Shown here: piece after piece, positions 1-64,000 of the stretch
Layout: each line of letters begins with the position of its first letter
Numbering within the stretch: position 1 is the stretch's first letter
DNA from: Maricaulis salignorans
GTDB lineage: Bacteria > Pseudomonadota > Alphaproteobacteria > Caulobacterales > Aquidulcibacteraceae
Direction of reading: 5' to 3'
DNA length: 64,000 nucleotides
Assembly: GCA_945891505.1 (NCBI GenBank)
Contig: CAMDDL010000014.1
Coordinates: 1 to 64,000 of the forward strand
Notes under the pieces: model-generated
What the model saw: the letters and a program-made list of their open reading frames with translations, nothing else
Database searches by the model: none
Told to the model about the DNA's origin: nothing
Position numbers and translations under genes: made by a program

Positions 1-361
1 CCCATTTTAAGCGCGTTTTGATCCAAAGGAGCAAAGTTGCGCGGCAACAAAAATGAAACGATCCCGCGAGTTTTGTTTCAAGCCTATTGAAAGACTTGAC
101 CTCCGGCTTCACACGGCAGTCGGTCTCGAGCACACCGGGCATAAGGACAGCTAATCCTTATGAAAACACGAGGCAGCCACGTCCACCCCGATTAACCCCG
201 CTTATCCATCCCCAACCGGTGTCGCCGCTGCAGCAACAACGCCCTCTCGTCGGAGATGGGCTTAGGTTACGGTAGGTTTTGTGGGAGGGGGATAAGTTTT
301 TATCTATCCAAGCGGTTTACCAGAAGGCGTGTGTTCGTCATTCTACACGACTTTCTGGTGG
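1..361. other. non-coding left edge
   Basis: No gene can be supported here. All three forward frames entering from the left edge hit a stop within about 55 bases. Two overlapping short forward ORFs that begin inside this stretch have no plausible ribosome binding site, and their composition looks like translated non-coding DNA. A fragment of an older, decayed gene cannot be excluded. Confidence 0.4.
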
Positions 362-823
362 TTAGTGTTTCGAAACATCATCTGGTGTTGTCGCCTTCGG
401 TCGCATGGCCAACCAGAGGAAGAGAAGGATCACCGGAATAGAAATGACGCTGACATAGTGCTCGGGCGGGTGATGGCCGTTGGTTGGGACATGCTTGATC
501 CAGCCCGACCAGCTGATCAGGATGCGTTCGAGCAGGCCGACCACCAACAGCAATGGCACCAGCGTGCGGTACCGCAACCCCACTGCCACCGCCACAATCC
601 CATGCGCAAGCTGAGTCGCCCCTGCCCAAGCAAACATGGCAAAGACACGCTCGGCCCCGTGCGTCAGATCAAGTCCGCCAATAACACCAGCACCACCATC
701 GGGTAGGAAGCTGTGGATCATACCGCTTACGGCTTGGCTCATTCCAGAAATCACTAAGAACCATGCCGAATAGCGCGAGCCATCGTAGTAAGAATTGGTG
801 CTAGGGGGCAAAAGGGCGGTCAT
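362..823 (-). CDS. small integral membrane protein of unknown function
   Basis: A 153-residue protein with about four hydrophobic segments (roughly residues 18-40, 58-82, 86-106 and 126-144) and a short polar N terminus, so probably an inner membrane protein. I do not recognise a named family. Its start is supported by AGGAG about 8 bases upstream of the ATG at 823. No gene follows it on the same strand in the window, so it may be monocistronic. A weak hairpin with a T run lies just upstream of its start on the same strand (about 850-880), which could end an upstream transcript or attenuate this one. Confidence 0.6.
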   Translation of the reverse strand: MTALLPPSTNSYYDGSRYSAWFLVISGMSQAVSGMIHSFLPDGGAGVIGGLDLTHGAERVFAMFAWAGATQLAHGIVAVAVGLRYRTLVPLLLVVGLLERILISWSGWIKHVPTNGHHPPEHYVSVISIPVILLFLWLAMRPKATTPDDVSKH

Positions 824-1231
824 CGCGAGAGCTCCTAAGTGAGATAAAAAAGGGCTGCTTGGCGTGCGAGTAGCCCACTTTTGTCATCGGCTTGCCAAAA
901 CCGGTGCCAAAAGAAGAGAAGAACCGCCCTGCCCCAAACCAAGAATGCTGTTGGCATAAAACTGTCCTTGACCCACGTTCCCGATCGTTGTTATTGCATA
1001 CCTAGTGCCATAATATAGACATTGCAAGGGATGAGAACGATTGAGGAAGTGACGACCTAAATGTTAGCAGAAGAAGCGGTGGTCGCCGGTAAAACGCTAC
1101 CATTGGATGCACGGTCAAGATGCTAGGTACTACCTCCAAACCAATGCAGACGAAAAATTGCCCACTCAGAACATCCACGTTAATGCACTCAATCCCGTCC
1201 ATGTCGGCGTTTAACCAAGGACACCCCACTC
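824..1231. other. intergenic region between divergent genes
   Basis: About 400 bases separating the minus-strand membrane protein gene from the plus-strand GST gene, so it should hold both promoters. Read on the minus strand it contains GGGCT...AGCCC followed by TTTTTT near 850-880, a weak terminator-like hairpin. The 75-codon minus-strand ORF inside (1002-1229) has no convincing start site or recognisable content and was not annotated. Confidence 0.4.
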
Positions 1232-2386
1232 ATGACCTATAACCTTTGGGGCACGCCAAACTCGCTCTATACCGGCAAGGCACGAAGCTATCTGATCAAG
1301 CAGGGTATAGCCTTCACCAACCGGGCCGCTGGAGAAGCGCACTTTCTAAAGGACGTCACATCGAAAGTCGGACGTTGGATTATACCGGTTCTCGAAGGCT
1401 CGGACGGACTGATCGTTCAGGATGGTGCGGACATTATCCGCCATTTCGAAGCCCAGGGACCGACCCGCTATCCTGCCTTTCCTGCAACGCCGCGGCACGC
1501 AATTATCGGCCAGATTTTTGAACTATTTGGCGGCGAAGGAATGTTGCGCCCTGCTATGCATTATCGCTGGAACTTTGACGATGCCAACTTAGCTTTTCTC
1601 GAGATGGATTTTGCCCGGTCGCTTGCCCCAACCCATGCGGCCCCAGAGGTTCAGGCCGGGGTTTTCGCAATGGCGAGTGGGAGGATGCGCACGGCGATGG
1701 CGGGCTTTGGCGTTACCCCCGAAACAATACCAGCTATTGAAGCATCCTACGCCGAGTTCCTAGCGTTGTTTGATACCCACCTCGCCAGTTCGCCTTATTT
1801 GTTAGGTGGCGCTCCGACTATCGGCGATTATGGTTTGATCGCGCCGCTTTATGCCCATCTTGCGCGCGACCCCTACCCCCAGCGATTGATGCAAAGCAGC
1901 GCGCATCGTGTGTGGCGATGGACCGAGCGGATGAGATGTGCGGACTCAGATGCTGGCGAATATGGTGCTCCGGACCCAGTCTTGCTTGCGAATGACGCTG
2001 TGCCCGAAACGCTCAAGGCGCTCTTGCGCTTTGTTGCAGACGACTATCTGCCCGAGGTTCGCGCCTATGTCGCCTTTATCAACGACTGGCTTGCCGCCCG
2101 GCCCAACCTTGAGACGGGCACCTCAGGGCTTGATCGACCGCAAATTCGCCAACTCGGCGAGATCGAATTCGTTTGGAGGGGGCACCGGATGAAAGCCTGG
2201 GCAATGCACTATCGGCTCTATCTGCTCCAAATGGTTCAAGCGGTTTACGACGCCGCTGATGAGACTGCGCAGACAAGTATAGCCGACTTGCTAGCCGAAA
2301 CCGGACTTGGCGAGCTTATAACCCTACGCACCACGCGCCGAATCGAGCGTCGTGAACATCTTGAAGTCTGGAGTGCGCCGGTTTGA
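1232..2386 (+). CDS. glutathione S-transferase family protein, long form
   Basis: 384 residues, clearly longer than a classical GST (about 200-230). The N terminus (residues 1-80) is a thioredoxin-like GST domain: a WGTPNS start, the cis-proline region RWIIPVLEG near residues 47-55 and DGADIIRHFE near residue 64. It is followed by an alpha-helical GST-C-like domain with DYGLIAPLYAHL near residue 200. The last ~150 residues are an extra segment without a recognised domain. AAGGA lies about 10 bases before the ATG. Substrate unknown. It is followed after 33 bases by a second, classical-length GST gene, and the two are probably co-transcribed. Confidence 0.75.
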   Translation: MTYNLWGTPNSLYTGKARSYLIKQGIAFTNRAAGEAHFLKDVTSKVGRWIIPVLEGSDGLIVQDGADIIRHFEAQGPTRYPAFPATPRHAIIGQIFELFGGEGMLRPAMHYRWNFDDANLAFLEMDFARSLAPTHAAPEVQAGVFAMASGRMRTAMAGFGVTPETIPAIEASYAEFLALFDTHLASSPYLLGGAPTIGDYGLIAPLYAHLARDPYPQRLMQSSAHRVWRWTERMRCADSDAGEYGAPDPVLLANDAVPETLKALLRFVADDYLPEVRAYVAFINDWLAARPNLETGTSGLDRPQIRQLGEIEFVWRGHRMKAWAMHYRLYLLQMVQAVYDAADETAQTSIADLLAETGLGELITLRTTRRIERREHLEVWSAPV

Positions 2387-2419
2387 CGCGCTCCAGAAAC
2401 CCGTCTTCGTGAAAGGTAT

Positions 2420-3037
2420 TTGACTGTGCTTAAGCTTCATTTTGCGCCTAACTCGCGCGCTGGCCGGATCGTTTGGTTGCTGGAAGAACTTGGACTGCCA
2501 TATGAGATCAATAAGATGGCGTTCCATCCCAGTGCGCTGAAATCGGATGAACATCGCGCACGCCACCCCCTTGGCCGTGTCCCCGTGCTTGAAGATGGCG
2601 ATGTTTCGATTTTTGAGTCAGGCGCTATCGTCGACTATATTCTCGAACGCCACAGAAATGGTGGGCTAAAGCCCGCAGTGGCCGATCCGCAATTTCCCGC
2701 CTATCTGCAATGGTTCCATTATTGCGAGGGGATGATCATGCCGCCGGTGAACACGATTGTGGTGCACACATTGCTCTTGCCCGAAGAGCGGCGCGATGCA
2801 ACCGTGCTGGGGCAAGCGAAGCGATTGCTGACCAACGCGCTGGCCCCGATTGATGAGGCTCTGATCGGCAAGGACTATCTGATCGGCGCGTTTTCCGGGG
2901 CCGACGTCATGCTGGGGCACGCCTGCTTTATGAGCAATCGGGTTGGATGCGTTCCGGACGAAATGGCAAACCTCAAAGCCTACGTCGCCCGCATCGCCGC
3001 GCGTCCCGCCTTCCAGACCGCGATCACGATGCAATAG
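2420..3037 (+). CDS. glutathione S-transferase family protein
   Basis: A 205-residue classical GST. The N-terminal thioredoxin-like half has an SRAGRIVWLLEEL helix (the Ser at the start of this helix is in the position of the catalytic Ser/Cys), the cis-Pro motif GRVPVLEDG and the glutathione-binding ESGAIVDYIL. The C-terminal helical domain follows from about residue 90. The chosen start is a TTG at 2420 preceded by GAAAGG; a GTG two codons downstream is an alternative. It lies 33 bases after the long GST gene and ends convergently with the glutamate dehydrogenase gene. The substrate cannot be told from sequence. Confidence 0.85.
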   Translation: MTVLKLHFAPNSRAGRIVWLLEELGLPYEINKMAFHPSALKSDEHRARHPLGRVPVLEDGDVSIFESGAIVDYILERHRNGGLKPAVADPQFPAYLQWFHYCEGMIMPPVNTIVVHTLLLPEERRDATVLGQAKRLLTNALAPIDEALIGKDYLIGAFSGADVMLGHACFMSNRVGCVPDEMANLKAYVARIAARPAFQTAITMQ

Positions 3038-3103
3038 ACAGGAGCTAGGGGGCGGCGACCGTTCACGGCCAAATCATCCGCCAACGGCAGCGGCAAACCG
3101 CCC

Positions 3104-6100
3104 TTACGCCCGCGCCGTCTCCGACAATTCTTTCAGTTGCGTGTTGGCGATGGCGAGTTTGGCGAAACTCCAGCCGCCTTGGCTGGCGCGGAGTTCGCCA
3201 AGGGCAGAACTGGTCCGCCGGAGTTCGGCTTCGTTTAGCTTGGACCAGCTTTCTACAACGGCCTTGGCCCAAGCGGCATTGGTGCCGGCTTGGCCAAGTT
3301 TTTGGGCGTGGTCGCAGACCGAACCGGTTAGGCTCGCCTGCTCACCCATAAACTCTTCGATCAAGCGGCGGGTTGCCACGCGGTCCCAATGGTCGGGGGT
3401 GGAGGTTTGCCCGGCAGCGGCGCGGATTTCGTCAAAGCCGACAGCGGCCCCGAGTGCGTGATAGAGGCGGGCGACCGCTTCGACCGGCAGGCTTTTGGTT
3501 GCAGCAATATCGACAATGTCGGTCGCTGACGTCAAAGGCAGAAGGCCTGCGATGGACTTGGATAGGGCCTCTGGTGCGCCAGCGGCCTTCAGCGTCGTGC
3601 TGCGCGCTTCGATGCGGGCTTTTTCAAACGGCGAGACTACCTCGTAAATCATGCTGGCAAGGCTCTGAACACCGGTGGCATAGGTGGAGACCAAATCGCC
3701 GACAGAGCGCAGCCCTGCCCCATCGCCGCGGCTGGCCCTACGAGCAAGCCAGAAGCTTTGCCGACGTAGGACGGTCAAAATCTCCATCATCAGGTCCAAT
3801 TGCACCGTCGCAGGTACCTTTAGATCGAGCGCATTGACGGCATTAATCGCCTCATCCAAGCCGAAGATGGCGCGGGCAGCAGCAAAAGCACGCACGATAG
3901 AGCCCGTGTCCGCCACCGCACTTTCGCGCACGCGGTCCATGAAGGCGGCGCCGCCCAAATCGACCATTTTGTTGGACAGGACTGTGGCAATGATCTCCCG
4001 CCGCAAGCGGTGATTGGCCATAGCGCCCTTAAATTGGCGACAGCCGGGCGGAAAATAGGTCACCAGCGTATCTTCAAACCACGGATCGTCTGGTGCGTCT
4101 GAGGCGATCAGATCGTCAAACAACGCAAGCTTGCCATAAGCGGTCAGCACCGAAAGCTCTGGCCGGGTTAGGCCTGTGCGATTGGCGCGACGGGTGCGGA
4201 ATTCTTCGGTCGAGGGCAGGAACTCGACTTTGCGCGCCAAGCGGCCAGACGCCTCTAACCGCTCCATAAAGCGTTCATGCGCATCAAGGTCTTGCCGGGC
4301 TGTCGCCTCTTGCAGGCTGATAGCCAAGGTCTGGGCGTAATTGTGCCGCAGAACATGGATGGCCACGTCATCGGTCATCTCCGCCAAAAGGATATCGCGG
4401 GCTTCGACCGTCATGCTGCCTGCCCGAACGAGGCCGTTCAATAGGATTTTGATATTGACCTCATGGTCAGAGCTATCGACGCCTGCAGAATTGTCGATCG
4501 CGTCGGTGTTAAGGCGTACGCCGGCTTGTGCCGCTTCGATGCGACCGCGTTGGGTTAGGCCGAGATTAGCGCCTTCGCCAATCACCTTACAGCGCAAGGC
4601 CTGCCCATCCACCCGGATGATATCATTGGCCTTATCGCCGACTTCTGCCTGGCTTTCGCCTTGGGCTTTCACATAGGTGCCAATGCCGCCAAACCACATC
4701 AGGTCGCAGGGTGCATTCAATAGCGCGTGCATAATATCGGTTGGCGACGCTTCTTGGCCTTCCAGACCCGTCAGCGCTTTAAGCTCTGCCGAGAGAGGGA
4801 TGGACTTGGCGCTGCGCGAGAATACGCCACCGCCTTTTGAAATCAGGCTTGCATCATAGTCCGCCCAAGAGGAGCGCGGCAAAGCAAACATGCGTGCGCG
4901 CTCTTCAAAGCTTTTGGCCAAGTCCGGGTTTGGATCGATGAAGATGTCGCGGTGATCGAAAGCGGCCACCAGTCTGATCTGCTTGGACAAGAGCATGCCA
5001 TTGCCAAAAACGTCGCCCGACATGTCGCCGACACCGATAACGGTGAAGGGCTCGGTCTGGGTGTCGTGACCCATCTCCCGGAAGTGGCGCTTAACCGCTT
5101 CCCAGCCGCCACGGGCGGTAATGCCCATCTTCTTATGGTCGTAACCAACCGAGCCACCCGAGGCAAACGCGTCGCCTAACCAATGGCCGTAATCAGCACT
5201 AATGCCATTAGCAATGTCAGAGAAGGTCGCGGTGCCCTTGTCGGCTGCCACAACCAGATAGGGGTCATCCTGATCCCAGCGCACCACATGGCGCGGCGGC
5301 ACGATACCGCCATCGCCGGCGATATTGTCGGTCAGGTCCAATAGACCGCGGAGGAAGGTCTTATAGGCTTCAATAGCAACGGCTTGGATTTCGTCGCGAT
5401 TTCCCCCGCGTGGCAGTGTTTTCGGGAAGAAAGCGCCTTTTGAGCCGACGGGCACAATCACGGCATTCTTCACCTGTTGCGCCTTCACTAGACCCAGCAC
5501 TTCGGTGCGGAAGTCATCACGGCGATCCGACCAGCGCAGGCCACCGCGCGCAACCGGGCCAAAGCGGAGGTGCGCGCCTTCCACTTGTGGCGACCACACC
5601 CAGATTTCGCGGTAGGGTTTGGGATCGGGCACTTCGTCAATCTCGCGGGTGGCGATCTTGAAACTCATGTAGGATTTATGCCCGCCAGCAGCGTCGGGCT
5701 GGTAATAATTGGTGCGCTGGATCGCCATGACCAATTGCGCCAAGCGGCGCAAAACGCGGTCTGCATCTAAGCTGGGCACCCCGTCTAGCATGGTCAGGAT
5801 CGACGCCATCTCCGCCTTCGCGGCGGTTTCGCGCGTCTTCTTGGCACCAAAGTCAGGATCAAAGCGGATTTTGAACAGGTTCAAAATGGCGCGCGTAATC
5901 TCAGGATATTCGGCAACGGCCTGTTGTTGCACCGATTCTGAAGGATCAAGGCCAGTTTGCCCACGCCAACGGGCGAGCGCGCGCACAAGTGCTGCTTCCC
6001 GCCAAGAGACGCCAAGCTTCAAGATCAGGCGGTTAAAGCCGTCATTTTCTGCCCGCCCTGCCCAGATCGCAGCAACGGCCTGTTCAAACGAGCCTTCGAC

Positions 6101-7978
6101 CACATTGAAGTCGAGCGCGCGGCCATTGACAGTGCGCATCGACACATCTTGCACCCAAACCAGTTCATCTGTGTCGTCCACAATGCGCGTAATCTTGTGC
6201 GGGGTTTCGGTGACCACATAGAGACCCATGCTCTCAAAAATCGGCACAGCAGCAGACAAGGGGGTTGGATCGCCCATTTTATAAAGCTTAGCCTGCAAGA
6301 CCGTTTCGTGATCATCTTCGCGCCGATAAGCGCGCACGCGCACATCTTCGCCTTGAACTTGCTCTAGCTCTTCAATGTCCCGCAGCGCTTCGGCGGCACT
6401 AAAGCCGTCGCGATAGCCAGCGGGGAAACCTGCAATATAGCGCTGGAAGGCGCGTGATTTGCCTTCTGCCAAGGCCTCCACCCCATCTTCCCACGTGCGG
6501 GTGATGTCGGCGATGCGGGCTTCGAGTGTTTCTACGTCGGGATTGGCGTGCTGATTGGCCGTGACGCCGATCACATAATGGACGCGCGCCAAAGGTGCAT
6601 CGCCAAACAACGGATAGAAGGCAGACAGCCTGCCGCCATAGGCTTCGGCTAAAGCAGTGCCGATTTTGGCGCGAACGTCGGAATTATAGCGGTCGCGCGG
6701 CACAAAGACGAGGATCGACATGAAGCGGTCAAAGCGATCACGGCGTACAAAAACCTTCGTACGTGGCCGATCCATCAGATGCTGAACACCCAAGGCGATC
6801 CGCGTCAGGTCTTCTTCTTCGATCTGGAACAATTCATCGCGGGGATAATTCTCCACGATATTGCGTAGGCGCTTATCATTATGGCTGCCGGGGACTAGGC
6901 CCGCGCGCGAAATCACCCGCTCGGTCTTGCCACGCAACAAAGGCACATCACGCACCATTTGGTCGTAGGCTTCGGCGGTGAACAGGCCGACAAACCGCTC
7001 TTCCCCCAGCACCTCGCCATTTTCGCCAAAGCGCTTGACGCCAATATAGTCCATCACCGTGCGACGATGCACGCGCGAGCGTAGATTGGACTTCGCGACA
7101 ATGATGGGCTGAGGTTCTTCAATATAAGCACGGACGGCGTCACTCAGAACAGACGGCTCATTCAAGCGGCGCAAGACCATGCGTAAGGGATCGCGCAAAA
7201 TACCGAGGTTTAGGTCTTCGCGAATATCGGGCTCGTCCTTGATCCAAGCACCATTTTTGTCGCGTGGGTAATCGTAGGAGCGCACGCCAAAGAATACGAA
7301 ATGATCGGCGGCCAGCCACTTCAAGAAGGCGATGGACTCGGCAATTTCATCTGCCGTAGCCTTGGTGTTGGCAACCGCCAACTCCTTAATCGCATTGTTC
7401 ATCCGGCTTTTCATGGCCTGATAATCGGCAACCGACAGGCGCACGTCCTGCAATGTTTCGCGCACGCCCATCATGATGGCATCGCGCTTAGACGGCGGCA
7501 AAGGTGGCAAGTGAACTTGGATGAAGGATTCAGTGAGCGGCACGCCACCAGGTTGACGCATACCGTCAGGGTCCCGGCTGAACGACACGATCGGATGGAA
7601 CATGGCGCGCACTTCAACGCCTTGAGCCCCAATTTCGCCCATGACGCTGTCGACAAGGAAGGGCATGTCTGGGCCGCAAATCTCTAATATGTCGCGCCCA
7701 AGAGACTGCCCTTGCGCCCCTTTGCCGTCGATGAGGCGAATATCCTGAGCGTCCGCCCGCTTGTGGGAAGTCCAGCGCCAAAAACCATCGGCCAATGAGG
7801 CAAGGTCGGCGGACGTAAGGCCCTGCACATCATCTTCGGTGGCATCTTGGGCAATTTGGGTGAGGAAGGATTCAGCAGCGGCCTCGAGATGGTCGCCGGA
7901 CTTAAAGCTTGAAAAGGCCAGCGCCGCTGAAATCAGATCATCTGGTGAGATCCGCCGATCCGTTGCGTCTACCGACAT
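3104..7978 (-). CDS. gdhZ: NAD-specific glutamate dehydrogenase, ~180 kDa class
   Basis: At 1624 residues this matches the large bacterial NAD-GDH family (Bac_GDH), which deaminates glutamate to 2-oxoglutarate and ammonia with NAD+, feeding glutamate carbon into the TCA cycle. The N-terminal half (about 1-700) corresponds to the long regulatory, ACT-containing part. The catalytic core includes ARGGLRWSDRRDDFRTEV near residue 810, GSKGAFF with the conserved lysine shortly after, and the glycine-rich nucleotide-binding GVGDMSGDVFGNGML near residue 990. GANLGLTQRGRIEAAQAG follows near residue 1145. GGGAGGATAG is placed just upstream of the ATG. The Caulobacter orthologue is called GdhZ and the Pseudomonas one GdhB. 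Soluble cytoplasmic enzyme. A 7-bp perfect inverted repeat sits in its leader. Confidence 0.97.
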   Translation of the reverse strand: MSVDATDRRISPDDLISAALAFSSFKSGDHLEAAAESFLTQIAQDATEDDVQGLTSADLASLADGFWRWTSHKRADAQDIRLIDGKGAQGQSLGRDILEICGPDMPFLVDSVMGEIGAQGVEVRAMFHPIVSFSRDPDGMRQPGGVPLTESFIQVHLPPLPPSKRDAIMMGVRETLQDVRLSVADYQAMKSRMNNAIKELAVANTKATADEIAESIAFLKWLAADHFVFFGVRSYDYPRDKNGAWIKDEPDIREDLNLGILRDPLRMVLRRLNEPSVLSDAVRAYIEEPQPIIVAKSNLRSRVHRRTVMDYIGVKRFGENGEVLGEERFVGLFTAEAYDQMVRDVPLLRGKTERVISRAGLVPGSHNDKRLRNIVENYPRDELFQIEEEDLTRIALGVQHLMDRPRTKVFVRRDRFDRFMSILVFVPRDRYNSDVRAKIGTALAEAYGGRLSAFYPLFGDAPLARVHYVIGVTANQHANPDVETLEARIADITRTWEDGVEALAEGKSRAFQRYIAGFPAGYRDGFSAAEALRDIEELEQVQGEDVRVRAYRREDDHETVLQAKLYKMGDPTPLSAAVPIFESMGLYVVTETPHKITRIVDDTDELVWVQDVSMRTVNGRALDFNVVEGSFEQAVAAIWAGRAENDGFNRLILKLGVSWREAALVRALARWRGQTGLDPSESVQQQAVAEYPEITRAILNLFKIRFDPDFGAKKTRETAAKAEMASILTMLDGVPSLDADRVLRRLAQLVMAIQRTNYYQPDAAGGHKSYMSFKIATREIDEVPDPKPYREIWVWSPQVEGAHLRFGPVARGGLRWSDRRDDFRTEVLGLVKAQQVKNAVIVPVGSKGAFFPKTLPRGGNRDEIQAVAIEAYKTFLRGLLDLTDNIAGDGGIVPPRHVVRWDQDDPYLVVAADKGTATFSDIANGISADYGHWLGDAFASGGSVGYDHKKMGITARGGWEAVKRHFREMGHDTQTEPFTVIGVGDMSGDVFGNGMLLSKQIRLVAAFDHRDIFIDPNPDLAKSFEERARMFALPRSSWADYDASLISKGGGVFSRSAKSIPLSAELKALTGLEGQEASPTDIMHALLNAPCDLMWFGGIGTYVKAQGESQAEVGDKANDIIRVDGQALRCKVIGEGANLGLTQRGRIEAAQAGVRLNTDAIDNSAGVDSSDHEVNIKILLNGLVRAGSMTVEARDILLAEMTDDVAIHVLRHNYAQTLAISLQEATARQDLDAHERFMERLEASGRLARKVEFLPSTEEFRTRRANRTGLTRPELSVLTAYGKLALFDDLIASDAPDDPWFEDTLVTYFPPGCRQFKGAMANHRLRREIIATVLSNKMVDLGGAAFMDRVRESAVADTGSIVRAFAAARAIFGLDEAINAVNALDLKVPATVQLDLMMEILTVLRRQSFWLARRASRGDGAGLRSVGDLVSTYATGVQSLASMIYEVVSPFEKARIEARSTTLKAAGAPEALSKSIAGLLPLTSATDIVDIAATKSLPVEAVARLYHALGAAVGFDEIRAAAGQTSTPDHWDRVATRRLIEEFMGEQASLTGSVCDHAQKLGQAGTNAAWAKAVVESWSKLNEAELRRTSSALGELRASQGGWSFAKLAIANTQLKELSETARA

Positions 7979-7992
7979 CGCTATCCTCCCAT

Positions 7993-8007
7993 GCCTGTCC
8001 GACAGGC
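7993..8007. promoter_or_regulatory. perfect inverted repeat in the gdh leader
   Basis: GCCTGTC-C-GACAGGC, a 7-bp perfect palindrome with a one-base centre, 15-29 bases upstream of the NAD-GDH start codon and immediately upstream of its ribosome binding site. The geometry suits a dimeric repressor operator better than an RNA hairpin (a one-base loop cannot fold fully). No regulator is identified in the window. Confidence 0.35.
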
Positions 8008-8074
8008 GATACTTTACGTCCCGCTCATAGCCCGAGCAGGGTTTGGCAGGTTTTTACGACAGGTTTACGCCCGC

Positions 8075-9211
8075 TTAAACCGTATCATTGCTGGAAGTTG
8101 TGGTTTCTTCCTTAACGTCACCCTGATTGGATGCAGCGGCACGCGGCGCGGGTGGTTCGTCTTGATCAAGATTGGAATCGGGATTGCCATTATTCGACAG
8201 CATCACGGCGATCCAGCGCGTGGAAGGGAATTGCGCCAACACAATCATCAACATCACCGTCATGGGCACGGCTAAGAAAGCACCGGGTCCGCCCCAGAGC
8301 TTGCCCCAGAATACCAAAGACAGAAACACCACCAGCACAGAGATATTTAGGCTGTCGCCTGTCATACGCGGCTGAATGATATTGCCGACCACGAAACCAA
8401 TCCCTTGTGTACCGGCTAAAATCACCAAGGCCGGAACAGGACTGGTGAATTGCACCAGTGCGAACACGGCTGGGAGCAAACTACCTGCGGCACCACCTAC
8501 GACCGGAATGTAGCTCAACACGAAGATAATTGCGGCCCAGAACAGGCCATTCTCAAGGCCAACGACGGCAAACAGGGCCCAGCTTGCAACTGCAATCATC
8601 AAGCCCGTGATCGTTTGGACCCATAAATATTGTTCCATAGACCTAGCGATCGCTTTGCCGATCTTGGCAGCACGCCCGCGCTCTTTTTCATCTTTGAATA
8701 TCTCTTCCAACTTGGCCGGCATACTGGCTTGGGCCGCGAACAAGCATGCGACATAAATGATGACGAACAGTGCTTGGCCACCAAAACTTTGTAAAGCATC
8801 AGCCACGCCGCGCAGGACCGCACCCGGATTGAGGTTAGCGAACAATTGCCCCACCGTGGGCGGCGCACCTGACATTTTCGCCAGCTGATAGCCTTGGCGG
8901 ATCAATTCATCCAAGCGGATTTCATAGGCTCCAAGCGAGCGCGAAAAGACCGCCGCATATTCAATGACAAAGCCGACAATCGCCGCAAGGCTGATGAAGA
9001 CAATCAGAATAGCGACAGGGACCGCCGCAGCGCGCGGCAGGAACTTAATGCGCTTGCTGAGCGATTGCGCGAACGCGTCAATTGTTAGCCATAGGAAGAT
9101 GGCTAAGGCCAAAGGCGTCAGCAAATCGGCAAACCAGTAAAGGCCCGCAATGATCGCCGCTGCTGCTACCAGCATCCGCGACGCACTCGATGAAGATTCA
9201 GATTTCGTCAT
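8075..9211 (-). CDS. AI-2E family transporter (PerM/YdiK type)
   Basis: 378 residues from the preferred start. About eight membrane helices in the arrangement of the AI-2E exporter family: a pair of helices at residues ~15-55, a helix near 65-85, a long amphipathic central stretch (~90-190), then four or five helices with the conserved YIPVVGGAAGSLLPA and GFVVGNIIQPR motifs. An upstream in-frame extension to 9319 would overlap the end of the preceding gene and has no membrane-protein character, so the ATG at 9211 (MTKSES) is preferred. The C terminus is acidic and Ser/Thr-rich. It lies 37 bases downstream of the PQQ dehydrogenase gene on the same strand. Substrate in this organism unknown; family members are often misnamed permeases. 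Confidence 0.88.
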   Translation of the reverse strand: MTKSESSSSASRMLVAAAAIIAGLYWFADLLTPLALAIFLWLTIDAFAQSLSKRIKFLPRAAAVPVAILIVFISLAAIVGFVIEYAAVFSRSLGAYEIRLDELIRQGYQLAKMSGAPPTVGQLFANLNPGAVLRGVADALQSFGGQALFVIIYVACLFAAQASMPAKLEEIFKDEKERGRAAKIGKAIARSMEQYLWVQTITGLMIAVASWALFAVVGLENGLFWAAIIFVLSYIPVVGGAAGSLLPAVFALVQFTSPVPALVILAGTQGIGFVVGNIIQPRMTGDSLNISVLVVFLSLVFWGKLWGGPGAFLAVPMTVMLMIVLAQFPSTRWIAVMLSNNGNPDSNLDQDEPPAPRAAASNQGDVKEETTTSSNDTV

Positions 9212-9248
9212 GGGTGCAAAAAGAACTGCATCGCACCCAAGGTCAACC

Positions 9249-11423
9249 CTATTTAGTAGGAGGTGCTTTCGCCTCCTTGCCCACTTGCGTGTAATGCACC
9301 TTGGCCTGTTGAACCACATAGGCGCGGATGTCCTCCATCTCCTTTTGGTTCAGCCAAGAGCTAAAGGATACCATGCCACGGCTGGCATTGGCCCCATCCC
9401 ACACAATCGACTTCCACGTCGCTGCATCTTGGATCGCAGGGGAATAGCGCAGGTCGGGCAACAGGCCGCCAGTGGCGCTATGGCCGTGGCAAACTTGGCA
9501 ATGGCGCATATAGATGTCGAAGCCCGCCTTTGGATCAGCCGCCACCGTCGTGGCAGAAAGATCAAGGGCGACTTTTTCAGGCATCTCATATTTGGCTGCC
9601 GTGGCTGTGCCGCCTAGCTTGAATACCATCAAGCGGCCTTTGAGGCTGATTGGCCGATCTGGGGCTGCTAAGGGGGCAGCAATAATCGCCCCACCATAGC
9701 CAACCATAACGGCCACATATTGCTCCCCACCAATACGATAGGTCACAGGTGGGGCAATGATGCCATTCTGGGTCTCATAGGACCAAACCTGCTTGCCATT
9801 TGCCGCATCAAACGCCTCCAAGAAGCCTTCCGAGGTACCTTGGAACACAAGGCCGCCTGCCGTGGCGAGAATGCCGGAGTTCCAAGGGAATTTGCGAGGT
9901 GCCATCCAACGGGGCTTGCCCGCCACTGGGTCCCAAGCCACCAACATGCCGGTCAGCATAGCACGCAGTCCTTTGCGCTGACCTTCATCATCAGGCAAAG
10001 CAGCCAAACTCATATTGACGCCTGTGTTCCACGCACCCGCAACTTGCTTGTACGGGCCCACTTCATCGCCAGAAGCGGCCGGGACCAGCATGGCCGGCAC
10101 ATAGACAAGGCTTTCCTTCGGGCTCATCGCCATTGGGTGCCAATTGTGGACACCAAATGGGGCTGGGAATACCAAGGCGGGTGCCTTGGCATAGCGGGCT
10201 GATGGGTTCTCGTTCGGGCGGCCCGTCTTCAGATCAACCGAATGCGCCCAAGGCACAGGCATGCCAGCTGGCACATCGGCTTCTTTGGGCATGGGGAACA
10301 AGGAATTGGCCGATAAAAGCTCACCCGTGGCACGGTCGATCACATAGAAGAAGCCGTTTTTGGGGATCTGCATGATGACTTTGCGCGGCGTTCCGCCAAT
10401 CGGCAGTTCCGCCAGCATCAAATGCTGGGTCGCGGTGAAATCCCAAGAATCCCCCGGCGTGGTTTGATAATGCCAAACATACTCGCCCGTGTCGGGCTTC
10501 ACCGCCACGATCGAGGAGACAAACAAATTGTCGCCCTTCCCGCCCGAGCGGATTTTGTGGTTCCAAGGCGAGCCATTGCCAACGCCGAAATAAAGGAGGT
10601 CTAGCTCTGGGTCATAGGCCATGGCGTCCCAAACGGTGCCACCACCGCCAGATTCCTTCCACGCGCCATCACTCCACGTGGCATCGGCTTTTGCCTTCAG
10701 GATCTTGTCGGACACCGCGCCATCAGCCTCACCTTTTGGATTGGGTGTGGTGTAGAAGCGCCAAGCCATCTCACCGGTCTCAACATCATAGGCGCTCAGA
10801 TAGCCGCGCACGCCATATTCTGCGCCGCCATTGCCGATCAGCACTTTGCCCTTCACGACGCGCGGGGCACCGGTGATCGTATAGGACTTGCCTTGATCAA
10901 CCGTGACTTTGGACCAAATTTCCTTGCCATTGCGGGCATCGAGCGCGATCAAGCGACCGTCGAGCGAGCCGACAAATACCTTGCCGCCCCAAACCGCCAC
11001 ACCGCGATTGACCACGTCGCAACAGGCCTTATGCGCCGTTTCGCCCGGAACTTTCGGATCATAGGCCCACAACAGATTGCCGGTCTTGCCGTCAAAGGCG
11101 GAGACTTTCGACCAAGAGGTGGTTGTGTAGATCACGCCATCGACGACGATGGGCGTCGCTTCATGGCCGCGGTCGGTATCGAATTCGTGGCTCCACGCAA
11201 GGCCGAGCTTAGAGACATTGGTCAGATTGATTTGATCGAGTGGGCTAAAGCGCTGCTCGTCATAGGTGCGGCCATAGCTCATCCAATTGTCGCCATCGGC
11301 CCCGGCGGCGGTTAGACGCGCGGCATCCACTTTTGCGGCTGGACTATTGGACGTATCGGGTGCGCAGCCACTTGCCAGCAATCCCACGAGCAACGCACTG
11401 GTTGCGACGAGCCTTTTGATCAT
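9249..11423 (-). CDS. PQQ-dependent quinohemoprotein alcohol dehydrogenase, lipoprotein-anchored
   Basis: 724 residues. The N terminus is a lipoprotein signal (LLVGLLASGC lipobox), so the enzyme is probably tethered to a membrane facing the periplasm. The eight-bladed propeller contains the vicinal disulfide pair of this family (HKACCD) and repeated tryptophan-docking sequences. The catalytic region reads GDSWDFTATQ: the Asp after Trp is the base, and a Thr rather than Asp two residues later indicates a calcium rather than lanthanide enzyme. The C terminus carries a c-type heme site, CQVCH. This is the type II quinohemoprotein layout: alcohol to aldehyde with electrons passed via PQQ and heme c. 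CCTCC at 11429-11433 (GGAGG on the coding strand) fits the second of two adjacent ATGs. No PQQ synthesis genes are in the window. Confidence 0.93.
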   Translation of the reverse strand: MIKRLVATSALLVGLLASGCAPDTSNSPAAKVDAARLTAAGADGDNWMSYGRTYDEQRFSPLDQINLTNVSKLGLAWSHEFDTDRGHEATPIVVDGVIYTTTSWSKVSAFDGKTGNLLWAYDPKVPGETAHKACCDVVNRGVAVWGGKVFVGSLDGRLIALDARNGKEIWSKVTVDQGKSYTITGAPRVVKGKVLIGNGGAEYGVRGYLSAYDVETGEMAWRFYTTPNPKGEADGAVSDKILKAKADATWSDGAWKESGGGGTVWDAMAYDPELDLLYFGVGNGSPWNHKIRSGGKGDNLFVSSIVAVKPDTGEYVWHYQTTPGDSWDFTATQHLMLAELPIGGTPRKVIMQIPKNGFFYVIDRATGELLSANSLFPMPKEADVPAGMPVPWAHSVDLKTGRPNENPSARYAKAPALVFPAPFGVHNWHPMAMSPKESLVYVPAMLVPAASGDEVGPYKQVAGAWNTGVNMSLAALPDDEGQRKGLRAMLTGMLVAWDPVAGKPRWMAPRKFPWNSGILATAGGLVFQGTSEGFLEAFDAANGKQVWSYETQNGIIAPPVTYRIGGEQYVAVMVGYGGAIIAAPLAAPDRPISLKGRLMVFKLGGTATAAKYEMPEKVALDLSATTVAADPKAGFDIYMRHCQVCHGHSATGGLLPDLRYSPAIQDAATWKSIVWDGANASRGMVSFSSWLNQKEMEDIRAYVVQQAKVHYTQVGKEAKAPPTK

Positions 11424-11533
11424 CATTTCCTCCCTGACCGGTGGCACGCCTATGGCGGGTCCATCTCTGTGTCATGGACAGAACAGTATCGGCTTTGCTG
11501 ATTTGGGCAATAGGCTGGCGTGCTCTTGCAGCC

Positions 11534-11956
11534 CTAAATCGCAGGGTCAGATGCAACTTGAATTAAGCGCCCATCCTTGTCAGCCACGGCACGATAGAAG
11601 CACGATTGAAAGCCAACATGGCAGCAACCGCCGTCGCCATCGACTTTGACCTTCATCACGACGGCATCTTGATCACAATCGATCCGCAATTCCTGCACAT
11701 GCTGAAGCTGACCTGACGTCTCGCCCTTCTTCCACAAGCTTTGCCGCGACCGCGACCAATAGTGCGCAATCCCGGTCTCTAAAGTCAGGGTCAAGGCCTC
11801 AGCATTCATCCAAGCCAACATCAAGACTTCGCCCGTTTCAGCTTCTTGCGCGACTGCCGGGATCAGGCCGTCGGCATCAAACCGCGGCATTAAGGCGAGA
11901 CCGCGCTCGAGCTCTTGGGTCGATCCAGCTTGTGGGAAAGGTGCAGAAGCGGCCAA
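11534..11956 (-). CDS. hisI: phosphoribosyl-AMP cyclohydrolase
   Basis: 140 residues, typical of stand-alone HisI without the HisE domain. It opens the purine ring of phosphoribosyl-AMP, the third step of histidine synthesis. Seen directly: [27 protein letters not shown], the metal-binding stretch RIDCDQDA, and the two-cysteine zinc site [11 protein letters not shown]. The zinc ligand cysteines are all present. It stands alone, 110 bases upstream of the PQQ dehydrogenase gene on the same strand and divergent from the DUF817 gene. The other his genes are not in the window. Confidence 0.97.
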
Positions 11957-12024
11957 ATCTTTGCCTCAAATCAAGGTTTAGACGCTAGGCTATCCGGGCG
12001 TCCAGTGTTGGAGAGGTCTCGTTC

Positions 12025-12900
12025 TTGCACATCTATGATCAGGCCCGCAATGGGGCTCTTGCCCTTCATGCCCAAGCCCGCACCTGGGCCACCGGAACTC
12101 CTTGGCGCTCTGCCCTATTTGAATTTGTGATGTTTGGCATCAAGCAAGCTTGGGCTTGCCTCTATGGCGGCACCATGTTGGCGCTCTTGATCTTGACCAT
12201 GCTGTTCTGGCCGAAAGAAGGCGCTCTGCTCAGTCGGTTTGACTTCTTGTTCCTAGCCGCCATTGCCCTGCAAGTCTTGTTGGTAGCGCTGAAGTTGGAA
12301 CGGATGGAAGAGGTCAAGGTGATCGCCATCTTCCATGTGGTCGGCACCGTCATGGAGATATTCAAGACCCACATGGGCTCGTGGACTTATCCGGGTGATG
12401 CCTTATTCAAAATCGGCGGCGTTCCGCTATTCACTGGCTTTATGTATGCCTGCGTGGGAAGTTATATTGCCCGCATCACCCGCTTGATGGACCTGCGCTA
12501 TAGCCATTATCCTCCAATCTGGACGACGTGGGTTCTGGCACTTGGTGCCTATGTCAATTTCTTTACCCACCATTTTGGGCCCGACATCAGGGTCGGACTT
12601 TATCTGCTGTCGATCCTGATTTTTGCCAGAACGAGGGTGTATTTCACGCCCGATCAGAAGGCGCGCTGGATGCCGATGCTGATTGGCTTCTTATTGGTGT
12701 CGCTCTTCATTTGGTTTGCCGAGAATATCGGGACGTTCACCAACACTTGGATCTACCCGCACCAAAAAGGTGGCTGGCATCTGGTGCCCTTAGCCAAGAT
12801 GGGCGCTTGGTATCTCTTGATGCTGTTAAGCTTTGTGTTGGTGACACACGTCCACCCGCCAAAGCCGCCAAGCCCTATAACAAAAACGCCGGACCCGTGA
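12025..12900 (+). CDS. DUF817 family integral membrane protein
   Basis: 291 residues with about eight hydrophobic helices and the family-typical conserved stretches FKTHMGSWTYPG, VPLFTGFMYACVGSY and WFAENIGTFTNTWIYP. The function of DUF817 proteins is unknown; they are inner membrane proteins with conserved His, Trp and Tyr residues. The start is a TTG at 12025 with GGAGAGG about 8 bases before it; an internal ATG at codon 36 would remove the polar N terminus. It is divergent from hisI and convergent with folE, and its stop codon is embedded in a terminator hairpin shared by both. Confidence 0.8.
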   Translation: MHIYDQARNGALALHAQARTWATGTPWRSALFEFVMFGIKQAWACLYGGTMLALLILTMLFWPKEGALLSRFDFLFLAAIALQVLLVALKLERMEEVKVIAIFHVVGTVMEIFKTHMGSWTYPGDALFKIGGVPLFTGFMYACVGSYIARITRLMDLRYSHYPPIWTTWVLALGAYVNFFTHHFGPDIRVGLYLLSILIFARTRVYFTPDQKARWMPMLIGFLLVSLFIWFAENIGTFTNTWIYPHQKGGWHLVPLAKMGAWYLLMLLSFVLVTHVHPPKPPSPITKTPDP

Positions 12901-12914
12901 GGGCCCGGCGCTTT
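12887..12914. terminator. bidirectional intrinsic terminator between DUF817 and folE
   Basis: CGCCGGACCC-GTGA-GGGCCCGGCG forms a 10-bp stem with one mismatch and a GTGA loop, followed by CTTTT on the plus strand and by TTTTTG on the minus strand. It overlaps the last codons and stop of the DUF817 gene and sits just beyond the end of the convergent folE gene, so it can serve both transcripts. Confidence 0.75.
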
Positions 12915-12936
12915 TGCACAACAAATCGGGGAGGAT

Positions 12937-13554
12937 TTAGTTGTAACCTGCCAAACGCAGGAAACGGTCTTTCAATTCCCGGTCGGTCTTAAAGACGCCG
13001 GTGAATTGGGTGGTGATGGTTGCCACGTTGGGGTGGTGTACACCCCGTGTGGTCATGCACTGGTGCTTGGCATCCAACAGGACCGCGACACCTGCAGGGC
13101 GCAGTGCATCGGTGATGCAGTCCGCAATCTGGGCAGTCATGGTTTCTTGGGTTTGCAAACGCTTGCCGAAGATTTCAACGACGCGGGCAATCTTAGAAAT
13201 ACCGACAACGCGATTGGTTGGCATATAGGCGATGTGCGCACGGCCCAAGATTGGCACCATATGGTGCTCGCAATGGCTTTCAAGGTCGATGTCGCGCAGC
13301 ATGACGATATCGTCATAGCCTTGGACGTCTTCAAACGTGCGGCTCAATTCTGCTGCTGGGTCCATTTCGTAGCCGGCAAAGAATTCGCGGTAAGCTTCGA
13401 CTACACGCTTTGGCGTGTCGATCAGGCCTTCCCGATCTGGATTATCGCCAGCCCAGCGCAGCAGGGTGCGCACAGCAGCCATCGCCTCGTCGCGGCTTGG
13501 TCGGTCGGTTTGTGCTACCTCAGTGATGAGGCGCGGGTCTGTAATCGCGTCCAT
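12937..13554 (-). CDS. folE: GTP cyclohydrolase I
   Basis: 205 residues, the usual size. It converts GTP to dihydroneopterin triphosphate, the first step of tetrahydrofolate synthesis. Diagnostic motifs: [20 protein letters not shown] (zinc and substrate site), [18 protein letters not shown], and the second zinc cysteine region HQCMTTRGV. The zinc ligands (Cys in CEHH, the following His, and Cys in QCMT) are intact, so this is the zinc-dependent type IA form. GAAAGGGGC lies upstream of the ATG at 13554. It is transcribed divergently from cysS across about 200 bases. Confidence 0.98.
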
Positions 13555-13631
13555 GAGCTTCTGCCCCTTTCAAAGGGGTCGGAGGTCGAGCCGGTAACCC
13601 GGTCTTAACGCCCGCCCTGATTTCGTTTTAT

Positions 13632-13651
13632 GCGTCTACACATGTAGGCGC
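13632..13651. promoter_or_regulatory. imperfect palindrome between folE and cysS
   Basis: GCGTCTACA-CA-TGTAGGCGC, nine-base arms with one G-T pair, in the divergent promoter region. It could be an operator for folE, cysS or both. No known consensus was recognised with confidence. Confidence 0.3.
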
Positions 13652-13759
13652 ACCGTTTATGCCGTCTTCGCGTCAGCATCATTTCAGTCTACAGGACTGG
13701 AGCAATATCAAACACTCAAACCACTGAAGAGTCTACGTTGGCTCTTCGTCTTGGATCAC

Positions 13760-15151
13760 ATGATGCGTGAAATAGAACTGTTCAATACCCTGCAACGAGA
13801 AAAAGTGCGCTTCGTGCCGCAAGACCCGCAACGCGTCACCCTCTATGTTTGCGGGCCTACGGTCTATAATTTCGCCCATATCGGCAATGGCCGTCCGGCT
13901 GTTGTTTTCGACACGCTTTTCCGGCTTTTGCGCGCCATTTATGGCGAAAACCATGTGATTTATGCGCGAAACATCACCGATGTCGATGACAAAATCAACG
14001 CCGCCGCCTTGGAACAAGGCGTCGACATTAGCCAAATTACAGAGAAGTTTACGAAAATCTATCAGGGCGACATGGCTGCACTTGGCACACTGCAGCCCAG
14101 TTTAGAGCCTAAAGTCACCACCCACATGGATGACATCATATCCTTGGTTGGCCGCTTGTTGGATAAGGGACACGCTTATACCACGCCTGATGGTGTCTAT
14201 TTCCATGTGCCGTCCATGGCGACTTATGGGCAGCTGTCAAACCGAAATCTGGAAGACAATGAAGCCGGGGCGCGCATCAGCGTCGATGGCAATAAGCGCG
14301 ATCCTGCTGACTTTGCGCTGTGGAAAGCCGCTAAGCCCGGCGAGCCGGCTTGGGATGCGCCATTTGGTTCGGGGCGCCCCGGTTGGCATATCGAATGCTC
14401 TGCCATGATTGAAACCAATCTGGGCATGACCATCGACATTCATGGCGGTGGCCATGATCTGATCTTCCCGCACCATGAAAACGAAATCGCCCAATCGGTC
14501 TGCGCCCATGACGGCACGCCATTGGCGACTATCTGGATGCACAACGGCTTTTTGACCATGAATTCCGACAAAATGTCGAAGTCGCTCGGCAATGTGGAAT
14601 TGGTGCATCAATTGGTGGAGCGCTGGCCCGGCGAAGCGCTGCGGCTTGCCCTCCTCTCTGCCCATTATCGCGCGCCGCTGGATTGGACCGATGAGTTGAT
14701 CCTGCAATCCATGAAGACGCTGGACCGGCTTTATCGCGCTCTCGATGGCGTCTGGAACGAACGGGTGGAGCCTGTCCTGCCAGATGGCATTATGGCAGCG
14801 CTGTGCGACGACCTGAATACGCCAAAGGCCCTCGCCGAACTCTCTATGCTGGCGCGTAAGGCCAATAAGGCGGAGACCTTTGAGGACCGCAAGCGCGCAA
14901 AGGCGGAGCTATTGGGTGCTGGCCTGCTGCTGGGTATTTTGGGGCAAGAGCCTCAGGCTTGGCTGTCGCGGGCCGGAACGGCTGTTGAAGATGATGTCAC
15001 TGCTGAGATTGAAGCCATGGTGCAAGCCCGCTTTGAAGCCCGCGCGAACAGAAATTGGGCCGAGGCCGACCGCCTGCGCGCCGAACTAGCGGCACGCGGG
15101 GTTGAGGTCACCGATGGCAAGGACGGCGCGAGCTGGCGGTTCATCTCGTGA
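13760..15151 (+). CDS. cysS: cysteinyl-tRNA synthetase
   Basis: 463 residues, class I aminoacyl-tRNA synthetase charging tRNA-Cys. Motifs: the zinc cysteine in VCGPTVYNFAHIGNGRP together with the HIGH-like HIGN, the second zinc segment GWHIECSAM with HHENEIAQS, and the KMSKS loop KMSKSLGN near residue 270. The C-terminal DALR-like anticodon domain ends with EVTDGKDGASWRF. The start is uncertain: a TTG at 13751 and two adjacent ATGs (13760, 13763) are in frame, none with a strong ribosome binding site; an ATG fits the family N terminus (xLFNTL). The last codons overlap the GTG of a lipoprotein gene, so the two are translationally coupled. Confidence 0.97.
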   Translation: MMREIELFNTLQREKVRFVPQDPQRVTLYVCGPTVYNFAHIGNGRPAVVFDTLFRLLRAIYGENHVIYARNITDVDDKINAAALEQGVDISQITEKFTKIYQGDMAALGTLQPSLEPKVTTHMDDIISLVGRLLDKGHAYTTPDGVYFHVPSMATYGQLSNRNLEDNEAGARISVDGNKRDPADFALWKAAKPGEPAWDAPFGSGRPGWHIECSAMIETNLGMTIDIHGGGHDLIFPHHENEIAQSVCAHDGTPLATIWMHNGFLTMNSDKMSKSLGNVELVHQLVERWPGEALRLALLSAHYRAPLDWTDELILQSMKTLDRLYRALDGVWNERVEPVLPDGIMAALCDDLNTPKALAELSMLARKANKAETFEDRKRAKAELLGAGLLLGILGQEPQAWLSRAGTAVEDDVTAEIEAMVQARFEARANRNWAEADRLRAELAARGVEVTDGKDGASWRFIS

Positions 15152-15546
15152 TCCTCCACCGCAACCATCTTGTCCTCGGACTGATGCTTGGGCTTAGTCT
15201 GGTGGGGCTTGTAGGCTGTAAGCCTACCAAAGAAGCCCCAGCAGCGGAGGCCCAAGTTGAAGCGCGCCCCGACGCGACGGCAACTGCGGACGTGGATAAG
15301 CGCGCGACCTTGGCCCTAAAGCAGGATCTGGTGACGCGCTTTCCTCAAAACAGCCCGACAGCCAAAGTCGAAGCGGGCCTGGTCAAGGACGGCTTTGTCT
15401 GCGGCCCTAATCCGATGCAGACCAACGAGCGCGCCTGCCTAAAGGCCGTGCGCAAGGACGCGTGCGAGGAAAACACCATCGTTCGCAGCCAGCCGTATCA
15501 GCCAGAAAAAGCCCAATTCATCCGCATTTGCGAGATAAAGAAGTAA
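15148..15546 (+). CDS. small lipoprotein, unknown function
   Basis: 132 residues, starting at a GTG that overlaps the cysS stop by four bases. An N-terminal hydrophobic segment ends in the lipobox LVGC at about residue 24, followed by an Ala/Glu/Pro-rich linker. A small C-terminal domain has four cysteines that could form two disulfides. Not recognised as a named family. The coupling to cysS suggests co-expression, but says nothing firm about function. It is convergent with the DUF3429 gene. Confidence 0.72.
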   Translation: MILHRNHLVLGLMLGLSLVGLVGCKPTKEAPAAEAQVEARPDATATADVDKRATLALKQDLVTRFPQNSPTAKVEAGLVKDGFVCGPNPMQTNERACLKAVRKDACEENTIVRSQPYQPEKAQFIRICEIKK

Positions 15547-15558
15547 AGCTACGCCGGG

Positions 15559-16026
15559 TTAGACTTGTAAAGTCAGATAGGCTTTACCCGCCAGAGCCAA
15601 CAGTGCGCCAAGCGTCAAAGTGGTCCGCAAGGGCCGGTACCAGAGGGGCCAACGCCGCGTGCCGCCGCCTGTCGAGACAAAGTCCCAAACCCACATCAGG
15701 ATGAAGCCACCGGCCAACATGCCAAGCCCAATCAGCGGCGCAACATATTGGGTGACGACGGCCATAGCCGCGACCAACGAGGGTAGGACGGCCGCCGAGA
15801 GTGTCAAAAAGCCCGGTGCTTCTGGGCGTGCGCCAATCTCAAAGCCCCAGCGCGCACCGCCTAGGAATGAGAGGATCACCCCAGAATAGGCAAAGAACAA
15901 GGTGGTAGACACGCCGTCATAGGGGGAAGCGGCCAAGACGCTGCCTGCCAAAGTTCCAAAAAACGGTACCAAACCCAAGACACCAAGGATCCAAGGGGCT
16001 TTTGGGGCAACATCTCGACGGCGCAT
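15559..16026 (-). CDS. DUF3429 family membrane protein
   Basis: 155 residues with five predicted membrane helices and the family-typical YSGVILSFLGGARWGFE near residue 50. It is a conserved alphaproteobacterial inner membrane protein of unknown function. AAGGAGACAAG precedes the ATG. It stands as a single gene between the convergent lipoprotein gene and a stretch with two strong hairpins. Confidence 0.8.
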   Translation of the reverse strand: MRRRDVAPKAPWILGVLGLVPFFGTLAGSVLAASPYDGVSTTLFFAYSGVILSFLGGARWGFEIGARPEAPGFLTLSAAVLPSLVAAMAVVTQYVAPLIGLGMLAGGFILMWVWDFVSTGGGTRRWPLWYRPLRTTLTLGALLALAGKAYLTLQV

Positions 16027-16067
16027 ACTTGTCTCCTTGCGCCATCACAGCGCCTTAGAGCCTCGCA

Positions 16068-16151
16068 CGCGAAATCTGAAACAGATTTTCGCGGCACGTA
16101 GACTCAAACTACAAAGCTAAATCGACCTGATGTGCGTCATATCTGACGCAC
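16068..16151. repeat. two adjacent inverted repeats in a gene gap
   Basis: Hairpin one is CGCGAAATCTG-AAA-CAGATTTTCGCG (16068-16093), perfect apart from one bulged base. Hairpin two is GTGCGTCA-TATC-TGACGCAC (16132-16151), a perfect 8-bp stem. Neither is followed by a T run on either strand. They lie between the end of the TIGR02186 gene and the start of DUF3429, both minus-strand, and could be a mosaic palindromic element, an mRNA-processing site or operators. Confidence 0.5.
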
Positions 16152-16164
16152 GGCGATCTAGGCC

Positions 16165-16935
16165 TCAACCCGGTGCAAAGCGCCTGACAATCCCTGCAGC
16201 CGAAAGCCCCGCTATTAGTGCCAGCAGGACACCTGCTAGTCCATGCAATACAGCATGATCTCTTGCAAATTCAAAGAGGGCACGTTCGGCCCCCACCTTG
16301 GTGACAACCAGAGTCGTCAGGGTGGATTGTGCCGGGCGACCGTTGCGAAATACCATGACCTTGGCGGTATAGAGGCCAGGGGGGGTGCGGTCTGGCATCT
16401 GAATATCGGCGCGAAACAAGCCACCTTTAAGCAGCTTCACGCCATTTGGGTCGTCCACATAGAGCTTTTCGCGCTGGCGCTGGGCCACAAAGGCATCGAT
16501 CAAAGTCTCCGCCAAGGGTGAGTCGGCACTGGCTTTGGCGATGTCCAATTGGCCTTTGGGTCTGAGACCGTAGAGCGAGAGCGTATCGCTGGGCGCGATT
16601 TGTTCGAGCGGGCGGGCGCTAGCCACGCCGAAGAAAGTGGGCGCGGCGGCGAAATTAATCTGATCCTTGCCAATCCATAAGCCCGCTGTACGCTTGCGCT
16701 GAGCAATCCAAGCCGGGCGGTCTGGACCACGAACGGCCACGACAATTTCGGTGCGACCAACAGAGCCTGCCCGGACCGAGCCAAAAACCGTGACTTTGGC
16801 CCCGGTGAAGCTGGAGGTCACCAAAACCGCGTCATCAATCAAAGCAGCTGAAACTTGCGTGCTTTGCGCTCGCGCAGCAGGCCCAATGATGAGGCCCAAC
16901 AACAAGACTATCCAGAGCGAGAAGCGCGCAATCAT
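16165..16935 (-). CDS. TIGR02186 family membrane-anchored protein (partner of TauE/SafE)
   Basis: 256 residues. A signal peptide (MIARFSLWIVLLLGLIIGPA) is followed by a predominantly beta, periplasmic domain and a single C-terminal membrane helix (about residues 228-250). This is the architecture of the alphaproteobacterial TIGR02186 family, which is nearly always encoded beside a TauE/SafE-type anion exporter. Here its start overlaps the stop of that exporter gene by four bases, so they are translationally coupled. Function is inferred from the neighbour: likely an accessory subunit of a sulfite/organosulfonate export system. Confidence 0.82.
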   Translation of the reverse strand: MIARFSLWIVLLLGLIIGPAARAQSTQVSAALIDDAVLVTSSFTGAKVTVFGSVRAGSVGRTEIVVAVRGPDRPAWIAQRKRTAGLWIGKDQINFAAAPTFFGVASARPLEQIAPSDTLSLYGLRPKGQLDIAKASADSPLAETLIDAFVAQRQREKLYVDDPNGVKLLKGGLFRADIQMPDRTPPGLYTAKVMVFRNGRPAQSTLTTLVVTKVGAERALFEFARDHAVLHGLAGVLLALIAGLSAAGIVRRFAPG

Positions 16936-17858
16936 AGCCCACCCCCGGGTGAGGACAGCTCAAACAAAGTCGAGGGAACGAACACCAAATCCGCCGCCAG
17001 TCGCAGGGCCACCAAAAGGACCAACGCGCCTAGAAGTGCGCGCAATTGCTCCCCCTTCAGCTTGCGGCCGATAATCACGCCAAACTGTGCGCCCATGACG
17101 CCGCCCACGATCAACAGCGCCGATAAAACCAGATCAAGGCTGCCATTGGCCGCGGATTGCAAGAAGGTGGTGGCCGAGGCTGTGATCAAGACCTGTAGGG
17201 TCGACGTACCGACAACCAAATTGGGTGGCATGTGGATGATGTAGACCAAAGCCGGGATCAGAATGAACCCGCCGCCGACGCCCATGATGGCCGACAATAT
17301 CCCGACGCCAATCCCGATCGCTAAGGGTGGAATGACGCTGATTACCAGCTTGGATCGCGGAAACCTGACCTTAAATGGCAAACGATGGGCAAAATCATTG
17401 GTGGATCTGCGGAAATTGGGTGGTGCCCCGCCCGCCCGGGTCTTGGCGATCGCGCGCAAACTTTCCCACACAAGACTGGTGCCGAGCGAGCCTAGAAGGA
17501 TGGTGTAAGCAATCCGGACCGTGGCCTCTGCCGCACCTTGCGACTTCAACCAGCTAAATAGAAGCGAGCCGATCCCCACGCCAATAATGCCGCCAATGGA
17601 GATCACGAGCCCCATTCGCAAATCGACGCCGCGTCGCTCAAACTGGCCCACTACGGATGACATGGACGAGGCTGCAGCTAAATTGGCCCCGGCAGCAACG
17701 GCGACCGGGGCTGGAATGCCCATCAGCATCAGAAGCGGTGTCATCAGAAAGCCACCGCCAACCCCGAAGATGCCTGACAAGCAGCCGACCACCAGCCCCA
17801 AAGTGGCCATGAGCCACGGACTTACTGCCATTTCCGCAATGGGCAGATAGACTTGCAT
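16932..17858 (-). CDS. TauE/SafE family sulfite or organosulfonate exporter
   Basis: 308 residues from the preferred ATG (MQVYLPIAEM, the family-typical opening); a further in-frame ATG at 17888 is possible. About eight membrane helices in two related halves, each starting with a glycine-rich motif: GIFGVGGGFLMTPLL near residue 30 and SAIMGVGGGFILIPAL near residue 195. The repeated GVGGGF motifs define the TauE/SafE family of anion exporters. The substrate is not determined by sequence. It is the first gene of a two-gene operon with the TIGR02186 protein. Confidence 0.9.
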   Translation of the reverse strand: MQVYLPIAEMAVSPWLMATLGLVVGCLSGIFGVGGGFLMTPLLMLMGIPAPVAVAAGANLAAASSMSSVVGQFERRGVDLRMGLVISIGGIIGVGIGSLLFSWLKSQGAAEATVRIAYTILLGSLGTSLVWESLRAIAKTRAGGAPPNFRRSTNDFAHRLPFKVRFPRSKLVISVIPPLAIGIGVGILSAIMGVGGGFILIPALVYIIHMPPNLVVGTSTLQVLITASATTFLQSAANGSLDLVLSALLIVGGVMGAQFGVIIGRKLKGEQLRALLGALVLLVALRLAADLVFVPSTLFELSSPGGGL

Positions 17859-17964
17859 AAACGCCGCCCCGGTGAGTTCGCAGACCATAGGCTGCGTCGG
17901 ATGGCGTTTCTATGGCACCCGGTCACATTTGCAGCAACCAAGATCGCCTTTCAGGCGCGGTTGT

Positions 17965-18177
17965 CTAGCCGATCCGGTTTTTTGTGGCTTTCGGGCCAAG
18001 CAACAGCCAGGCAATGAAGCCCAGATAAGGCACAAACATCACCAATACCGACCAAACGGCTTTGCCAAATGGCCCTGTCCGATCATTCTGAAGGATGTTG
18101 ATCACAGCCCAGAGACCCAGAACGAGGGCGAACAAAAAGCCAAAGGTGAAGCCATTATTCCATTCCATACCGAACAT
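17965..18177 (-). CDS. small PLDc_N-domain membrane protein
   Basis: 70 residues, two membrane helices. The segment VLGLWAVINILQNDRT followed by VWSVLVMFVPYLGFIAWLL is the short hydrophobic domain (PLDc_N) found at the N terminus of cardiolipin synthases, here as a free-standing protein. Stand-alone copies are common and have no assigned role. AGGAGCGAC is close upstream of the ATG at 18177. Divergent from mtaB. Confidence 0.75.
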   Translation of the reverse strand: MFGMEWNNGFTFGFLFALVLGLWAVINILQNDRTGPFGKAVWSVLVMFVPYLGFIAWLLLGPKATKNRIG

Positions 18178-18300
18178 GTGTCAGTCGCTCCTACATCAAG
18201 GCCCTGCATTTGCCTTGGACCTATGATATTGGGCCCCCCCACGGCAGACGCAATGGCCTAACAGCCAAGCTTCTTACCAGAAAGCATCGCCCAAATTCTT

Positions 18301-19599
18301 ATGACCACTGAAGTCCTACCAGAAACCGACATGCCCGTCTCTGACCCACGCGGGTCGATTGAGACGATCACTTTGGGCTGTCGCCTTAATCTGTATGAGT
18401 CAGAGGCCATGCGTAATCTGGCTGAGGATGCCGGGCTATCCAATGTGGTGTTGGTCAATACGTGCGCGGTGACCGGCGAAGCTGTCCGGCAAGCGCGCCA
18501 GACCATCCGTCGAGCCCGCAAGCAAAAGCCCGATGCGCTGATCGTGGTGACCGGTTGTGCCGCCCAAATCGATCCCGGCATGTTCGCTGCTATGCCCGAA
18601 GTCGACCGCGTGATTGGGAATGCCGAAAAGGCCGAACCCAAAACCTTCGTCGCCCTCGCAGGGGGCCAGACCGAGCGCGTGCTGGTCAATGACATCATGA
18701 GTGTGCGCGAGACGGCAGGCCATCTGATCGATGGCGTGCAGGACCGGGCGCGTGCCTATGTTCAAGTCCAGAACGGCTGCGACCATCGCTGCACCTTTTG
18801 TATCATTCCATTTGGACGCGGCAATTCCCGTTCTGTCCCTGCCGGTGAAGTGGTTGCCATGATTGGCCGCTTGGTCGCTAAGGGCGTACCAGAAGTTGTG
18901 CTATCTGGCGTCGATATGACGTCTTGGGGCGCAGACCTGCCAGGCCAACCCACCCTAGGCGATCTGGTCCAGCGCGTTTTGAAGCTGGTGCCAGACCTGA
19001 AGCGCTTGAGGCTATCCTCTGTCGATGCGGTGGAGATTGACGACACCCTGTTCCGCTTGTTTGCTGAAGAAGAACGGATGATGCCGCACTTGCACCTGTC
19101 GCTTCAGCATGGCGCCGACATGATCTTGAAGCGCATGAAGCGCCGCCATACCCGCGACGATGCGATTCTTCTCGCAGCCCGTTTGCGCGCTGCCCGGCCC
19201 GATATCGCTTTTGGTGCTGATCTGATTGCGGGCTTCCCGACCGAGACCGAAGCCCATTTCGCCGACTCGCTGGCTTTGGTAGATGAAGTGGGCCTCGCCT
19301 TCCTGCACGTTTTCCCCTTCTCGCCACGCCCAGAGACACCGGCTGCGCGCATGCCGCAATTGGATAAGGCGACCATCAAGGCGCGCGCCGCCCTGTTGCG
19401 CGACAAGGGCCAGCACGCATTAGCCGCCTATCTCGACAGCCAAATTGGCACGATGCAAACCGTGCTGATTGAGCGCGATGGCAAAGGCCGTCTCAATAGC
19501 TTTGCCGAAATCCAAGTGCCCGGCGGTCAAGCGGGTACCCTGATCCAAGCCCGTGTGACTGGTCGCGCCGACGGCTATTTGCTGGGCCAGCTGGTTTGA
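18301..19599 (+). CDS. mtaB: tRNA t6A37 methylthiotransferase MtaB
   Basis: 432 residues. A radical SAM enzyme that adds a methylthio group to N6-threonylcarbamoyladenosine at position 37 of ANN-decoding tRNAs. The N-terminal UPF0004 domain has the three cluster cysteines (LGCRLN, VNTCAVT, VTGCAAQIDP). The radical SAM core has the CxxxCxxC site CDHRCTFCIIPFGRG near residue 160. A C-terminal TRAM-like stretch runs from about residue 375. Length and motif spacing fit MtaB rather than MiaB (which starts with a longer N-terminal region). Transcribed alone, convergent with the next gene. Confidence 0.95.
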   Translation: MTTEVLPETDMPVSDPRGSIETITLGCRLNLYESEAMRNLAEDAGLSNVVLVNTCAVTGEAVRQARQTIRRARKQKPDALIVVTGCAAQIDPGMFAAMPEVDRVIGNAEKAEPKTFVALAGGQTERVLVNDIMSVRETAGHLIDGVQDRARAYVQVQNGCDHRCTFCIIPFGRGNSRSVPAGEVVAMIGRLVAKGVPEVVLSGVDMTSWGADLPGQPTLGDLVQRVLKLVPDLKRLRLSSVDAVEIDDTLFRLFAEEERMMPHLHLSLQHGADMILKRMKRRHTRDDAILLAARLRAARPDIAFGADLIAGFPTETEAHFADSLALVDEVGLAFLHVFPFSPRPETPAARMPQLDKATIKARAALLRDKGQHALAAYLDSQIGTMQTVLIERDGKGRLNSFAEIQVPGGQAGTLIQARVTGRADGYLLGQLV

Positions 19600-19607
19600 T
19601 CTAGGCG

Positions 19608-20186
19608 CTAACGTGCCATCAGATGCGCAAGGGCCCGTTCGGCTTCTTCTCTCTTCGAAAAATGAGGTGATCGTAGCCGGGTTTCCGCATAGGAGGCCCC
19701 GTTTGAGGTTGCTATGGGTTCGCGGAGGAACGCGAGGATCGCCATCAAGAAGGGTGTGCTTTCCAGCCCGGTCTTGACCGTCCTGCCCAGTGGCAAACGG
19801 CACACGATTTGATAAGTCTCCAGGTCGGAATCATATTGGGAGCTTGCCACGTCGCAGCTCTCCAGATCGCATAAGTCATAGCTCTTGACCGAGATCTGGT
19901 TGAACAGCTGATAGGTGATGGTCAACTTCCCGGGACGTATCTCCCAAGTCTGGTCAGGACCAAGGGCAGAGCCCGCCACAAAAGCTAAGGTAACAGACAA
20001 GCCGCCCAGCACGATGATTCCGAAGAATAGCGTCAGAAAGGAAGGTGGCCATAAGGCTGGTCCAAGCTCGACCAATAACAAAATTGACCCCAAGACACCA
20101 ACGCCGCCAAAGAGAAAGCGGATGGGTGTGGGCATGATATGAGACAGGACGATTGGCTCGCCCGGTGCGTGTGAGGTGGCTTCCAT
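19608..20186 (-). CDS. membrane protein of unknown function
   Basis: 192 residues. Two adjacent hydrophobic helices at about 22-45 and 50-75, then a cytoplasmic beta-rich domain of about 110 residues beginning WEIRPGKLTITYQLF, which resembles the bacterial PH-like domains found behind paired helices. No named family is recognised with confidence. It starts at the ATG at 20186. It is monocistronic as far as can be seen, convergent with mtaB, and upstream of it lies a long GC-rich inverted repeat. Confidence 0.65.
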   Translation of the reverse strand: MEATSHAPGEPIVLSHIMPTPIRFLFGGVGVLGSILLLVELGPALWPPSFLTLFFGIIVLGGLSVTLAFVAGSALGPDQTWEIRPGKLTITYQLFNQISVKSYDLCDLESCDVASSQYDSDLETYQIVCRLPLGRTVKTGLESTPFLMAILAFLREPIATSNGASYAETRLRSPHFSKREEAERALAHLMAR

Positions 20187-20256
20187 GACCCTGACTATAC
20201 AGGCGGTGCGTTAAGGTGGGGTGTTGATAATGGTGAAATTTTCGTGGTTTGGATGG

Positions 20257-20410
20257 CCTCCCCTCGCCCCCAATGGGGGAGAGGGGTCGGGGGTGAGGGG
20301 GCCTAGCACAAACTCTTATTGCTTTAGGTGCCTAAAAGTTCCCCAACGCACATCGGAACGTTGTGACTGAAAGCCCTCACCCCAACCCCTCTCCCAGTGG
20401 TAGAGGGGCT
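20257..20410. repeat. GC-rich inverted repeat pair, REP-like dispersed element
   Basis: A right-facing arm of the type GGGGGAGAGGGGTCGGGG around 20274-20299 has its near reverse complement CCCTCACCCCAACCCCTCTC around 20373-20395, separated by about 75 bases. Each arm also has its own internal hairpin (CCCCTC...GAGGGG). Sequences of this CCCTCACCCC-AACCCCTCTCCC type occur as dispersed repetitive elements in many proteobacterial genomes. It lies between a hypothetical gene and apaG and may act as a strong transcription barrier or mRNA 3' end. Confidence 0.7.
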
Positions 20411-20420
20411 ATAGTGCCCC

Positions 20421-20819
20421 CTAATTCAAACTACGAAGCTCAAACGGGCTGTCGAGGGAAAAGGCGGGGACTTGGGCTTCGAAGGTTTCGCCATTGTCGG
20501 TCTGCATCAGATAGCTACCCATCATCAGGCCAGACGGCGTCGAGAGGGGGCAGCCTGAGGTGTAGGTGAAGCTGTCGCCCTCGCGCAGGATGGGCTGTTC
20601 GCCAACAACGCCCGGGCCCTGCACCACTTGGGTGACGCCGTGATGGTCAATAATCTTCCAAGTCCGCGCAGTTAGCTGCACGGTCTGTTCCGACATATTG
20701 GCGATCTCGACCGTATAGGCCCACATGAAATCATTCTCCTCAGGATCAGATTGATCGTCGAGGAAAACCGGCGTCACTTGAATGCGGACACCGCGGGTCG
20801 TGGCGGAATATTGGGTCAT
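20421..20819 (-). CDS. apaG: ApaG family protein
   Basis: 132 residues, the full length of ApaG, a fibronectin-III-like single domain protein. Recognised by VFLDDQSDPEENDFMWAYTV, the ARTWKIIDHHG stretch and the glycine-rich GPGVVGEQP loop followed by SYTSG-like FTYTSGCPL and GSYLM. ApaG is linked genetically to diadenosine tetraphosphate metabolism and divalent cation effects, but its biochemical role remains unclear. Runs in the same direction as the following aldehyde dehydrogenase, dcd and HAD genes, 42 bases downstream of the first of them. Confidence 0.95.
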   Translation of the reverse strand: MTQYSATTRGVRIQVTPVFLDDQSDPEENDFMWAYTVEIANMSEQTVQLTARTWKIIDHHGVTQVVQGPGVVGEQPILREGDSFTYTSGCPLSTPSGLMMGSYLMQTDNGETFEAQVPAFSLDSPFELRSLN

Positions 20820-20861
20820 AGCCTGCCTATAATGCCCATCGCGCTTACGTGCATCCCTTGC

Positions 20862-22292
20862 TTACAGATCAAACACAACGCCTTGAGCCAGTGGCAAGGT
20901 GATGGAATAATTGATCGTTTGGGTCTGGCGGATCATATAGGCTTTCCACGCGTCAGAGCCAGCTTCCCGGCCCCCGCCTGTCTCTTTCTCGCCGCCAAAA
21001 GCGCCACCAATTTCCGCGCCCGAGGTGCCGATATTGACGTTGGCAATCCCGCAATCCGAGCCTTGATGCGACAAGAAGGTTTCAGCCTCGCGCAGATCAG
21101 TCGTGAAGATGGATGACGATAGGCCTTGGGGCACATCATTTTGAATGGCGATGGCCTCGGCCAAGGTTTCAGCCTCCACCACATAGAGGATGGGGGCGAA
21201 CGTCTCGGTTTGCATGATGGCGGTTTGGGTGGGCATCTCAACGAGTGCGGGCTGGACGTAATTGCCCTGCAAAGCCTGACCACCCACCAGCACGCGTCCA
21301 CCTTCAGCTTGGGCGGTCTCTAGGGCGCGGGTCATGGTGACGACAGACTCTGCATCAATCAGCGGACCGATCAGTGTTTCGGGCTTGCGCGGATCGCCAA
21401 TTGTCAGGCTTTTGTAGGCACGGACCAAGCGCTGGATCAGGTCTTGCTTGATATCGGGATGGACAATCAAGCGGCGCAACGTGGTGCAGCGCTGGCCCGC
21501 AGTGCCGACGGCGGAAAACACAATGGCGCGTTCGGCAAGGTCAAGATCGGCACTAGGCCGCACAATCATCGCGCCATTGCCGCCTAGTTCCAACAAGCTG
21601 CGCTTGAGGTGTGCCGCGCACGCTTTAGCCACTTCACGGCCCATGCGGGTGGAGCCTGTCGCCGACACCAGCCGGATCAGCGGATGCTCAACAAGTTCTG
21701 CCCCGATCTTCGCATCACCTTGCAGCACTTGGATCAGGCCCGCTGGGGCCTCGACGCCAAATTGTGCCACCGCGCGATTGAAGATGGCACAGGTGATCTG
21801 CGCACAAAGCGGGGTCTTCTCCGACGGCTTCCAAATCACGGGATCACCGCACACCAGTGCCAGCATGGCATTCCACGCAAACACCGCGACGGGGAAGTTA
21901 AAGGCGCTGATGACCAGCACGGGACCTAGAGGCTTCCAGCGCTCTAAAAGATGATGGCCCGGCCGCTCTGACGCCAAGGTCAAGCCCGCCAATTGCCGGG
22001 ACAGGCCGACAGCATAATCGGCCATGTCGATCATTTCTTGTACTTCGCCCAAGGCTTCTGAGCGGGTCTTGCCCGCTTCCAGCGTCACCATATCGGCAAG
22101 CTCTTGCTTGCGGGCGCGCAATTCTTGCCCCCATAAGCGCACTAACTCCCCCCGCCGGGGTGCCGGAATAGCCCGCCAAGCGACATAGGCGGCTTGGGCG
22201 GTCTCACAGGCTTCACGGCAATCCTCCAACGAAGCGGAAGGCACTTCGCCCAGTTTCTGGCCGTCTATGGGAGAGATGGAGGCGATCAACAT
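20862..22292 (-). CDS. amaB: ALDH7-type aldehyde dehydrogenase (L-aminoadipate-semialdehyde / piperideine-6-carboxylate dehydrogenase type)
   Basis: 476 residues from the ATG just after the dcd stop; an upstream in-frame TTG would overlap dcd. The antiquitin-like (ALDH7) signature is clear: LERWKPLGPVLVISAFNFP, the active-site glutamate in LELGGNGAM, and the catalytic cysteine in VGTAGQRCTTLRR, with SDCGIANVNIGTSGAEIGG near the end. Members oxidise alpha-aminoadipic semialdehyde (lysine breakdown) with NAD+. The substrate here is inferred from family resemblance. It follows dcd with a one-base gap, so the two are co-transcribed despite unrelated functions. Confidence 0.88.
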   Translation of the reverse strand: MLIASISPIDGQKLGEVPSASLEDCREACETAQAAYVAWRAIPAPRRGELVRLWGQELRARKQELADMVTLEAGKTRSEALGEVQEMIDMADYAVGLSRQLAGLTLASERPGHHLLERWKPLGPVLVISAFNFPVAVFAWNAMLALVCGDPVIWKPSEKTPLCAQITCAIFNRAVAQFGVEAPAGLIQVLQGDAKIGAELVEHPLIRLVSATGSTRMGREVAKACAAHLKRSLLELGGNGAMIVRPSADLDLAERAIVFSAVGTAGQRCTTLRRLIVHPDIKQDLIQRLVRAYKSLTIGDPRKPETLIGPLIDAESVVTMTRALETAQAEGGRVLVGGQALQGNYVQPALVEMPTQTAIMQTETFAPILYVVEAETLAEAIAIQNDVPQGLSSSIFTTDLREAETFLSHQGSDCGIANVNIGTSGAEIGGAFGGEKETGGGREAGSDAWKAYMIRQTQTINYSITLPLAQGVVFDL

Positions 22293-22293
22293 G

Positions 22294-23331
22294 CTAGGAC
22301 CATGGTTCAAACAGTTTGGATAACTTCAAGCTTTGACCCTGATAATGGCTGCCGACATCACCGTAAAAGGCTTCTGGAGCCGACGATAAGGGCTCATAAA
22401 TCAGGCGGGCCACCGGCTGATTATGCTCCAGGACAAAGGGTACATCCCGACCCCGCACTTCGAGCACGCCCCGCGCACCCTCACTGCCATGATCTTTCGC
22501 GCCAAAACCCGGATCAAAGAAACCTGCGTAGTGGGCGCGGAATTCACCTAAGTCTTCTGCGGTCGCCACCATTTCTGCGGCGACATCTTTCGGGATGGAG
22601 AGACCCGACTGACTGGCCAGAATGTAAAACTCACCGGGGTCCAACACCAAGCGACCATCGCGCGCCGTTAGGGGCTCAAACCAATCACGCGGTGCGTGGC
22701 CGCCCACTTTGGCGAGGTCCAGCAAGGGCGCATGCCGTCGTGCCCGATAGCCGATAATCGGTCCCAAGGAGTCGTGGGAAAGGTCGAGGTTCAGATCAAG
22801 GCGTTGTAGCGTCGGGGTATGGCCCTTCTTCAGGCGAAGCTGGGCCAAGCGGTCACCCGGGCGGGCGAGGATGGAGAAGGTACGTGGGCAAATCTCAACC
22901 CACAGTGGGCCATGATAGCCTGCGCGTACGCGGTCAAAGCTGGTCGCGCCATCGGCAATCACGCGAACAAACACATCGATCCGCCCGGTGGAGCTTTTAG
23001 GGTTGGCGAGTGCAAACACCGTCTCAGGCAGTGCCAGGCTTTCCTGCAAGGGGGCCAGATAAACGCAGCCTGTCTCCAGCACCGCGCCTTCGCGCAGATC
23101 GAGCTTATGCAGCACCAAATCGCTCTCGCTTAAACGCTGCGAGACCGTGCGGCCTTGGCCCGGCAAGAAGCTGGCGCGCACACGATAGGCAAAGTCACCT
23201 AAGCGCAAGTCGAGGCTGGCGGGCTGGATTTGTTTGTCGGCAAAAGGGGTAGCGGCCGTGATGGCACCGCCATCGGCCAAGGCCTGCAAGATATGGTCGG
23301 GCAAAACCCCGTCAGTGATGGAATCGATCAT
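22294..23331 (-). CDS. dcd: dCTP deaminase, long form (DCD_N family)
   Basis: 345 residues, nearly twice the length of the E. coli enzyme, as in the alphaproteobacterial family with two tandem dUTPase-fold halves. First half: IQPASLDLRLGDFAYRVRAS and the nucleotide-binding NPKSSTGRIDVFVRV; second half: GRLVLDPGEFYILASQ and FVLEHNQPVARLIYE. It deaminates dCTP to dUTP for thymidylate synthesis. An in-frame ATG at 23364 exists, but the ATG at 23331 (MIDSITDGVLP) fits the family start better. It sits between a HAD phosphatase and an aldehyde dehydrogenase in one minus-strand operon. Confidence 0.92.
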   Translation of the reverse strand: MIDSITDGVLPDHILQALADGGAITAATPFADKQIQPASLDLRLGDFAYRVRASFLPGQGRTVSQRLSESDLVLHKLDLREGAVLETGCVYLAPLQESLALPETVFALANPKSSTGRIDVFVRVIADGATSFDRVRAGYHGPLWVEICPRTFSILARPGDRLAQLRLKKGHTPTLQRLDLNLDLSHDSLGPIIGYRARRHAPLLDLAKVGGHAPRDWFEPLTARDGRLVLDPGEFYILASQSGLSIPKDVAAEMVATAEDLGEFRAHYAGFFDPGFGAKDHGSEGARGVLEVRGRDVPFVLEHNQPVARLIYEPLSSAPEAFYGDVGSHYQGQSLKLSKLFEPWS

Positions 23332-23391
23332 GCCACTTGCATAGCGGGTTTGAGGCGCTTTCACTACGCCCCTTCACCGGGCGCTTGTAGC

Positions 23392-24246
23392 CTAAGCCAG
23401 TTCAGCAATCGCCCAGCGGGCGTCGACGCGGTAGGAGGCCAAGAAAGCCTCAACCTTCGCACCATCCAACCCGTCGGCATTGGAAAGCTCGGCTGCGTGG
23501 ATGCCGCCTGCGACAAACAAGCAGTCCAGCTTTTGCCCGTGGGCACCGGCCACATCGGTCTGCACGCCGTCGCCAATGCATAATAAGCGCTCGCGCGCGA
23601 GTGGTTTGCCTGCGAGGCGCTCGGCCTCTGCAATCGTCAGATCATAAATGGGCGCATAGGGCTTGCCCGCCATGATGACGGGGCCACCCAATTCTTCATA
23701 GATATCTGCCAAGGCACCCGCGCATGGGATCAAATGACCGCCAAATTGCACGACCCGGTCTGGGTTAGCGCAGATAAACGGCAGGTTGCGGGCGGCCAGT
23801 CCTGCCAACTCATCGCGGTAGCTCTCGGGCGGCTCACTCAAATCGTCGCGCAGACCGGTGCAGATGACATAATCAGCGGTCTCAGCAGGGCGGAAGTCGA
23901 CCGGCAGGCCTTCATACAGGCCCTCGTCCTTGGATGGGCCAATTTTATAGCCACGTGGACCACGCTTTTCGATTTCCGCCCGTGTGGCATCGCCTGAGGT
24001 CACAATCGCATCCCAGGCATCGCGGCGCACATGCAGCGCCTCCAATTGCTTCGGGATCACCGTGGACGGGCGCGGCGCGTTGGAGATCAGCACAACCGGC
24101 TTGCCCAACTCGCGAAACGCGGCCAGCGCATTGCAGCCTGCTTGATAAGCCGCCCGCCCATTATGGATCACCCCCCACACGTCACACAGGACGGCGTCAT
24201 AATGATCAGCAATATCGGCGAGGGCGTGGATGATTCGTACGGTCAT
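23392..24246 (-). CDS. TIGR01459 family HAD-IIA phosphatase
   Basis: 284 residues from the ATG at 24246, just before the family-typical start; an upstream extension to 24342 is compositionally poor. HAD motif I is present with its nucleophile in DAVLCDVWGVIHNG. Motif II is VVLISNAPRPS, with the IIA-type cap between residues ~75 and ~190, and motif IV is IGDGVQTDVAGA. It resembles NagD/PGP-type phosphatases of alphaproteobacteria. Substrate unknown. First gene of the minus-strand run ending in apaG; its promoter should lie in the 374-base gap to its right. Confidence 0.9.
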   Translation of the reverse strand: MTVRIIHALADIADHYDAVLCDVWGVIHNGRAAYQAGCNALAAFRELGKPVVLISNAPRPSTVIPKQLEALHVRRDAWDAIVTSGDATRAEIEKRGPRGYKIGPSKDEGLYEGLPVDFRPAETADYVICTGLRDDLSEPPESYRDELAGLAARNLPFICANPDRVVQFGGHLIPCAGALADIYEELGGPVIMAGKPYAPIYDLTIAEAERLAGKPLARERLLCIGDGVQTDVAGAHGQKLDCLFVAGGIHAAELSNADGLDGAKVEAFLASYRVDARWAIAELA

Positions 24247-24620
24247 GGCTTCTGATACTGCGACTTGATGACAAGGTCGAGAATGGCGTGTGTGGGTTAT
24301 GTACGCCCGATAGCGTGCGGGCGTTGGATTGTTCTTGATCACAGGGCTTTAGGTTTGGAGCGGGTTAAGGCCGCACTCCGCTTGCCTTGAAGCCGCGCGA
24401 CACTTCTTTCGACGCAGGATAGGGGGTAGAGGCGCGCGCTTCGCCCGTTTAGTTAGCTGGTTTCACCTTTTGGCACCCGAAGATGGGCTTTCGATGACGG
24501 CATTGTTAAACTTATGTTAGATTGGGCCAAAATTCGCTGAAGCGCGTTGACGAGCCTAGCTGGGTGGGGTGGAAAGGATTTAGCGGCCCTCCCCTAATGC
24601 CGCTCATGAGGTGATTAGCC
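24247..24620. promoter_or_regulatory. divergent intergenic region with a CtrA-like box
   Basis: 374 bases without a supported gene, separating the HAD phosphatase (leftward) from a secreted protein gene (rightward). TTAA-N7-TTAG at 24506-24520 is one mismatch from the alphaproteobacterial CtrA box TTAA-N7-TTAA, about 100 bases upstream of the secreted protein start. One near-match can occur by chance, so this is suggestive only. The rest shows no strong hairpin. Confidence 0.35.
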
Positions 24621-25475
24621 TTGCGACTTCGAGTTTCAGTGTGTGCTGCAGCAGTCCTGCTGGCTAGCTTTGGGGCTGCAGGCTCTATCAATGGCTTGTG
24701 GGCCACGCCAGACGCCCGCGCCTCAAGCCTAGACGGCCTGAAATTGGCTTTGGGCTTGCCCTATGGCAACACCACGATAACCCGCAAGGTGGAGATGCCC
24801 GCCACGACCGCGCTGGCTAGCACAAGCCCTGCTGCCACAAAGCCTTACCGCGCGCATGCGGCCCCGAACAAAAGCGTGGCCGCCGAGGTTTTTCAGAGGC
24901 CCTTGGTCCATGCCATGCCTCGCTTGGTGATGGCCGATGCGGCACCTCAGTTTGACGCTCATACCCGAGGTGCCGTCCCGGCCCCACCCGAGCCCCCTGC
25001 GCCTCCATTGGCTCCGGCAGCGCCAGTAGCGCCCGCGACTTTGAAGGGCTTAAGAGCGCTTGCAGAGGCCGAGGCAAGTCGATCGGCCAAATGGGCCGAG
25101 CAAGCTGCTGCTGCTGCTAAGGCAGCCGAACGGGCCCATGCTGCAGCAGTTCAAATCAGCCTTGATGGCCCCATGGTCGTCACTCAAAGCCAGTATGAGG
25201 GTCTTGAGCGCGCGCTCGATCAGGCGTTGGCTCGATTAGAGGTCAGCCAAGCACTCGCCGCGCAAATCAATGAACAGGACCCCTCATTCTTCGTCGTTCG
25301 CGCGGATGGCAAGACATTCTGTGGCACAGCTCAGCTAGATCCAGAATGCACCCCTTTGAGCCCGACGGATGTCGCACGCATCCGTTCCGATGTGGCGGCG
25401 CAGGTGAAACTAGCCAATCACGAGCTGCGCCAAGTTCAAGCCAAGCTGGCCTGCGCACGCCTCACCGACGGCTAA
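24621..25475 (+). CDS. secreted Ala/Pro-rich protein with coiled-coil segment, unknown function
   Basis: 284 residues from a TTG preceded by GAGGTGAT at good spacing. N-terminal signal peptide (about residues 1-22, VCAAAVLLASFGAAGS). Residues ~115-140 form a low-complexity proline/alanine stretch (PAPPEPPAPPLAPAAP). Residues ~140-175 and 190-220 are alanine/glutamate-rich and likely helical or coiled coil, followed by a small C-terminal region with three cysteines. It looks like a periplasmic or envelope-spanning structural protein. No homology recognised. Convergent with the UrcA-like gene. A CtrA-like box lies upstream. Confidence 0.65.
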   Translation: MRLRVSVCAAAVLLASFGAAGSINGLWATPDARASSLDGLKLALGLPYGNTTITRKVEMPATTALASTSPAATKPYRAHAAPNKSVAAEVFQRPLVHAMPRLVMADAAPQFDAHTRGAVPAPPEPPAPPLAPAAPVAPATLKGLRALAEAEASRSAKWAEQAAAAAKAAERAHAAAVQISLDGPMVVTQSQYEGLERALDQALARLEVSQALAAQINEQDPSFFVVRADGKTFCGTAQLDPECTPLSPTDVARIRSDVAAQVKLANHELRQVQAKLACARLTDG

Positions 25476-25502
25476 AGCCAAGCTGCGACCTGGCACCTTA
25501 CT

Positions 25503-25844
25503 TTATTCAGCCGACGAGACGGTTTGAAGTGCCGCAGTGTTCTCAAGCAGTGGCACGCGCACTGTTGCGATCTCGGGACGTTCCGCCAGTGCGACAGCGG
25601 TTAAGCTGGGGCGATCGGCTTCTGCGACGGCATAGGCAATCAGGGTGTTGACGCATTGAGCCTCATTCACCACCCGGTCCCGACGTGCCGCCTCGGCGCA
25701 CATGTTCATGGCAGCCCGCTCAATCTGCTTAAAAACCACCTCAGGTGCAGCATTGGCCGCTACCTTTTGATCGGCGATCTCTGCCTGCGCAGTCCCAGCA
25801 GCCAAAACCGCAAACGCAAGTAGTCCAACAAAACGGTGTGTCAT
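25503..25844 (-). CDS. UrcA-like small secreted protein
   Basis: 113 residues. The start at 25844 is strongly supported by GAGGAGATAACC directly upstream; a longer ORF to 25931 is not needed. Signal peptide MTHRFVGLLAFAVLAAGTAQA. The mature part has the UrcA-family pattern: an Ile-Glu-Arg-Ala-Ala helix ending in a cysteine (IERAAMNMC), a second cysteine about 18 residues later (EAQCVNTLIAYAVAEA), and a short C-terminal tail. UrcA proteins are small periplasmic proteins of unknown role common in Caulobacterales and sphingomonads. Assignment is by pattern and is moderate. Confidence 0.65.
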   Translation of the reverse strand: MTHRFVGLLAFAVLAAGTAQAEIADQKVAANAAPEVVFKQIERAAMNMCAEAARRDRVVNEAQCVNTLIAYAVAEADRPSLTAVALAERPEIATVRVPLLENTAALQTVSSAE

Positions 25845-26119
25845 GGTTATCTCCTCAATGACCCACAAAATTGCGCGACCCAAACTGTCCCGTTCGGGGA
25901 ATGTGACACTAAAATGACGCACTGACAACAATTATGTGACAATTCAATGACATTTAAATATCAAAATGGCGAAAGACGCAGAATAATCGTTATAAATCAA
26001 TAAATTATGCACAAAAGAAACACATTAAAGCCATCATAAAACCTCCTCAGAACGCTATTCAGGCTTATGAAAGCGATAAGGATTTCTCTGTATCCTTGGG
26101 AAACATTGGGAGAAATGAC
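25845..26119. promoter_or_regulatory. AT-rich divergent promoter region
   Basis: 275 bases, markedly AT-rich between about 25915 and 26045 compared with its surroundings, separating the leftward UrcA-like gene and the rightward Hpt gene. It must contain both promoters. Several TTAA and TATAA-like words occur (for example TTAAA at 25951-25955 and ATTAA near 26024), but no full known operator was recognised. Confidence 0.4.
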
Positions 26120-26455
26120 ATGCCGCCGTTGGGTAGTCCGCTAGATATGCCGGCCATCAAGGCAAGTTACATGGTCAGTCTCAGGGAGAATCTCAGCACG
26201 CTAGAGGGGTTACAAAGTGAAGTCGAATTCGGCTTTGCTGAACCCCGGACCTTTGAAGAATTGCGCCGTCTTGCCCATGTTCACGCCGGCAATGCCGCGA
26301 CGTTCGGCTTTAGCGCCCTTGGCGAGGCTGCACGCGCGATGGACGTCCATCTGAGTAACGCCGAGAACGCGCCTGACCTACTCCCGTCCCTTATTGCCGC
26401 TTGGCGGGCGCAGGTTCACCTTGCCTGCCAAGGTTACGAGATCCTAGAACCCTGA
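26120..26455 (+). CDS. histidine phosphotransfer (Hpt) domain protein
   Basis: 111 residues from an ATG with GGGAGAA six to seven bases upstream (an upstream TTG at 26096 is less likely). A single Hpt four-helix domain: the phospho-acceptor His53 lies in LRRLAHVHAGNAATFGF, followed by ALGEAARAMD. The usual HxLKG motif is HVHAG here, with the lysine replaced by alanine, as in several alphaproteobacterial Hpt proteins. It should relay phosphate between a hybrid kinase and a response regulator; no partner is in the window. Followed after 137 bases by a DUF3108 gene. Confidence 0.8.
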   Translation: MPPLGSPLDMPAIKASYMVSLRENLSTLEGLQSEVEFGFAEPRTFEELRRLAHVHAGNAATFGFSALGEAARAMDVHLSNAENAPDLLPSLIAAWRAQVHLACQGYEILEP

Positions 26456-26592
26456 CCTGGATCAACCGGGCTATTTCTAGTGCAGCCAGTGGCTAGACAG
26501 CGCCACATTTGCGACCATAAGCAATCACCTTGCGTTCAGGAAGCAATTCCTATCATAGGCGTTGTTTAAGAGCCGAAACGAAAGAAATTCTG

Positions 26593-27411
26593 ATGTCCAA
26601 CCTCGCGCTGGCGCGCTCAATTGCAGCCCTTTGTGTGCTCGCGACTCCCAGTATCGCCCAGAACGGTCCATCCCAAAGCCTGCTCACCACCTTAAGCCCA
26701 GGTCAGAGCCGATCAGTCGACATCTCCCTGCGGGCAAGAATTGGGCCGCTTGAGCTGGCACGAGGCTCGTTCAAAGTTAGCCTGACGCAAGATAGCTACA
26801 CTGGTGAGGCGACGTATCGCACCTCTGGTATCGCTGCCTCGTTTAATAATGACTCTGGCGTTGCAAGCGTTAAAGGGGCGATTGACAATGGCCAGTTAAA
26901 GCCTCGCTCGTTCGTCAATCAAGAAACCAATGGCAAAAAGCGCCGCATCACCATGGCTATTGGAGGCCGCTCGGTTGATGTGACGGTCGCACCGATGTGG
27001 GGCAATATGGGCTTTCCGCCCGCAACACTCGCTCAGAAACTGGAAGCGGTAGACCCCGTCACCGGCTTGATGGAGCTGTCACTGGTGACCGGTCGAGATG
27101 CGGGTCGGGCCTGTGGTGGTGCCGTGAAGATTTTCGACGGCAAGCGACGCTATGACATCCGCACGCAATATGTTGGAATCGAAAACGTTTCTACACCAGC
27201 CTATAAGGGCCCAGCCACTTATTGCCGGGGCACCTATACCGAAGTGGCAGGCTTTAATCAGAAGAAGCCAAACGAGACACGCGAGCCCATCCGCCTTGAA
27301 ATCTGGCTCGCAGATGTCGGCAAAATGGGCGTATCAGTTCCCGTGCGGATGACAGGTTCCAAGGGCATTTATACGGCGGTACTCTATGCCGACCGGGCTG
27401 TGGTGCGCTAA
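26593..27411 (+). CDS. DUF3108 family secreted protein
   Basis: 272 residues from the internal ATG at 26593, which gives a clean signal peptide (LARSIAALCVLATPSIAQ). The remainder is beta-rich with family-typical segments: IGPLELARGSFKVSL near residue 50, AMDPVTG-like EAVDPVTGLMEL near residue 155, and RACGGAVKIFDGKRRYDIR near residue 170. DUF3108 proteins are periplasmic or outer-membrane-associated proteins of unknown function. It is convergent with rpoH, with only eight bases between stops. Confidence 0.82.
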   Translation: MSNLALARSIAALCVLATPSIAQNGPSQSLLTTLSPGQSRSVDISLRARIGPLELARGSFKVSLTQDSYTGEATYRTSGIAASFNNDSGVASVKGAIDNGQLKPRSFVNQETNGKKRRITMAIGGRSVDVTVAPMWGNMGFPPATLAQKLEAVDPVTGLMELSLVTGRDAGRACGGAVKIFDGKRRYDIRTQYVGIENVSTPAYKGPATYCRGTYTEVAGFNQKKPNETREPIRLEIWLADVGKMGVSVPVRMTGSKGIYTAVLYADRAVVR

Positions 27412-27419
27412 CGAACCGA

Positions 27420-28316
27420 TCAGACGTCTGGCAAAAGGCCGCTGTCTTCAGGGTCCCCAACCTTTTTGATCAAGGCAGCCTTCAGTTTCTTCATGGCCTG
27501 ATGCTCAATCTGGCGAACCCGCTCTTTCGAGATGCCCATCCGCACGCCCAAGGATTCCAGGGTCGCACCCTCCTCCGTCAGGCGGCGCTGCTGGATAATT
27601 GCTAGTTCGCGCGGATTGAGGGACTTAAGCGCCTCTTGAATCCAATTGGTGCGTCGCTCGGTATCGGTGCGCTCCATTACGTCTTGATCGGGCAGAATCC
27701 CCTCATCGGGTAACAGATCCTGCCATTCACCGCCGCCATCGACACCATCGGACATCGGGGCATTCAAGGAACGGTCATTGGCCGATAGGCGGGAGGCCAT
27801 TTGTTCGACTTCACGCTCGCTCACGCCCAATTTCGTGGCGATAATCTCGCGGTTCTCCCGCGTCATCATGGCTTCGCCCGTGTCGCTGATCAGTGCGCGA
27901 AGCCGACGCAGATTGAAGAATAATGACTTCTGCGCCGCTGTCGTGCCGGTGCGCACGATGGACCAATTGCGCAGCACATAATCCTGAATAGCTGAGCGTA
28001 TCCACCAAGCTGCGTAAGTCGAGAAGCGCACTTCGCGGTCGGGCTCAAAGCGAGCAGCCGCTTGCATCAGTCCAATATTACCCTCTTGGACAAGGTCGCT
28101 CATCGGCAAACCATAATTGCGGAAGCGGGCAGCCATGGAAATTACCAACCGCATATAAGCGGTCGTCAGTTCATGCAGCGCGCGTTCATCTTGATGGTCA
28201 CGCCACGCAACGGCAAGCTCACGCTCGTGATCATGCTCCAGCAAGGGCGCCTTCATAGCCTGCTTGACAAACCGTCGCGTCGCGCTCTGGGCTTCGGCTG
28301 TCTCATACGTGGCCAT
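27420..28316 (-). CDS. rpoH: RNA polymerase sigma-32 (heat shock) factor RpoH
   Basis: 298 residues. Region 2 is complete (DLVQEGNIGLMQAAARF, FSTYAAWWIRSAIQDYVLRN). The RpoH box that separates sigma-32 from other group factors is present: QKSLFFNLRR near residue 130. Region 4.2 helix-turn-helix: TLESLGVRMGISKERVRQIE near residue 255. It directs core RNA polymerase to heat-shock promoters. GGAGAG precedes the ATG. Alphaproteobacteria often carry two rpoH copies, so a second may exist elsewhere. The 132 bases upstream should hold its own promoter(s). Confidence 0.96.
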   Translation of the reverse strand: MATYETAEAQSATRRFVKQAMKAPLLEHDHERELAVAWRDHQDERALHELTTAYMRLVISMAARFRNYGLPMSDLVQEGNIGLMQAAARFEPDREVRFSTYAAWWIRSAIQDYVLRNWSIVRTGTTAAQKSLFFNLRRLRALISDTGEAMMTRENREIIATKLGVSEREVEQMASRLSANDRSLNAPMSDGVDGGGEWQDLLPDEGILPDQDVMERTDTERRTNWIQEALKSLNPRELAIIQQRRLTEEGATLESLGVRMGISKERVRQIEHQAMKKLKAALIKKVGDPEDSGLLPDV

Positions 28317-28448
28317 TTGATCTCTCCGATCCTTGTCCGCACCTAATTTGGTTAGTGTGGTTACGCGCGGCAGAGCGGTTTGGATCAGTCGTTATGACAA
28401 ATCCATGACTTAAGAACTGCAATTTGATGCGAGGTCGCGTGATCTATC

Positions 28449-29972
28449 TTAGCCAGATGTCCGGACAAATACGGCAGGCGGGAAATCACTATCCATCTGC
28501 ACTTCCAAGGACCGGATTTTGCCAGCCATGTCGGCCTGAAACGCGAACTTTACATCCAGAAGATCGTCGTCATCTTCCCGCGTAGGTTGGCCATTGAATA
28601 CATCATAATGCCAATGCTTTAGTCGGATTGGCATCTCATTATAGGTCCCCTGCAAGCCCGCCTCATCGAAGGTTACCGTCCAAGTGCCATAGCCCTTATG
28701 CCCATAAGTGCCGACAAAAGCGGCGAGCTCTCGTGAGGGCGACGTATTGGGGACAGGCATAGGCGGGGCTTGGGTCGCGGCCCTGGCCTCATTGGCATCG
28801 CGACGGGCAAGCCCCCGAGCTGACCAATTGGCGGGCTCTAACCCCATTAGGCGATCAAACAGATCCAAGCTCACATGGCCGGGTAAAGGTGTGCCGCGCA
28901 TATTGGAAAAAGCGATGATGCCGACATTTTGCTCTGGAAACAGGGTCACGCGGGACGAAAATCCATTGAGATTGCCGCCATGAGCAACCCGACGCATGCC
29001 ACGATAAAAGTCTGTTCGCCAGCCAAGGCCATAAAGGCCACGGCTCAGCTCCGTTGCCTCAGGTTGCCCGCCTGTGGAAACAAGCGGCGCCCACATCGCT
29101 TCACTTTGGGCTACAGAGATCAAGCGCTTGCCACGATATTGGCCGCGGCCAAGTTGAAATTCCATCCAAGGAAGAAACTGAGTGACCGAACTATGAAGCT
29201 CACCCGCTGGGCCAATCGCATCTTCGGGCCGCAAGGGGATTTGCACGGCTTGCTTGTTAGGCAAAAGTTTATGGCCAAAGGCGAAGTCAGCATCATGGGC
29301 CATCTGACTTGGGCTGAAGCCCGTTCGCCCCATGCCCAAGGGTTTAAGCAAGCGGGCCTCTGTGAAAGCCTCCCACGACTGGCCCGTTGCGCGCTCAACC
29401 ACGAGGCCCGCCAAAATATACATGAGGTTATTGTACTGATACTGGCTACGAAGCGGTGCGGAAGTCTCAAGATAGGGCAATCGCGCCAAAAGCTCTGTCT
29501 TGCTCAACTTCTCATTATTGTACCAAACCAGATCATGCGTGCCGAGGCCTGTGCGATGCGAGAGCATGTCGCGCAGGCTCAAGCTGGCATATTCCACCCC
29601 GCCCGCCATTTTAAACTCGGGTAGATAGGTGGTGACGGGTTCATCCCAAGCAAGCTTGCCCTCATCCACCAACAGCGCCACGGTGGCGGACGTAAAAGCC
29701 TTGGTGAGCGACGCACAGCCAAACAAAGTATCGGGCGTCACAGCTTGGGTCTTAGCCCCATCGCGCCAGCCAAAGCCCTTGGCATAGATCGGCGCACCAT
29801 CCTTAATGACGGCAATTGCTAAGCCCGGCACCCGCCAATTCTGGCGCGCGAGGTCAAGGTCGGCATCAAGGCCCGCAAGTGGATCGGGTTTCCGTTTTGC
29901 AGCCCAAGCCGGGCTGACAAAGCCAGCGCCTAAACTTGCGCCCAATAAGGATACAAAGGCCCGCCGCTGCAT
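28449..29972 (-). CDS. beta-lactamase-family serine hydrolase, Tat-exported
   Basis: 507 residues from an ATG preceded by GGGGGG (a GTG five codons upstream is alternative). The N terminus is a twin-arginine signal (QRRAFVSLLGASLGAGF). The class C/penicillin-binding-like core has the SxxK nucleophile in CASLTKAFTSATV near residue 90 and a tyrosine-asparagine motif in YQYNNLMYILAG near residue 190. A DUF3471-type beta domain follows from about residue 405. Enzymes of this type are esterases or peptidases; beta-lactam hydrolysis cannot be inferred. Minus strand, downstream of rpoH's promoter but upstream in coordinate order, apparently its own unit. Confidence 0.9.
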   Translation of the reverse strand: MQRRAFVSLLGASLGAGFVSPAWAAKRKPDPLAGLDADLDLARQNWRVPGLAIAVIKDGAPIYAKGFGWRDGAKTQAVTPDTLFGCASLTKAFTSATVALLVDEGKLAWDEPVTTYLPEFKMAGGVEYASLSLRDMLSHRTGLGTHDLVWYNNEKLSKTELLARLPYLETSAPLRSQYQYNNLMYILAGLVVERATGQSWEAFTEARLLKPLGMGRTGFSPSQMAHDADFAFGHKLLPNKQAVQIPLRPEDAIGPAGELHSSVTQFLPWMEFQLGRGQYRGKRLISVAQSEAMWAPLVSTGGQPEATELSRGLYGLGWRTDFYRGMRRVAHGGNLNGFSSRVTLFPEQNVGIIAFSNMRGTPLPGHVSLDLFDRLMGLEPANWSARGLARRDANEARAATQAPPMPVPNTSPSRELAAFVGTYGHKGYGTWTVTFDEAGLQGTYNEMPIRLKHWHYDVFNGQPTREDDDDLLDVKFAFQADMAGKIRSLEVQMDSDFPPAVFVRTSG

Positions 29973-30045
29973 CAAATTGCCCCCCACCTGACTACGCTAC
30001 GCTTCCAGCATAGTGGGGGGCTCTAGTCGGCCTTGTCTAGTCCTA

Positions 30046-30243
30046 TCAGCGCCGAATGGCATCGGCACCGACACAGGTCCGGGTCTCTTCGCTCCACGTG
30101 CCACCGCGACGATAGCAATCTTGGCGCATGGCCGCCGCGCGGGCTTCTGCTTGGGCAGGATCGGATTCAACCGGGCCCAAGGCGCAGGCAGACAAGGTCG
30201 CCAATGCAAAGGCAAAACCACACAAGGTCAGCGCGCGGCGCAT
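30046..30243 (-). CDS. small lipoprotein
   Basis: 65 residues. Signal sequence with lipobox LSAC at about residue 20, followed by about 45 residues containing two cysteines (DCYRRGGTW and RTCV), likely one disulfide. Starts four bases after the stop of the ATPase zeta gene, so the two form an operon. Small lipoproteins with an xCxxxGGxW...TC pattern are common in alphaproteobacteria, with no assigned function. Confidence 0.7.
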   Translation of the reverse strand: MRRALTLCGFAFALATLSACALGPVESDPAQAEARAAAMRQDCYRRGGTWSEETRTCVGADAIRR

Positions 30244-30247
30244 CGGC

Positions 30248-30565
30248 TTACGCCGTCAACTGTTGGCGGGCGACATCCAAGAGCTGTTCCATTTCGCGGC
30301 GAACCTGATTTTCGCTGACTTCTATGCCCTTGGCGTCGAGGTCGGCTTTGACTTTGCGGTAGACATCGTCATCGCCGGCTTCTTCAAAATCGGCCATAAC
30401 GACGGTCTTGGCATAGTCTTCTGCCGTCTCACCCTCGAGGCCCATCAATCCTGCAGCCCAAGCGCCGAGGAGCTTGTTGCGGCGGGCGGTGATTTTGAAC
30501 GAAAGCTCACTATCGTGCGCATATTTGGCTTCTTCAGCGCTCTTGCGCTCATCGAACTGGCTCAT
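30248..30565 (-). CDS. DUF1476 / F1-ATPase zeta subunit (ATPase inhibitor)
   Basis: 105 residues matching DUF1476 throughout: SQFDERKSAEEAKYAHDSEL, FKITARRNKLLGAWAAGLMGL and the C-terminal region VRREMEQLLDVA. In Paracoccus denitrificans this family is the zeta subunit, which binds F1-ATPase and blocks ATP hydrolysis through its N-terminal helix. The same role is inferred here. It is followed immediately by a small lipoprotein gene and is divergent from purC. No atp genes are nearby. Confidence 0.88.
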   Translation of the reverse strand: MSQFDERKSAEEAKYAHDSELSFKITARRNKLLGAWAAGLMGLEGETAEDYAKTVVMADFEEAGDDDVYRKVKADLDAKGIEVSENQVRREMEQLLDVARQQLTA

Positions 30566-30787
30566 GGTCAGACTTCCTTAAAAAACACGTCAGCGGACAG
30601 GTTCCTAAGTGGGAACGGCTATGCGGTCTGGATAGGTCTCTGCGCAAGTTAGCGCAAGGGGATGCGCCACATGATTGAGGCCTGTCGCGCAGCCTGTTAG
30701 GGTGGTTTTGTCGTTAGGAGTTTCGACTCGGGCCGCGATGGCTACGAGTGCGTGCCTTGCCACCTGACCACTGAGGAGAGCGCGACC

Positions 30788-31537
30788 ATGTCCCGCCGCA
30801 AGAAAATTTATGAAGGCAAGGCCAAGGTCCTGTATGAAGGGCCAGAGCCTGGTACCCTGATCCAGTATTTCAAGGACGATGCAACCGCCTTCAACGCTGA
30901 AAAACATGCGATTATTGAAGGCAAGGGCGTTCTGAACAACCGGATTTCAGAATTCATCATGACCAATCTCAATGCGATTGGCGTGCCCACGCACTTCATC
31001 CGCCGCCTGAATATGCGCGAACAATTGATCCGCGAAGTGGAAATCATCCCGCTGGAAGTCGTTGTGCGCAATGTTGCTGCAGGCTCAATCTCCAAGCGTT
31101 TAGGTATTCCCGAAGGTGAATTGCTGCCCCGTTCGATCGTGGAATTCTATTATAAGAATGACGGTTTGGGCGATCCCATCGTGGCGGAAGAGCATATTAC
31201 CGCTTTTAACTGGGCTACCACACAAGAAATTGATGACATCATGGCCCTCGCCCTGCGCATCAATGACTATTTGTCCGGCCTGTTTGCAGGTGTTGGCATC
31301 CGCTTGGTGGACTTTAAGCTTGAGTTTGGTCGCCTCTATGAGGGCGACATGGTGCGGACTGTTTTGGCAGATGAAATCAGCCCAGACTCCTGCCGATTGT
31401 GGGATGCCCGCACCAATAACAAGCTCGACAAAGACCGCTTCCGGCAAGATTTGGGCGGCGTTTCTGAGGCTTATGCCGAAGTCGCCCAGCGCTTGGGCAT
31501 TTTCAAAGACCCACGCAGCGCGTTTGTAGAAGGCTAA
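30788..31537 (+). CDS. purC: SAICAR synthase
   Basis: 249 residues from the ATG with a GAGGAGAG site upstream. It ligates aspartate to CAIR in purine synthesis. Motifs: [18 protein letters not shown] at the start, the ATP-binding [33 protein letters not shown], and DFKLEFGR with [12 protein letters not shown] in the C-terminal half. It precedes purS by eight bases in the order usual in alphaproteobacteria, but purQ and purL, which normally follow, are absent downstream. Confidence 0.98.
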
Positions 31538-31545
31538 ACCGACCG

Positions 31546-31788
31546 ATGAAAGCCATTGTGAATGTCCGTCTGAAAAAAGGCGTGTTGGACCCTCAAGGCC
31601 GCGCCATTGCCGAAGCCCTACGTGGCCTTGGCTTTCATGAGGCCGAAGATGCCCGCGTCGGCAAAGTGATCGAAATCGAACTCGACGAAACCGACCCCGA
31701 GCGCGGTGCCGCCCGCGCCAAAGAAATGGCCGCCAAACTTCTGGCCAATCCGGTCATCGAAAGCTGGACGGTGGAAATCGCCGCTTAA
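31546..31788 (+). CDS. purS: phosphoribosylformylglycinamidine synthase subunit PurS
   Basis: 80 residues, the small subunit of the three-part FGAM synthase (PurS-PurQ-PurL), used for ammonia channelling and complex assembly. Recognised by KAIVNVRLKKGVLDPQGRAI and the C-terminal AKLLANPVIESWTVEI. It is co-transcribed with purC. The next gene downstream is unrelated, so purQ must be encoded elsewhere or beyond an inserted segment. Confidence 0.95.
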   Translation: MKAIVNVRLKKGVLDPQGRAIAEALRGLGFHEAEDARVGKVIEIELDETDPERGAARAKEMAAKLLANPVIESWTVEIAA

Positions 31789-31809
31789 GACCTGGCCTCC
31801 TTTACTCCT

Positions 31810-31901
31810 CGTGATCCCCGCTGTAGCAAAGCGGAGAGCGGGGACCCCAGCGGAATTTGCAACATGAGGTCCCGGATCGGCTGACGCCGTCCGGAATAAC
31901 A
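31810..31901. repeat. dispersed intergenic palindromic repeat (probable)
   Basis: Contains CCCCGCT...AGCGGGG around 31816-31843 and GTCCCGGATCGG...CGTCCGGAAT further right (31869-31897). This combination of a GC-rich hairpin and a TCCCGGAT...TCCGGAAT arm resembles the short intergenic repeats scattered through many Caulobacterales and sphingomonad genomes. It falls between purS and a signal-peptide-bearing hydrolase gene and may have carried or marked an insertion separating purS from purQ. Confidence 0.45.
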
Positions 31902-31991
31902 ACGCTCAGCCTGCGGCAAAGGTCACACCCATGTCACCGATCATTGCTAACCCGCCGCTCAAGGCTGGTTACGGGCCTTGGAGTCGGCGCG

Positions 31992-33500
31992 ATGAAATTT
32001 TTCGTTGGTTTGATTATTGCAATTCTGGCATCACTCACAACAACTGGGATTGCCGCTGCACAAGCAGCCCCGCCAGACTTGGTCTTGACCGGCACCATTA
32101 GCGGAAAAGATCATCAGACTTATGTCGAGGTGCCATTTGACGTGCCTCAAGGTGTCGAGCGCCTTACAATTGCCTTTGAATACACCGGCAAAGAAGCACG
32201 GACGGTAATTGATCTTGGCCTTTCCGATCCCAATGGCCTGCGTGGGTGGAGTGGCGGCAATAAATCCACCATCACGATTGCAAGCAGCGACGCCACGCCT
32301 TCCTATGTTCCGGGGCCAGTGGTCGCCGGCCAATGGAAGCTCATCCTCGGGGTGCCCAACATTCGGTCCGGCGTGACAGCCAACTACAAAGCACACATCA
32401 CTTTTGGCAAAGCAGGCGACCCTTTACCCCGTTCAGCCTTTAAGGCAGAGCCCACTAAGGCGACCGCGGGCTGGTATCGCGGCGACTTCCACAGCCACAC
32501 AGGCCATAGTGATGGTACGTGTGATAGCCTGTCGGGTCGGCGCATCCCGTGCCCCGCATTTCGGACGCTTGAGGCAGCCCGTACCGCAAAACTCGATTTC
32601 ATCTCGGTAACCGAGCATAATGCCGCCTCTCACCACAGCGTCTTGCGTGAACTGCAAGCTTATTACGACACCCTCCTGATTATTCCGGGGCGCGAGATCA
32701 CCACCTTTTTCGGCCATATGAATGCCATTGGACCAACAGAACCATTGGAGTTTCAACTTGGAAGCGATCGTCTTCCTAAGGTTGGTGGTCTTGTAGACAA
32801 GGTGCGGCAGCAGGGCGGCATAATCTCCATCAATCACCCAGGCATGCCTTCTGGCGAAGATTGCATGGGCTGCGGCTATGTTGTGCGAGACGTTGACTAT
32901 AGCCGTTTTGATGCGGTCGAAATCGCCAATGGCGGCACCATGCATTTTGTTGGTTCAGCTGAAGGACAGCTCAGTCATATTCCGTTTTGGGAGAACCTGC
33001 TCAATCAAGGAATTCGCATAACGGGGCTTGGCGGCAGTGACAGCCACGATCCAGATGCGCCGATCACACGCCAATTTCCGGTTGGTCGTCCTAAGACAGT
33101 GGTTTACGCCGCTGAGCTGTCGCAAAAAGGCATTCTAGATGGTGTGCGCAGCGGCCGCGTGTTTGTCGATCTGACCGGTCAAAGCGATTCGCACCTAGAC
33201 CTCAGTGCCGCAGGGCCAGGGTCAGTCGTCGCCATGGGTGGGGCTCTTTCGCTGCGACCGGGCGAGAGCGGTGAGTTGACCATCGACATCCGCGACCTCG
33301 CAAGCGGTCAAGTTCAATTAGTCCTTGGGCGCGGCGCTCCCGACATTGTTCTGCAGGACCGCGTGATTGATGGAAAGGATCGGCTGCGCAAACTGAAACT
33401 GCCCTATGCGCCCGCGCCTTACTGGGTTCGCGTAAATGTCCGAGATACGAATGGCAAGCTGATGCTCATTTCAAACCCAGTGTATTTGCTGCCTAAGTGA
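31992..33500 (+). CDS. secreted CehA/McbA-type PHP-domain metallohydrolase
   Basis: 502 residues from the ATG at 31992, which gives a signal peptide (residues 1-25). Residues ~30-150 form a beta-sandwich-like domain. The PHP (polymerase and histidinol phosphatase) domain starts near residue 160 with the metal-binding DFHSHTGHSDG, then VTEHNAASHH, PGREITTFFGHMN, SINHPG and GGSDSHDPD, giving a full set of His/Asp/Glu ligands. A C-terminal beta domain follows. CehA/McbA proteins hydrolyse esters such as carbamates or phosphoesters. A TonB-dependent receptor gene starts 107 bases downstream, suggesting joint extracellular substrate processing and uptake. Confidence 0.85.
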   Translation: MKFFVGLIIAILASLTTTGIAAAQAAPPDLVLTGTISGKDHQTYVEVPFDVPQGVERLTIAFEYTGKEARTVIDLGLSDPNGLRGWSGGNKSTITIASSDATPSYVPGPVVAGQWKLILGVPNIRSGVTANYKAHITFGKAGDPLPRSAFKAEPTKATAGWYRGDFHSHTGHSDGTCDSLSGRRIPCPAFRTLEAARTAKLDFISVTEHNAASHHSVLRELQAYYDTLLIIPGREITTFFGHMNAIGPTEPLEFQLGSDRLPKVGGLVDKVRQQGGIISINHPGMPSGEDCMGCGYVVRDVDYSRFDAVEIANGGTMHFVGSAEGQLSHIPFWENLLNQGIRITGLGGSDSHDPDAPITRQFPVGRPKTVVYAAELSQKGILDGVRSGRVFVDLTGQSDSHLDLSAAGPGSVVAMGGALSLRPGESGELTIDIRDLASGQVQLVLGRGAPDIVLQDRVIDGKDRLRKLKLPYAPAPYWVRVNVRDTNGKLMLISNPVYLLPK

Positions 33501-33607
33501 TAAATGTTATAACTATATGTCATCCGAGTTTCACAATGTCTAAATAGTAGCCACCGTGGTTCGTGCCATTAGATGAATGGTATATCGAAATTGCGGGGGA
33601 CTAAACC

Positions 33608-36109
33608 ATGCGTACACGGAATTATATTTTGGCAAGTGCAGCTATTTTGCCATTTTGCTTGTCGATGCCAGCATTTGCGCAGAGCGCTACTTTGAATACT
33701 GAGGCCGTCTCGGTTGAAGAAATTGTGGTGACGGCGCGCGCGGGTACCACAGCGCGGCGCAAAGCGGACGTGTCCTATGCCATCACCTCTATCAATGCTG
33801 ATGCCCTTCGGCTCCAAGCGCCGATCTCCACCGCAGAAGTTTTTAAAGCTATTCCTGGATTCTGGGTTGAAGCTTCCGGCGGCGAAGCCTCGAACAATGT
33901 TCGCACACGCGGCATCCCGACTGACGGCTATTCCTCGGTAACAATTCAAGAAGACGGCCTGACCGTTCAACACGATGGCGGCCTTGGCTGGTTGAATGCG
34001 GACCAATCCTTCCGGGTTGACGAAACAATCGGGCGCGTTGAAGCGGTTCGTGGCGGCCCAGCTTCCATTTTTGCGTCTAATTCGCCCGGCGGAACAGTAA
34101 ACTTCATCACGCGTCAAGCAGGCAGCAAACCTGAAGGCACGATCAAAGCGCAAGTTGGCGATTACGGCATGTATCGCACCGACTTCTTCTATGGTGCCCC
34201 GCTTTCCGACAATTGGGGCCTCACAGTTGGTGGCTTTTATCGCGCCGACCAAGGCGTTCGTGATCCAGGGTTCACCCAGAACAAGGGCGGTCAAATTCGC
34301 GTTGGCCTAAGTCGTGTATGGGAAAGCGGTCGCATCGATATCAATGTAAAACATATTGACGATAATGTCGGCTTCCTCTTGCCAGTGCCCCTAACTTTTG
34401 ATGGCAGCGGCGATGTCGCAGCCGTACCAGGGTTCGATGCCAATTATGGCACCCTTGCTGGCAATGACAATCGTTTGCTTAGCTTCCGCAGCCCGAACGG
34501 TCCGAAGGATTTCGATCTTTCCCGCGGCACAGATGTTAAGCTGACAGCTGCAACGGTTAAAGCTGATCTTGATATCGGCGCTGGCTGGCGCTTGCAGAAT
34601 ACTGCGCGCTTCCGCACAAGTGAAATCGTGCGCAATGGCCTGTTCCCAACCGGCAATATTGAGACCGCACAAGCCCGCCTGAATAGCGCTCGTGCGTCTG
34701 CACTCGCGGCCTTCCCTGGTGCCACCAACGTTGAGTATCGTTATGTGACCCGCGGCACCACGTTTGACGTCGCCAATCAAAATGGCAACGGCCTGGTCGT
34801 CAGCGGTAACTTGTTGAGCGTGTCGGTGCCATTGGACGAGTTTACCAATGACGTGCGCGTGGTGCGTAAGTTTGAAATCGGCAACCAAACGCATGACTTT
34901 GCATTCGGCGCTTATTTCTCCAACTTCACCTATGATTATGATCGTTACATGGCGACAGCCAACTTGGACGTGAAGAACAATGCTGAAAGGCTGGATATTG
35001 TTGCCGTCAATGCAGCAGGTGCAATCCTTGGTCGCGTCACCGATAACGGCATTTTGCGCTATGGGTCGCTCTATGACAACGCAGCCATCGATGCCACAGT
35101 AACGGCGTTTTATGTTTCAGATGAATGGCAAGTCACGCCAAAGCTGCGCATTGACGCTGGCATGCGCTATGAGAGCATTGAGTTCACTGGGTCTGTTGAA
35201 GGCAAGCAAACCATCGACCTCGGCGTTGCTGGCACGTTGGCTGACAATCAATTCATTACCGGCACGGGTGTGTTCACCCCAATCAGCCGGGACTATAATG
35301 ATACAGGCTTCACGCTGGGTGCTAACTACCAAATCAACGGCAAGTTAGGTGCGTTTGCCCGCTATACCGATACATTCAGACTTCCCTCGCCATCGGAGTT
35401 TCAAGGTAGCGCAGGCGACGCACTCCGCACAGACATTAAGGTAACCCCTGTTGCCATGGCCGAAGGCGGCATCAAATTCCAATCTGATCTGTTCGATGCC
35501 TATGCCACCGTCTTCAATACGAAGTTTGAGAACGTCCGCTTCACAGACAACGTCTTTAACTCCACAACAAACTCGTTCACCACACGGATCGGTTATGCGG
35601 ATACCAAGACCTACGGTGTCGAAATTGAAGGCGTGGTTCGGCCTTTGGATTGGGCAGATTTGTCTGTCGCTGTGTCTTGGCAAAACCCTGAATATGAGAA
35701 CTTCACATTCACGCAAAACGTCGGCGGCACTCCGGTGACGGTCAGCTTCAATGGCAAGCAACTCATACGGGTACCGAAAATCGGTTTACGCGCCGTACCG
35801 GGCCTGAACCTGTTGGATGGCAAGATTAGGGTTGAGGCACCGATTGAGTATTACAGCAAGCGCTATGCTGATACGGCTAACTCTCAATCACTTCCTGCCT
35901 ATACGGTCCTCAATCTTAACGCCCGTTGGAACCTAACTGACACGCTGACTTTGGCTTTGGCCGGGGCCAATTTGACTAATGAGATCGGACTGACCGAAGG
36001 CAATCCTCGCGCAGGTCAATTCATCTCTGGTGACGCGGGTGCACGCTACTATCTGGCTCGTCCGGTTCTAGGTCGGACCTGGCGCGTTTCGGCAAGCTAT
36101 AGCTTCTAA
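33608..36109 (+). CDS. TonB-dependent outer membrane receptor
   Basis: 833 residues. Signal peptide ending FAQ at about residue 25, TonB box EEIVVTARAG near residue 38, plug domain (about 50-165) with VFKAIPGFWVEASGG and ETIGRVEAVRGGPASIFASN, then a 22-strand-type beta-barrel ending in the typical terminal aromatic (TWRVSASYSF). It imports a ligand too large for porins, energised by TonB. GCGGGGGA precedes the ATG. The substrate is unknown; the preceding secreted PHP hydrolase hints at a scavenging pair. No FecI/FecR regulators are adjacent. Confidence 0.95.
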   Translation: MRTRNYILASAAILPFCLSMPAFAQSATLNTEAVSVEEIVVTARAGTTARRKADVSYAITSINADALRLQAPISTAEVFKAIPGFWVEASGGEASNNVRTRGIPTDGYSSVTIQEDGLTVQHDGGLGWLNADQSFRVDETIGRVEAVRGGPASIFASNSPGGTVNFITRQAGSKPEGTIKAQVGDYGMYRTDFFYGAPLSDNWGLTVGGFYRADQGVRDPGFTQNKGGQIRVGLSRVWESGRIDINVKHIDDNVGFLLPVPLTFDGSGDVAAVPGFDANYGTLAGNDNRLLSFRSPNGPKDFDLSRGTDVKLTAATVKADLDIGAGWRLQNTARFRTSEIVRNGLFPTGNIETAQARLNSARASALAAFPGATNVEYRYVTRGTTFDVANQNGNGLVVSGNLLSVSVPLDEFTNDVRVVRKFEIGNQTHDFAFGAYFSNFTYDYDRYMATANLDVKNNAERLDIVAVNAAGAILGRVTDNGILRYGSLYDNAAIDATVTAFYVSDEWQVTPKLRIDAGMRYESIEFTGSVEGKQTIDLGVAGTLADNQFITGTGVFTPISRDYNDTGFTLGANYQINGKLGAFARYTDTFRLPSPSEFQGSAGDALRTDIKVTPVAMAEGGIKFQSDLFDAYATVFNTKFENVRFTDNVFNSTTNSFTTRIGYADTKTYGVEIEGVVRPLDWADLSVAVSWQNPEYENFTFTQNVGGTPVTVSFNGKQLIRVPKIGLRAVPGLNLLDGKIRVEAPIEYYSKRYADTANSQSLPAYTVLNLNARWNLTDTLTLALAGANLTNEIGLTEGNPRAGQFISGDAGARYYLARPVLGRTWRVSASYSF

Positions 36110-36142
36110 GGCTAAGCTCTGAGCCAGATCTTCAAGAGTTTA

Positions 36143-36177
36143 CCCTGTCCTCCGCCGCACTTCGGGGGAGGACAGGG
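36143..36177. terminator. strong hairpin after the TonB receptor gene
   Basis: CCCTGTCCTCC and GGAGGACAGGG make an 11-bp perfect stem around a 13-base loop, 34 bases after the receptor stop. There is no T run after it on the plus strand, so it may be a Rho-linked or mRNA-stabilising 3' hairpin rather than a simple intrinsic terminator. Confidence 0.55.
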
Positions 36178-36274
36178 CACGACTTCCCGAAGATTCTTCC
36201 CCCACACCCCTAGACAGACGCCTCAAACTAAGGCGCTATGGTCATCCCATTAGTAACTGAAAGGAGGTGATCCT

Positions 36275-36337
36275 ATGTCTCATTGTCTGCGCCTTAGTGA
36301 AATGTCTGTCGGGATCCCTTCGGAGGTGAAGGCTTAA
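36275..36337 (+). CDS. 20-codon small ORF behind a perfect 14-nt Shine-Dalgarno
   Basis: ATG at 36275, two bases after AAAGGAGGTGATCC, and TAA at 36335. The peptide has 20 residues, is mixed polar, and has no membrane segment. The spacing from the GGAGG core to the ATG (about 7-8 bases) is optimal, so ribosome binding is very likely if this RNA is made. Whether the peptide matters or the site only recruits or sequesters ribosomes cannot be told. No gene follows on this strand. Confidence 0.45.
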   Translation: MSHCLRLSEMSVGIPSEVKA

Positions 36338-36393
36338 GGATTAAGAACCTTTCTTCGAATTGAGATCGGGCCATTTCACTGGTCTGGCAATGG

Positions 36394-36425
36394 AAAGGTC
36401 GCTGGGCAACCAGCGACCTTTCTTG
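36394..36425. terminator. 12-bp intrinsic terminator, usable on both strands
   Basis: AAAGGTCGCTGG-GCAA-CCAGCGACCTTT is a perfect 12-bp stem with a GCAA tetraloop, followed by CTTGTTT on the plus strand. It ends the structured RNA region and lies just after the stop of the minus-strand GNAT gene, so it can also terminate that transcript. Confidence 0.88.
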
Positions 36426-36430
36426 TTTCC

Positions 36431-36964
36431 TTAAAGCGTCTTGCCCATGATTTTCAAAGGGATAATCGCGCCATTTTTGGCGTGCTTTTCGATCACTTCA
36501 ATCAACTCATAACCACAGCGACGATAGAGCGGCTCACCCGCCAAAGTGGCCCCCATTTGCGCGCTTTTGAAGCCTTCGGCGCGGGCAGCGGCCTCGCCGG
36601 CATCAATGATCATCTGGCCAATGCCACGGCGCACATGTTCTGGATGGGTATACATGGCGCGAATGCGCGCAGGCTCGGTCGCGGGGTCGAGGAGGCGATT
36701 GTCGCGCCCAGCGCTGTGATCGCCGCCATAGAGGGTGCCGCGCCGGCTCCAACCGCCACAGCCGACGATTTTGCCGTCTTCTTCCACGACCGCAAAATAA
36801 GTGCCGTCCTCGATCAACTGCGTATCGATCCCCATGGTCTCGTGACTGCCTTCAACTTGTTCGGGCGTCAGAAAGTCATGCATCAATTGCCCAATCGCCA
36901 AGGCCATTAAGGCCTTCATTTCGGGCATATCGTCAGGGGTTGCGACACGCAGCTTTAAGACCAT
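36431..36964 (-). CDS. GNAT family N-acetyltransferase
   Basis: 177 residues. The GNAT fold is shown by [17 protein letters not shown] (beta 4), the acetyl-CoA pyrophosphate-binding [10 protein letters not shown] near residue 112 (R/Q-x-x-G-x-G type), and [14 protein letters not shown] near residue 145. Substrate unknown. Its start overlaps the end of lysS by ten bases on the same strand, so its translation is probably coupled to that of lysS. Confidence 0.9.
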
Positions 36965-38535
36965 GCAGCCAGCCTTTCCTCAATCAGAGCAAGGGTTTCC
37001 GTAACACCAAATAAGGCGACAAAGCCACCAAAGCGCGGGCCTTGTTCTTGGCCCAGCAGCACTTCATAAAGCGCCTTGAACCAGTCGCGTAGGTTTTCAA
37101 ACTGGTGCGTCTTGCCGACATCAAACACCATATTCTGGATTTCATCGCCGTCGCGCATGTCTGGTCCCATGGCTTCAAGGCGGGCTTTCAGGTCCAAAAT
37201 GGCGGCAAGCTCGGCCTCAGTTGGCGCACGGAACTTCTTCGTTGGCTGGATGAAGTCGCGATAATAAGCGACGGCAAAACCTGCGAGCTCATCCAGCAAG
37301 GGCTGATCAGCTGGTGTGGCCTCCGGCGCATAGCGCTTGATAAAGCCCCACAGCACGTCCTTGGTCTCAGCATTTGCGGCCGAGACGAGGTTCAGCAGAA
37401 GGGCAAAGCTGATGGGTGAGCCATATTGGGGTGGATGGCCATTATGGATGTGCCATACAGGATTTTCGAGCTGCTTGGCAGGCTCTTCCCGGCGGAAGGC
37501 GTCCAAGAACTGAACATATTCGTCTACTGCGCGCGGGATAACGTCGAAATAAAGCTTCTTGGCGACGCGCGGCTTTTGGAAATTATAGAGCGATAGGCTT
37601 TCTGGCGGCGCATAGGTCAGCCATTGCTCCACCGAAATACCATTGCCCTTTGACTTGCTGATCTTCTCGCCATTTTGATCGAGGAACAGCTCAAAGCAAT
37701 ATTGCAACGGCGGCTCTGCGCCCAAGATGCGGCAGATCTTGGAATAGATCGGGCCATTGGTCTGGTGGTCTTTGCCATACATCTCAAAGTCAACGCCAAG
37801 CGCGGCCCACCGCATGCCAAAGTCTGGCTTCCATTGCATTTTGACGTGGCCACCGGTGACCGGGAGGGTAACGTCGGTTCCATCTTCATCGGCAAAGGTC
37901 ACCGTGCCCGCTTTGGCATCCACGGCCTTCATCGGCACATAAAGCACGCGGCCGGTGGTGGGGGAGATTGGCAGAAACGGGCTATAGGTCGCGCGCCGCT
38001 CCTCGCCTAAAGTTGGCAACATAACGCCCATAATCTCGTCAAACTTGTCGAGCGCGCGCAGAAGCGTGGCGTCAAAAGTGCCAGAGCGGTAAAGCTCAGT
38101 CGCGGACCTGAACTGATAGTCAAAGCCAAAGCTATCCAAGAAGCCACGCAAGCGGGCATTATTATGCTGGGCAAAGCCTTCATGGGTGCCAAATGGGTCG
38201 GGCACATCGGTCAGAGGCTTTTGGAGATAGGGCACCAGCGCTTCTGGATTGGGCACATTGTCTGGCACTTTGCGCATGCCATCCATATCATCGCTGACAC
38301 AGATCAACTGGGTCTCAACCGTACCATCGGTCAGCGCGATGAAGGCTTGGCGCACCATGGTTGTGCGCACGACTTCGCCAAAGGTGCCAATGTGCGGCAA
38401 GCCCGATGGGCCATAGCCCGTTTCAAAGATGACCGGGCCTTGCTTTCCGACTTTCTTGACCCGATCCAACAGCAAACGGGCTTGTTCAAAGGGCCAAGCT
38501 TTGGCTTCAATCGCCAAAAGTGCACGGTTCGCCAT
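36955..38535 (-). CDS. lysS: lysyl-tRNA synthetase, class I
   Basis: 526 residues. A class I LysRS, the archaeal/spirochaete-type enzyme also used by many alphaproteobacteria in place of the class II enzyme. HIGH-like motif [14 protein letters not shown] near residue 45 and KMSKS-like KISKSKGNG near residue 295. The intervening Rossmann part includes [10 protein letters not shown]. The C-terminal alpha-helical cage domain binds the anticodon. Divergent from the NADH dehydrogenase gene across 194 bases. Confidence 0.96.
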
Positions 38536-38729
38536 TCAGGTCTCATTCTTCACTTGGAGTGGGAGGTTGTTGCCACGCCTTGTGACGGAATCGAGCCTTA
38601 AGGTCAAATCCCTGCCCCTGCCCAGACACCCCAACCGCTACGCGGCGTGGTGCACAAGTTCTGGCTTGAGTTCATACGCCAATCCCTGATACGCCAGAGA
38701 TTGAAATTTCGCGGTGGCAGGGGAATCAA

Positions 38730-40043
38730 GTGACTCAAAGAAAGACGCAAATCGTCGTGGTTGGCGGCGGTGCCGGGGGTCTGGAACTCGTGCGCCTGCT
38801 TGGATCGCGTTATGGCCGAAAGGCGCACGATATCATCCTGATCGACCGCAATTTGACCCATATTTGGAAGCCGCTCCTACACGAGGTTGCGGCAGGGTCT
38901 CTCGATGCCAATCTCGATGAAGTGGGCTATGGCGGCCACGCGGTGCGCTGGGGCTATCGCTTTTTCAATGGCAGCCTCGAAAGCGTGGATCGAACCGCCC
39001 GAACCGTCACCACTGCCCCTTTACTAGACGAGCGCGGCGAAGAGATCATTGGGCGGCACACCATTCGCTATGATTATTTGGTGCTGGCCATGGGCGGCAT
39101 CTCGAACGATTTCGGTGTGCCGGGCGTGCGCGAGCATGCGATGTTTCTCGAAGACCGGCCCCAAGCTGACCGCTTCCGCCAAAAGCTGCTCAATGCTTGC
39201 CTGCGCACCAACCACGCCCATCAAACCGGCGATTTAGAAGCCTGCGTGCGCATCAGCATCGTTGGCGGCGGCGCGACCGGGGTTGAGCTGGCCGCCGAGC
39301 TGTATAATGCCGCCAAGGCCCTGCGCCATTATGGGTTGGAAGTATTCGATGAATCAAAGCTCCAAGTATCGCTGATTGAGGCTGGCCCCCGGATCCTGCC
39401 CGCCCTCGATGAGAAGCTGGCCGAGAGCGCCAAGCACGAACTGGAGAAGCTGGGCGTCAAAGTACTCGACAACACCCAAGTGGTGCGCCTCGCCAAAAAT
39501 GAGGTTCATACCAGCAGCGGCGACGTCATTCCGTCCAACCTCATTTTATGGGCTGCCGGCGTGAAGGGGGCAGATGAGATCCGGACGATGGGCGATCTTG
39601 AGCTGACACGCGGCAACCAAATCATTGTGCGGCCAACGCTACAGACCACTAAGGACGACCGCATTTACGCTCTTGGCGACTGTGCTTCCTGCATGCTTTC
39701 AGGTCGCGACCGCCCTATCCCACCGCGCGCGCAATCGGCGCACCAGATGGCTTCCCAAGTGTTTCACAATCTGGTGCGCGCACAGGCTGGCGAGGCGCAA
39801 AAGGATTTTGTCTATCACGACCATGGCTCGCTGGTGTCGCTCAGCCGTTTTTCAACGGTGGGCAGCCTGATGGGCAATCTGGTTGGCGGGCGGATGCGCG
39901 TCGAAGGCTGGATCGCGCGAACGGTTTATCAGTCGCTCTACCGCATGCATCTGATCGCCATCCACGGCTGGTGGCGCGGTGTGACGCTGATCGCGATCGG
40001 CCACGTCAACCAAATCATAAGGCCCAAGTTTAAGCTGCATTAG
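38730..40043 (+). CDS. ndh: type II NADH:quinone oxidoreductase
   Basis: 437 residues from a GTG with GGGGAA upstream. Two Rossmann folds: the FAD site IVVVGGGAGGLELVRLLG at residue 8 and the NADH site ISIVGGGATGVELAAEL near residue 170. The second FAD segment is IYALGDCASC near residue 310, and the C-terminal amphipathic part binds the membrane. It passes electrons from NADH to quinone without proton pumping and so offers a bypass to complex I, whose membrane half is encoded 2.6 kb downstream. Ends before a terminator cluster. Confidence 0.92.
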   Translation: MTQRKTQIVVVGGGAGGLELVRLLGSRYGRKAHDIILIDRNLTHIWKPLLHEVAAGSLDANLDEVGYGGHAVRWGYRFFNGSLESVDRTARTVTTAPLLDERGEEIIGRHTIRYDYLVLAMGGISNDFGVPGVREHAMFLEDRPQADRFRQKLLNACLRTNHAHQTGDLEACVRISIVGGGATGVELAAELYNAAKALRHYGLEVFDESKLQVSLIEAGPRILPALDEKLAESAKHELEKLGVKVLDNTQVVRLAKNEVHTSSGDVIPSNLILWAAGVKGADEIRTMGDLELTRGNQIIVRPTLQTTKDDRIYALGDCASCMLSGRDRPIPPRAQSAHQMASQVFHNLVRAQAGEAQKDFVYHDHGSLVSLSRFSTVGSLMGNLVGGRMRVEGWIARTVYQSLYRMHLIAIHGWWRGVTLIAIGHVNQIIRPKFKLH

Positions 40044-40047
40044 GGGC

Positions 40048-40117
40048 GGGCTCGAGGTCTCGGTGAGCCCGTTGGGTACAGTTCTGCGTGACTGTACCAC
40101 TTCGGTGGCCGTTTTTT
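40048..40117 (+). terminator. terminator cluster after ndh
   Basis: Three consecutive hairpins: GGGCTC...GAGCCC (40048-40070), GTACAG...CTGTAC (40076-40097), and CCAC-TTCG-GTGG (40097-40108) followed after CCG by six Ts. The last, with its stable TTCG tetraloop and T run, is a typical intrinsic terminator although its stem is short. Confidence 0.7.
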
Positions 40118-40219
40118 GGATAATGGCTTTTTCACTTTTGACTGATGGGGTGGACGCCCCCTGACGGCATCTATGTGCCAGTATGTGGATTGTTGGAGTC
40201 ACATACGAAGGAGGCGTCC

Positions 40220-41239
40220 GTGGAAGAGGTTAGCATAATTGGGTTAGATTTGGCCAAGCGTATTTTTCAGGCGCATGGTGGGGATAAGTCTGGCAAGTGT
40301 TTATTCTCAAGGAAGCTGTCGCGTGCTCAGCTTTTGGGTTTCTTCAAGAGCCAGAAGCCTTGCATTGTTGCGATGGAGGCGTGTTCGTCGGCGCATTATT
40401 GGGGTCGTGAGATAGCGGCATTGGGTCATGAAGTACGATTGATCCCGCCTCATTATGTGAAGCCCTATGTGAAGCGTGGGAAGAATGATGCGGCGGATGC
40501 TGAAGCGATCTGTGAGGCGGCAAGCCGCCCGACGATGCGGTTTGTCGAGATCAGGAGCGCGGAGCAACATAGTCAAGCCATGGTCTTTCGCAGCCGAGAT
40601 TTGTTGGTGCGTCAACGCACCCAAGCGATCAATGCGGTGCGCGGGCATTGTGCAGAGTTTGGGCTTTCAGCGCCGACAGGTCACAAGGGCTATGAGGCTT
40701 TGAAGGGGCTGATTGGTGAGGCCACAGATTTGCCAGAAGTCGCCAGAGAGGTGCTTGAGCTTTTGATGGCGAGTATTGAACAGCTTGAGGAGCAGATTGG
40801 CGCACTTGAGAAGAAGATGACACAGCTGGCCAAGCGCGACCCTGTGAACAAGGCCTTGATGAGCATTCCAGGGATAGGTCCGATCACAGCGCTGGCGGTT
40901 AAAGCCTTGGGGCCTGATGCGCGGGGATTTGCTTCGGGTCGTGATTATGCGGCTTGGATGGGTTTGGTTCCGAGCCAGCATTCGTCAGGGGGGAAGGAAC
41001 GACTTGGCAAGATTACCAAGAAAGGCAATCGTACCTTGAGGCGGCTGTTTGTGATTTGTGCGGGCACGGTGATCACATCGATAGCTCGTTCGCGCACGGT
41101 GCCGGATCCGTGGCTGGCAAAGCTATTAGCGCGCAGACCACGCATGGTGGCGGTGACAGCGTTAGCGAATAAAATAGCGCGTATCGTCTGGGCCCTACAG
41201 GTCAAAGGCGGCGTGTATCAATCTCCAATAACAACATGA
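40220..41239 (+). CDS. IS110 family transposase (DEDD recombinase)
   Basis: 339 residues from a GTG with AAGGAGG six bases upstream; the longer reading frame to 40145 includes the left inverted repeat and is unlikely. The RuvC-like N-terminal domain has IIGLDLAK (first Asp), VAMEAC (Glu) and KNDAADAEAI (two Asp). The C-terminal Transposase_20 domain has MSIPGIGPITALAV and AAWMGLVPSQHSSGGKERLG with the conserved serine. These RNA-guided recombinases insert without target duplication. The frame is intact. Confidence 0.95.
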   Translation: MEEVSIIGLDLAKRIFQAHGGDKSGKCLFSRKLSRAQLLGFFKSQKPCIVAMEACSSAHYWGREIAALGHEVRLIPPHYVKPYVKRGKNDAADAEAICEAASRPTMRFVEIRSAEQHSQAMVFRSRDLLVRQRTQAINAVRGHCAEFGLSAPTGHKGYEALKGLIGEATDLPEVAREVLELLMASIEQLEEQIGALEKKMTQLAKRDPVNKALMSIPGIGPITALAVKALGPDARGFASGRDYAAWMGLVPSQHSSGGKERLGKITKKGNRTLRRLFVICAGTVITSIARSRTVPDPWLAKLLARRPRMVAVTALANKIARIVWALQVKGGVYQSPITT

Positions 41240-41508
41240 TCTACAAGCACTGAAGATCAGTTGTTAGACAGAGGCGGTCAGGGCAAGTGCAACAGGGAGT
41301 ATGGCGCAACAGTTTAGGAAACACGATCAGGACACTCAGGGCAAAGGTTAGTGCATCACAGCACGCTGGACCGATATGAACCTGATCGCGCACACCATCG
41401 TGGCTCGCAGTCGTTGAAAGGCTGCACTAGAAGCCGGACACACGACCGCACCTAACTGATCCTGCCAAACAAACTGAAAAAGCACTTGCAAAAACCAGGG
41501 CGTCCACA
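41240..41508 (+). ncRNA. non-coding right end of the IS110 element, candidate bridge/seek RNA
   Basis: 269 bases between the transposase stop and the right subterminal repeat have no supported ORF. Members of the IS1111 group encode their guide RNA in this position, according to recent work on IS110 bridge and seek RNAs. GCAAAGG at 41341-41347 is the reverse complement of CCTTTGC at 41514-41520 in the right flank, a possible but statistically weak guide match. I did not resolve a full fold by eye. Confidence 0.45.
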
Positions 41509-41791
41509 CAGGCCTTTGCGGTCACTTTCACGTTCCTATTGATCAACGGAGTTCGTATTCAGGCGGGCCCCGATCAGACCTATTACTTTATTTCTGATCT
41601 CTACGCGAGGCAGGAATTTGTCTTTGTTCATCTTGTGGCTTGGTTCCAAGCAAACACAGCAAAAGCCTAAAGGTCAATCGAAACCAGAAGCCGCATTTCG
41701 CCCCATAATCGCATAGCTCACACGTCAATTTCATCGTTTGACGAATAGCTAAGCACGTGCCCAAATACTGACCTTAGGTGGAGATGTCAGC

Positions 41792-42409
41792 ATGACTTTT
41801 GGGTTGATCAGTCGGGGTTGGCGGTGGGCGCGACTGCTATTATCGCTGTGTGCTTTGGCACTCACTGCGGCTTGTATGCTCTTGGAAGGGCCATATCCCT
41901 CTGATCGTGATTGGCCGTTTGGCGCAGACGTCAGTCAGGTCACTTTAGTCCAAATGAAGGAAGGAAAGCCCGAAGCTGCATCGGAGAAGCTCGTCTTGGC
42001 GCGAAGTTATACAGGCCTGCGTTGGCGGCTTGAATCGCCGGGCGGCACAGCCGACGCTGGCCAGCTTTCGATAAAGTACTTAGGTCTTGCACCAGAAGGC
42101 AAAGTTTATGGCTATGCCATTCCCCATTCGGACCTGCCAAGTTGGCCTGAAATAGCTGCCAATAAATTGGACGGCGTGCGCGGCGATGAATTCGCAGCTT
42201 TTGCTGTGTTTGGTCGCATCATTTTTTCAGATCAAATGGACGCACAAGGAAGGGCCCTGCTGGGCTTTTCAGGCCCAATCTGTCCGAAGACGATAGAGCC
42301 AAACTGTAGCTACGATACATCAGCAGCTGTTTGGAACGTATTAGCAGCACAAATACCGGTGCTGCGGTTTGAAGAAATGGGTATCTATGCCGTTGAGCCT
42401 AATGGCTGA
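41792..42409 (+). CDS. lipoprotein of unknown function
   Basis: 205 residues. An N-terminal basic stretch and hydrophobic helix end in the lipobox LTAAC at about residue 28, then a soluble domain with two cysteines late in the sequence (PICPKTIEPNC). GGTGGAG lies about eight bases before the ATG. No family recognised. It is the first gene after the IS110 element; the 280 bases between them show only a small hairpin near 41723-41743. It may be the first gene of the transcript entering nuoG. Confidence 0.65.
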   Translation: MTFGLISRGWRWARLLLSLCALALTAACMLLEGPYPSDRDWPFGADVSQVTLVQMKEGKPEAASEKLVLARSYTGLRWRLESPGGTADAGQLSIKYLGLAPEGKVYGYAIPHSDLPSWPEIAANKLDGVRGDEFAAFAVFGRIIFSDQMDAQGRALLGFSGPICPKTIEPNCSYDTSAAVWNVLAAQIPVLRFEEMGIYAVEPNG

Positions 42410-42448
42410 GCAGAATGAAGTCGGAACTCCTGCCAAACCTGCCTAATC

Positions 42449-42655
42449 TTGCGCCTGATCCTCGCCATCACAGCACCCCTGTGCATCGCTGCTTGGATCG
42501 TTTTGGCGTTGGTTTATGAGCTTGCTGTATCTGGCTGGATTTTTGCTGGTTTTGGGGTGAGTTTGGCGGTGGCAATTTGGGTCGTAGCGTCGTATCTCGG
42601 CGGTCGGCGGGTCAGCTCGGCTGAGTCTGTTTCAAACGATGGGGCGAGAAGATGA
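42449..42655 (+). CDS. small two-helix membrane protein preceding nuoG
   Basis: 68 residues from a TTG without a clear ribosome binding site. Two hydrophobic segments (about 3-25 and 28-50) and a polar, Ser/Arg-containing tail. Its stop overlaps the nuoG start by four bases (ATGA), which supports real, coupled translation. Not recognised as a complex I subunit. Alphaproteobacterial nuo operons often contain small extra ORFs. Confidence 0.55.
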   Translation: MRLILAITAPLCIAAWIVLALVYELAVSGWIFAGFGVSLAVAIWVVASYLGGRRVSSAESVSNDGARR

Positions 42656-44736
42656 CGAAAATCGTCGTCGATGGAACCGAAGTAGATGTGCCAGGCGATT
42701 ACACGCTGTTACAAGCGTGCGAAGCTGCCGGCGCAGAGATTCCGCGGTTCTGTTATCATGAGCGTTTAAGTGTTGCTGGCAATTGCCGCATGTGCCTGGT
42801 GGAAGTCAAAGGTGCGCCTAAACCTGTGGCGTCTTGTGCCCAGCAGGTAAAGGATCAGCGCCCCGGGCCGAATGGTGAGCCACCCGTCGTTGTCACCAAG
42901 TCTTCGAAGGTGAAGGCCGCACGCGAAGGCGTGATGGAATTCCTGTTGATCAATCACCCGCTGGATTGCCCGATTTGCGACCAAGGCGGAGAATGCGACT
43001 TGCAAGACCAAGCGGTGGCCTTTGGCCGCGCTGGTTCGCGCTACGACGAAAATAAGCGCGCAGTTGAAGAAAAGAATATGGGCCCCTTGGTCAAAACGGT
43101 GATGACGCGCTGCATCCAATGCACACGCTGCGTGCGTTTTGCGACCGAAGTGGCTGGCGTGTCCGAGCTTGGGGCCATTGGCCGCGGCGAAGATATGGAA
43201 ATCACCACTTATCTGGAACAATCCTTGACGAGCGAGCTTTCGGCCAATGTGGTTGATCTCTGCCCCGTCGGTGCGCTCACCTCCAAGCCCTATGCGTTTA
43301 ATGCGCGGCCTTGGGAATTGAAGAAGACTGAAACCATCGATGTGATGGATGCGGTTGGCTCTAACATTCGTGTCGATGCGCGGGGCAATGATGTGTTGCG
43401 CGTGCTGCCGCGCCTCAATGAAGAGATCAATGAGGAATGGTTGTCCGACAAGTCGCGCCATGCGGTCGATGGCCTGCGCCGTCAACGTCTCGACAAGCCT
43501 TATCTTAAGACCAATGGCAAATTGGCCCCCGTCAGCTGGCCTCAAGCCCTCGAAGCCTTTGCAGCGCGCTTGAAGGGCGATGCTACCAAAATTGGCGCGA
43601 TTGCTGGCGACTTGAGCGATGCTGAAGGCCTGAAGGCCGCTTTGGACCTGCTGCGCGGGTTAGGGGTTGCCAATACCGATTGCCGCCAAGATGGCGCAGC
43701 AATTGGCATGTCGGGCCAGCGTGGCGAATATTTGTTCAACACCACCATCATGGGCATTGAAGACGCAGATGCCCTGTTGATCATTGGCTCTAACTTGCGT
43801 CTGGAAGCCCCGCTGATCAATGCGCGTGTGCGCAAGACGTGGTTGCGCGGCACGCTGGATCTGATCGGTGTTGTGGGTGAGGCAACAGACCTGACCTATG
43901 CTTACGAACATGTTGGGGCAGGGCCGAAGACTTTGGCGGATTTGGCCAAGGGTAAGGGCGACTTCTTCAAGCGCTTTGCTAAGGCAGAGCGGCCAATGGT
44001 CATCATTGGAATGGACGCGCTCGCGCGCCCAGATGGCGCACAAGTTCTGAAGCTGGCTGCAGAGATTGGTATGAAGGCCAAGATCGTGCGCGAAGGCTGG
44101 AATGGCTGGAATGTCGTCCATCAGGCCGCTGGCCGTGTTGGGGCACTGGACTTAGGCTTCATGCCCGCAGACCAAGGCCTATCGAGCGCGCATATGCTGC
44201 AAGCTGGCGCGTTGGATACGCTGATCCTGTTGGGTGCAGACGAAGTCAAAGCCCCAGCGGGGACCTTTGTCGTCTATGTCGGTAGCCATGGCGATGCAGG
44301 CGCGCAACAGGCAGATTTGGTCCTGCCAGCGGCCGCCTATACCGAAAAGAGCGCCACCTATGTGAACACCGAAGGCCGCGTTCAACAGGCGCGCCGGGCC
44401 GTGTTCCCCAAGGGCGATGCCCGTGAAGACTGGGCGATTTTCCGTGCGGTCTCCGCTCTGGTTGGCAAGACCTTGCCTTATGACAATCTGGACGCTCTGC
44501 GTGCCAAGCTGATGGCCGATAGCCCGAGCTTTGCGGGTCTGGATTATGCGCCGGGTGCCAGCACCCCACTTGAGCTCAAGCTTTTGGGCGTGGCGGGCGA
44601 CGTGGATGCAGCGCCATTCACCAGCGCAATTGCTGACTTCTATCTTACCAATCCGATTGCCCGCTCCAGCCAAATCATGGCGGAATGCTCGGCAGCCAAG
44701 AAAGCAGCCTCCGTGGCTGCGATAGCAGCGGAGTAG
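42652..44736 (+). CDS. nuoG: NADH-quinone oxidoreductase subunit G
   Basis: 694 residues, peripheral-arm subunit carrying the electron chain of complex I. The N-terminal ferredoxin-like domain binds [2Fe-2S] (FCYHE, AGNCRMCLVEV, SCAQQV). Next is the His-Cys3 [4Fe-4S] site NHPLDCPICDQGGECDLQD, then a second [4Fe-4S] site with CIQCTRCVRF and DLCPVGAL. The rest is a molybdopterin-oxidoreductase-like domain without cofactor. It is the first nuo gene in the window; nuoA-F do not precede it. Overlaps a small ORF by four bases and leads into nuoH after six. Confidence 0.98.
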   Translation: MTKIVVDGTEVDVPGDYTLLQACEAAGAEIPRFCYHERLSVAGNCRMCLVEVKGAPKPVASCAQQVKDQRPGPNGEPPVVVTKSSKVKAAREGVMEFLLINHPLDCPICDQGGECDLQDQAVAFGRAGSRYDENKRAVEEKNMGPLVKTVMTRCIQCTRCVRFATEVAGVSELGAIGRGEDMEITTYLEQSLTSELSANVVDLCPVGALTSKPYAFNARPWELKKTETIDVMDAVGSNIRVDARGNDVLRVLPRLNEEINEEWLSDKSRHAVDGLRRQRLDKPYLKTNGKLAPVSWPQALEAFAARLKGDATKIGAIAGDLSDAEGLKAALDLLRGLGVANTDCRQDGAAIGMSGQRGEYLFNTTIMGIEDADALLIIGSNLRLEAPLINARVRKTWLRGTLDLIGVVGEATDLTYAYEHVGAGPKTLADLAKGKGDFFKRFAKAERPMVIIGMDALARPDGAQVLKLAAEIGMKAKIVREGWNGWNVVHQAAGRVGALDLGFMPADQGLSSAHMLQAGALDTLILLGADEVKAPAGTFVVYVGSHGDAGAQQADLVLPAAAYTEKSATYVNTEGRVQQARRAVFPKGDAREDWAIFRAVSALVGKTLPYDNLDALRAKLMADSPSFAGLDYAPGASTPLELKLLGVAGDVDAAPFTSAIADFYLTNPIARSSQIMAECSAAKKAASVAAIAAE

Positions 44737-44742
44737 GGGCCC

Positions 44743-45834
44743 ATGCAGGATCTCGTTCGCAATTGGGGCCCATTATGGGGCGTGATTGGTGGGGCAGGCC
44801 AGATCCTCGCGATCATGGTCATGCTGCTGCTAACCTTGGCCTTTATCCTGTTGTTCGACCGTAAGGTTTGGGCTGCGGTGATGATGCGCAAGGGTCCAAA
44901 TGTGGTTGGACCGTTCGGTCTATTGCAAAGCTTTGCGGACTTCTTGAAATTCGTCGTCAAGGAAATCGTGATTCCAGCTGGCGCGAATAAGACGGTCTTT
45001 ATCCTGGCGCCTTTGATCACCATCACCTTGGCCTTTGTCGCCTATGCCGTTGTGCCGTTTGCGCCGGGTTGGGTGATTTCCGACATGAATGTCGGGATTT
45101 TGTACTTGCTCGCCATGTCGTCCTTGGGTGTCTATGGTATTATCATGGGCGGTTGGGCGTCGAACTCCAAATATCCATTCTTGGGCTCGCTACGTTCTGC
45201 GGCGCAAATGGTATCGTATGAAGTTTCCATCGGCTTTGTGTTGATCACTGTGCTTCTGGTGGTCGGCAGCCTGAATTTGACCGACATTGTTGATCACCAA
45301 AAGGCTGGCATTTGGGATTGGCACGCGTTTTCTTTCATTGGCGCACTGGTGCATCCTCAAGAAGGCGCTGGCGTTGTCGGCACCGTGTACGGCTTCATCG
45401 TCGGCCTTGTGATGTTCATGATGCTGGGCATCTTCTTTGTGTCGGCGCTGGCCGAAACCAACCGCCCGCCGTTTGATTTGCCTGAAGCAGAATCTGAACT
45501 CGTGGCTGGCTATCAGGTTGAATATAGCTCCACTCCCTATCTCTTGTTCATGATCGGGGAGTATCTCGCCATCGTCTTGATGTGTGCAATGATCTCCATC
45601 CTGTTCTTGGGTGGCTGGAACGCACCTTGGGGCCCGATTGAGAACCCATGGGTCGGCTTCCTGATCCTCTATATCAAGATTTGGCTGGTCTTCTTCATGT
45701 TTGCCATGGTGAAGGCGATTGTGCCTCGCTATCGCTACGACCAGCTGATGCGCATTGGTTGGAAAATTTTTTTGCCCACGACTTTGGTCGCCGTGGCAGT
45801 GGTAGGCGGCCATGTCGCTTACTTCGGGAGGTAG
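44743..45834 (+). CDS. nuoH: NADH-quinone oxidoreductase subunit H
   Basis: 363 residues, about eight or nine membrane helices. It links the quinone site to the membrane arm of complex I. The hallmark loop [17 protein letters not shown] near residue 235 and [16 protein letters not shown] near residue 38 are intact, including the acidic residues tied to quinone coupling. A small ORF follows after three bases. Confidence 0.98.
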
Positions 45835-45837
45835 ATC

Positions 45838-46104
45838 ATGGCGAGATTAAACTGGGACATGGGCCTTACAATGATTCAAAGGCGCTCGTTACTGAAAGTC
45901 TCGCTTGGTGCCGTTTCGTTTGTGCTGGGTATTTTTTGCGTCCTGCTTTACACAAATGGGACCGAGACAGAGGCTAGTTTGTGGCTATTGGCACTTGGCA
46001 ACGCGCTAATGGTAGTGACCATCGTCGTCGTTTTCTCAGGCCTTCGCGGCTTAATGCGGATTGTTCCGCCATCGATGCCTAGTCGGAATGAGGATAAACC
46101 ATGA
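45838..46104 (+). CDS. small membrane protein inserted between nuoH and nuoI
   Basis: 88 residues with two hydrophobic segments (about 22-42 and 47-68) and a short charged tail. GGGAGG lies directly upstream, and the stop overlaps the nuoI start by four bases, so it is translated as part of the operon. It has no resemblance to a known complex I subunit that I recognise. Possible roles are an accessory or assembly subunit, or simply a passenger. Confidence 0.6.
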
Positions 46105-46586
46105 GCATAGCCCAAGCTCTCAAAGGCGCTTTGATGCTCGACTTTGCAGGTGCGTTTGGCCTTGCGATGAAGAAATTCTTTGAGCCAAAGTTCACCATCA
46201 ACTACCCGTTTGAAAAGGGCCATATCAGCCCGCGTTTTCGGGGTGAGCATGCGCTGCGCCGATATGCCAATGGCGAAGAGCGTTGCATTGCGTGTAAATT
46301 GTGTGAGGCGATTTGTCCGGCGCAAGCCATTACCATTGAGGCAGAGCCGCGCGATGATGGTTCGCGCCGCACCACACGCTATGACATCGACATGACCAAG
46401 TGCATCTATTGCGGCTTTTGCCAAGAAGCCTGCCCGGTAGATGCGATTGTGGAAGGTCCGAACTTTGAGTTTGCTACCGAGACGCGGGAAGAATTGTTCT
46501 ATGACAAGGACAAGCTTCTAGCCAATGGCGACCGGTGGGAACGCGAAATCGCGAAGAATTTAGAGTTGGATGCGGCTTATCGTTAA
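46101..46586 (+). CDS. nuoI: NADH-quinone oxidoreductase subunit I
   Basis: 161 residues. Ferredoxin-type subunit with two [4Fe-4S] motifs, [12 protein letters not shown] near residue 60 and [12 protein letters not shown] near residue 99, each with the full CxxCxxCxxxCP pattern. It carries electrons from NuoG to the terminal cluster next to quinone. The N-terminal amphipathic helix contacts the membrane arm. Followed by a 76-base gap, the largest inside this operon. Confidence 0.98.
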
Positions 46587-46662
46587 GCCACGGCCCATGG
46601 AAGTTTAATAAAGCGCGCGCCTGTCACACCATGCACAGGGCGCAGAGGGGAAGAGAGTAGCG

Positions 46663-47280
46663 ATGATTGCGGTCGCCGCCTTTTACATCTTGAGTGCGAT
46701 TGCGATTGCTTCGGCCTTTATGGTCGTGGTGGCCCGTAATCCTGTGCACTCCGTCTTGTTTCTGATCCTGACCTTCTTCACCTCAGCCGGCCTGTTCGTG
46801 TTGTTAGGGGCAGAATTCCTCGCCATGCTTTTGATCGTCGTCTATGTCGGCGCGGTCGCGGTTCTCTTCCTCTTTGTGGTGATGATGCTCGACATCGACT
46901 TTGCAGAGTTGAAAGCTGGCTTCTTCACCTATCTGCCGTTTGGCGGTCTGATAGCACTGATCCTGTTTGGCCAGTTCGTCATGGTCGGTGGGGCGTGGAT
47001 TGAAAAGTCCGTCTCGGCCGAAGCCATCGCTGCGCCAACGCCAGCAGCTGCGGCCGTGTCAAACGCTGAAGCTATCGGGCGCATCCTCTACACGGATTAC
47101 ATCTTCTTGTTCCAATCCGCTGGTATCATTCTGTTTATTGCCATGGTGGGGGCGATTGCACTCACGCTGCGGCACCGCGACGGCATCCGCCGCCAGAATG
47201 TCACCGCACAAGTCGGCCGCACCCGTGCAGGCGGCGTTGAAATGACTGACCCGAAGCCGGGCGAAGGAGTGGTACTTTGA
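46663..47280 (+). CDS. nuoJ: NADH-quinone oxidoreductase subunit J
   Basis: 205 residues, five membrane helices. Recognised by [18 protein letters not shown] and the pi-bulge helix region [27 protein letters not shown] near residues 64-90, which joins the quinone cavity to the proton channels. The 76 bases before it contain a GC-rich hairpin (GCGCCTGT...ACAGGGCGC type), and GAGGGGAAGAGAG provides a ribosome site. Its stop overlaps the nuoK start. Confidence 0.97.
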
Positions 47281-47582
47281 TCGGCCTATCTCATTATCTG
47301 GCGGTTGCTGCCGCTTTGTTCACCATTGGCGTGTTCGGCATCTTCGTGAACCGCAAGAATGTCATCGTCATCCTGATGTCGATTGAACTCATTCTTCTGG
47401 CAGTGAACATCAATCTGGTCGCTTTCTCGTCCTTCTTGGGCGATATGGTCGGACAGGTTTTTGCGATGTTCGTGCTGACCGTTGCCGCCGCTGAGGCCGC
47501 CGTCGGCCTTGCCATTCTGGTCGTCTATTTCCGAAACCGCGGCAATATCGCGGTTGAAGATCTCAATCTGATGAAGGGCTAA
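47277..47582 (+). CDS. nuoK: NADH-quinone oxidoreductase subunit K
   Basis: 101 residues, three membrane helices, with the conserved glutamates in [13 protein letters not shown] and [13 protein letters not shown] that form the proton path. The start is a TTG overlapping the nuoJ stop (TTGA), preceded by GAAGGAG, matching the family N terminus. Followed after three bases by nuoL. Confidence 0.98.
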
Positions 47583-47585
47583 CGC

Positions 47586-49724
47586 GTGTCTGCTGATCCT
47601 CACGCCACGACTGGCCTCGCCGAGACGCTCGCGACGATCGTTGTGTTCGCGCCGCTTTTGGGTGCCATCATCTGCGGCCTCTTCAACCGCTTCATTGGCG
47701 AGAAAGTGGCGATGTTTGTTGCCACGGCTTTGCTTTTTGTTGCCGCAGCCTGTGCCGGAACCATCTTCATTGGCCATTGGCAGCACAGCCTGCATCTGCC
47801 CGCTGAGCCCATTCGCATCGCGACTTGGATCCATGTCGGCGACCTCAAGAGTACGTGGTCGATCCGTTTGGATGCCATCAGTGCTGTGATGATGATCGTC
47901 GTCACCGGCGTATCGTCCTTGGTGCACCTCTATAGCTGGGGCTATATGGCCGAAGATCCGCATAAGCCGCGCTTCTTTGCCTATCTCTCGCTCTTCACCT
48001 TCGCCATGTTGTCGCTCGTTACAGCGGCTGACTTCATGCAGCTCTTCTTTGGCTGGGAAGGTGTGGGTCTCGCATCCTATCTTTTGATCGGCTTTTGGTA
48101 TCACAAACGCTCAGCCAATGACGCGCAGATTAAAGCCTTTGTCGTCAACCGCGTCGGCGATTTTGGCTTTGCTTTGGGCATTATGGCCGTCTTCTTTGTG
48201 TTCGGCACGATTGAGTTCAAAGAAGTCTTTGCCATGGTGCCTGAGAAGGCTGGTGTGATGTTGAAGTGGGGCGTCTATCAATTGCCCGCTATCGAAATCA
48301 TCGCCTTCTTGTTGTTCATCGGCGCTATGGGTAAATCGGCGCAATTCTTCCTGCACACGTGGTTGCCCGACGCGATGGAAGGCCCAACGCCTGTGTCGGC
48401 TTTGATCCACGCAGCCACCATGGTGACCGCTGGTGTCGTGCTCGTCTGCTTGTGCTCACCCATTTATGAAGCGGCCCCCGGCACAGCGGGCTTCATCACC
48501 ATCATTGGTGCGGTAACGGCCTTGTTTGCCGCGACTGTTGGCCTCGCCCAAAACGACATTAAGCGCGTGATCGCTTACTCCACCTGTTCGCAATTGGGCT
48601 TTATGTTCTTTGCTGCAGGCATCGGTGCCTATCAGGCCGCGATGTTCCATCTCTTTACCCATGCCTTCTTCAAAGCCTTGTTGTTCTTAGGCGCAGGTAG
48701 CGTGATCCATGGCATGCATCACGAGCAAGACATGCGCAAAATGGGCGATGTTGCTAAGCATATGAAGATCACCTTTGTGATCATGATTATCGGCACCTTG
48801 GCCATTACCGGTGTCGGCATTCCCCATACGCCATTTGGCTTTGCTGGGTTCTTCTCGAAAGACGCCATTATTGAGACCACCTATGCTGCAGGCATGACGG
48901 GCAATACAGCGGCTCAAATGGCCTTCTGGATGGCTTTGCTGGCTGCGACGCTGACGAGCTTCTATTCTTGGCGCTTGGCCTTCATGACTTTCCACGGCAC
49001 GCCGAAGTGGAAAGCTGATAGCGATCATGGTCATCATGACGACCATAGCCACAGCGATGCCGCCCACGCGCATGGTTTGCCGGCTGTCGCCCATATCAAC
49101 GACGCTGGCCAAAATGCTGCGGGCAGCCATGATGATGACCATGGCCATCATGCTTGGCACGGGCCCCATGAGAGCCCGTGGGTGATGTTGGTCCCGCTGA
49201 TCTTGTTGGCTTTGGGTGCCGTTTTTGCTGGCTCTGTCTTCTATGATGCGTTTGTTGGACATCATGCGAAGGAATTCTGGGGCAGCTCGATCTATACCGC
49301 GCCTGACAATACTGTCCTCAAAGACAAATACTCCATTCCGGGCTGGGTATTCTATGCGCCGCTGGTTGTGATGGTGATTGGCCTGGCTGCTGCCCTTTAC
49401 TTCTATCTGTTCAACGAAGGCTTGGGTAAGAAAATCGCCGACCGCAAGGGCATGGCGCACGCCTTCTTGGAGAACAAATGGTATTTTGATGAGCTCTATG
49501 AGATCGTCTTCGTAAAGGGTGCCCGCGCGCTGGGTGACTTCTTCTGGAAAATCGGTGACGGCAAGCTGATCGATGGGCTCGGGCCCAATGGTATTGCCGC
49601 AGCTTTGAACTTTGGTTCGAAGAAAGCCGTCAAAATCCAGTCTGGCTATGTCTATCACTATGCCTTTTTGATGCTGATCGCGGCGGTCGCGCTTGGCGCT
49701 TTTGTTCTATTCCGAGGTGCCTGA
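47586..49724 (+). CDS. nuoL: NADH-quinone oxidoreductase subunit L
   Basis: 712 residues from a GTG. Distal antiporter-like subunit with 14-16 helices. Conserved features: [18 protein letters not shown] with the key glutamate near residue 160, [20 protein letters not shown] near 255, and the lysines of the discontinuous helices. The long lateral helix lies at the C terminus. Between residues ~478 and ~530 there is an insertion with fourteen histidines and many aspartates (runs such as [12 protein letters not shown]), clearly longer than in E. coli NuoL. Confidence 0.97.
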
Positions 49725-49731
49725 GGCTATC

Positions 49732-51222
49732 ATGGACACGCTGCCCATCCTCTCGATCCTCACTTGGACGCCCGCAGTGGCGGCCGTCTTGATCTTGTTT
49801 TTGCCCCAGCTCATCAAGAGCCCAGAGGCCGCGCGCGCCAATGCAGCACGTTGGATTGCGTTGGTCACAACCATGATCGTCTTCGCGCTGGCGCTTTGGA
49901 TGACCTTGGCGTTTGACGAAACCAAGGCGGGCTATCAATTCGTTGAGCGGGCCGATTGGTATGGCATGATCCAATACCATCTGGGCATCGACGGTATTTC
50001 GGTACTCCTGATCCTATTGACCGCCTTCTTGATGCCGCTTTGCATCTTGGCCAGTTGGACCTCGATTGAGAAGCGCGTCGTGGAATATATGGCGGCCTTC
50101 TTGCTGTTGCAGACGCTGATGATCGGCGTGTTCTGCGCGCTTGATATCGTCCTCTTCTACATTTTCTTTGAAGCGGGCCTTATCCCCATGTATCTCATCA
50201 TCGGGATTTGGGGTGGGAAGAACCGCGTCTATGCGGCTTACAAATTCTTCCTCTACACGTTGTTGGGCTCGCTCTTCTTGTTGATCGCGATTGCTTGGAT
50301 GGCGATCACGGCTAAGACGACCTCGATCCCAGACCTGCAAGCCTTTGAGTTTGCTAAGGATGCGCAAACCTGGTTGTGGCTGGCCTTCTTCGCTTCCTTC
50401 GCGGTCAAAATGCCGATGTGGCCGGTCCATACTTGGTTGCCTGACGCCCACGTTGAAGCACCGACGGCGGGGTCTGTCATTCTGGCCGGGGTGTTGTTGA
50501 AGATGGGCGGCTATGGCTTCCTGCGCTTCTCTTTGCCCATGTTCCCAGAAGCGTCTAACGACTTTGCGCCCTTTGTGTTTGCATTGTCGGGCATTGCGAT
50601 TGTGTACACCTCGCTCGTTGCGTTCCGTCAGACCGACATCAAGAAGCTGATTGCTTATTCCTCGGTTGCGCACATGGGCTTTGTGACCATGGGGATTTTC
50701 TCGGGCAATGAGCAAGGCATCCAAGGCGCTTTGTTCCAAATGCTCAGCCACGGGGTCATCTCCGGCGCTTTGTTCCTCTGCGTCGGCGTCATTTATGACC
50801 GCATGCACACACGTGAGATCGCCCAATATGGTGGCCTCGTGAACCGCATGCCGATCTATGCGGCCGTGTTCTTATTGTTCACCATGGGCAATGTCGGCCT
50901 ACCAGGCACCTCCGGCTTTGTCGGCGAAATCCTTACCATGCAAGGCGCATTCAACGTCGATCCTGTCACGGCTATGGTGGCGGCAAGTGGGGTGATCCTG
51001 TCTGCGGCCTATATGCTGACGCTGTATCGCAAGGTCGTCTTTGGCGTGATCGTCAATCCAGCGCTAAATACGATCACCGACATGAATGCACGTGAGATCT
51101 TGATCTTCGTGCCTTTAATTGCGGCGGCTCTCTATTTGGGCTTCCAGCCTAATATCATCTTTGACCAGACGGCCACCTCTGCCGTTGCGCTCGTGGACGC
51201 CTTCCACGCCAACTTTAAGTGA
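49732..51222 (+). CDS. nuoM: NADH-quinone oxidoreductase subunit M
   Basis: 496 residues from the ATG at 49732, just after the nuoL stop; a longer frame to 49693 would overlap nuoL. Antiporter-like subunit with 14 helices. Motifs: [20 protein letters not shown] with the essential glutamate near residue 145, and [20 protein letters not shown] near residue 240. Pumps one proton per cycle as part of complex I. Its stop overlaps the GTG proposed as start of nuoN. Confidence 0.97.
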
Positions 51223-52697
51223 CCGGTGCGGTAATGGCTATAAACCAAACCATGACAGCAGAGCTCTTTTTCCAGCAGGTTCCCTATATTCTGCCGGAAA
51301 TTACCCTTGCAGCAGGGGCTTTGATCATCATGCTGATCGGTGCCTTTATGGGCGACAAGGGTGCGCGCTTGGTCACTTGGCTGTGCGTCGCCACGATTGT
51401 GGCCGCTGGTTCTATGGCTGTGCTGCATATGCCGCCAGAGCAAGTGGTCGTCTTCTCCGGCTCCTATGCCGCTGACGGATTTTCCGCCTATGCCAAGCTG
51501 ATCATCGCTTTGACAGCTGGTAGCGCGCTTTTGCTCTCCATCGACTTTCTCGCGGAAAAGAAGCTCGACAAGCCAGAGTTTCCGGTCTTGGCGCTTTTAG
51601 CGACTTTAGGCATGTTCATCATGGTTTCGGCTCATGACCTCATCGCGCTTTATGTCGGTGTTGAGATGCAATCCTTGGCGCTCTATGTGCTGGCAGCCTA
51701 TGCACGAGACGATGCCAGAAGTTCTGAAGCCGGCCTCAAATATTTCGTGCTGGGTGCCTTGTCGTCTGGCTTGCTGCTCTATGGTTGCTCGCTCGTTTAC
51801 GGCTTCACCGGTTCGGTCAATTTCGACGTGATCGCCGCTCAAGTTGCTGGTGAGCGCTCTATAGGTGTCGTCTTCGGCCTTGTCTTCATCCTCTGTGGCC
51901 TCGCGTTCAAGATGTCGGCAGCCCCATTCCATATGTGGACGCCCGATGTGTATGAGGGCTCGCCTACGGTTTCGACCGCCTTCTTTGCGTCTGCGCCCAA
52001 GGTTGCCGCATCGGTTCTCTTCGCCCGCGTCTGCTTTGAAGCTTTTGGCCCGCTTCAAAAGGATTGGCTGGGCATCGTCGTGATCATGGCCGTGCTGTCG
52101 ATGGCGATCGGGGCTCTGTTCGCGTTGCAGCAGACCAACATCAAGCGCCTGTTGGCTTATTCGTCCATCGCCAACATGGGCTATGCGCTGGTTGCCATCG
52201 CTTGTGGACCAGAATTTGGACCGAAAGCCCTGCTAGTCTTTGTGTCCATCTATGCCATCACTTCGGTAGGCTTGTTTGGCGTGGTACTTTCCCTACGCAA
52301 TACAGAAGGCGAACGCGTCGAAACAATCTCAGCCCTTTCGGGCTTGTCTCGCTCCAACCCGCTTTTGGCGTCGGCTTTGACCATGTTGTTATTCTCGGTC
52401 ATGGGCATTCCACCGTTGGCAGGCTTCTTCGGGAAGTGGGAAGTGATTTTGGCGACCAGCGCTTCGGGGCTGCTTCCGCTCGCAATCGTTCTGATCTTGG
52501 CGTCAGTGGTCTCAGCCTTCTATTATCTGCGCATCATCAAGACCGTCTGGTTTGATGAGCCGCACATCGCGATGGTCTCCGTTGGTGCGTCCACGACTTT
52601 GACATTGACCGGGGCGACCTTTGTTTTGGCCGCTCTGACTTTGTTGATCGGGCTCGTAGGCTCGGCTGCTAGCATCGCCGGGGCTGGCTTCCTTTGA
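51219..52697 (+). CDS. nuoN: NADH-quinone oxidoreductase subunit N
   Basis: 492 residues from the overlapping GTG (ATGs at 51234 and 51252 are alternatives that shorten it slightly). Antiporter-like subunit closest to the NuoJ/K/A bundle. Motifs: [20 protein letters not shown] with the conserved glutamate, and [17 protein letters not shown] near residue 240. Last nuo gene; its stop overlaps the TTG start of birA, so birA is coupled to the nuo transcript. Confidence 0.97.
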
Positions 52698-53446
52698 AAC
52701 CAAACGCTTCGGGCGGGCGGAGTAACGTCCGTCTTTATGACACCCTAGACTCCACCAATGATGAAGCACGCCGTCTGAGCGAGGGCGGCGAGAGCGGTCC
52801 TTTATGGGTGCGTAGCCTTGAGCAAACCAAGGGCAGGGGCCGGCGGGGCCGGACTTGGCTGGGTGAGCCCGGCAATCTGTTCACAACGGGCTTGTTTACA
52901 CTGACCTGCGGGCCTGCCGAGGCAGCCAATCTGTCCTTTGTCGCAGCCCTTGCCGTCGCAGAAGCCATTGACCCCCATGTGACGCAAGGGTCCGTCAGCC
53001 TTAAATGGCCCAATGATGTTTTGATCGCGGGCAAGAAAACCAGCGGCATCTTGCTGGAGAGTTGGCACGGCCCCGCTGGTTTTCATTTGGCGGTCGGCAT
53101 AGGCGTCAATGTGCGTACCCGACCAGATGGCGTGGATCAGCCCATCACGTGCGTGGCCGACCATGTTCCATATGGCCAACCACCCGTCAGCGCAGAAATT
53201 TTGTTTGAGACGCTCAGAGACCGCTTCCACGACTGGTTCGAACTTTGGGCGCAGATGGGCTTTGCCCCGATTGCGGCGGCTTGGCTGGCGCGGGCTTCAG
53301 GGGTTGGCCAACCCATCATCGTGCGTTTGCCGCAGGAGACTTTGGAAGGCCGCTTTTATGGGCTTGCGCCGAATGGAGCCCTGCAATTGGAGCAGGCAGA
53401 TGGCGCGATCCTCGATGTGACAGCGGGGGACGTGTTCTTTGGCTGA
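52694..53446 (+). CDS. birA: biotin--[acetyl-CoA-carboxylase] ligase
   Basis: 250 residues from a TTG overlapping the nuoN stop. Catalytic and C-terminal domains only, without the N-terminal DNA-binding domain of E. coli BirA, so it is an enzyme and not a repressor. The biotinyl-AMP loop is KGRGRRGRTW near residue 47 and the lysine motif KWPNDV near residue 104. It attaches biotin to carboxyl carrier protein. Position after nuoN is typical of alphaproteobacteria. Confidence 0.95.
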   Translation: MKPNASGGRSNVRLYDTLDSTNDEARRLSEGGESGPLWVRSLEQTKGRGRRGRTWLGEPGNLFTTGLFTLTCGPAEAANLSFVAALAVAEAIDPHVTQGSVSLKWPNDVLIAGKKTSGILLESWHGPAGFHLAVGIGVNVRTRPDGVDQPITCVADHVPYGQPPVSAEILFETLRDRFHDWFELWAQMGFAPIAAAWLARASGVGQPIIVRLPQETLEGRFYGLAPNGALQLEQADGAILDVTAGDVFFG

Positions 53447-53560
53447 GGCCACCTACACCCTTGGTACTGGCGCAGCCTACCCCGGGCAGGCTAAAGAGAG
53501 CGCGAAAATGGTAACCCGCGTGGGCCTGGCCCCGTATCAGAGACAGACCTAGGGGGATAC

Positions 53561-54352
53561 ATGCTGCTGGCCATTGACGTTGGGAACACCAATTCGAAAT
53601 TTGCTGTCCATGACGGCACGAAATGGCGCGGCACCTGGCGTGCGGCCAGTAATTCCTCGCGCACGGCTGATGAATATGCTGTCTGGCTTGATGCGGCCAT
53701 GCGCTTTGCCGGGCTTTCCATCAATGACCTCAATCATTGCGTCATCTCAACAGTGGTGCCGCAGGCGTTGTTTCACTTGCGTAATCTCTCACGCCGCTAT
53801 GTAGGCGCAGAGCCTTGGGTGGTGGGTGAAAACGCAGAGCTTGGTATTGATGTGCGCATCCCAAAGCCATCGGAAGCCGGTGCTGACCGCCTCGTCAATG
53901 CGATTGGCTCCTTCATTCAATATGGCGGGCCGTGCATTGTGATCGACAGCGGCACCGCGACCACATTTGACATTGTAGGGGCAGATGGCGCATTTGAGGG
54001 TGGTGTGATTTCGCCAGGGATCAATTTGTCCCTTCAAGCTTTACATACCGCCGCGGCCCGTTTGCCGCGCATCGAAATTCGTAAGCCAGACAAAGTAATC
54101 GGCATCGACACGGTCGGTGCGATGCAGTCTGGCGTGTTTTGGGGCTATATTGAGCTGATTGATGGTCTGATTGACCGGATCAAGGCCGAGTATGGCGTAC
54201 CCATGAAAGTAATCGCAACTGGGGGTGTCGCCTCTTTGTTTGAAGGCGCATCGTCCCATATTGATCATTATGATCAAGACCTGACGACTGTCGGGCTATT
54301 AGAAATCTTTGAACGCAATGGCGGGAGGTCCGCCAATCGGAACCCAACGTGA
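53561..54352 (+). CDS. coaX: type III pantothenate kinase
   Basis: 263 residues. An ASKHA-fold kinase making 4'-phosphopantothenate in coenzyme A synthesis, the CoaX class. The phosphate loop is [18 protein letters not shown] at the start. The catalytic aspartate lies in [10 protein letters not shown] near residue 110 (GxDR motif), and the second phosphate site is [19 protein letters not shown] precedes the ATG. Overlaps rnj by four bases (GTGA). Older annotations call it a Bvg accessory factor homologue. Confidence 0.96.
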
Positions 54353-56031
54353 CAAAAACAAAAAATAAAACAGATGAACTCGTCTTTCTCCCCCTCGGTG
54401 GCTCTAATGAAATCGGCATGAACCTTAACGCTTACGGCTTCGGGCCGGACGGCGATAAGAAGTGGATTGTTGTCGATGTCGGCGTCACCTTCGCTGGCGA
54501 GGAAGGCATCCCGGGCGTGGACTTAATCCTGCCCGATCCAGAATTCCTTGAGACCAATAAGGACGATATCCTCGCCATCGTGCTGACTCATGCCCATGAA
54601 GATCATATTGGGGCGATGGGCTGGCTGTGGCCGCGCTTCCCCGCGCCCGTCTATGCGACACCGTTCACCGCGCACCTATTGCGCGATAAGCTGCGCGAAC
54701 GCGGGATTGAGCGTAAAGTGAACCTCCACGAAGTGCCGTTGAAGCATCGCTTTCAAATCGGCCCGTTTGACATTGAATATGTCACCCTGACCCACTCGAT
54801 TGCTGAGCCAAACGGCCTTGCGATCCATACGCCCTTGGGCACGGTGATGCATACTGGCGATTGGAAGATCGACATTGATCCTCTGATCGGCGAACAAACC
54901 GATACAGCCCGCATCCGCCAGATTGGTGATGATGGCGTTTTGGCCATGATCTGCGACAGCACGAACGTGTTTTCAGAAGGCGAAGCAGGCTCTGAGGCCG
55001 GTGTCCGCGATGGTCTGTTTGAGGCAATTGCGGAGCAAAAGGGCAAAGTAGCCGTGGCTTGCTTTGCCTCCAATGTGGCGCGCATCTTGTCGACGGTCGA
55101 AGCCGCAACGGCGGCTGGCCGCTCGGTGTCTTTGATTGGCCGCTCTATGCTGCGCATCACGGGCGCTGCCAAGGCGGTTGGCCTGCTACAAGAGGCAACC
55201 TTTATTGAGCCCGAGATGGCGCGCCATCTGCCAGACGACAAAGTGCTTTATCTCTGCACCGGCAGCCAAGGCGAGCCACGTGCCGCTTTGGCCCGTATTG
55301 CAGAAGGTAGCCACCCGTTTGTGACCCTCGGGCGCGGCGATACCTGCCTGTTCTCTAGCCGTGAAATCCCGGGTAATGAGCGCGCGATCTTGGAGCTTCA
55401 AAACAAGCTCGCTATGCGTGGCGTCGAGATCATCACCGGCAAGGATCGCCATATCCACGTCTCGGGCCACCCGTGTCGGGATGAGTTGCGCGCTATGTAT
55501 GAGATGGTACGCCCACAAATCGCCATCCCAACCCATGGCGAACAGCGCCATCTGATGGAGCATGCAAAGTTCGCCTTAAGCCTTCAAGTGCCAGAAGCTT
55601 TGGCCGTGAAGAATGGCGACATGATCCGCTTGGCCCCGGGTCCTGCTGCGGTGATTGATGAAGTGCCTAATGGCCGCTTGCTGGTGGACGGTGATGCCAT
55701 CATCTCCTCAGACAGCGAGACCATTCGCGATCGCATTCGGTTGGGCGAGCATGGCTATGTCATGGTGTCTATCGCCATGGATGCCAAAGGCCGGATTAAG
55801 GCCGGACCAGATGTGCGGGCGCGCGGCTTGTCCGAGCGTAATGGTGCCCCAGCTGAAGGTCGCCTAGAGCAATTGGCCGATGCGGCGGAAGAGGCCTTCA
55901 ACCGTATGAAGCATGATCAACGCATGGACGAAGAAACCGCTGAAGGCTATGTCATGCGCGCTGTCCGCAAGGCTTGCGACCGCATCTTCGGCAAGCGCCC
56001 CATCGTCGATGTGGTGGTGATGACGATTTAG
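54349..56031 (+). CDS. rnj: ribonuclease J
   Basis: 560 residues from a GTG overlapping the coaX stop. A metallo-beta-lactamase/beta-CASP nuclease for 5'-end-dependent RNA decay and rRNA maturation. Zinc motif [15 protein letters not shown] near residue 80, the second site MHTGDWKID near residue 165, and the beta-CASP histidines in [14 protein letters not shown] and [12 protein letters not shown]. The C-terminal domain aids dimerisation. Ends at a terminator shared with the convergent amidohydrolase gene. Confidence 0.96.
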
Positions 56032-56125
56032 GGCTGACTCTATAACGTCTTCTTCCTCCTGAAAAACCCGACTTAGAAGCGCATTGGTGCAGGCTTTGCC
56101 CTGCACGCAAAAGCACCCTCACCGG

Positions 56126-56161
56126 AGACTTGAATGCGAGCAAAGCTGTGCATTCAAGTCT
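56126..56161. terminator. bidirectional hairpin between rnj and the amidohydrolase gene
   Basis: AGACTTGAATGC and GCATTCAAGTCT form a perfect 12-bp stem with a 12-base loop, between two convergent genes. The following bases (TTCCAAGTTTTA) are only moderately T-rich. Confidence 0.7.
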
Positions 56162-56199
56162 TCCAAGTTTTATCTCCTAATGACCACTATCTCGAAAGC

Positions 56200-57540
56200 C
56201 TAAGGCGTACCCAAAAACGTCATCGCCGCGACGACATAGCCTTCGACACTCGACTTGACCGAGGCTTCTGGTTCAATGCGGAACAAGGGTGAGTGATGGG
56301 GTGGTGCTTTGCTCATGTCATCGGTGATGCTGCCGCCAACATTGAAGAACACGCTTTTGATGCCGCCCCATTCGGGCGCGCCGTAATAGGCGAAGTCTTC
56401 AGCGCCCATGCCAGCGCGTGGGATCTTGGACATGCGGTCCGCGCCAAAGGCGGTCTCAAGGCTGGCGCGCAGCTTGGCGGCATTTTCAGGATCATTCAGA
56501 TTGGGCGGGGCTTTTTCGTCAAGATTGGTGACGATGGGCATCCGATCTTCTGGCACGCCATAGGTTTTTGCCACACCGTCAGAAATGCGTTTAATCCCAT
56601 CCAGGAGTTTTGCCCGCACTTCCGGCGTGTCAGCCCGCACGGTTAGTTCCAAACGCGCTTCTTCAGGAATGATGTTGCGCTTTAAGCCAGCCTGTACAAC
56701 GCCGACAGTCACAATGCCGGGCTCTAAAGGCGAGATGTTACGGCTGACCAAGGTCTGTAACGCCATCACCAGATTGGACGCGACAACAATCGGATCCACG
56801 GTTTGTTGTGGTGAGGCACCATGCCCGCCGACGCCGCGTACAATGATGTTCACGCCGTCAGAGCTGGAATTGGCAACGCGGCTTTCAACCTTGAACTTGC
56901 CGCGCTCTAGGCCACTGGCAATGTGGAGGCCCAGCGCAATATCAGGCTTTGGGAAGCGCGTATAAAGGCCATCTTGCAACATGGCCAAAGCCCCGCCCAA
57001 GCGTTCCTCGGCTGGCTGGAAGACGAGGACAATTGTGCCGCGCCACTGGCTCTTGCGTGTCATCAATTGTCGCGCAGCGCCGATGAGGGCGGCGACGTGA
57101 ACATCATGGCCGCAGGCATGCATGACGGGCATCTCCACCCCGTCGGCATCAATCTGCCGGGCTTTGGATTCATAAGGCAGGCCATTGCGTTCGAGGATTG
57201 GAAGACCGTCCATGTCGGCGCGCAACATAATGGTTGGTCCGGTACCATTGCGGATCACACCGACAACACCTGTGCCGCCGACTTTCTCGGTGATCTCAAT
57301 CCCGCCAATGGCGCGCAGTTCTCGCGCTACAACGCCCGCGGTGCGCGTTTCGCGGAAGGACAGTTCTGGATTGGCGTGCAAATCCTCCCACAAGCTTTTC
57401 AGCGAGCTTGAATAATCGGCTGCAACACTAGCGCTCAATTCTGGAATCTTCAGCGTCTGCACCGGCGCAGTCGGTTTAGGGGCAGCAGCGCCTAAGATGA
57501 TCAGTGCGGCTAGTGTAGCTATTGAAGTAGTTCTTTTCAT
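56200..57540 (-). CDS. secreted M20-family amidohydrolase (IAL/hippurate hydrolase type)
   Basis: 446 residues from an ATG with GGGGAGA at correct spacing (a longer frame to 57570 is unlikely). Signal peptide at residues 1-20. M20D features: LRADMDGLPI, the first metal pair MHACGHDVHVAALIG near residue 135, the catalytic QPAEE near residue 175, and the late GAEDFAYY metal site. A dimerisation lid lies between about 210 and 330. Likely cleaves N-acyl amino acids or peptides in the periplasm. It faces the opposite way from, and interrupts, the conserved rnj-mce gene order. Confidence 0.92.
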   Translation of the reverse strand: MKRTTSIATLAALIILGAAAPKPTAPVQTLKIPELSASVAADYSSSLKSLWEDLHANPELSFRETRTAGVVARELRAIGGIEITEKVGGTGVVGVIRNGTGPTIMLRADMDGLPILERNGLPYESKARQIDADGVEMPVMHACGHDVHVAALIGAARQLMTRKSQWRGTIVLVFQPAEERLGGALAMLQDGLYTRFPKPDIALGLHIASGLERGKFKVESRVANSSSDGVNIIVRGVGGHGASPQQTVDPIVVASNLVMALQTLVSRNISPLEPGIVTVGVVQAGLKRNIIPEEARLELTVRADTPEVRAKLLDGIKRISDGVAKTYGVPEDRMPIVTNLDEKAPPNLNDPENAAKLRASLETAFGADRMSKIPRAGMGAEDFAYYGAPEWGGIKSVFFNVGGSITDDMSKAPPHHSPLFRIEPEASVKSSVEGYVVAAMTFLGTP

Positions 57541-57696
57541 AGTGGTCTCCCCGATCATAATTCTGATCACAGCCTTTTGAGGCTAAGGACCGCCGCCGCT
57601 CTTGTCTATCCAAAAGTGAGGCTTACCTGTGGGCTAAGATTGACGTAGCCGCCTAAAGCCATGATGGAAGCGGGCCACTTGCATAGGAAAAGCATC

Positions 57697-58122
57697 ATGA
57701 AACTGGGTCGTCTCAATCACGTCGGCATTGCCGTGCCCTCCATTGCCGCTGCCTTGGAAAATTACAAAGCCCTCTATGGCGTCACCGACGCCGACATTAC
57801 GCCCATGCGCGACATGCCAGAGCAAGGCGTGAAGGTGGCCTTTGTCGATATTCCAAATAGCCAACTTGAACTGATTGAGCCTTTGGGTGAGGCGTCGCCC
57901 ATCCACAAGTTTCTCGAAAAGAACCCCAATGGCGGACAGCATCATGTGTGCTTTGAGGTGCCCGAAATTTACGCCGCGCGCGACGCGATAAAGGCCAATG
58001 GCGCGACAATTTTGGGTGAACCGCGAATTGGCGCTCACGGCACGTTGATTATCTTTGTCCACCCAAAGAATTCAAACGGTGTATTGATCGAGCTTATGGA
58101 AACGCCGAAGGGGGCCCATTAG
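57697..58122 (+). CDS. mce: methylmalonyl-CoA epimerase
   Basis: 141 residues from the internal ATG at 57697 (AGGAAA upstream); the longer frame adds unrelated residues. Two vicinal-oxygen-chelate repeats: KLGRLNHVGIAVPSI at the start and QHHVCFEVPEIYAARDAI near residue 82, with metal histidines and a late glutamate in NGVLIELME. It interconverts R and S methylmalonyl-CoA in propionate/branched-chain breakdown. Abuts a DUF1467 gene with no gap, as in many alphaproteobacteria. Confidence 0.96.
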   Translation: MKLGRLNHVGIAVPSIAAALENYKALYGVTDADITPMRDMPEQGVKVAFVDIPNSQLELIEPLGEASPIHKFLEKNPNGGQHHVCFEVPEIYAARDAIKANGATILGEPRIGAHGTLIIFVHPKNSNGVLIELMETPKGAH

Positions 58123-58386
58123 ATGGATTGGTTCACAGGGATCGCAATCTTCCTCACCATGTGGTGGGTGATCCTGTTTTGCGTCCTACCCATTGGCGTG
58201 CGCAGCCAAGAAGAAAGCGGCGAAGTTGTCGCCGGCACAGACCCTGGTGCCCCTGTCGTCGCCAACATCAAGCAGAAACTGATCTGGACGACGGCGATCA
58301 CGTCCATTGTGTGGACAGCTTTTGCCCTGCTTTTGATGTCTGGCTGGGTCTCTTTGGAACATCCATTGGGTCGGTTGATGGGCTGA
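58123..58386 (+). CDS. DUF1467 family membrane protein
   Basis: 87 residues with two membrane helices: an N-terminal one (FTGIAIFLTMWWVILFCVLP) and a C-terminal one after about residue 50. Conserved WWxxLFxxLPxGV pattern of DUF1467. Function unknown. Its ATG starts directly after the mce stop, so it is translationally coupled to it. Usually found between mce and proS, as here. Confidence 0.88.
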   Translation: MDWFTGIAIFLTMWWVILFCVLPIGVRSQEESGEVVAGTDPGAPVVANIKQKLIWTTAITSIVWTAFALLLMSGWVSLEHPLGRLMG

Positions 58387-58609
58387 CGGGCTGAATTTAC
58401 CGAAAAATTAGGTCAATTTCGGCTTCAAACCCAAAAAGAGGGCAGGGTTTGCACCACATTTAGCCGCATGATGGGCATAAGCATGTTTTTGCGGCAATTG
58501 GGCAGCCACCATGTTGCAACTGCGAGCGGGAACGGCGATTGTGCACTTGCGAGACGGGCCTGTCGCCCCCTCGTAAATGCCTGATGGCGTTTCCTCCCAG
58601 AACCTTTGC

Positions 58610-58643
58610 GCCGCGCCTGACTTGTTCAAGCGCGGCCTTTTTT
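58610..58643 (+). terminator. intrinsic terminator upstream of proS
   Basis: GCCGCGC and GCGCGGC form a 7-bp GC stem around a 13-base loop, followed by C and a run of six to seven Ts. It ends whatever transcript crosses from DUF1467, or a separate small RNA, about 255 bases before proS. Confidence 0.85.
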
Positions 58644-58672
58644 CGTTTAGGCGGGGGGTCGAATGATGGAGC

Positions 58673-58726
58673 GCGCAGCACTAGCTGCGCATCTCTAAGG
58701 CGCATCATGCGCACCTAGTGGTGCGC
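58673..58726 (+). promoter_or_regulatory. tandem hairpins with complementary loops in the proS leader region
   Basis: GCGCAGC-ACTA-GCTGCGC (58673-58690) and GCGCACC-TAGT-GGTGCGC (58709-58726) are perfect 7-bp stems with four-base loops. The loops with one flanking base on each side, CACTAG and CTAGTG, are exact reverse complements, so the two hairpins could kiss or rearrange into one long duplex. They lie about 170 bases upstream of proS. Confidence 0.5.
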
Positions 58727-58897
58727 GGTCCTTTGGGCGCACCTTGGCGCAGCGGACAAGCTAGCCCAATTCTTTTCACCTGGAAGCGCTTTGGTGCCCA
58801 TTCTGCTCGCCCCCCCACCGCACCACCCGCAGCGCTGACTAATTGCCTCAGCGCGCGGCACAGACTATGGCAGAGCGTCAAAGAGAAGGTGATCGCC

Positions 58898-60247
58898 ATG
58901 CGCATGTCGCGCTATTTCCTGCCTGTTACAAAAGAAACCCCAGCCAACGCCGAAATCGTGTCGCACAAGCTGATGCTGCGCACCGGCATGATCAAGCAAC
59001 ATTCCGCCGGTATCTATTCCTGGCTGCCTTTGGGCTTGAAAGTCTTGCAAAAGATCGAGGCCATTGTGCGCGAAGAACAAAACCGTTCCGGCGCGCTGGA
59101 AGTTTTAATGCCGACGATGCAAGGGGCGGACTTATGGCGCGAAAGCGGCCGCTATGATGCCTATGGCGCAGAAATGCTGCGCATCACCGATCGGCATGAA
59201 CGTGATTTGTTGTTTGGGCCCACCGCCGAAGAAGTCGTGACCGATATCTTCCGCAATCATGTGCGCTCGTACAAGGAATTGCCGCTGAACCTCTATAACA
59301 TTCAGTGGAAGTTCCGCGATGAAGTCCGCCCCCGCTTTGGCGTGATGCGCGGCCGCGAATTCTTGATGAAAGATGCCTATAGCTTTGATCTCGACGAAGC
59401 GGGCGCGCGCGATGCCTATAACAAGATGTTTCTGGCCTATCTGAAGACCTTCCAGCGCTTAGGCCTTCAGGCCGTGCCCATGCGCGCCGATACAGGGCCC
59501 ATCGGTGGCGATTTAAGCCATGAGTTTTTGGTGCTCGCGCCCACAGGCGAAAGCGGCGTGTTCTATGATGCTGTTTATGACGAGACCGACTGGGCCGGCA
59601 TGGACATCAGCTTCGACAACAATGACGCCGCGCGCGCCAATCGCGCTGAAACCGTCTCGCGCATCGTGAAAGCCTATGCAGCAACCGACGAAATCCATGA
59701 TGAAGGCCGCTTTGAAACCGAAGTGCCAGCAGACCGCCGCCGGACCGGCCGCGGGATTGAAGTGGGCCATATCTTTTTCTTCGGCACCAAATACTCCACC
59801 CCGATGAATGCCAAAGTCTCTGGCCCAGATGGCAAGGACGTTTTGGTACAAATGGGCTCCTACGGTATTGGCGTTTCGCGTCTGGTCGGGGCGATTATTG
59901 AGGCCAGCCATGATGACAATGGCATTATCTGGCCAGATGCTGTCGCCCCGTTTGATGTTGGTGTCATCAGCTTGCGCCCCGGTGATGAAGCCGTCGATGC
60001 CGCCTGCGAACAGGCCTACCAGACTCTTTTAAAGGCTGGCATGGACCCGCTTTATGACGATAGCCAAGATCGGCCCGGGGCGAAATTTGCCACCATGGAT
60101 TTGATCGGTGTGCCCACCCAATTGATCGTGGGGCCAAAAGGTCTTGCCAATGGTTTGGTCGAAGTCAAAGACCGCAAGACCGGAACCAAGGAAGAAGTCT
60201 CGCTGGAAAGCGCGCTGTCACGCCTGACCGCTAAGGCATCCGCATGA
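58898..60247 (+). CDS. proS: prolyl-tRNA synthetase, type 2 (short form)
   Basis: 449 residues from an ATG with GAGAAGGTG upstream; the in-frame extension to 58718 is not credible. Class II synthetase. Motif 2 region [19 protein letters not shown] near residue 145 and a C-terminal anticodon domain from about residue 355. It lacks the INS editing domain of the 570-residue E. coli enzyme, typical of alphaproteobacterial ProS. Overlaps lolC by four bases. Confidence 0.97.
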
Positions 60248-61521
60248 GAGCTGGCGGCGCGGGGCCTTTTGGTATGTGGGAGCGTACGCTAGCCGCACGC
60301 TATTTGCGGGCTCGGCGTGAAGATGGCGGGGTCGCACTGATCTCGCTGATCAGCTTTATCGGCATATTTCTGGCCGTCGCCGTCCTCATCATTGTGATGA
60401 GTGTGATGAATGGCTTTCGCGCAGAGCTTTTGGGACGTATCTTGGGCGTCAACGGCCATGTCTTTGTCGATGTGCGCAATATGCCCATTCCAGAAGCCCG
60501 CGCCATCGTGGCCAAAGCCAAAGCGTTGCCCGGCGTTATTGACGTGATGCCCAAGATTGACGGCCAAGTCATGGCCGTTGGTCAAGGCGGAAACCTAGCC
60601 CGCGGTGCTGTGGTGACCGGCCTAGCGCCGTCAGATCTGAGCAAGCTCAAGATCGTCTCTGACAATTTGGTTGGTGGAAACCTCAAGACGTGGGGTGTGG
60701 GGGAATATGGCGGCGACGAGATCGCTATGGGCTCTCGCCTTGCAGAATCCTTGGGCGTTTTGCCGGGGGATTCGGTTCAGCTTATTTCGCCACAAGGGGC
60801 TTCGACCCCCTTTGGCACCACCCCGCGTATTAAAGATTACACCGTCTCTGCCATCTTCGACATTGGCATGAGCGAGTATGACGCGACCTTTATCTATATG
60901 CCGATTGAGCAGGCCCAATTATTTTTCTCAAAAGAAACCAGTTGGGACACAATTGAACTGCGGATGCAGGACCCAGATAAAGCCGATGTACTGGCGATTG
61001 AGGTGATGAAATTCAGCCAAAACCGCTATGTAACCGACTGGCGGCAGCAATCAGAAAGCCTCGTTTCTGCTTTGCAGATTGAGCGCAATGTGATGCGCTT
61101 GATCTTGATGTTGATTGTCGCGATTGCGGCGATGAACATCATCTCGGGTCTTGTCATGCTCGTGAAGAATAAGGGCCGCGACATCGCTATCCTGCGCACC
61201 ATGGGAGCGTCGCGCGCCTCGATCATGCGGTTATTTATGATGTCGGGCGCCAGCGTTGGTATTTTGGCGACACTGGCCGGGGCGATAGGCGGCACGTTGT
61301 TCTGCCTGAATATTGGCACCATTCAAAAAGTGGTCGAGTTTGTGTTTGGCCCGGTTTTCAATGCCGATGTTTATTTCTTGAGCCAGATCCCCGCCAAAGT
61401 GGAATGGCATGAAGTGATCACGACGGCCTTGTTTGCGGCGATTGCAAGTGTTGTAGCCACGCTGCCACCCTCCTGGCGCGCCTCCAAGCTCGATCCGGTA
61501 GAGGCGCTTCGCTATGAGTAG
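60244..61521 (+). CDS. lolC: lipoprotein-releasing ABC transporter permease (LolC/E type)
   Basis: 425 residues. MacB/FtsX-type fold: one N-terminal helix (about 25-50, [20 protein letters not shown]), a large periplasmic domain to about residue 275, and three C-terminal helices including [20 protein letters not shown], the coupling helix to the ATPase. The IARKYLR-like start [12 protein letters not shown] is typical. It extracts lipoproteins from the inner membrane for LolA. Many alphaproteobacteria have a single LolC/E-like (LolF) permease, and here only one is present. Overlaps lolD by eight bases. Confidence 0.93.
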
Positions 61522-62194
61522 CCCTGTTCTGCGCCTCACCGATCTGCGCCGGGTCTACCAAACCCACGCGGGCGAGCTGGAAGTCCTCAAAGGGGCCAAT
61601 CTGACCATTATGCCGGGCGAGATCGTCGCACTGATTGGCCCGTCAGGTTCTGGCAAGTCATCGCTCCTCCATGCGGCTGGCCTGCTAGAGGCCGCCCAAG
61701 GTGGGACGGTGGAGCTTGCTGGCATTGATGCAACAAAACTGCCCGACGCCGCTCGCACGGCCCTACGCCGCACTGCGTTGGGCTTTGTCTACCAATTTCA
61801 CCATTTGCTGCCGGAGTTTAGCGCGGTGGACAATGTCGCTTTGCCGCAATGGATTGCAGGCGTGGGCCCAGCCGAGGCGCAAGCCCGGGCAGAGCAACTC
61901 TTGGATATGATGGGCCTAGCGGACCGCAAGTTACATCAACCCGGCCAACTATCGGGCGGGGAGCAGCAGCGCGTAGCGATTGCGCGTGCCCTTGCCAATC
62001 AACCCGCCCTCCTGATTGCGGATGAGCCCACGGGCAACCTAGACCCGGCCACCTCCAGCTTTGTGTTCGACACCTTCCGCAAAGCGACGCGGGAGGAGGG
62101 GACCTCTGCATTGGTCGCTACCCATAACCTTGATTTAGCACGGCAAATGGACCGCGTGTTCCGCATCGAAGGCGGTCTTCTGGTTCAGGACTAG
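61514..62194 (+). CDS. lolD: lipoprotein-releasing ABC transporter ATPase LolD
   Basis: 226 residues. Walker A GPSGSGKSSLLHAAGLLEAA near residue 40, Q-loop in FVYQFHHLLPEFSA, signature LSGGEQQRVAIARAL, Walker B LLIADEPTGNLDP and the switch histidine in ATHN. The LLPEFSA and HAAGLLE patterns are typical for LolD. Works with the overlapping permease gene upstream. A separate SOS-type promoter begins within 40 bases after its stop. Confidence 0.96.
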   Translation: MSSPVLRLTDLRRVYQTHAGELEVLKGANLTIMPGEIVALIGPSGSGKSSLLHAAGLLEAAQGGTVELAGIDATKLPDAARTALRRTALGFVYQFHHLLPEFSAVDNVALPQWIAGVGPAEAQARAEQLLDMMGLADRKLHQPGQLSGGEQQRVAIARALANQPALLIADEPTGNLDPATSSFVFDTFRKATREEGTSALVATHNLDLARQMDRVFRIEGGLLVQD

Positions 62195-62232
62195 AGCCCT
62201 CAATCTTTGTTCCATCGTTCTGCAAAAACCTC

Positions 62233-62272
62233 TTGTCATGAGAACAAAACAAGAATAGAACGAAGGCAGAAC
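62233..62272 (+). promoter_or_regulatory. sigma-70-like promoter overlapped by a LexA box
   Basis: TTGTCA (62233-62238), a 17-base spacer and TAGAAC (62256-62261) make a good promoter. GAAC-GAAGGCA-GAAC at 62258-62272 is an exact alphaproteobacterial LexA box (GTTC-N7-GTTC on the other strand) lying across the -10 and the predicted start point. GAAC-N7-GAAT at 62242-62256 is a second, one-mismatch copy. LexA bound here should block RNA polymerase until DNA damage. Confidence 0.82.
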
Positions 62273-62286
62273 AAAGTAGGTGTAAC

Positions 62287-62373
62287 ATGGCCCATCTTCA
62301 AGACGCAGCCGCTTTCGCAGCAATTATCGCATTCACCCTAATGGCTTGGGGTTGGGGCGCTGTCATCGGTTGA
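62287..62373 (+). CDS. 28-residue single-span membrane protein, SidA-like SOS division inhibitor candidate
   Basis: ATG at 62287, TGA at 62371, 28 residues, preceded by AGTAGGTG at correct spacing and by a LexA-boxed promoter whose start point leaves a leader of only about 20 bases. Residues ~7-27 form one hydrophobic helix with an MAWGWGAV segment; only five residues are polar. Caulobacter SidA is a 29-residue inner membrane, SOS-induced inhibitor acting on FtsW/FtsN late in division, and as far as I recall it lies beside dnaE. Size, topology, control and position agree, but sequence identity could not be tested, so the name is an inference. Confidence 0.7.
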   Translation: MAHLQDAAAFAAIIAFTLMAWGWGAVIG

Positions 62374-62479
62374 GGATGGCTTCAAGATTTCTGTCGGCGA
62401 GGGCTGACAGAGCATCAAGAGTCCTGTCAGACTAAGTCCCTCTTTGGTGATGATTCAGTCGACGGATTCAGGTGGCCCT

Positions 62480-64000
62480 ATGGCAGATATTACTCTTTCA
62501 GGCGGCACGTTCTCTGGCAGTGATCAGAGTGCGGGGAGCGTCGCTTTGACGGGGTCTGCGGAGGCATCGCAAGTAGGTAGACCGGCGTTGGCGGGTCCCG
62601 GATTTGTGCATTTGCGGGTTCGATCCGCCTATTCGCTGCTCGATGGCGCGATGACGGTGAAGAAGCTTGCCGGCTTTGCCGCCAAGGCAGGTTGTGTTGC
62701 TGTCGGTATCTCAGATCCCAATTTGTTTGGCGCGCTCGAATTTTCAGAAGCTCTGGCCGAAAAGGGCATTCAGCCCATTATGGGCCTGACGCTGCCGGTA
62801 TCCTTCCTTAGCCAAAAGCCCGGTGCGGCGGCCGGGCCAGATGGCTGTTTGGCGTTGATTGCGCAGAATGAGGTTGGCTGGGCCAATCTGATGGCACTTT
62901 CCAGTCTGTCCTTTCTAGAGGTTCCGGCAGGGAGCCTGCCCCATGTCAACTTGCAGAAAGTGTTGGACCATAGTGAAGGCGTGATCTGCCTCACCGGGGG
63001 GCGGGAAGGGCTTCTATCGCGCGCACTCCTGGCTAATTTAAAGTCTGAGGCTGACATGTTGCTGCGCCAACTGGCCAAGGCGTTCCCAGATCGGCTTTAC
63101 ATCGAATTACAGCGCCACGGCATGGCCGATGAGGCGCAGATTGAGCCGCTTCTGATTGATCTGGCCTATCAAGGCAATCTTCCGCTGGTGGCAACCAATG
63201 ATGTGCGCTTTGACAGCCCAGAGCGCCATCGCGCTCAAGATATCCTCATGTGCATTGGCCAAGCCACCCGCGTGGCCGATGACAAGCGCGAGCGTGTGTC
63301 CGCCAATCACTGCTTCCGCATTGAAGCCGATATGGTGGCCCTATTTGCGGACCTCCCCGAGGCTTTAGCTAACAGTGTGGACATTGCCCGGCGCTGTGCT
63401 GTGCGCCCGCTTATGCGCGCGCCAATCCTGCCGCGCTTTACCACAGCTGAAGGGCGCGATGAACCAGAGGAATTGGCAAGCCAAGCCCGCCAAGGCCTTG
63501 AAGCACGCCTCGCCAAGCGGCCGCCTGTTGTGGAGCGCGAAATCTATGACCAGCGGTTGGAACACGAAATCAATGTGATCAACCGCATGGGCTTTGCGGG
63601 ATACTTTTTGATCGTTGCGGACTTCATCAAATGGTCGAAAGAGAACAACATCCCCGTCGGCCCCGGTCGGGGGTCTGGTGCAGGCTCGCTCGTTGCCTAT
63701 TCGCTGACCATCACCGATCTCGATCCTTTGGCCTTTGGGCTTTTGTTTGAGCGCTTCTTGAACCCAGAACGCGTCTCCATGCCCGACTTCGATATCGACT
63801 TCTGTCAGGAGAAGCGGGATCAAGTCATTGATTATGTGCAAAAGAAATATGGCGCAGACCGGGTGGCGCAGATCATCACCTTCGGAACGCTCCAGGCGCG
63901 CGCGGCGCTGCGCGACGTAGGTCGGGTGTTGGATATGTCTTACGGCCAAGTCGACCGACTGGCCAAAATGGTCCCGAATAACCCCGCAGCCCCTGTAACT
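62480..64000 (+). CDS. dnaE: DNA polymerase III alpha subunit, 5' part (cut by window edge)
   Basis: 507 codons are visible and the frame is open at the right edge; full-length DnaE is about 1150-1180 residues. The replicative DnaE1 form is shown by the N-terminal PHP domain from about residue 42 ([30 protein letters not shown]), then the polymerase start [18 protein letters not shown] and [18 protein letters not shown] with the catalytic [11 protein letters not shown]. The proposed ATG gives an unusual 41-residue Gly/Ser/Ala-rich N-terminal extension; a GTG at 62606 just before the PHP domain is an alternative start. Not the SOS polymerase DnaE2: no imuA/imuB nearby. Confidence 0.95.

Follow-up and report, generated by a model that had tools for sequence, protein, structure and literature searches.

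Near the right end of the window, the 64,000-nucleotide stretch of Maricaulis salignorans DNA analysed here, a short ORF lies between two longer genes, all features described being on the forward strand. The upstream neighbour (61514-62194, with its stop at 62194) encodes an ABC-transporter ATPase whose best NCBIfam match is LolD, below the curated cut-off, and is referred to as lolD. Downstream, dnaE, encoding the alpha subunit of DNA polymerase III (NCBIfam TIGR00594, above cut-off), initiates with the ATG at 62480 and leaves the window at 64000. The short ORF itself (62287-62373; MAHLQDAAAFAAIIAFTLMAWGWGAVIG) runs from an ATG at 62287 to a TGA ending at 62373 and encodes 28 residues, a predicted membrane peptide of the SidA type that has one hydrophobic helix (Kyte-Doolittle mean of 2.09 over its best 15 residues) and lacks lysine and arginine. 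Scans of the peptide against Pfam and NCBIfam, at E values up to 10, returned no family from either collection. The ORF is preceded by a ribosome-binding site, AGGTG (62278-62282), and by a promoter-like element (62233-62261) composed of TTGTCA (62233-62238) and TAGAAC (62256-62261) at a distance of 17 nt. Two adjacent LexA-box matches overlie this element: a near-exact one with a single mismatch (GAACAAAACAAGAAT; 62242-62256) and an exact GAAC-N7-GAAC (GAACGAAGGCAGAAC; 62258-62272) that overlaps the -10 hexamer. An additional one-mismatch match (62247-62261) overlaps both. The hexamers, the exact and near-exact boxes, the ribosome site and the 28-codon hydrophobic-helix ORF had all been described in an earlier note on this DNA, and direct reading of the letters found every one of them in place.

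The box alone proves nothing, since chance leads one to expect an exact match and a generic sigma-70 scan reported no promoter at the peptide gene. The 64-kb window contains one exact GAAC-N7-GAAC against a mean of 1.59 in shuffled sequences (at least one turns up in 85 of 100 shuffles); with one mismatch allowed, it contains 31 matches, fewer than the shuffle mean of 40. Significance comes from the conservation of the box block and the ORF in all nine genomes of the genus, and from the pattern seen throughout the order (see below). The genome as a whole has 40 exact matches, 30 of which were inspected as loci. Among these 30, 16 fall within a frame of more than 150 codons; two boxes precede lexA, one precedes recA and one lies between ssb and uvrA, the latter seen in part as it is cut by the end of the locus. 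In the same set, exact boxes also precede dnaB and an imuA-like gene, which scores 47 bits against an NCBIfam cut-off of 150; others stand before two ORFs lacking any match, a PpsR-like gene and a hydrolase-like gene. On sequence grounds, GAAC-N7-GAAC is the LexA box of this genome, and the peptide gene is predicted in silico to be under LexA control. The box before dnaB, the gene for the replicative helicase, lies 54 nt upstream of it (L033, C9).

Among 101 genomes searched, all nine belonging to the genus carry the ORF, at 93-100% identity and devoid of internal stops. A check for stop codons and frameshifts in relatives, which the earlier note had proposed, thus left its reading unrefuted within the genus. 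Among the nine sequences, 18 of the 28 codons are variable, with the amino acid altered in two; the pooled pairwise differences (23 nonsynonymous versus 267 synonymous) give a pN/pS of 0.027. The peptide is under strong purifying selection. The control region is similarly preserved: the CTTG of the promoter-like element is found in all nine genomes and TAGAAC in eight, G004 having TAGCAC. The sequence TGAGAACAAAACA-N-GAATAG is common to all nine, and the near-exact first box reads GAACAAAACANGAAT in each of them; a first box of the GAACAAAA type, with GAAT, recurs throughout the order. Eight genomes have the second box in its exact form and G004 has it with a single mismatch, while the ribosome site reads GAGGTG in most of the relatives. 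A GTTC-N4-GTTC arrangement (62209-62220), which the earlier note had taken as a sign of tight repression, is present in the window but has the wrong spacing; it was ruled out as an operator element for its lack of conservation in the genus. Diverged copies of the peptide occur in two more members of the family, G013 (57% identity) and G011 (48%), both with GAACN7GAAC-type boxes (seen by eye and, for G011, also by the order survey). In G013 (L010) the SidA-like peptide and its LexA-type boxes lie away from dnaE, upstream of or near an acetyl-CoA acetyltransferase-like frame, as judged by eye.

The gap between the peptide gene and dnaE measures 106 nt, and no terminator-like site was found in it. 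As a whole it folds at a z of -2.37, with 5 of 200 shuffles as good. A hairpin at 62389-62412, detected by folding and by comparison within the genus, where it is conserved, has 10 predicted pairs; in a single sequence (G005), two of these pairs have both partners changed. By eye, its 3' arm (62404-62410) could instead pair with a second CTGTCAG at 62424-62430. It is conceivable, from this conserved hairpin with its possible competing partner and from the adjoining position of dnaE in most of the cases found, that the ORF is a cis-acting leader, its translation deciding between alternative hairpins in the gap and so controlling dnaE. The selection seen at the amino-acid level (pN/pS 0.027), the copy in G013 that lies away from dnaE with boxes of its own (by eye) and the fact that Caulobacter SidA works as a protein all argue against such a role, which we hold to be very unlikely. 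The region 62389-62430, in which CTGACAG is flanked by copies of CTGTC, might be an attenuator or a processing site.

The window's genome belongs to the same order as Caulobacter. Within this order, dnaE was located in 198 of 200 genomes and the gap upstream was read in 144, from the places listed, a choice that under-represents the more diverged dnaE genes. A hydrophobic ORF of 24-40 residues with a box (at most one mismatch) in the 130 nt before it was found upstream of dnaE in 96 of the 144 genomes; on the reverse strand none of the 144 satisfied this rule, and dinucleotide shuffles averaged 0.6. Three more ORFs, below the hydrophobicity cut, were accepted by eye, bringing the count to 99 of 144. 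By family, the peptide was found in 12 of 35 genomes in f1, the family of the window (9/9 in its own genus), 0 of 21 in f2, 39 of 40 in f3, 33 of 33 in f4 and 15 of 15 in f5. G011 entered the survey, within f1, because it was already a peptide hit. Left out of the count were G125, G094, G205, G029 and G025, whose dnaE start was missed by the pattern, G013, whose copy is elsewhere than at dnaE, and dnaE matches that were unlisted or unfetched; G025 and G029 do have family hits in the genome search. Lengths among the 99 peptides range from 28 to 31 residues (for G130, 40 if the first ATG is taken as the start and 31 with a later GTG). An acidic residue stands directly before the helix in all 82 distinct sequences (D in 53, E in 29), acidity having played no part in choosing them. 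Lysine and arginine are absent from all 12 f1 peptides counted and number one to three in the other 87.

The peptide is missing at dnaE from 23 of the 35 f1 genomes and from all 21 f2 genomes surveyed. A relocated copy was sought in 60 genomes of the family, and genera g11, g8, g9 and g14 gave no match below E 0.01; a profile search of G060, the single f2 genome covered genome-wide, gave no match. Four f1 genomes in which no peptide was detected (G022, G021, G026 and G016; L083, L084, L085 and L100) have a lone GAACAAAAC..GAAT box 64-84 nt upstream of the conserved start of DnaE. Here dnaE itself may be under direct LexA control, and the arrangement resembles an SOS promoter retained after loss of the peptide. 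Two f2 genomes (G080 and G111; L128 and L131) have an exact GTTCN7GTTC box in the gap between lolD and dnaE, right behind lolD, and yielded no peptide.

Could the ORF in the window be a chance reading frame, the neighbouring LexA box serving dnaE and nothing else? An exact box is by itself expected by chance, and the four f1 genomes offer just such an arrangement, a box before dnaE with no peptide found. Yet chance would not readily account for an ORF conserved in nine of nine genomes through mostly synonymous changes, nor for a peptide family spread over the order with an invariant acid, and we find this explanation scarcely credible.

Peptides of all families align nearly gapless. A combined profile, made from f3 (the Caulobacteraceae peptides), f4 and f5, matched the window peptide at 27.0 bits, with none of 5000 shuffles as good (shuffle maximum, 19.5), and the f4 profile matched it at 22.8 bits, again with none of 5000 as good. 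The f3 profile alone gave 3.9 bits (386 of 5000 shuffles as good) and the f5 profile alone 3.4 bits (1552 of 5000). Other f1 peptides behaved comparably against the combined profile, 0, 12 and 39 of 5000 shuffles being as good as those of G011, G020 and G013, respectively. Between families, the f4 profile recognised f3 peptides from G196, G124 and G148 (2, 11 and 0 of 2000 shuffles as good), and the f3 profile, tested on five f4 peptides, gave counts of 9, 2, 6, 37 and 662 of 2000. The link between f5 and f4 is weak (6 and 17 of 2000), and that between f5 and f3 is not clear (900 and 74 of 2000; 55, 1094 and 881 in the reverse tests). Homology to the Caulobacteraceae peptides is significant through the intermediate families, not directly.

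Titled genome records were scanned with 13 f3 peptides and the best 80 of 135 matches were kept; these are mostly from Caulobacter and Phenylobacterium and include Caulobacter vibrioides T5M6 and OR37. Among these best 80, dnaE lies directly downstream in 78, a box with at most one mismatch is present in 79 (exact in 57) and a lolD motif is found upstream in 17. The two dnaE misses are L169, where the stretch starts 24 nt before the peptide and which is also the lone box miss, and L219, where 55 nt were examined downstream. Sixty short loci read by the same locus test yielded nothing. The placement between lolD and dnaE claimed for the peptide gene holds in the window; in the titled loci dnaE is the constant neighbour and lolD is not. 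The Caulobacter records, as identified by title, show a LexA-boxed 29-residue single-helix peptide just upstream of dnaE, which we take to be the locus tag next to sidA in Caulobacter. Published SidA, in excerpted accounts, is a 29-amino-acid inner membrane protein under LexA/SOS control that interacts with FtsW (PMC4211646; PMC12700426), and sidA is CCNA_02004 (PMC10769358, in excerpt). In length, single helix, LexA box and organism, the dnaE-linked Caulobacter peptide fits SidA. Singling out SidA as the sole 29-amino-acid LexA-boxed ORF of Caulobacter was abandoned, one Caulobacter genome having 126 exact boxes, 30 of which were retrieved as loci.

An orthologue or functional analogue of Caulobacter SidA, as the earlier note had it, is what the same place by dnaE, the strong purifying selection and the alignment with that family all point to, and the window gene is best read as a positional orthologue of sidA. 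The two have in common a length of about 29 residues, one hydrophobic helix, LexA boxes of the GTTCN7GTTC type, an acid just before the helix and, judged from the Caulobacter records, a location directly upstream of dnaE. They differ in that direct identity is low and the window peptide has 28 residues, none of them basic; in context, FtsW position 31 is I rather than A in the window's genome, and lolD, upstream here, was not seen in most of the titled Caulobacteraceae loci. The literature searched, mostly without subscription papers, discusses SidA for Caulobacter only, and a wider distribution may be in print.

Beyond the order, the family profile matched 12 of 289 genomes of the class at E <=0.01, nine of them outside the order. 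Six of the nine have a LexA box, those of G336, G220, G417, G374 and G489 adjoining dnaE and that of G233 adjoining lolD at a contig end. Matches in G409, G318 and G484, with neither LexA box nor dnaE nearby, were rejected. In a survey by position, dnaE was located in 279 of the 289 genomes and 90 upstream gaps were read, 86 from listed places, mostly one per family, and four from genomes included because the family profile had matched. Of 21 automatic hits, two were dropped by eye as likely artefacts (G238, within the lolD frame, and G355, running into dnaE); the 19 kept, out of 90 genomes, fall into 12 families, and 15 of 86 remain when the four profile-chosen genomes are set aside. Controls gave 0.8 in shuffles and 2 on the reverse strand, and no such gene was found at dnaE in 71 of the 90. 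When 19 class peptides were scored against the order profile, 14 were equalled by no more than 10 in 1000 shuffles, a test that is circular for six of the 14, as these had already been matched by the family profile; the other five were equalled by 11, 72, 152, 242 and 398. What the comparison adds is this breadth: peptides of a similar kind adjoin dnaE in alphaproteobacterial families outside the order (19 of 90 genomes). We are inclined to think that SidA belongs to an old, fast-diverging family of LexA-controlled division micro-inhibitors, spread over the alphaproteobacteria beside dnaE, whose SOS promoter possibly reads into dnaE. Members of such a family would be betrayed only by position, promoter and the acid before the helix, and SOS read-through would possibly couple the checkpoint to the supply of replicative polymerase. 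A LexA-boxed micropeptide linked to dnaE provides a simple rule for finding a candidate checkpoint gene where length cut-offs may conceal it.

With the gene, its boxes, the selection acting on it, its position and its homology through intermediates in hand, we consider it very likely that the window carries a sidA orthologue, encoding a LexA-repressed, damage-induced membrane peptide that most probably binds FtsW and delays constriction; induction, membrane location, target and division arrest are carried over from Caulobacter by analogy. LexA bound to the two adjacent boxes over the promoter would keep the gene off. Upon DNA damage, activated RecA would promote LexA self-cleavage, allowing the 28-residue single-helix peptide to be made and to insert into the inner membrane. 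There it would most likely contact FtsW within the septal peptidoglycan synthase complex and keep it inactive, delaying septal peptidoglycan synthesis and constriction until repair is finished.

TisB of E. coli is an SOS-induced single-helix peptide, and so is E. coli DinQ, likened here by its description in an excerpted source. Similar in size and likewise under LexA control, these peptides offer another model for the window gene, whose product would then depolarise the membrane and slow growth, the divisome not being its target; so short a helix gives no direct clue to what it acts on. The mechanism and context of TisB and DinQ are unlike those of SidA, however, and the window gene shares its locus and an aligned family with the Caulobacter peptide matching the description of SidA, an inhibitor that acts on FtsW. 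A depolarising peptide is, in our judgement, unlikely.

Other known systems resemble the proposed FtsW inhibitor in part. Caulobacter DidA, compared by its description in excerpted text, is likewise a small inhibitor of division with a single helix, and DNA damage induces it, but it has 71 amino acids, is SOS-independent and DriD-activated and binds FtsN, whereas the window gene is LexA-boxed (PMC4211646). YneA, SosA and ChiZ, likened by description, are damage-induced small membrane inhibitors of late division that have been modelled on FtsW, but they come from other phyla (PMC13396833, in excerpt). The same 2026 study models SidA on TM7 of FtsW with low confidence (PMC13396833).

FtsW is encoded in the window's genome. 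In Caulobacter, according to the excerpted text, the FtsW changes F145L and A246T act as suppressors of SidA as well as of DidA, presumably by locking the complex in an active state, while A31K blocks SidA and not DidA (PMC4211646). The published numbering fits two Caulobacter-type sequences (G196 and G140). In FtsW of the window's genome F145 and A246 are retained, and position 31 is I where the Caulobacter sequences have A. A246 is also kept in G037 and G080, with no peptide detected, and L145 or T246 occurs in the peptide-bearing G020 and G063; as none of these residues follows the peptide across the 10 genomes compared, they are neutral as evidence. The strongly diverged inhibitors make up a natural series for mapping contacts with FtsW. 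In G063 (L301, f5), the native FtsW has L and T in place of F145 and A246, respectively, the very substitutions that suppress SidA and DidA in Caulobacter.
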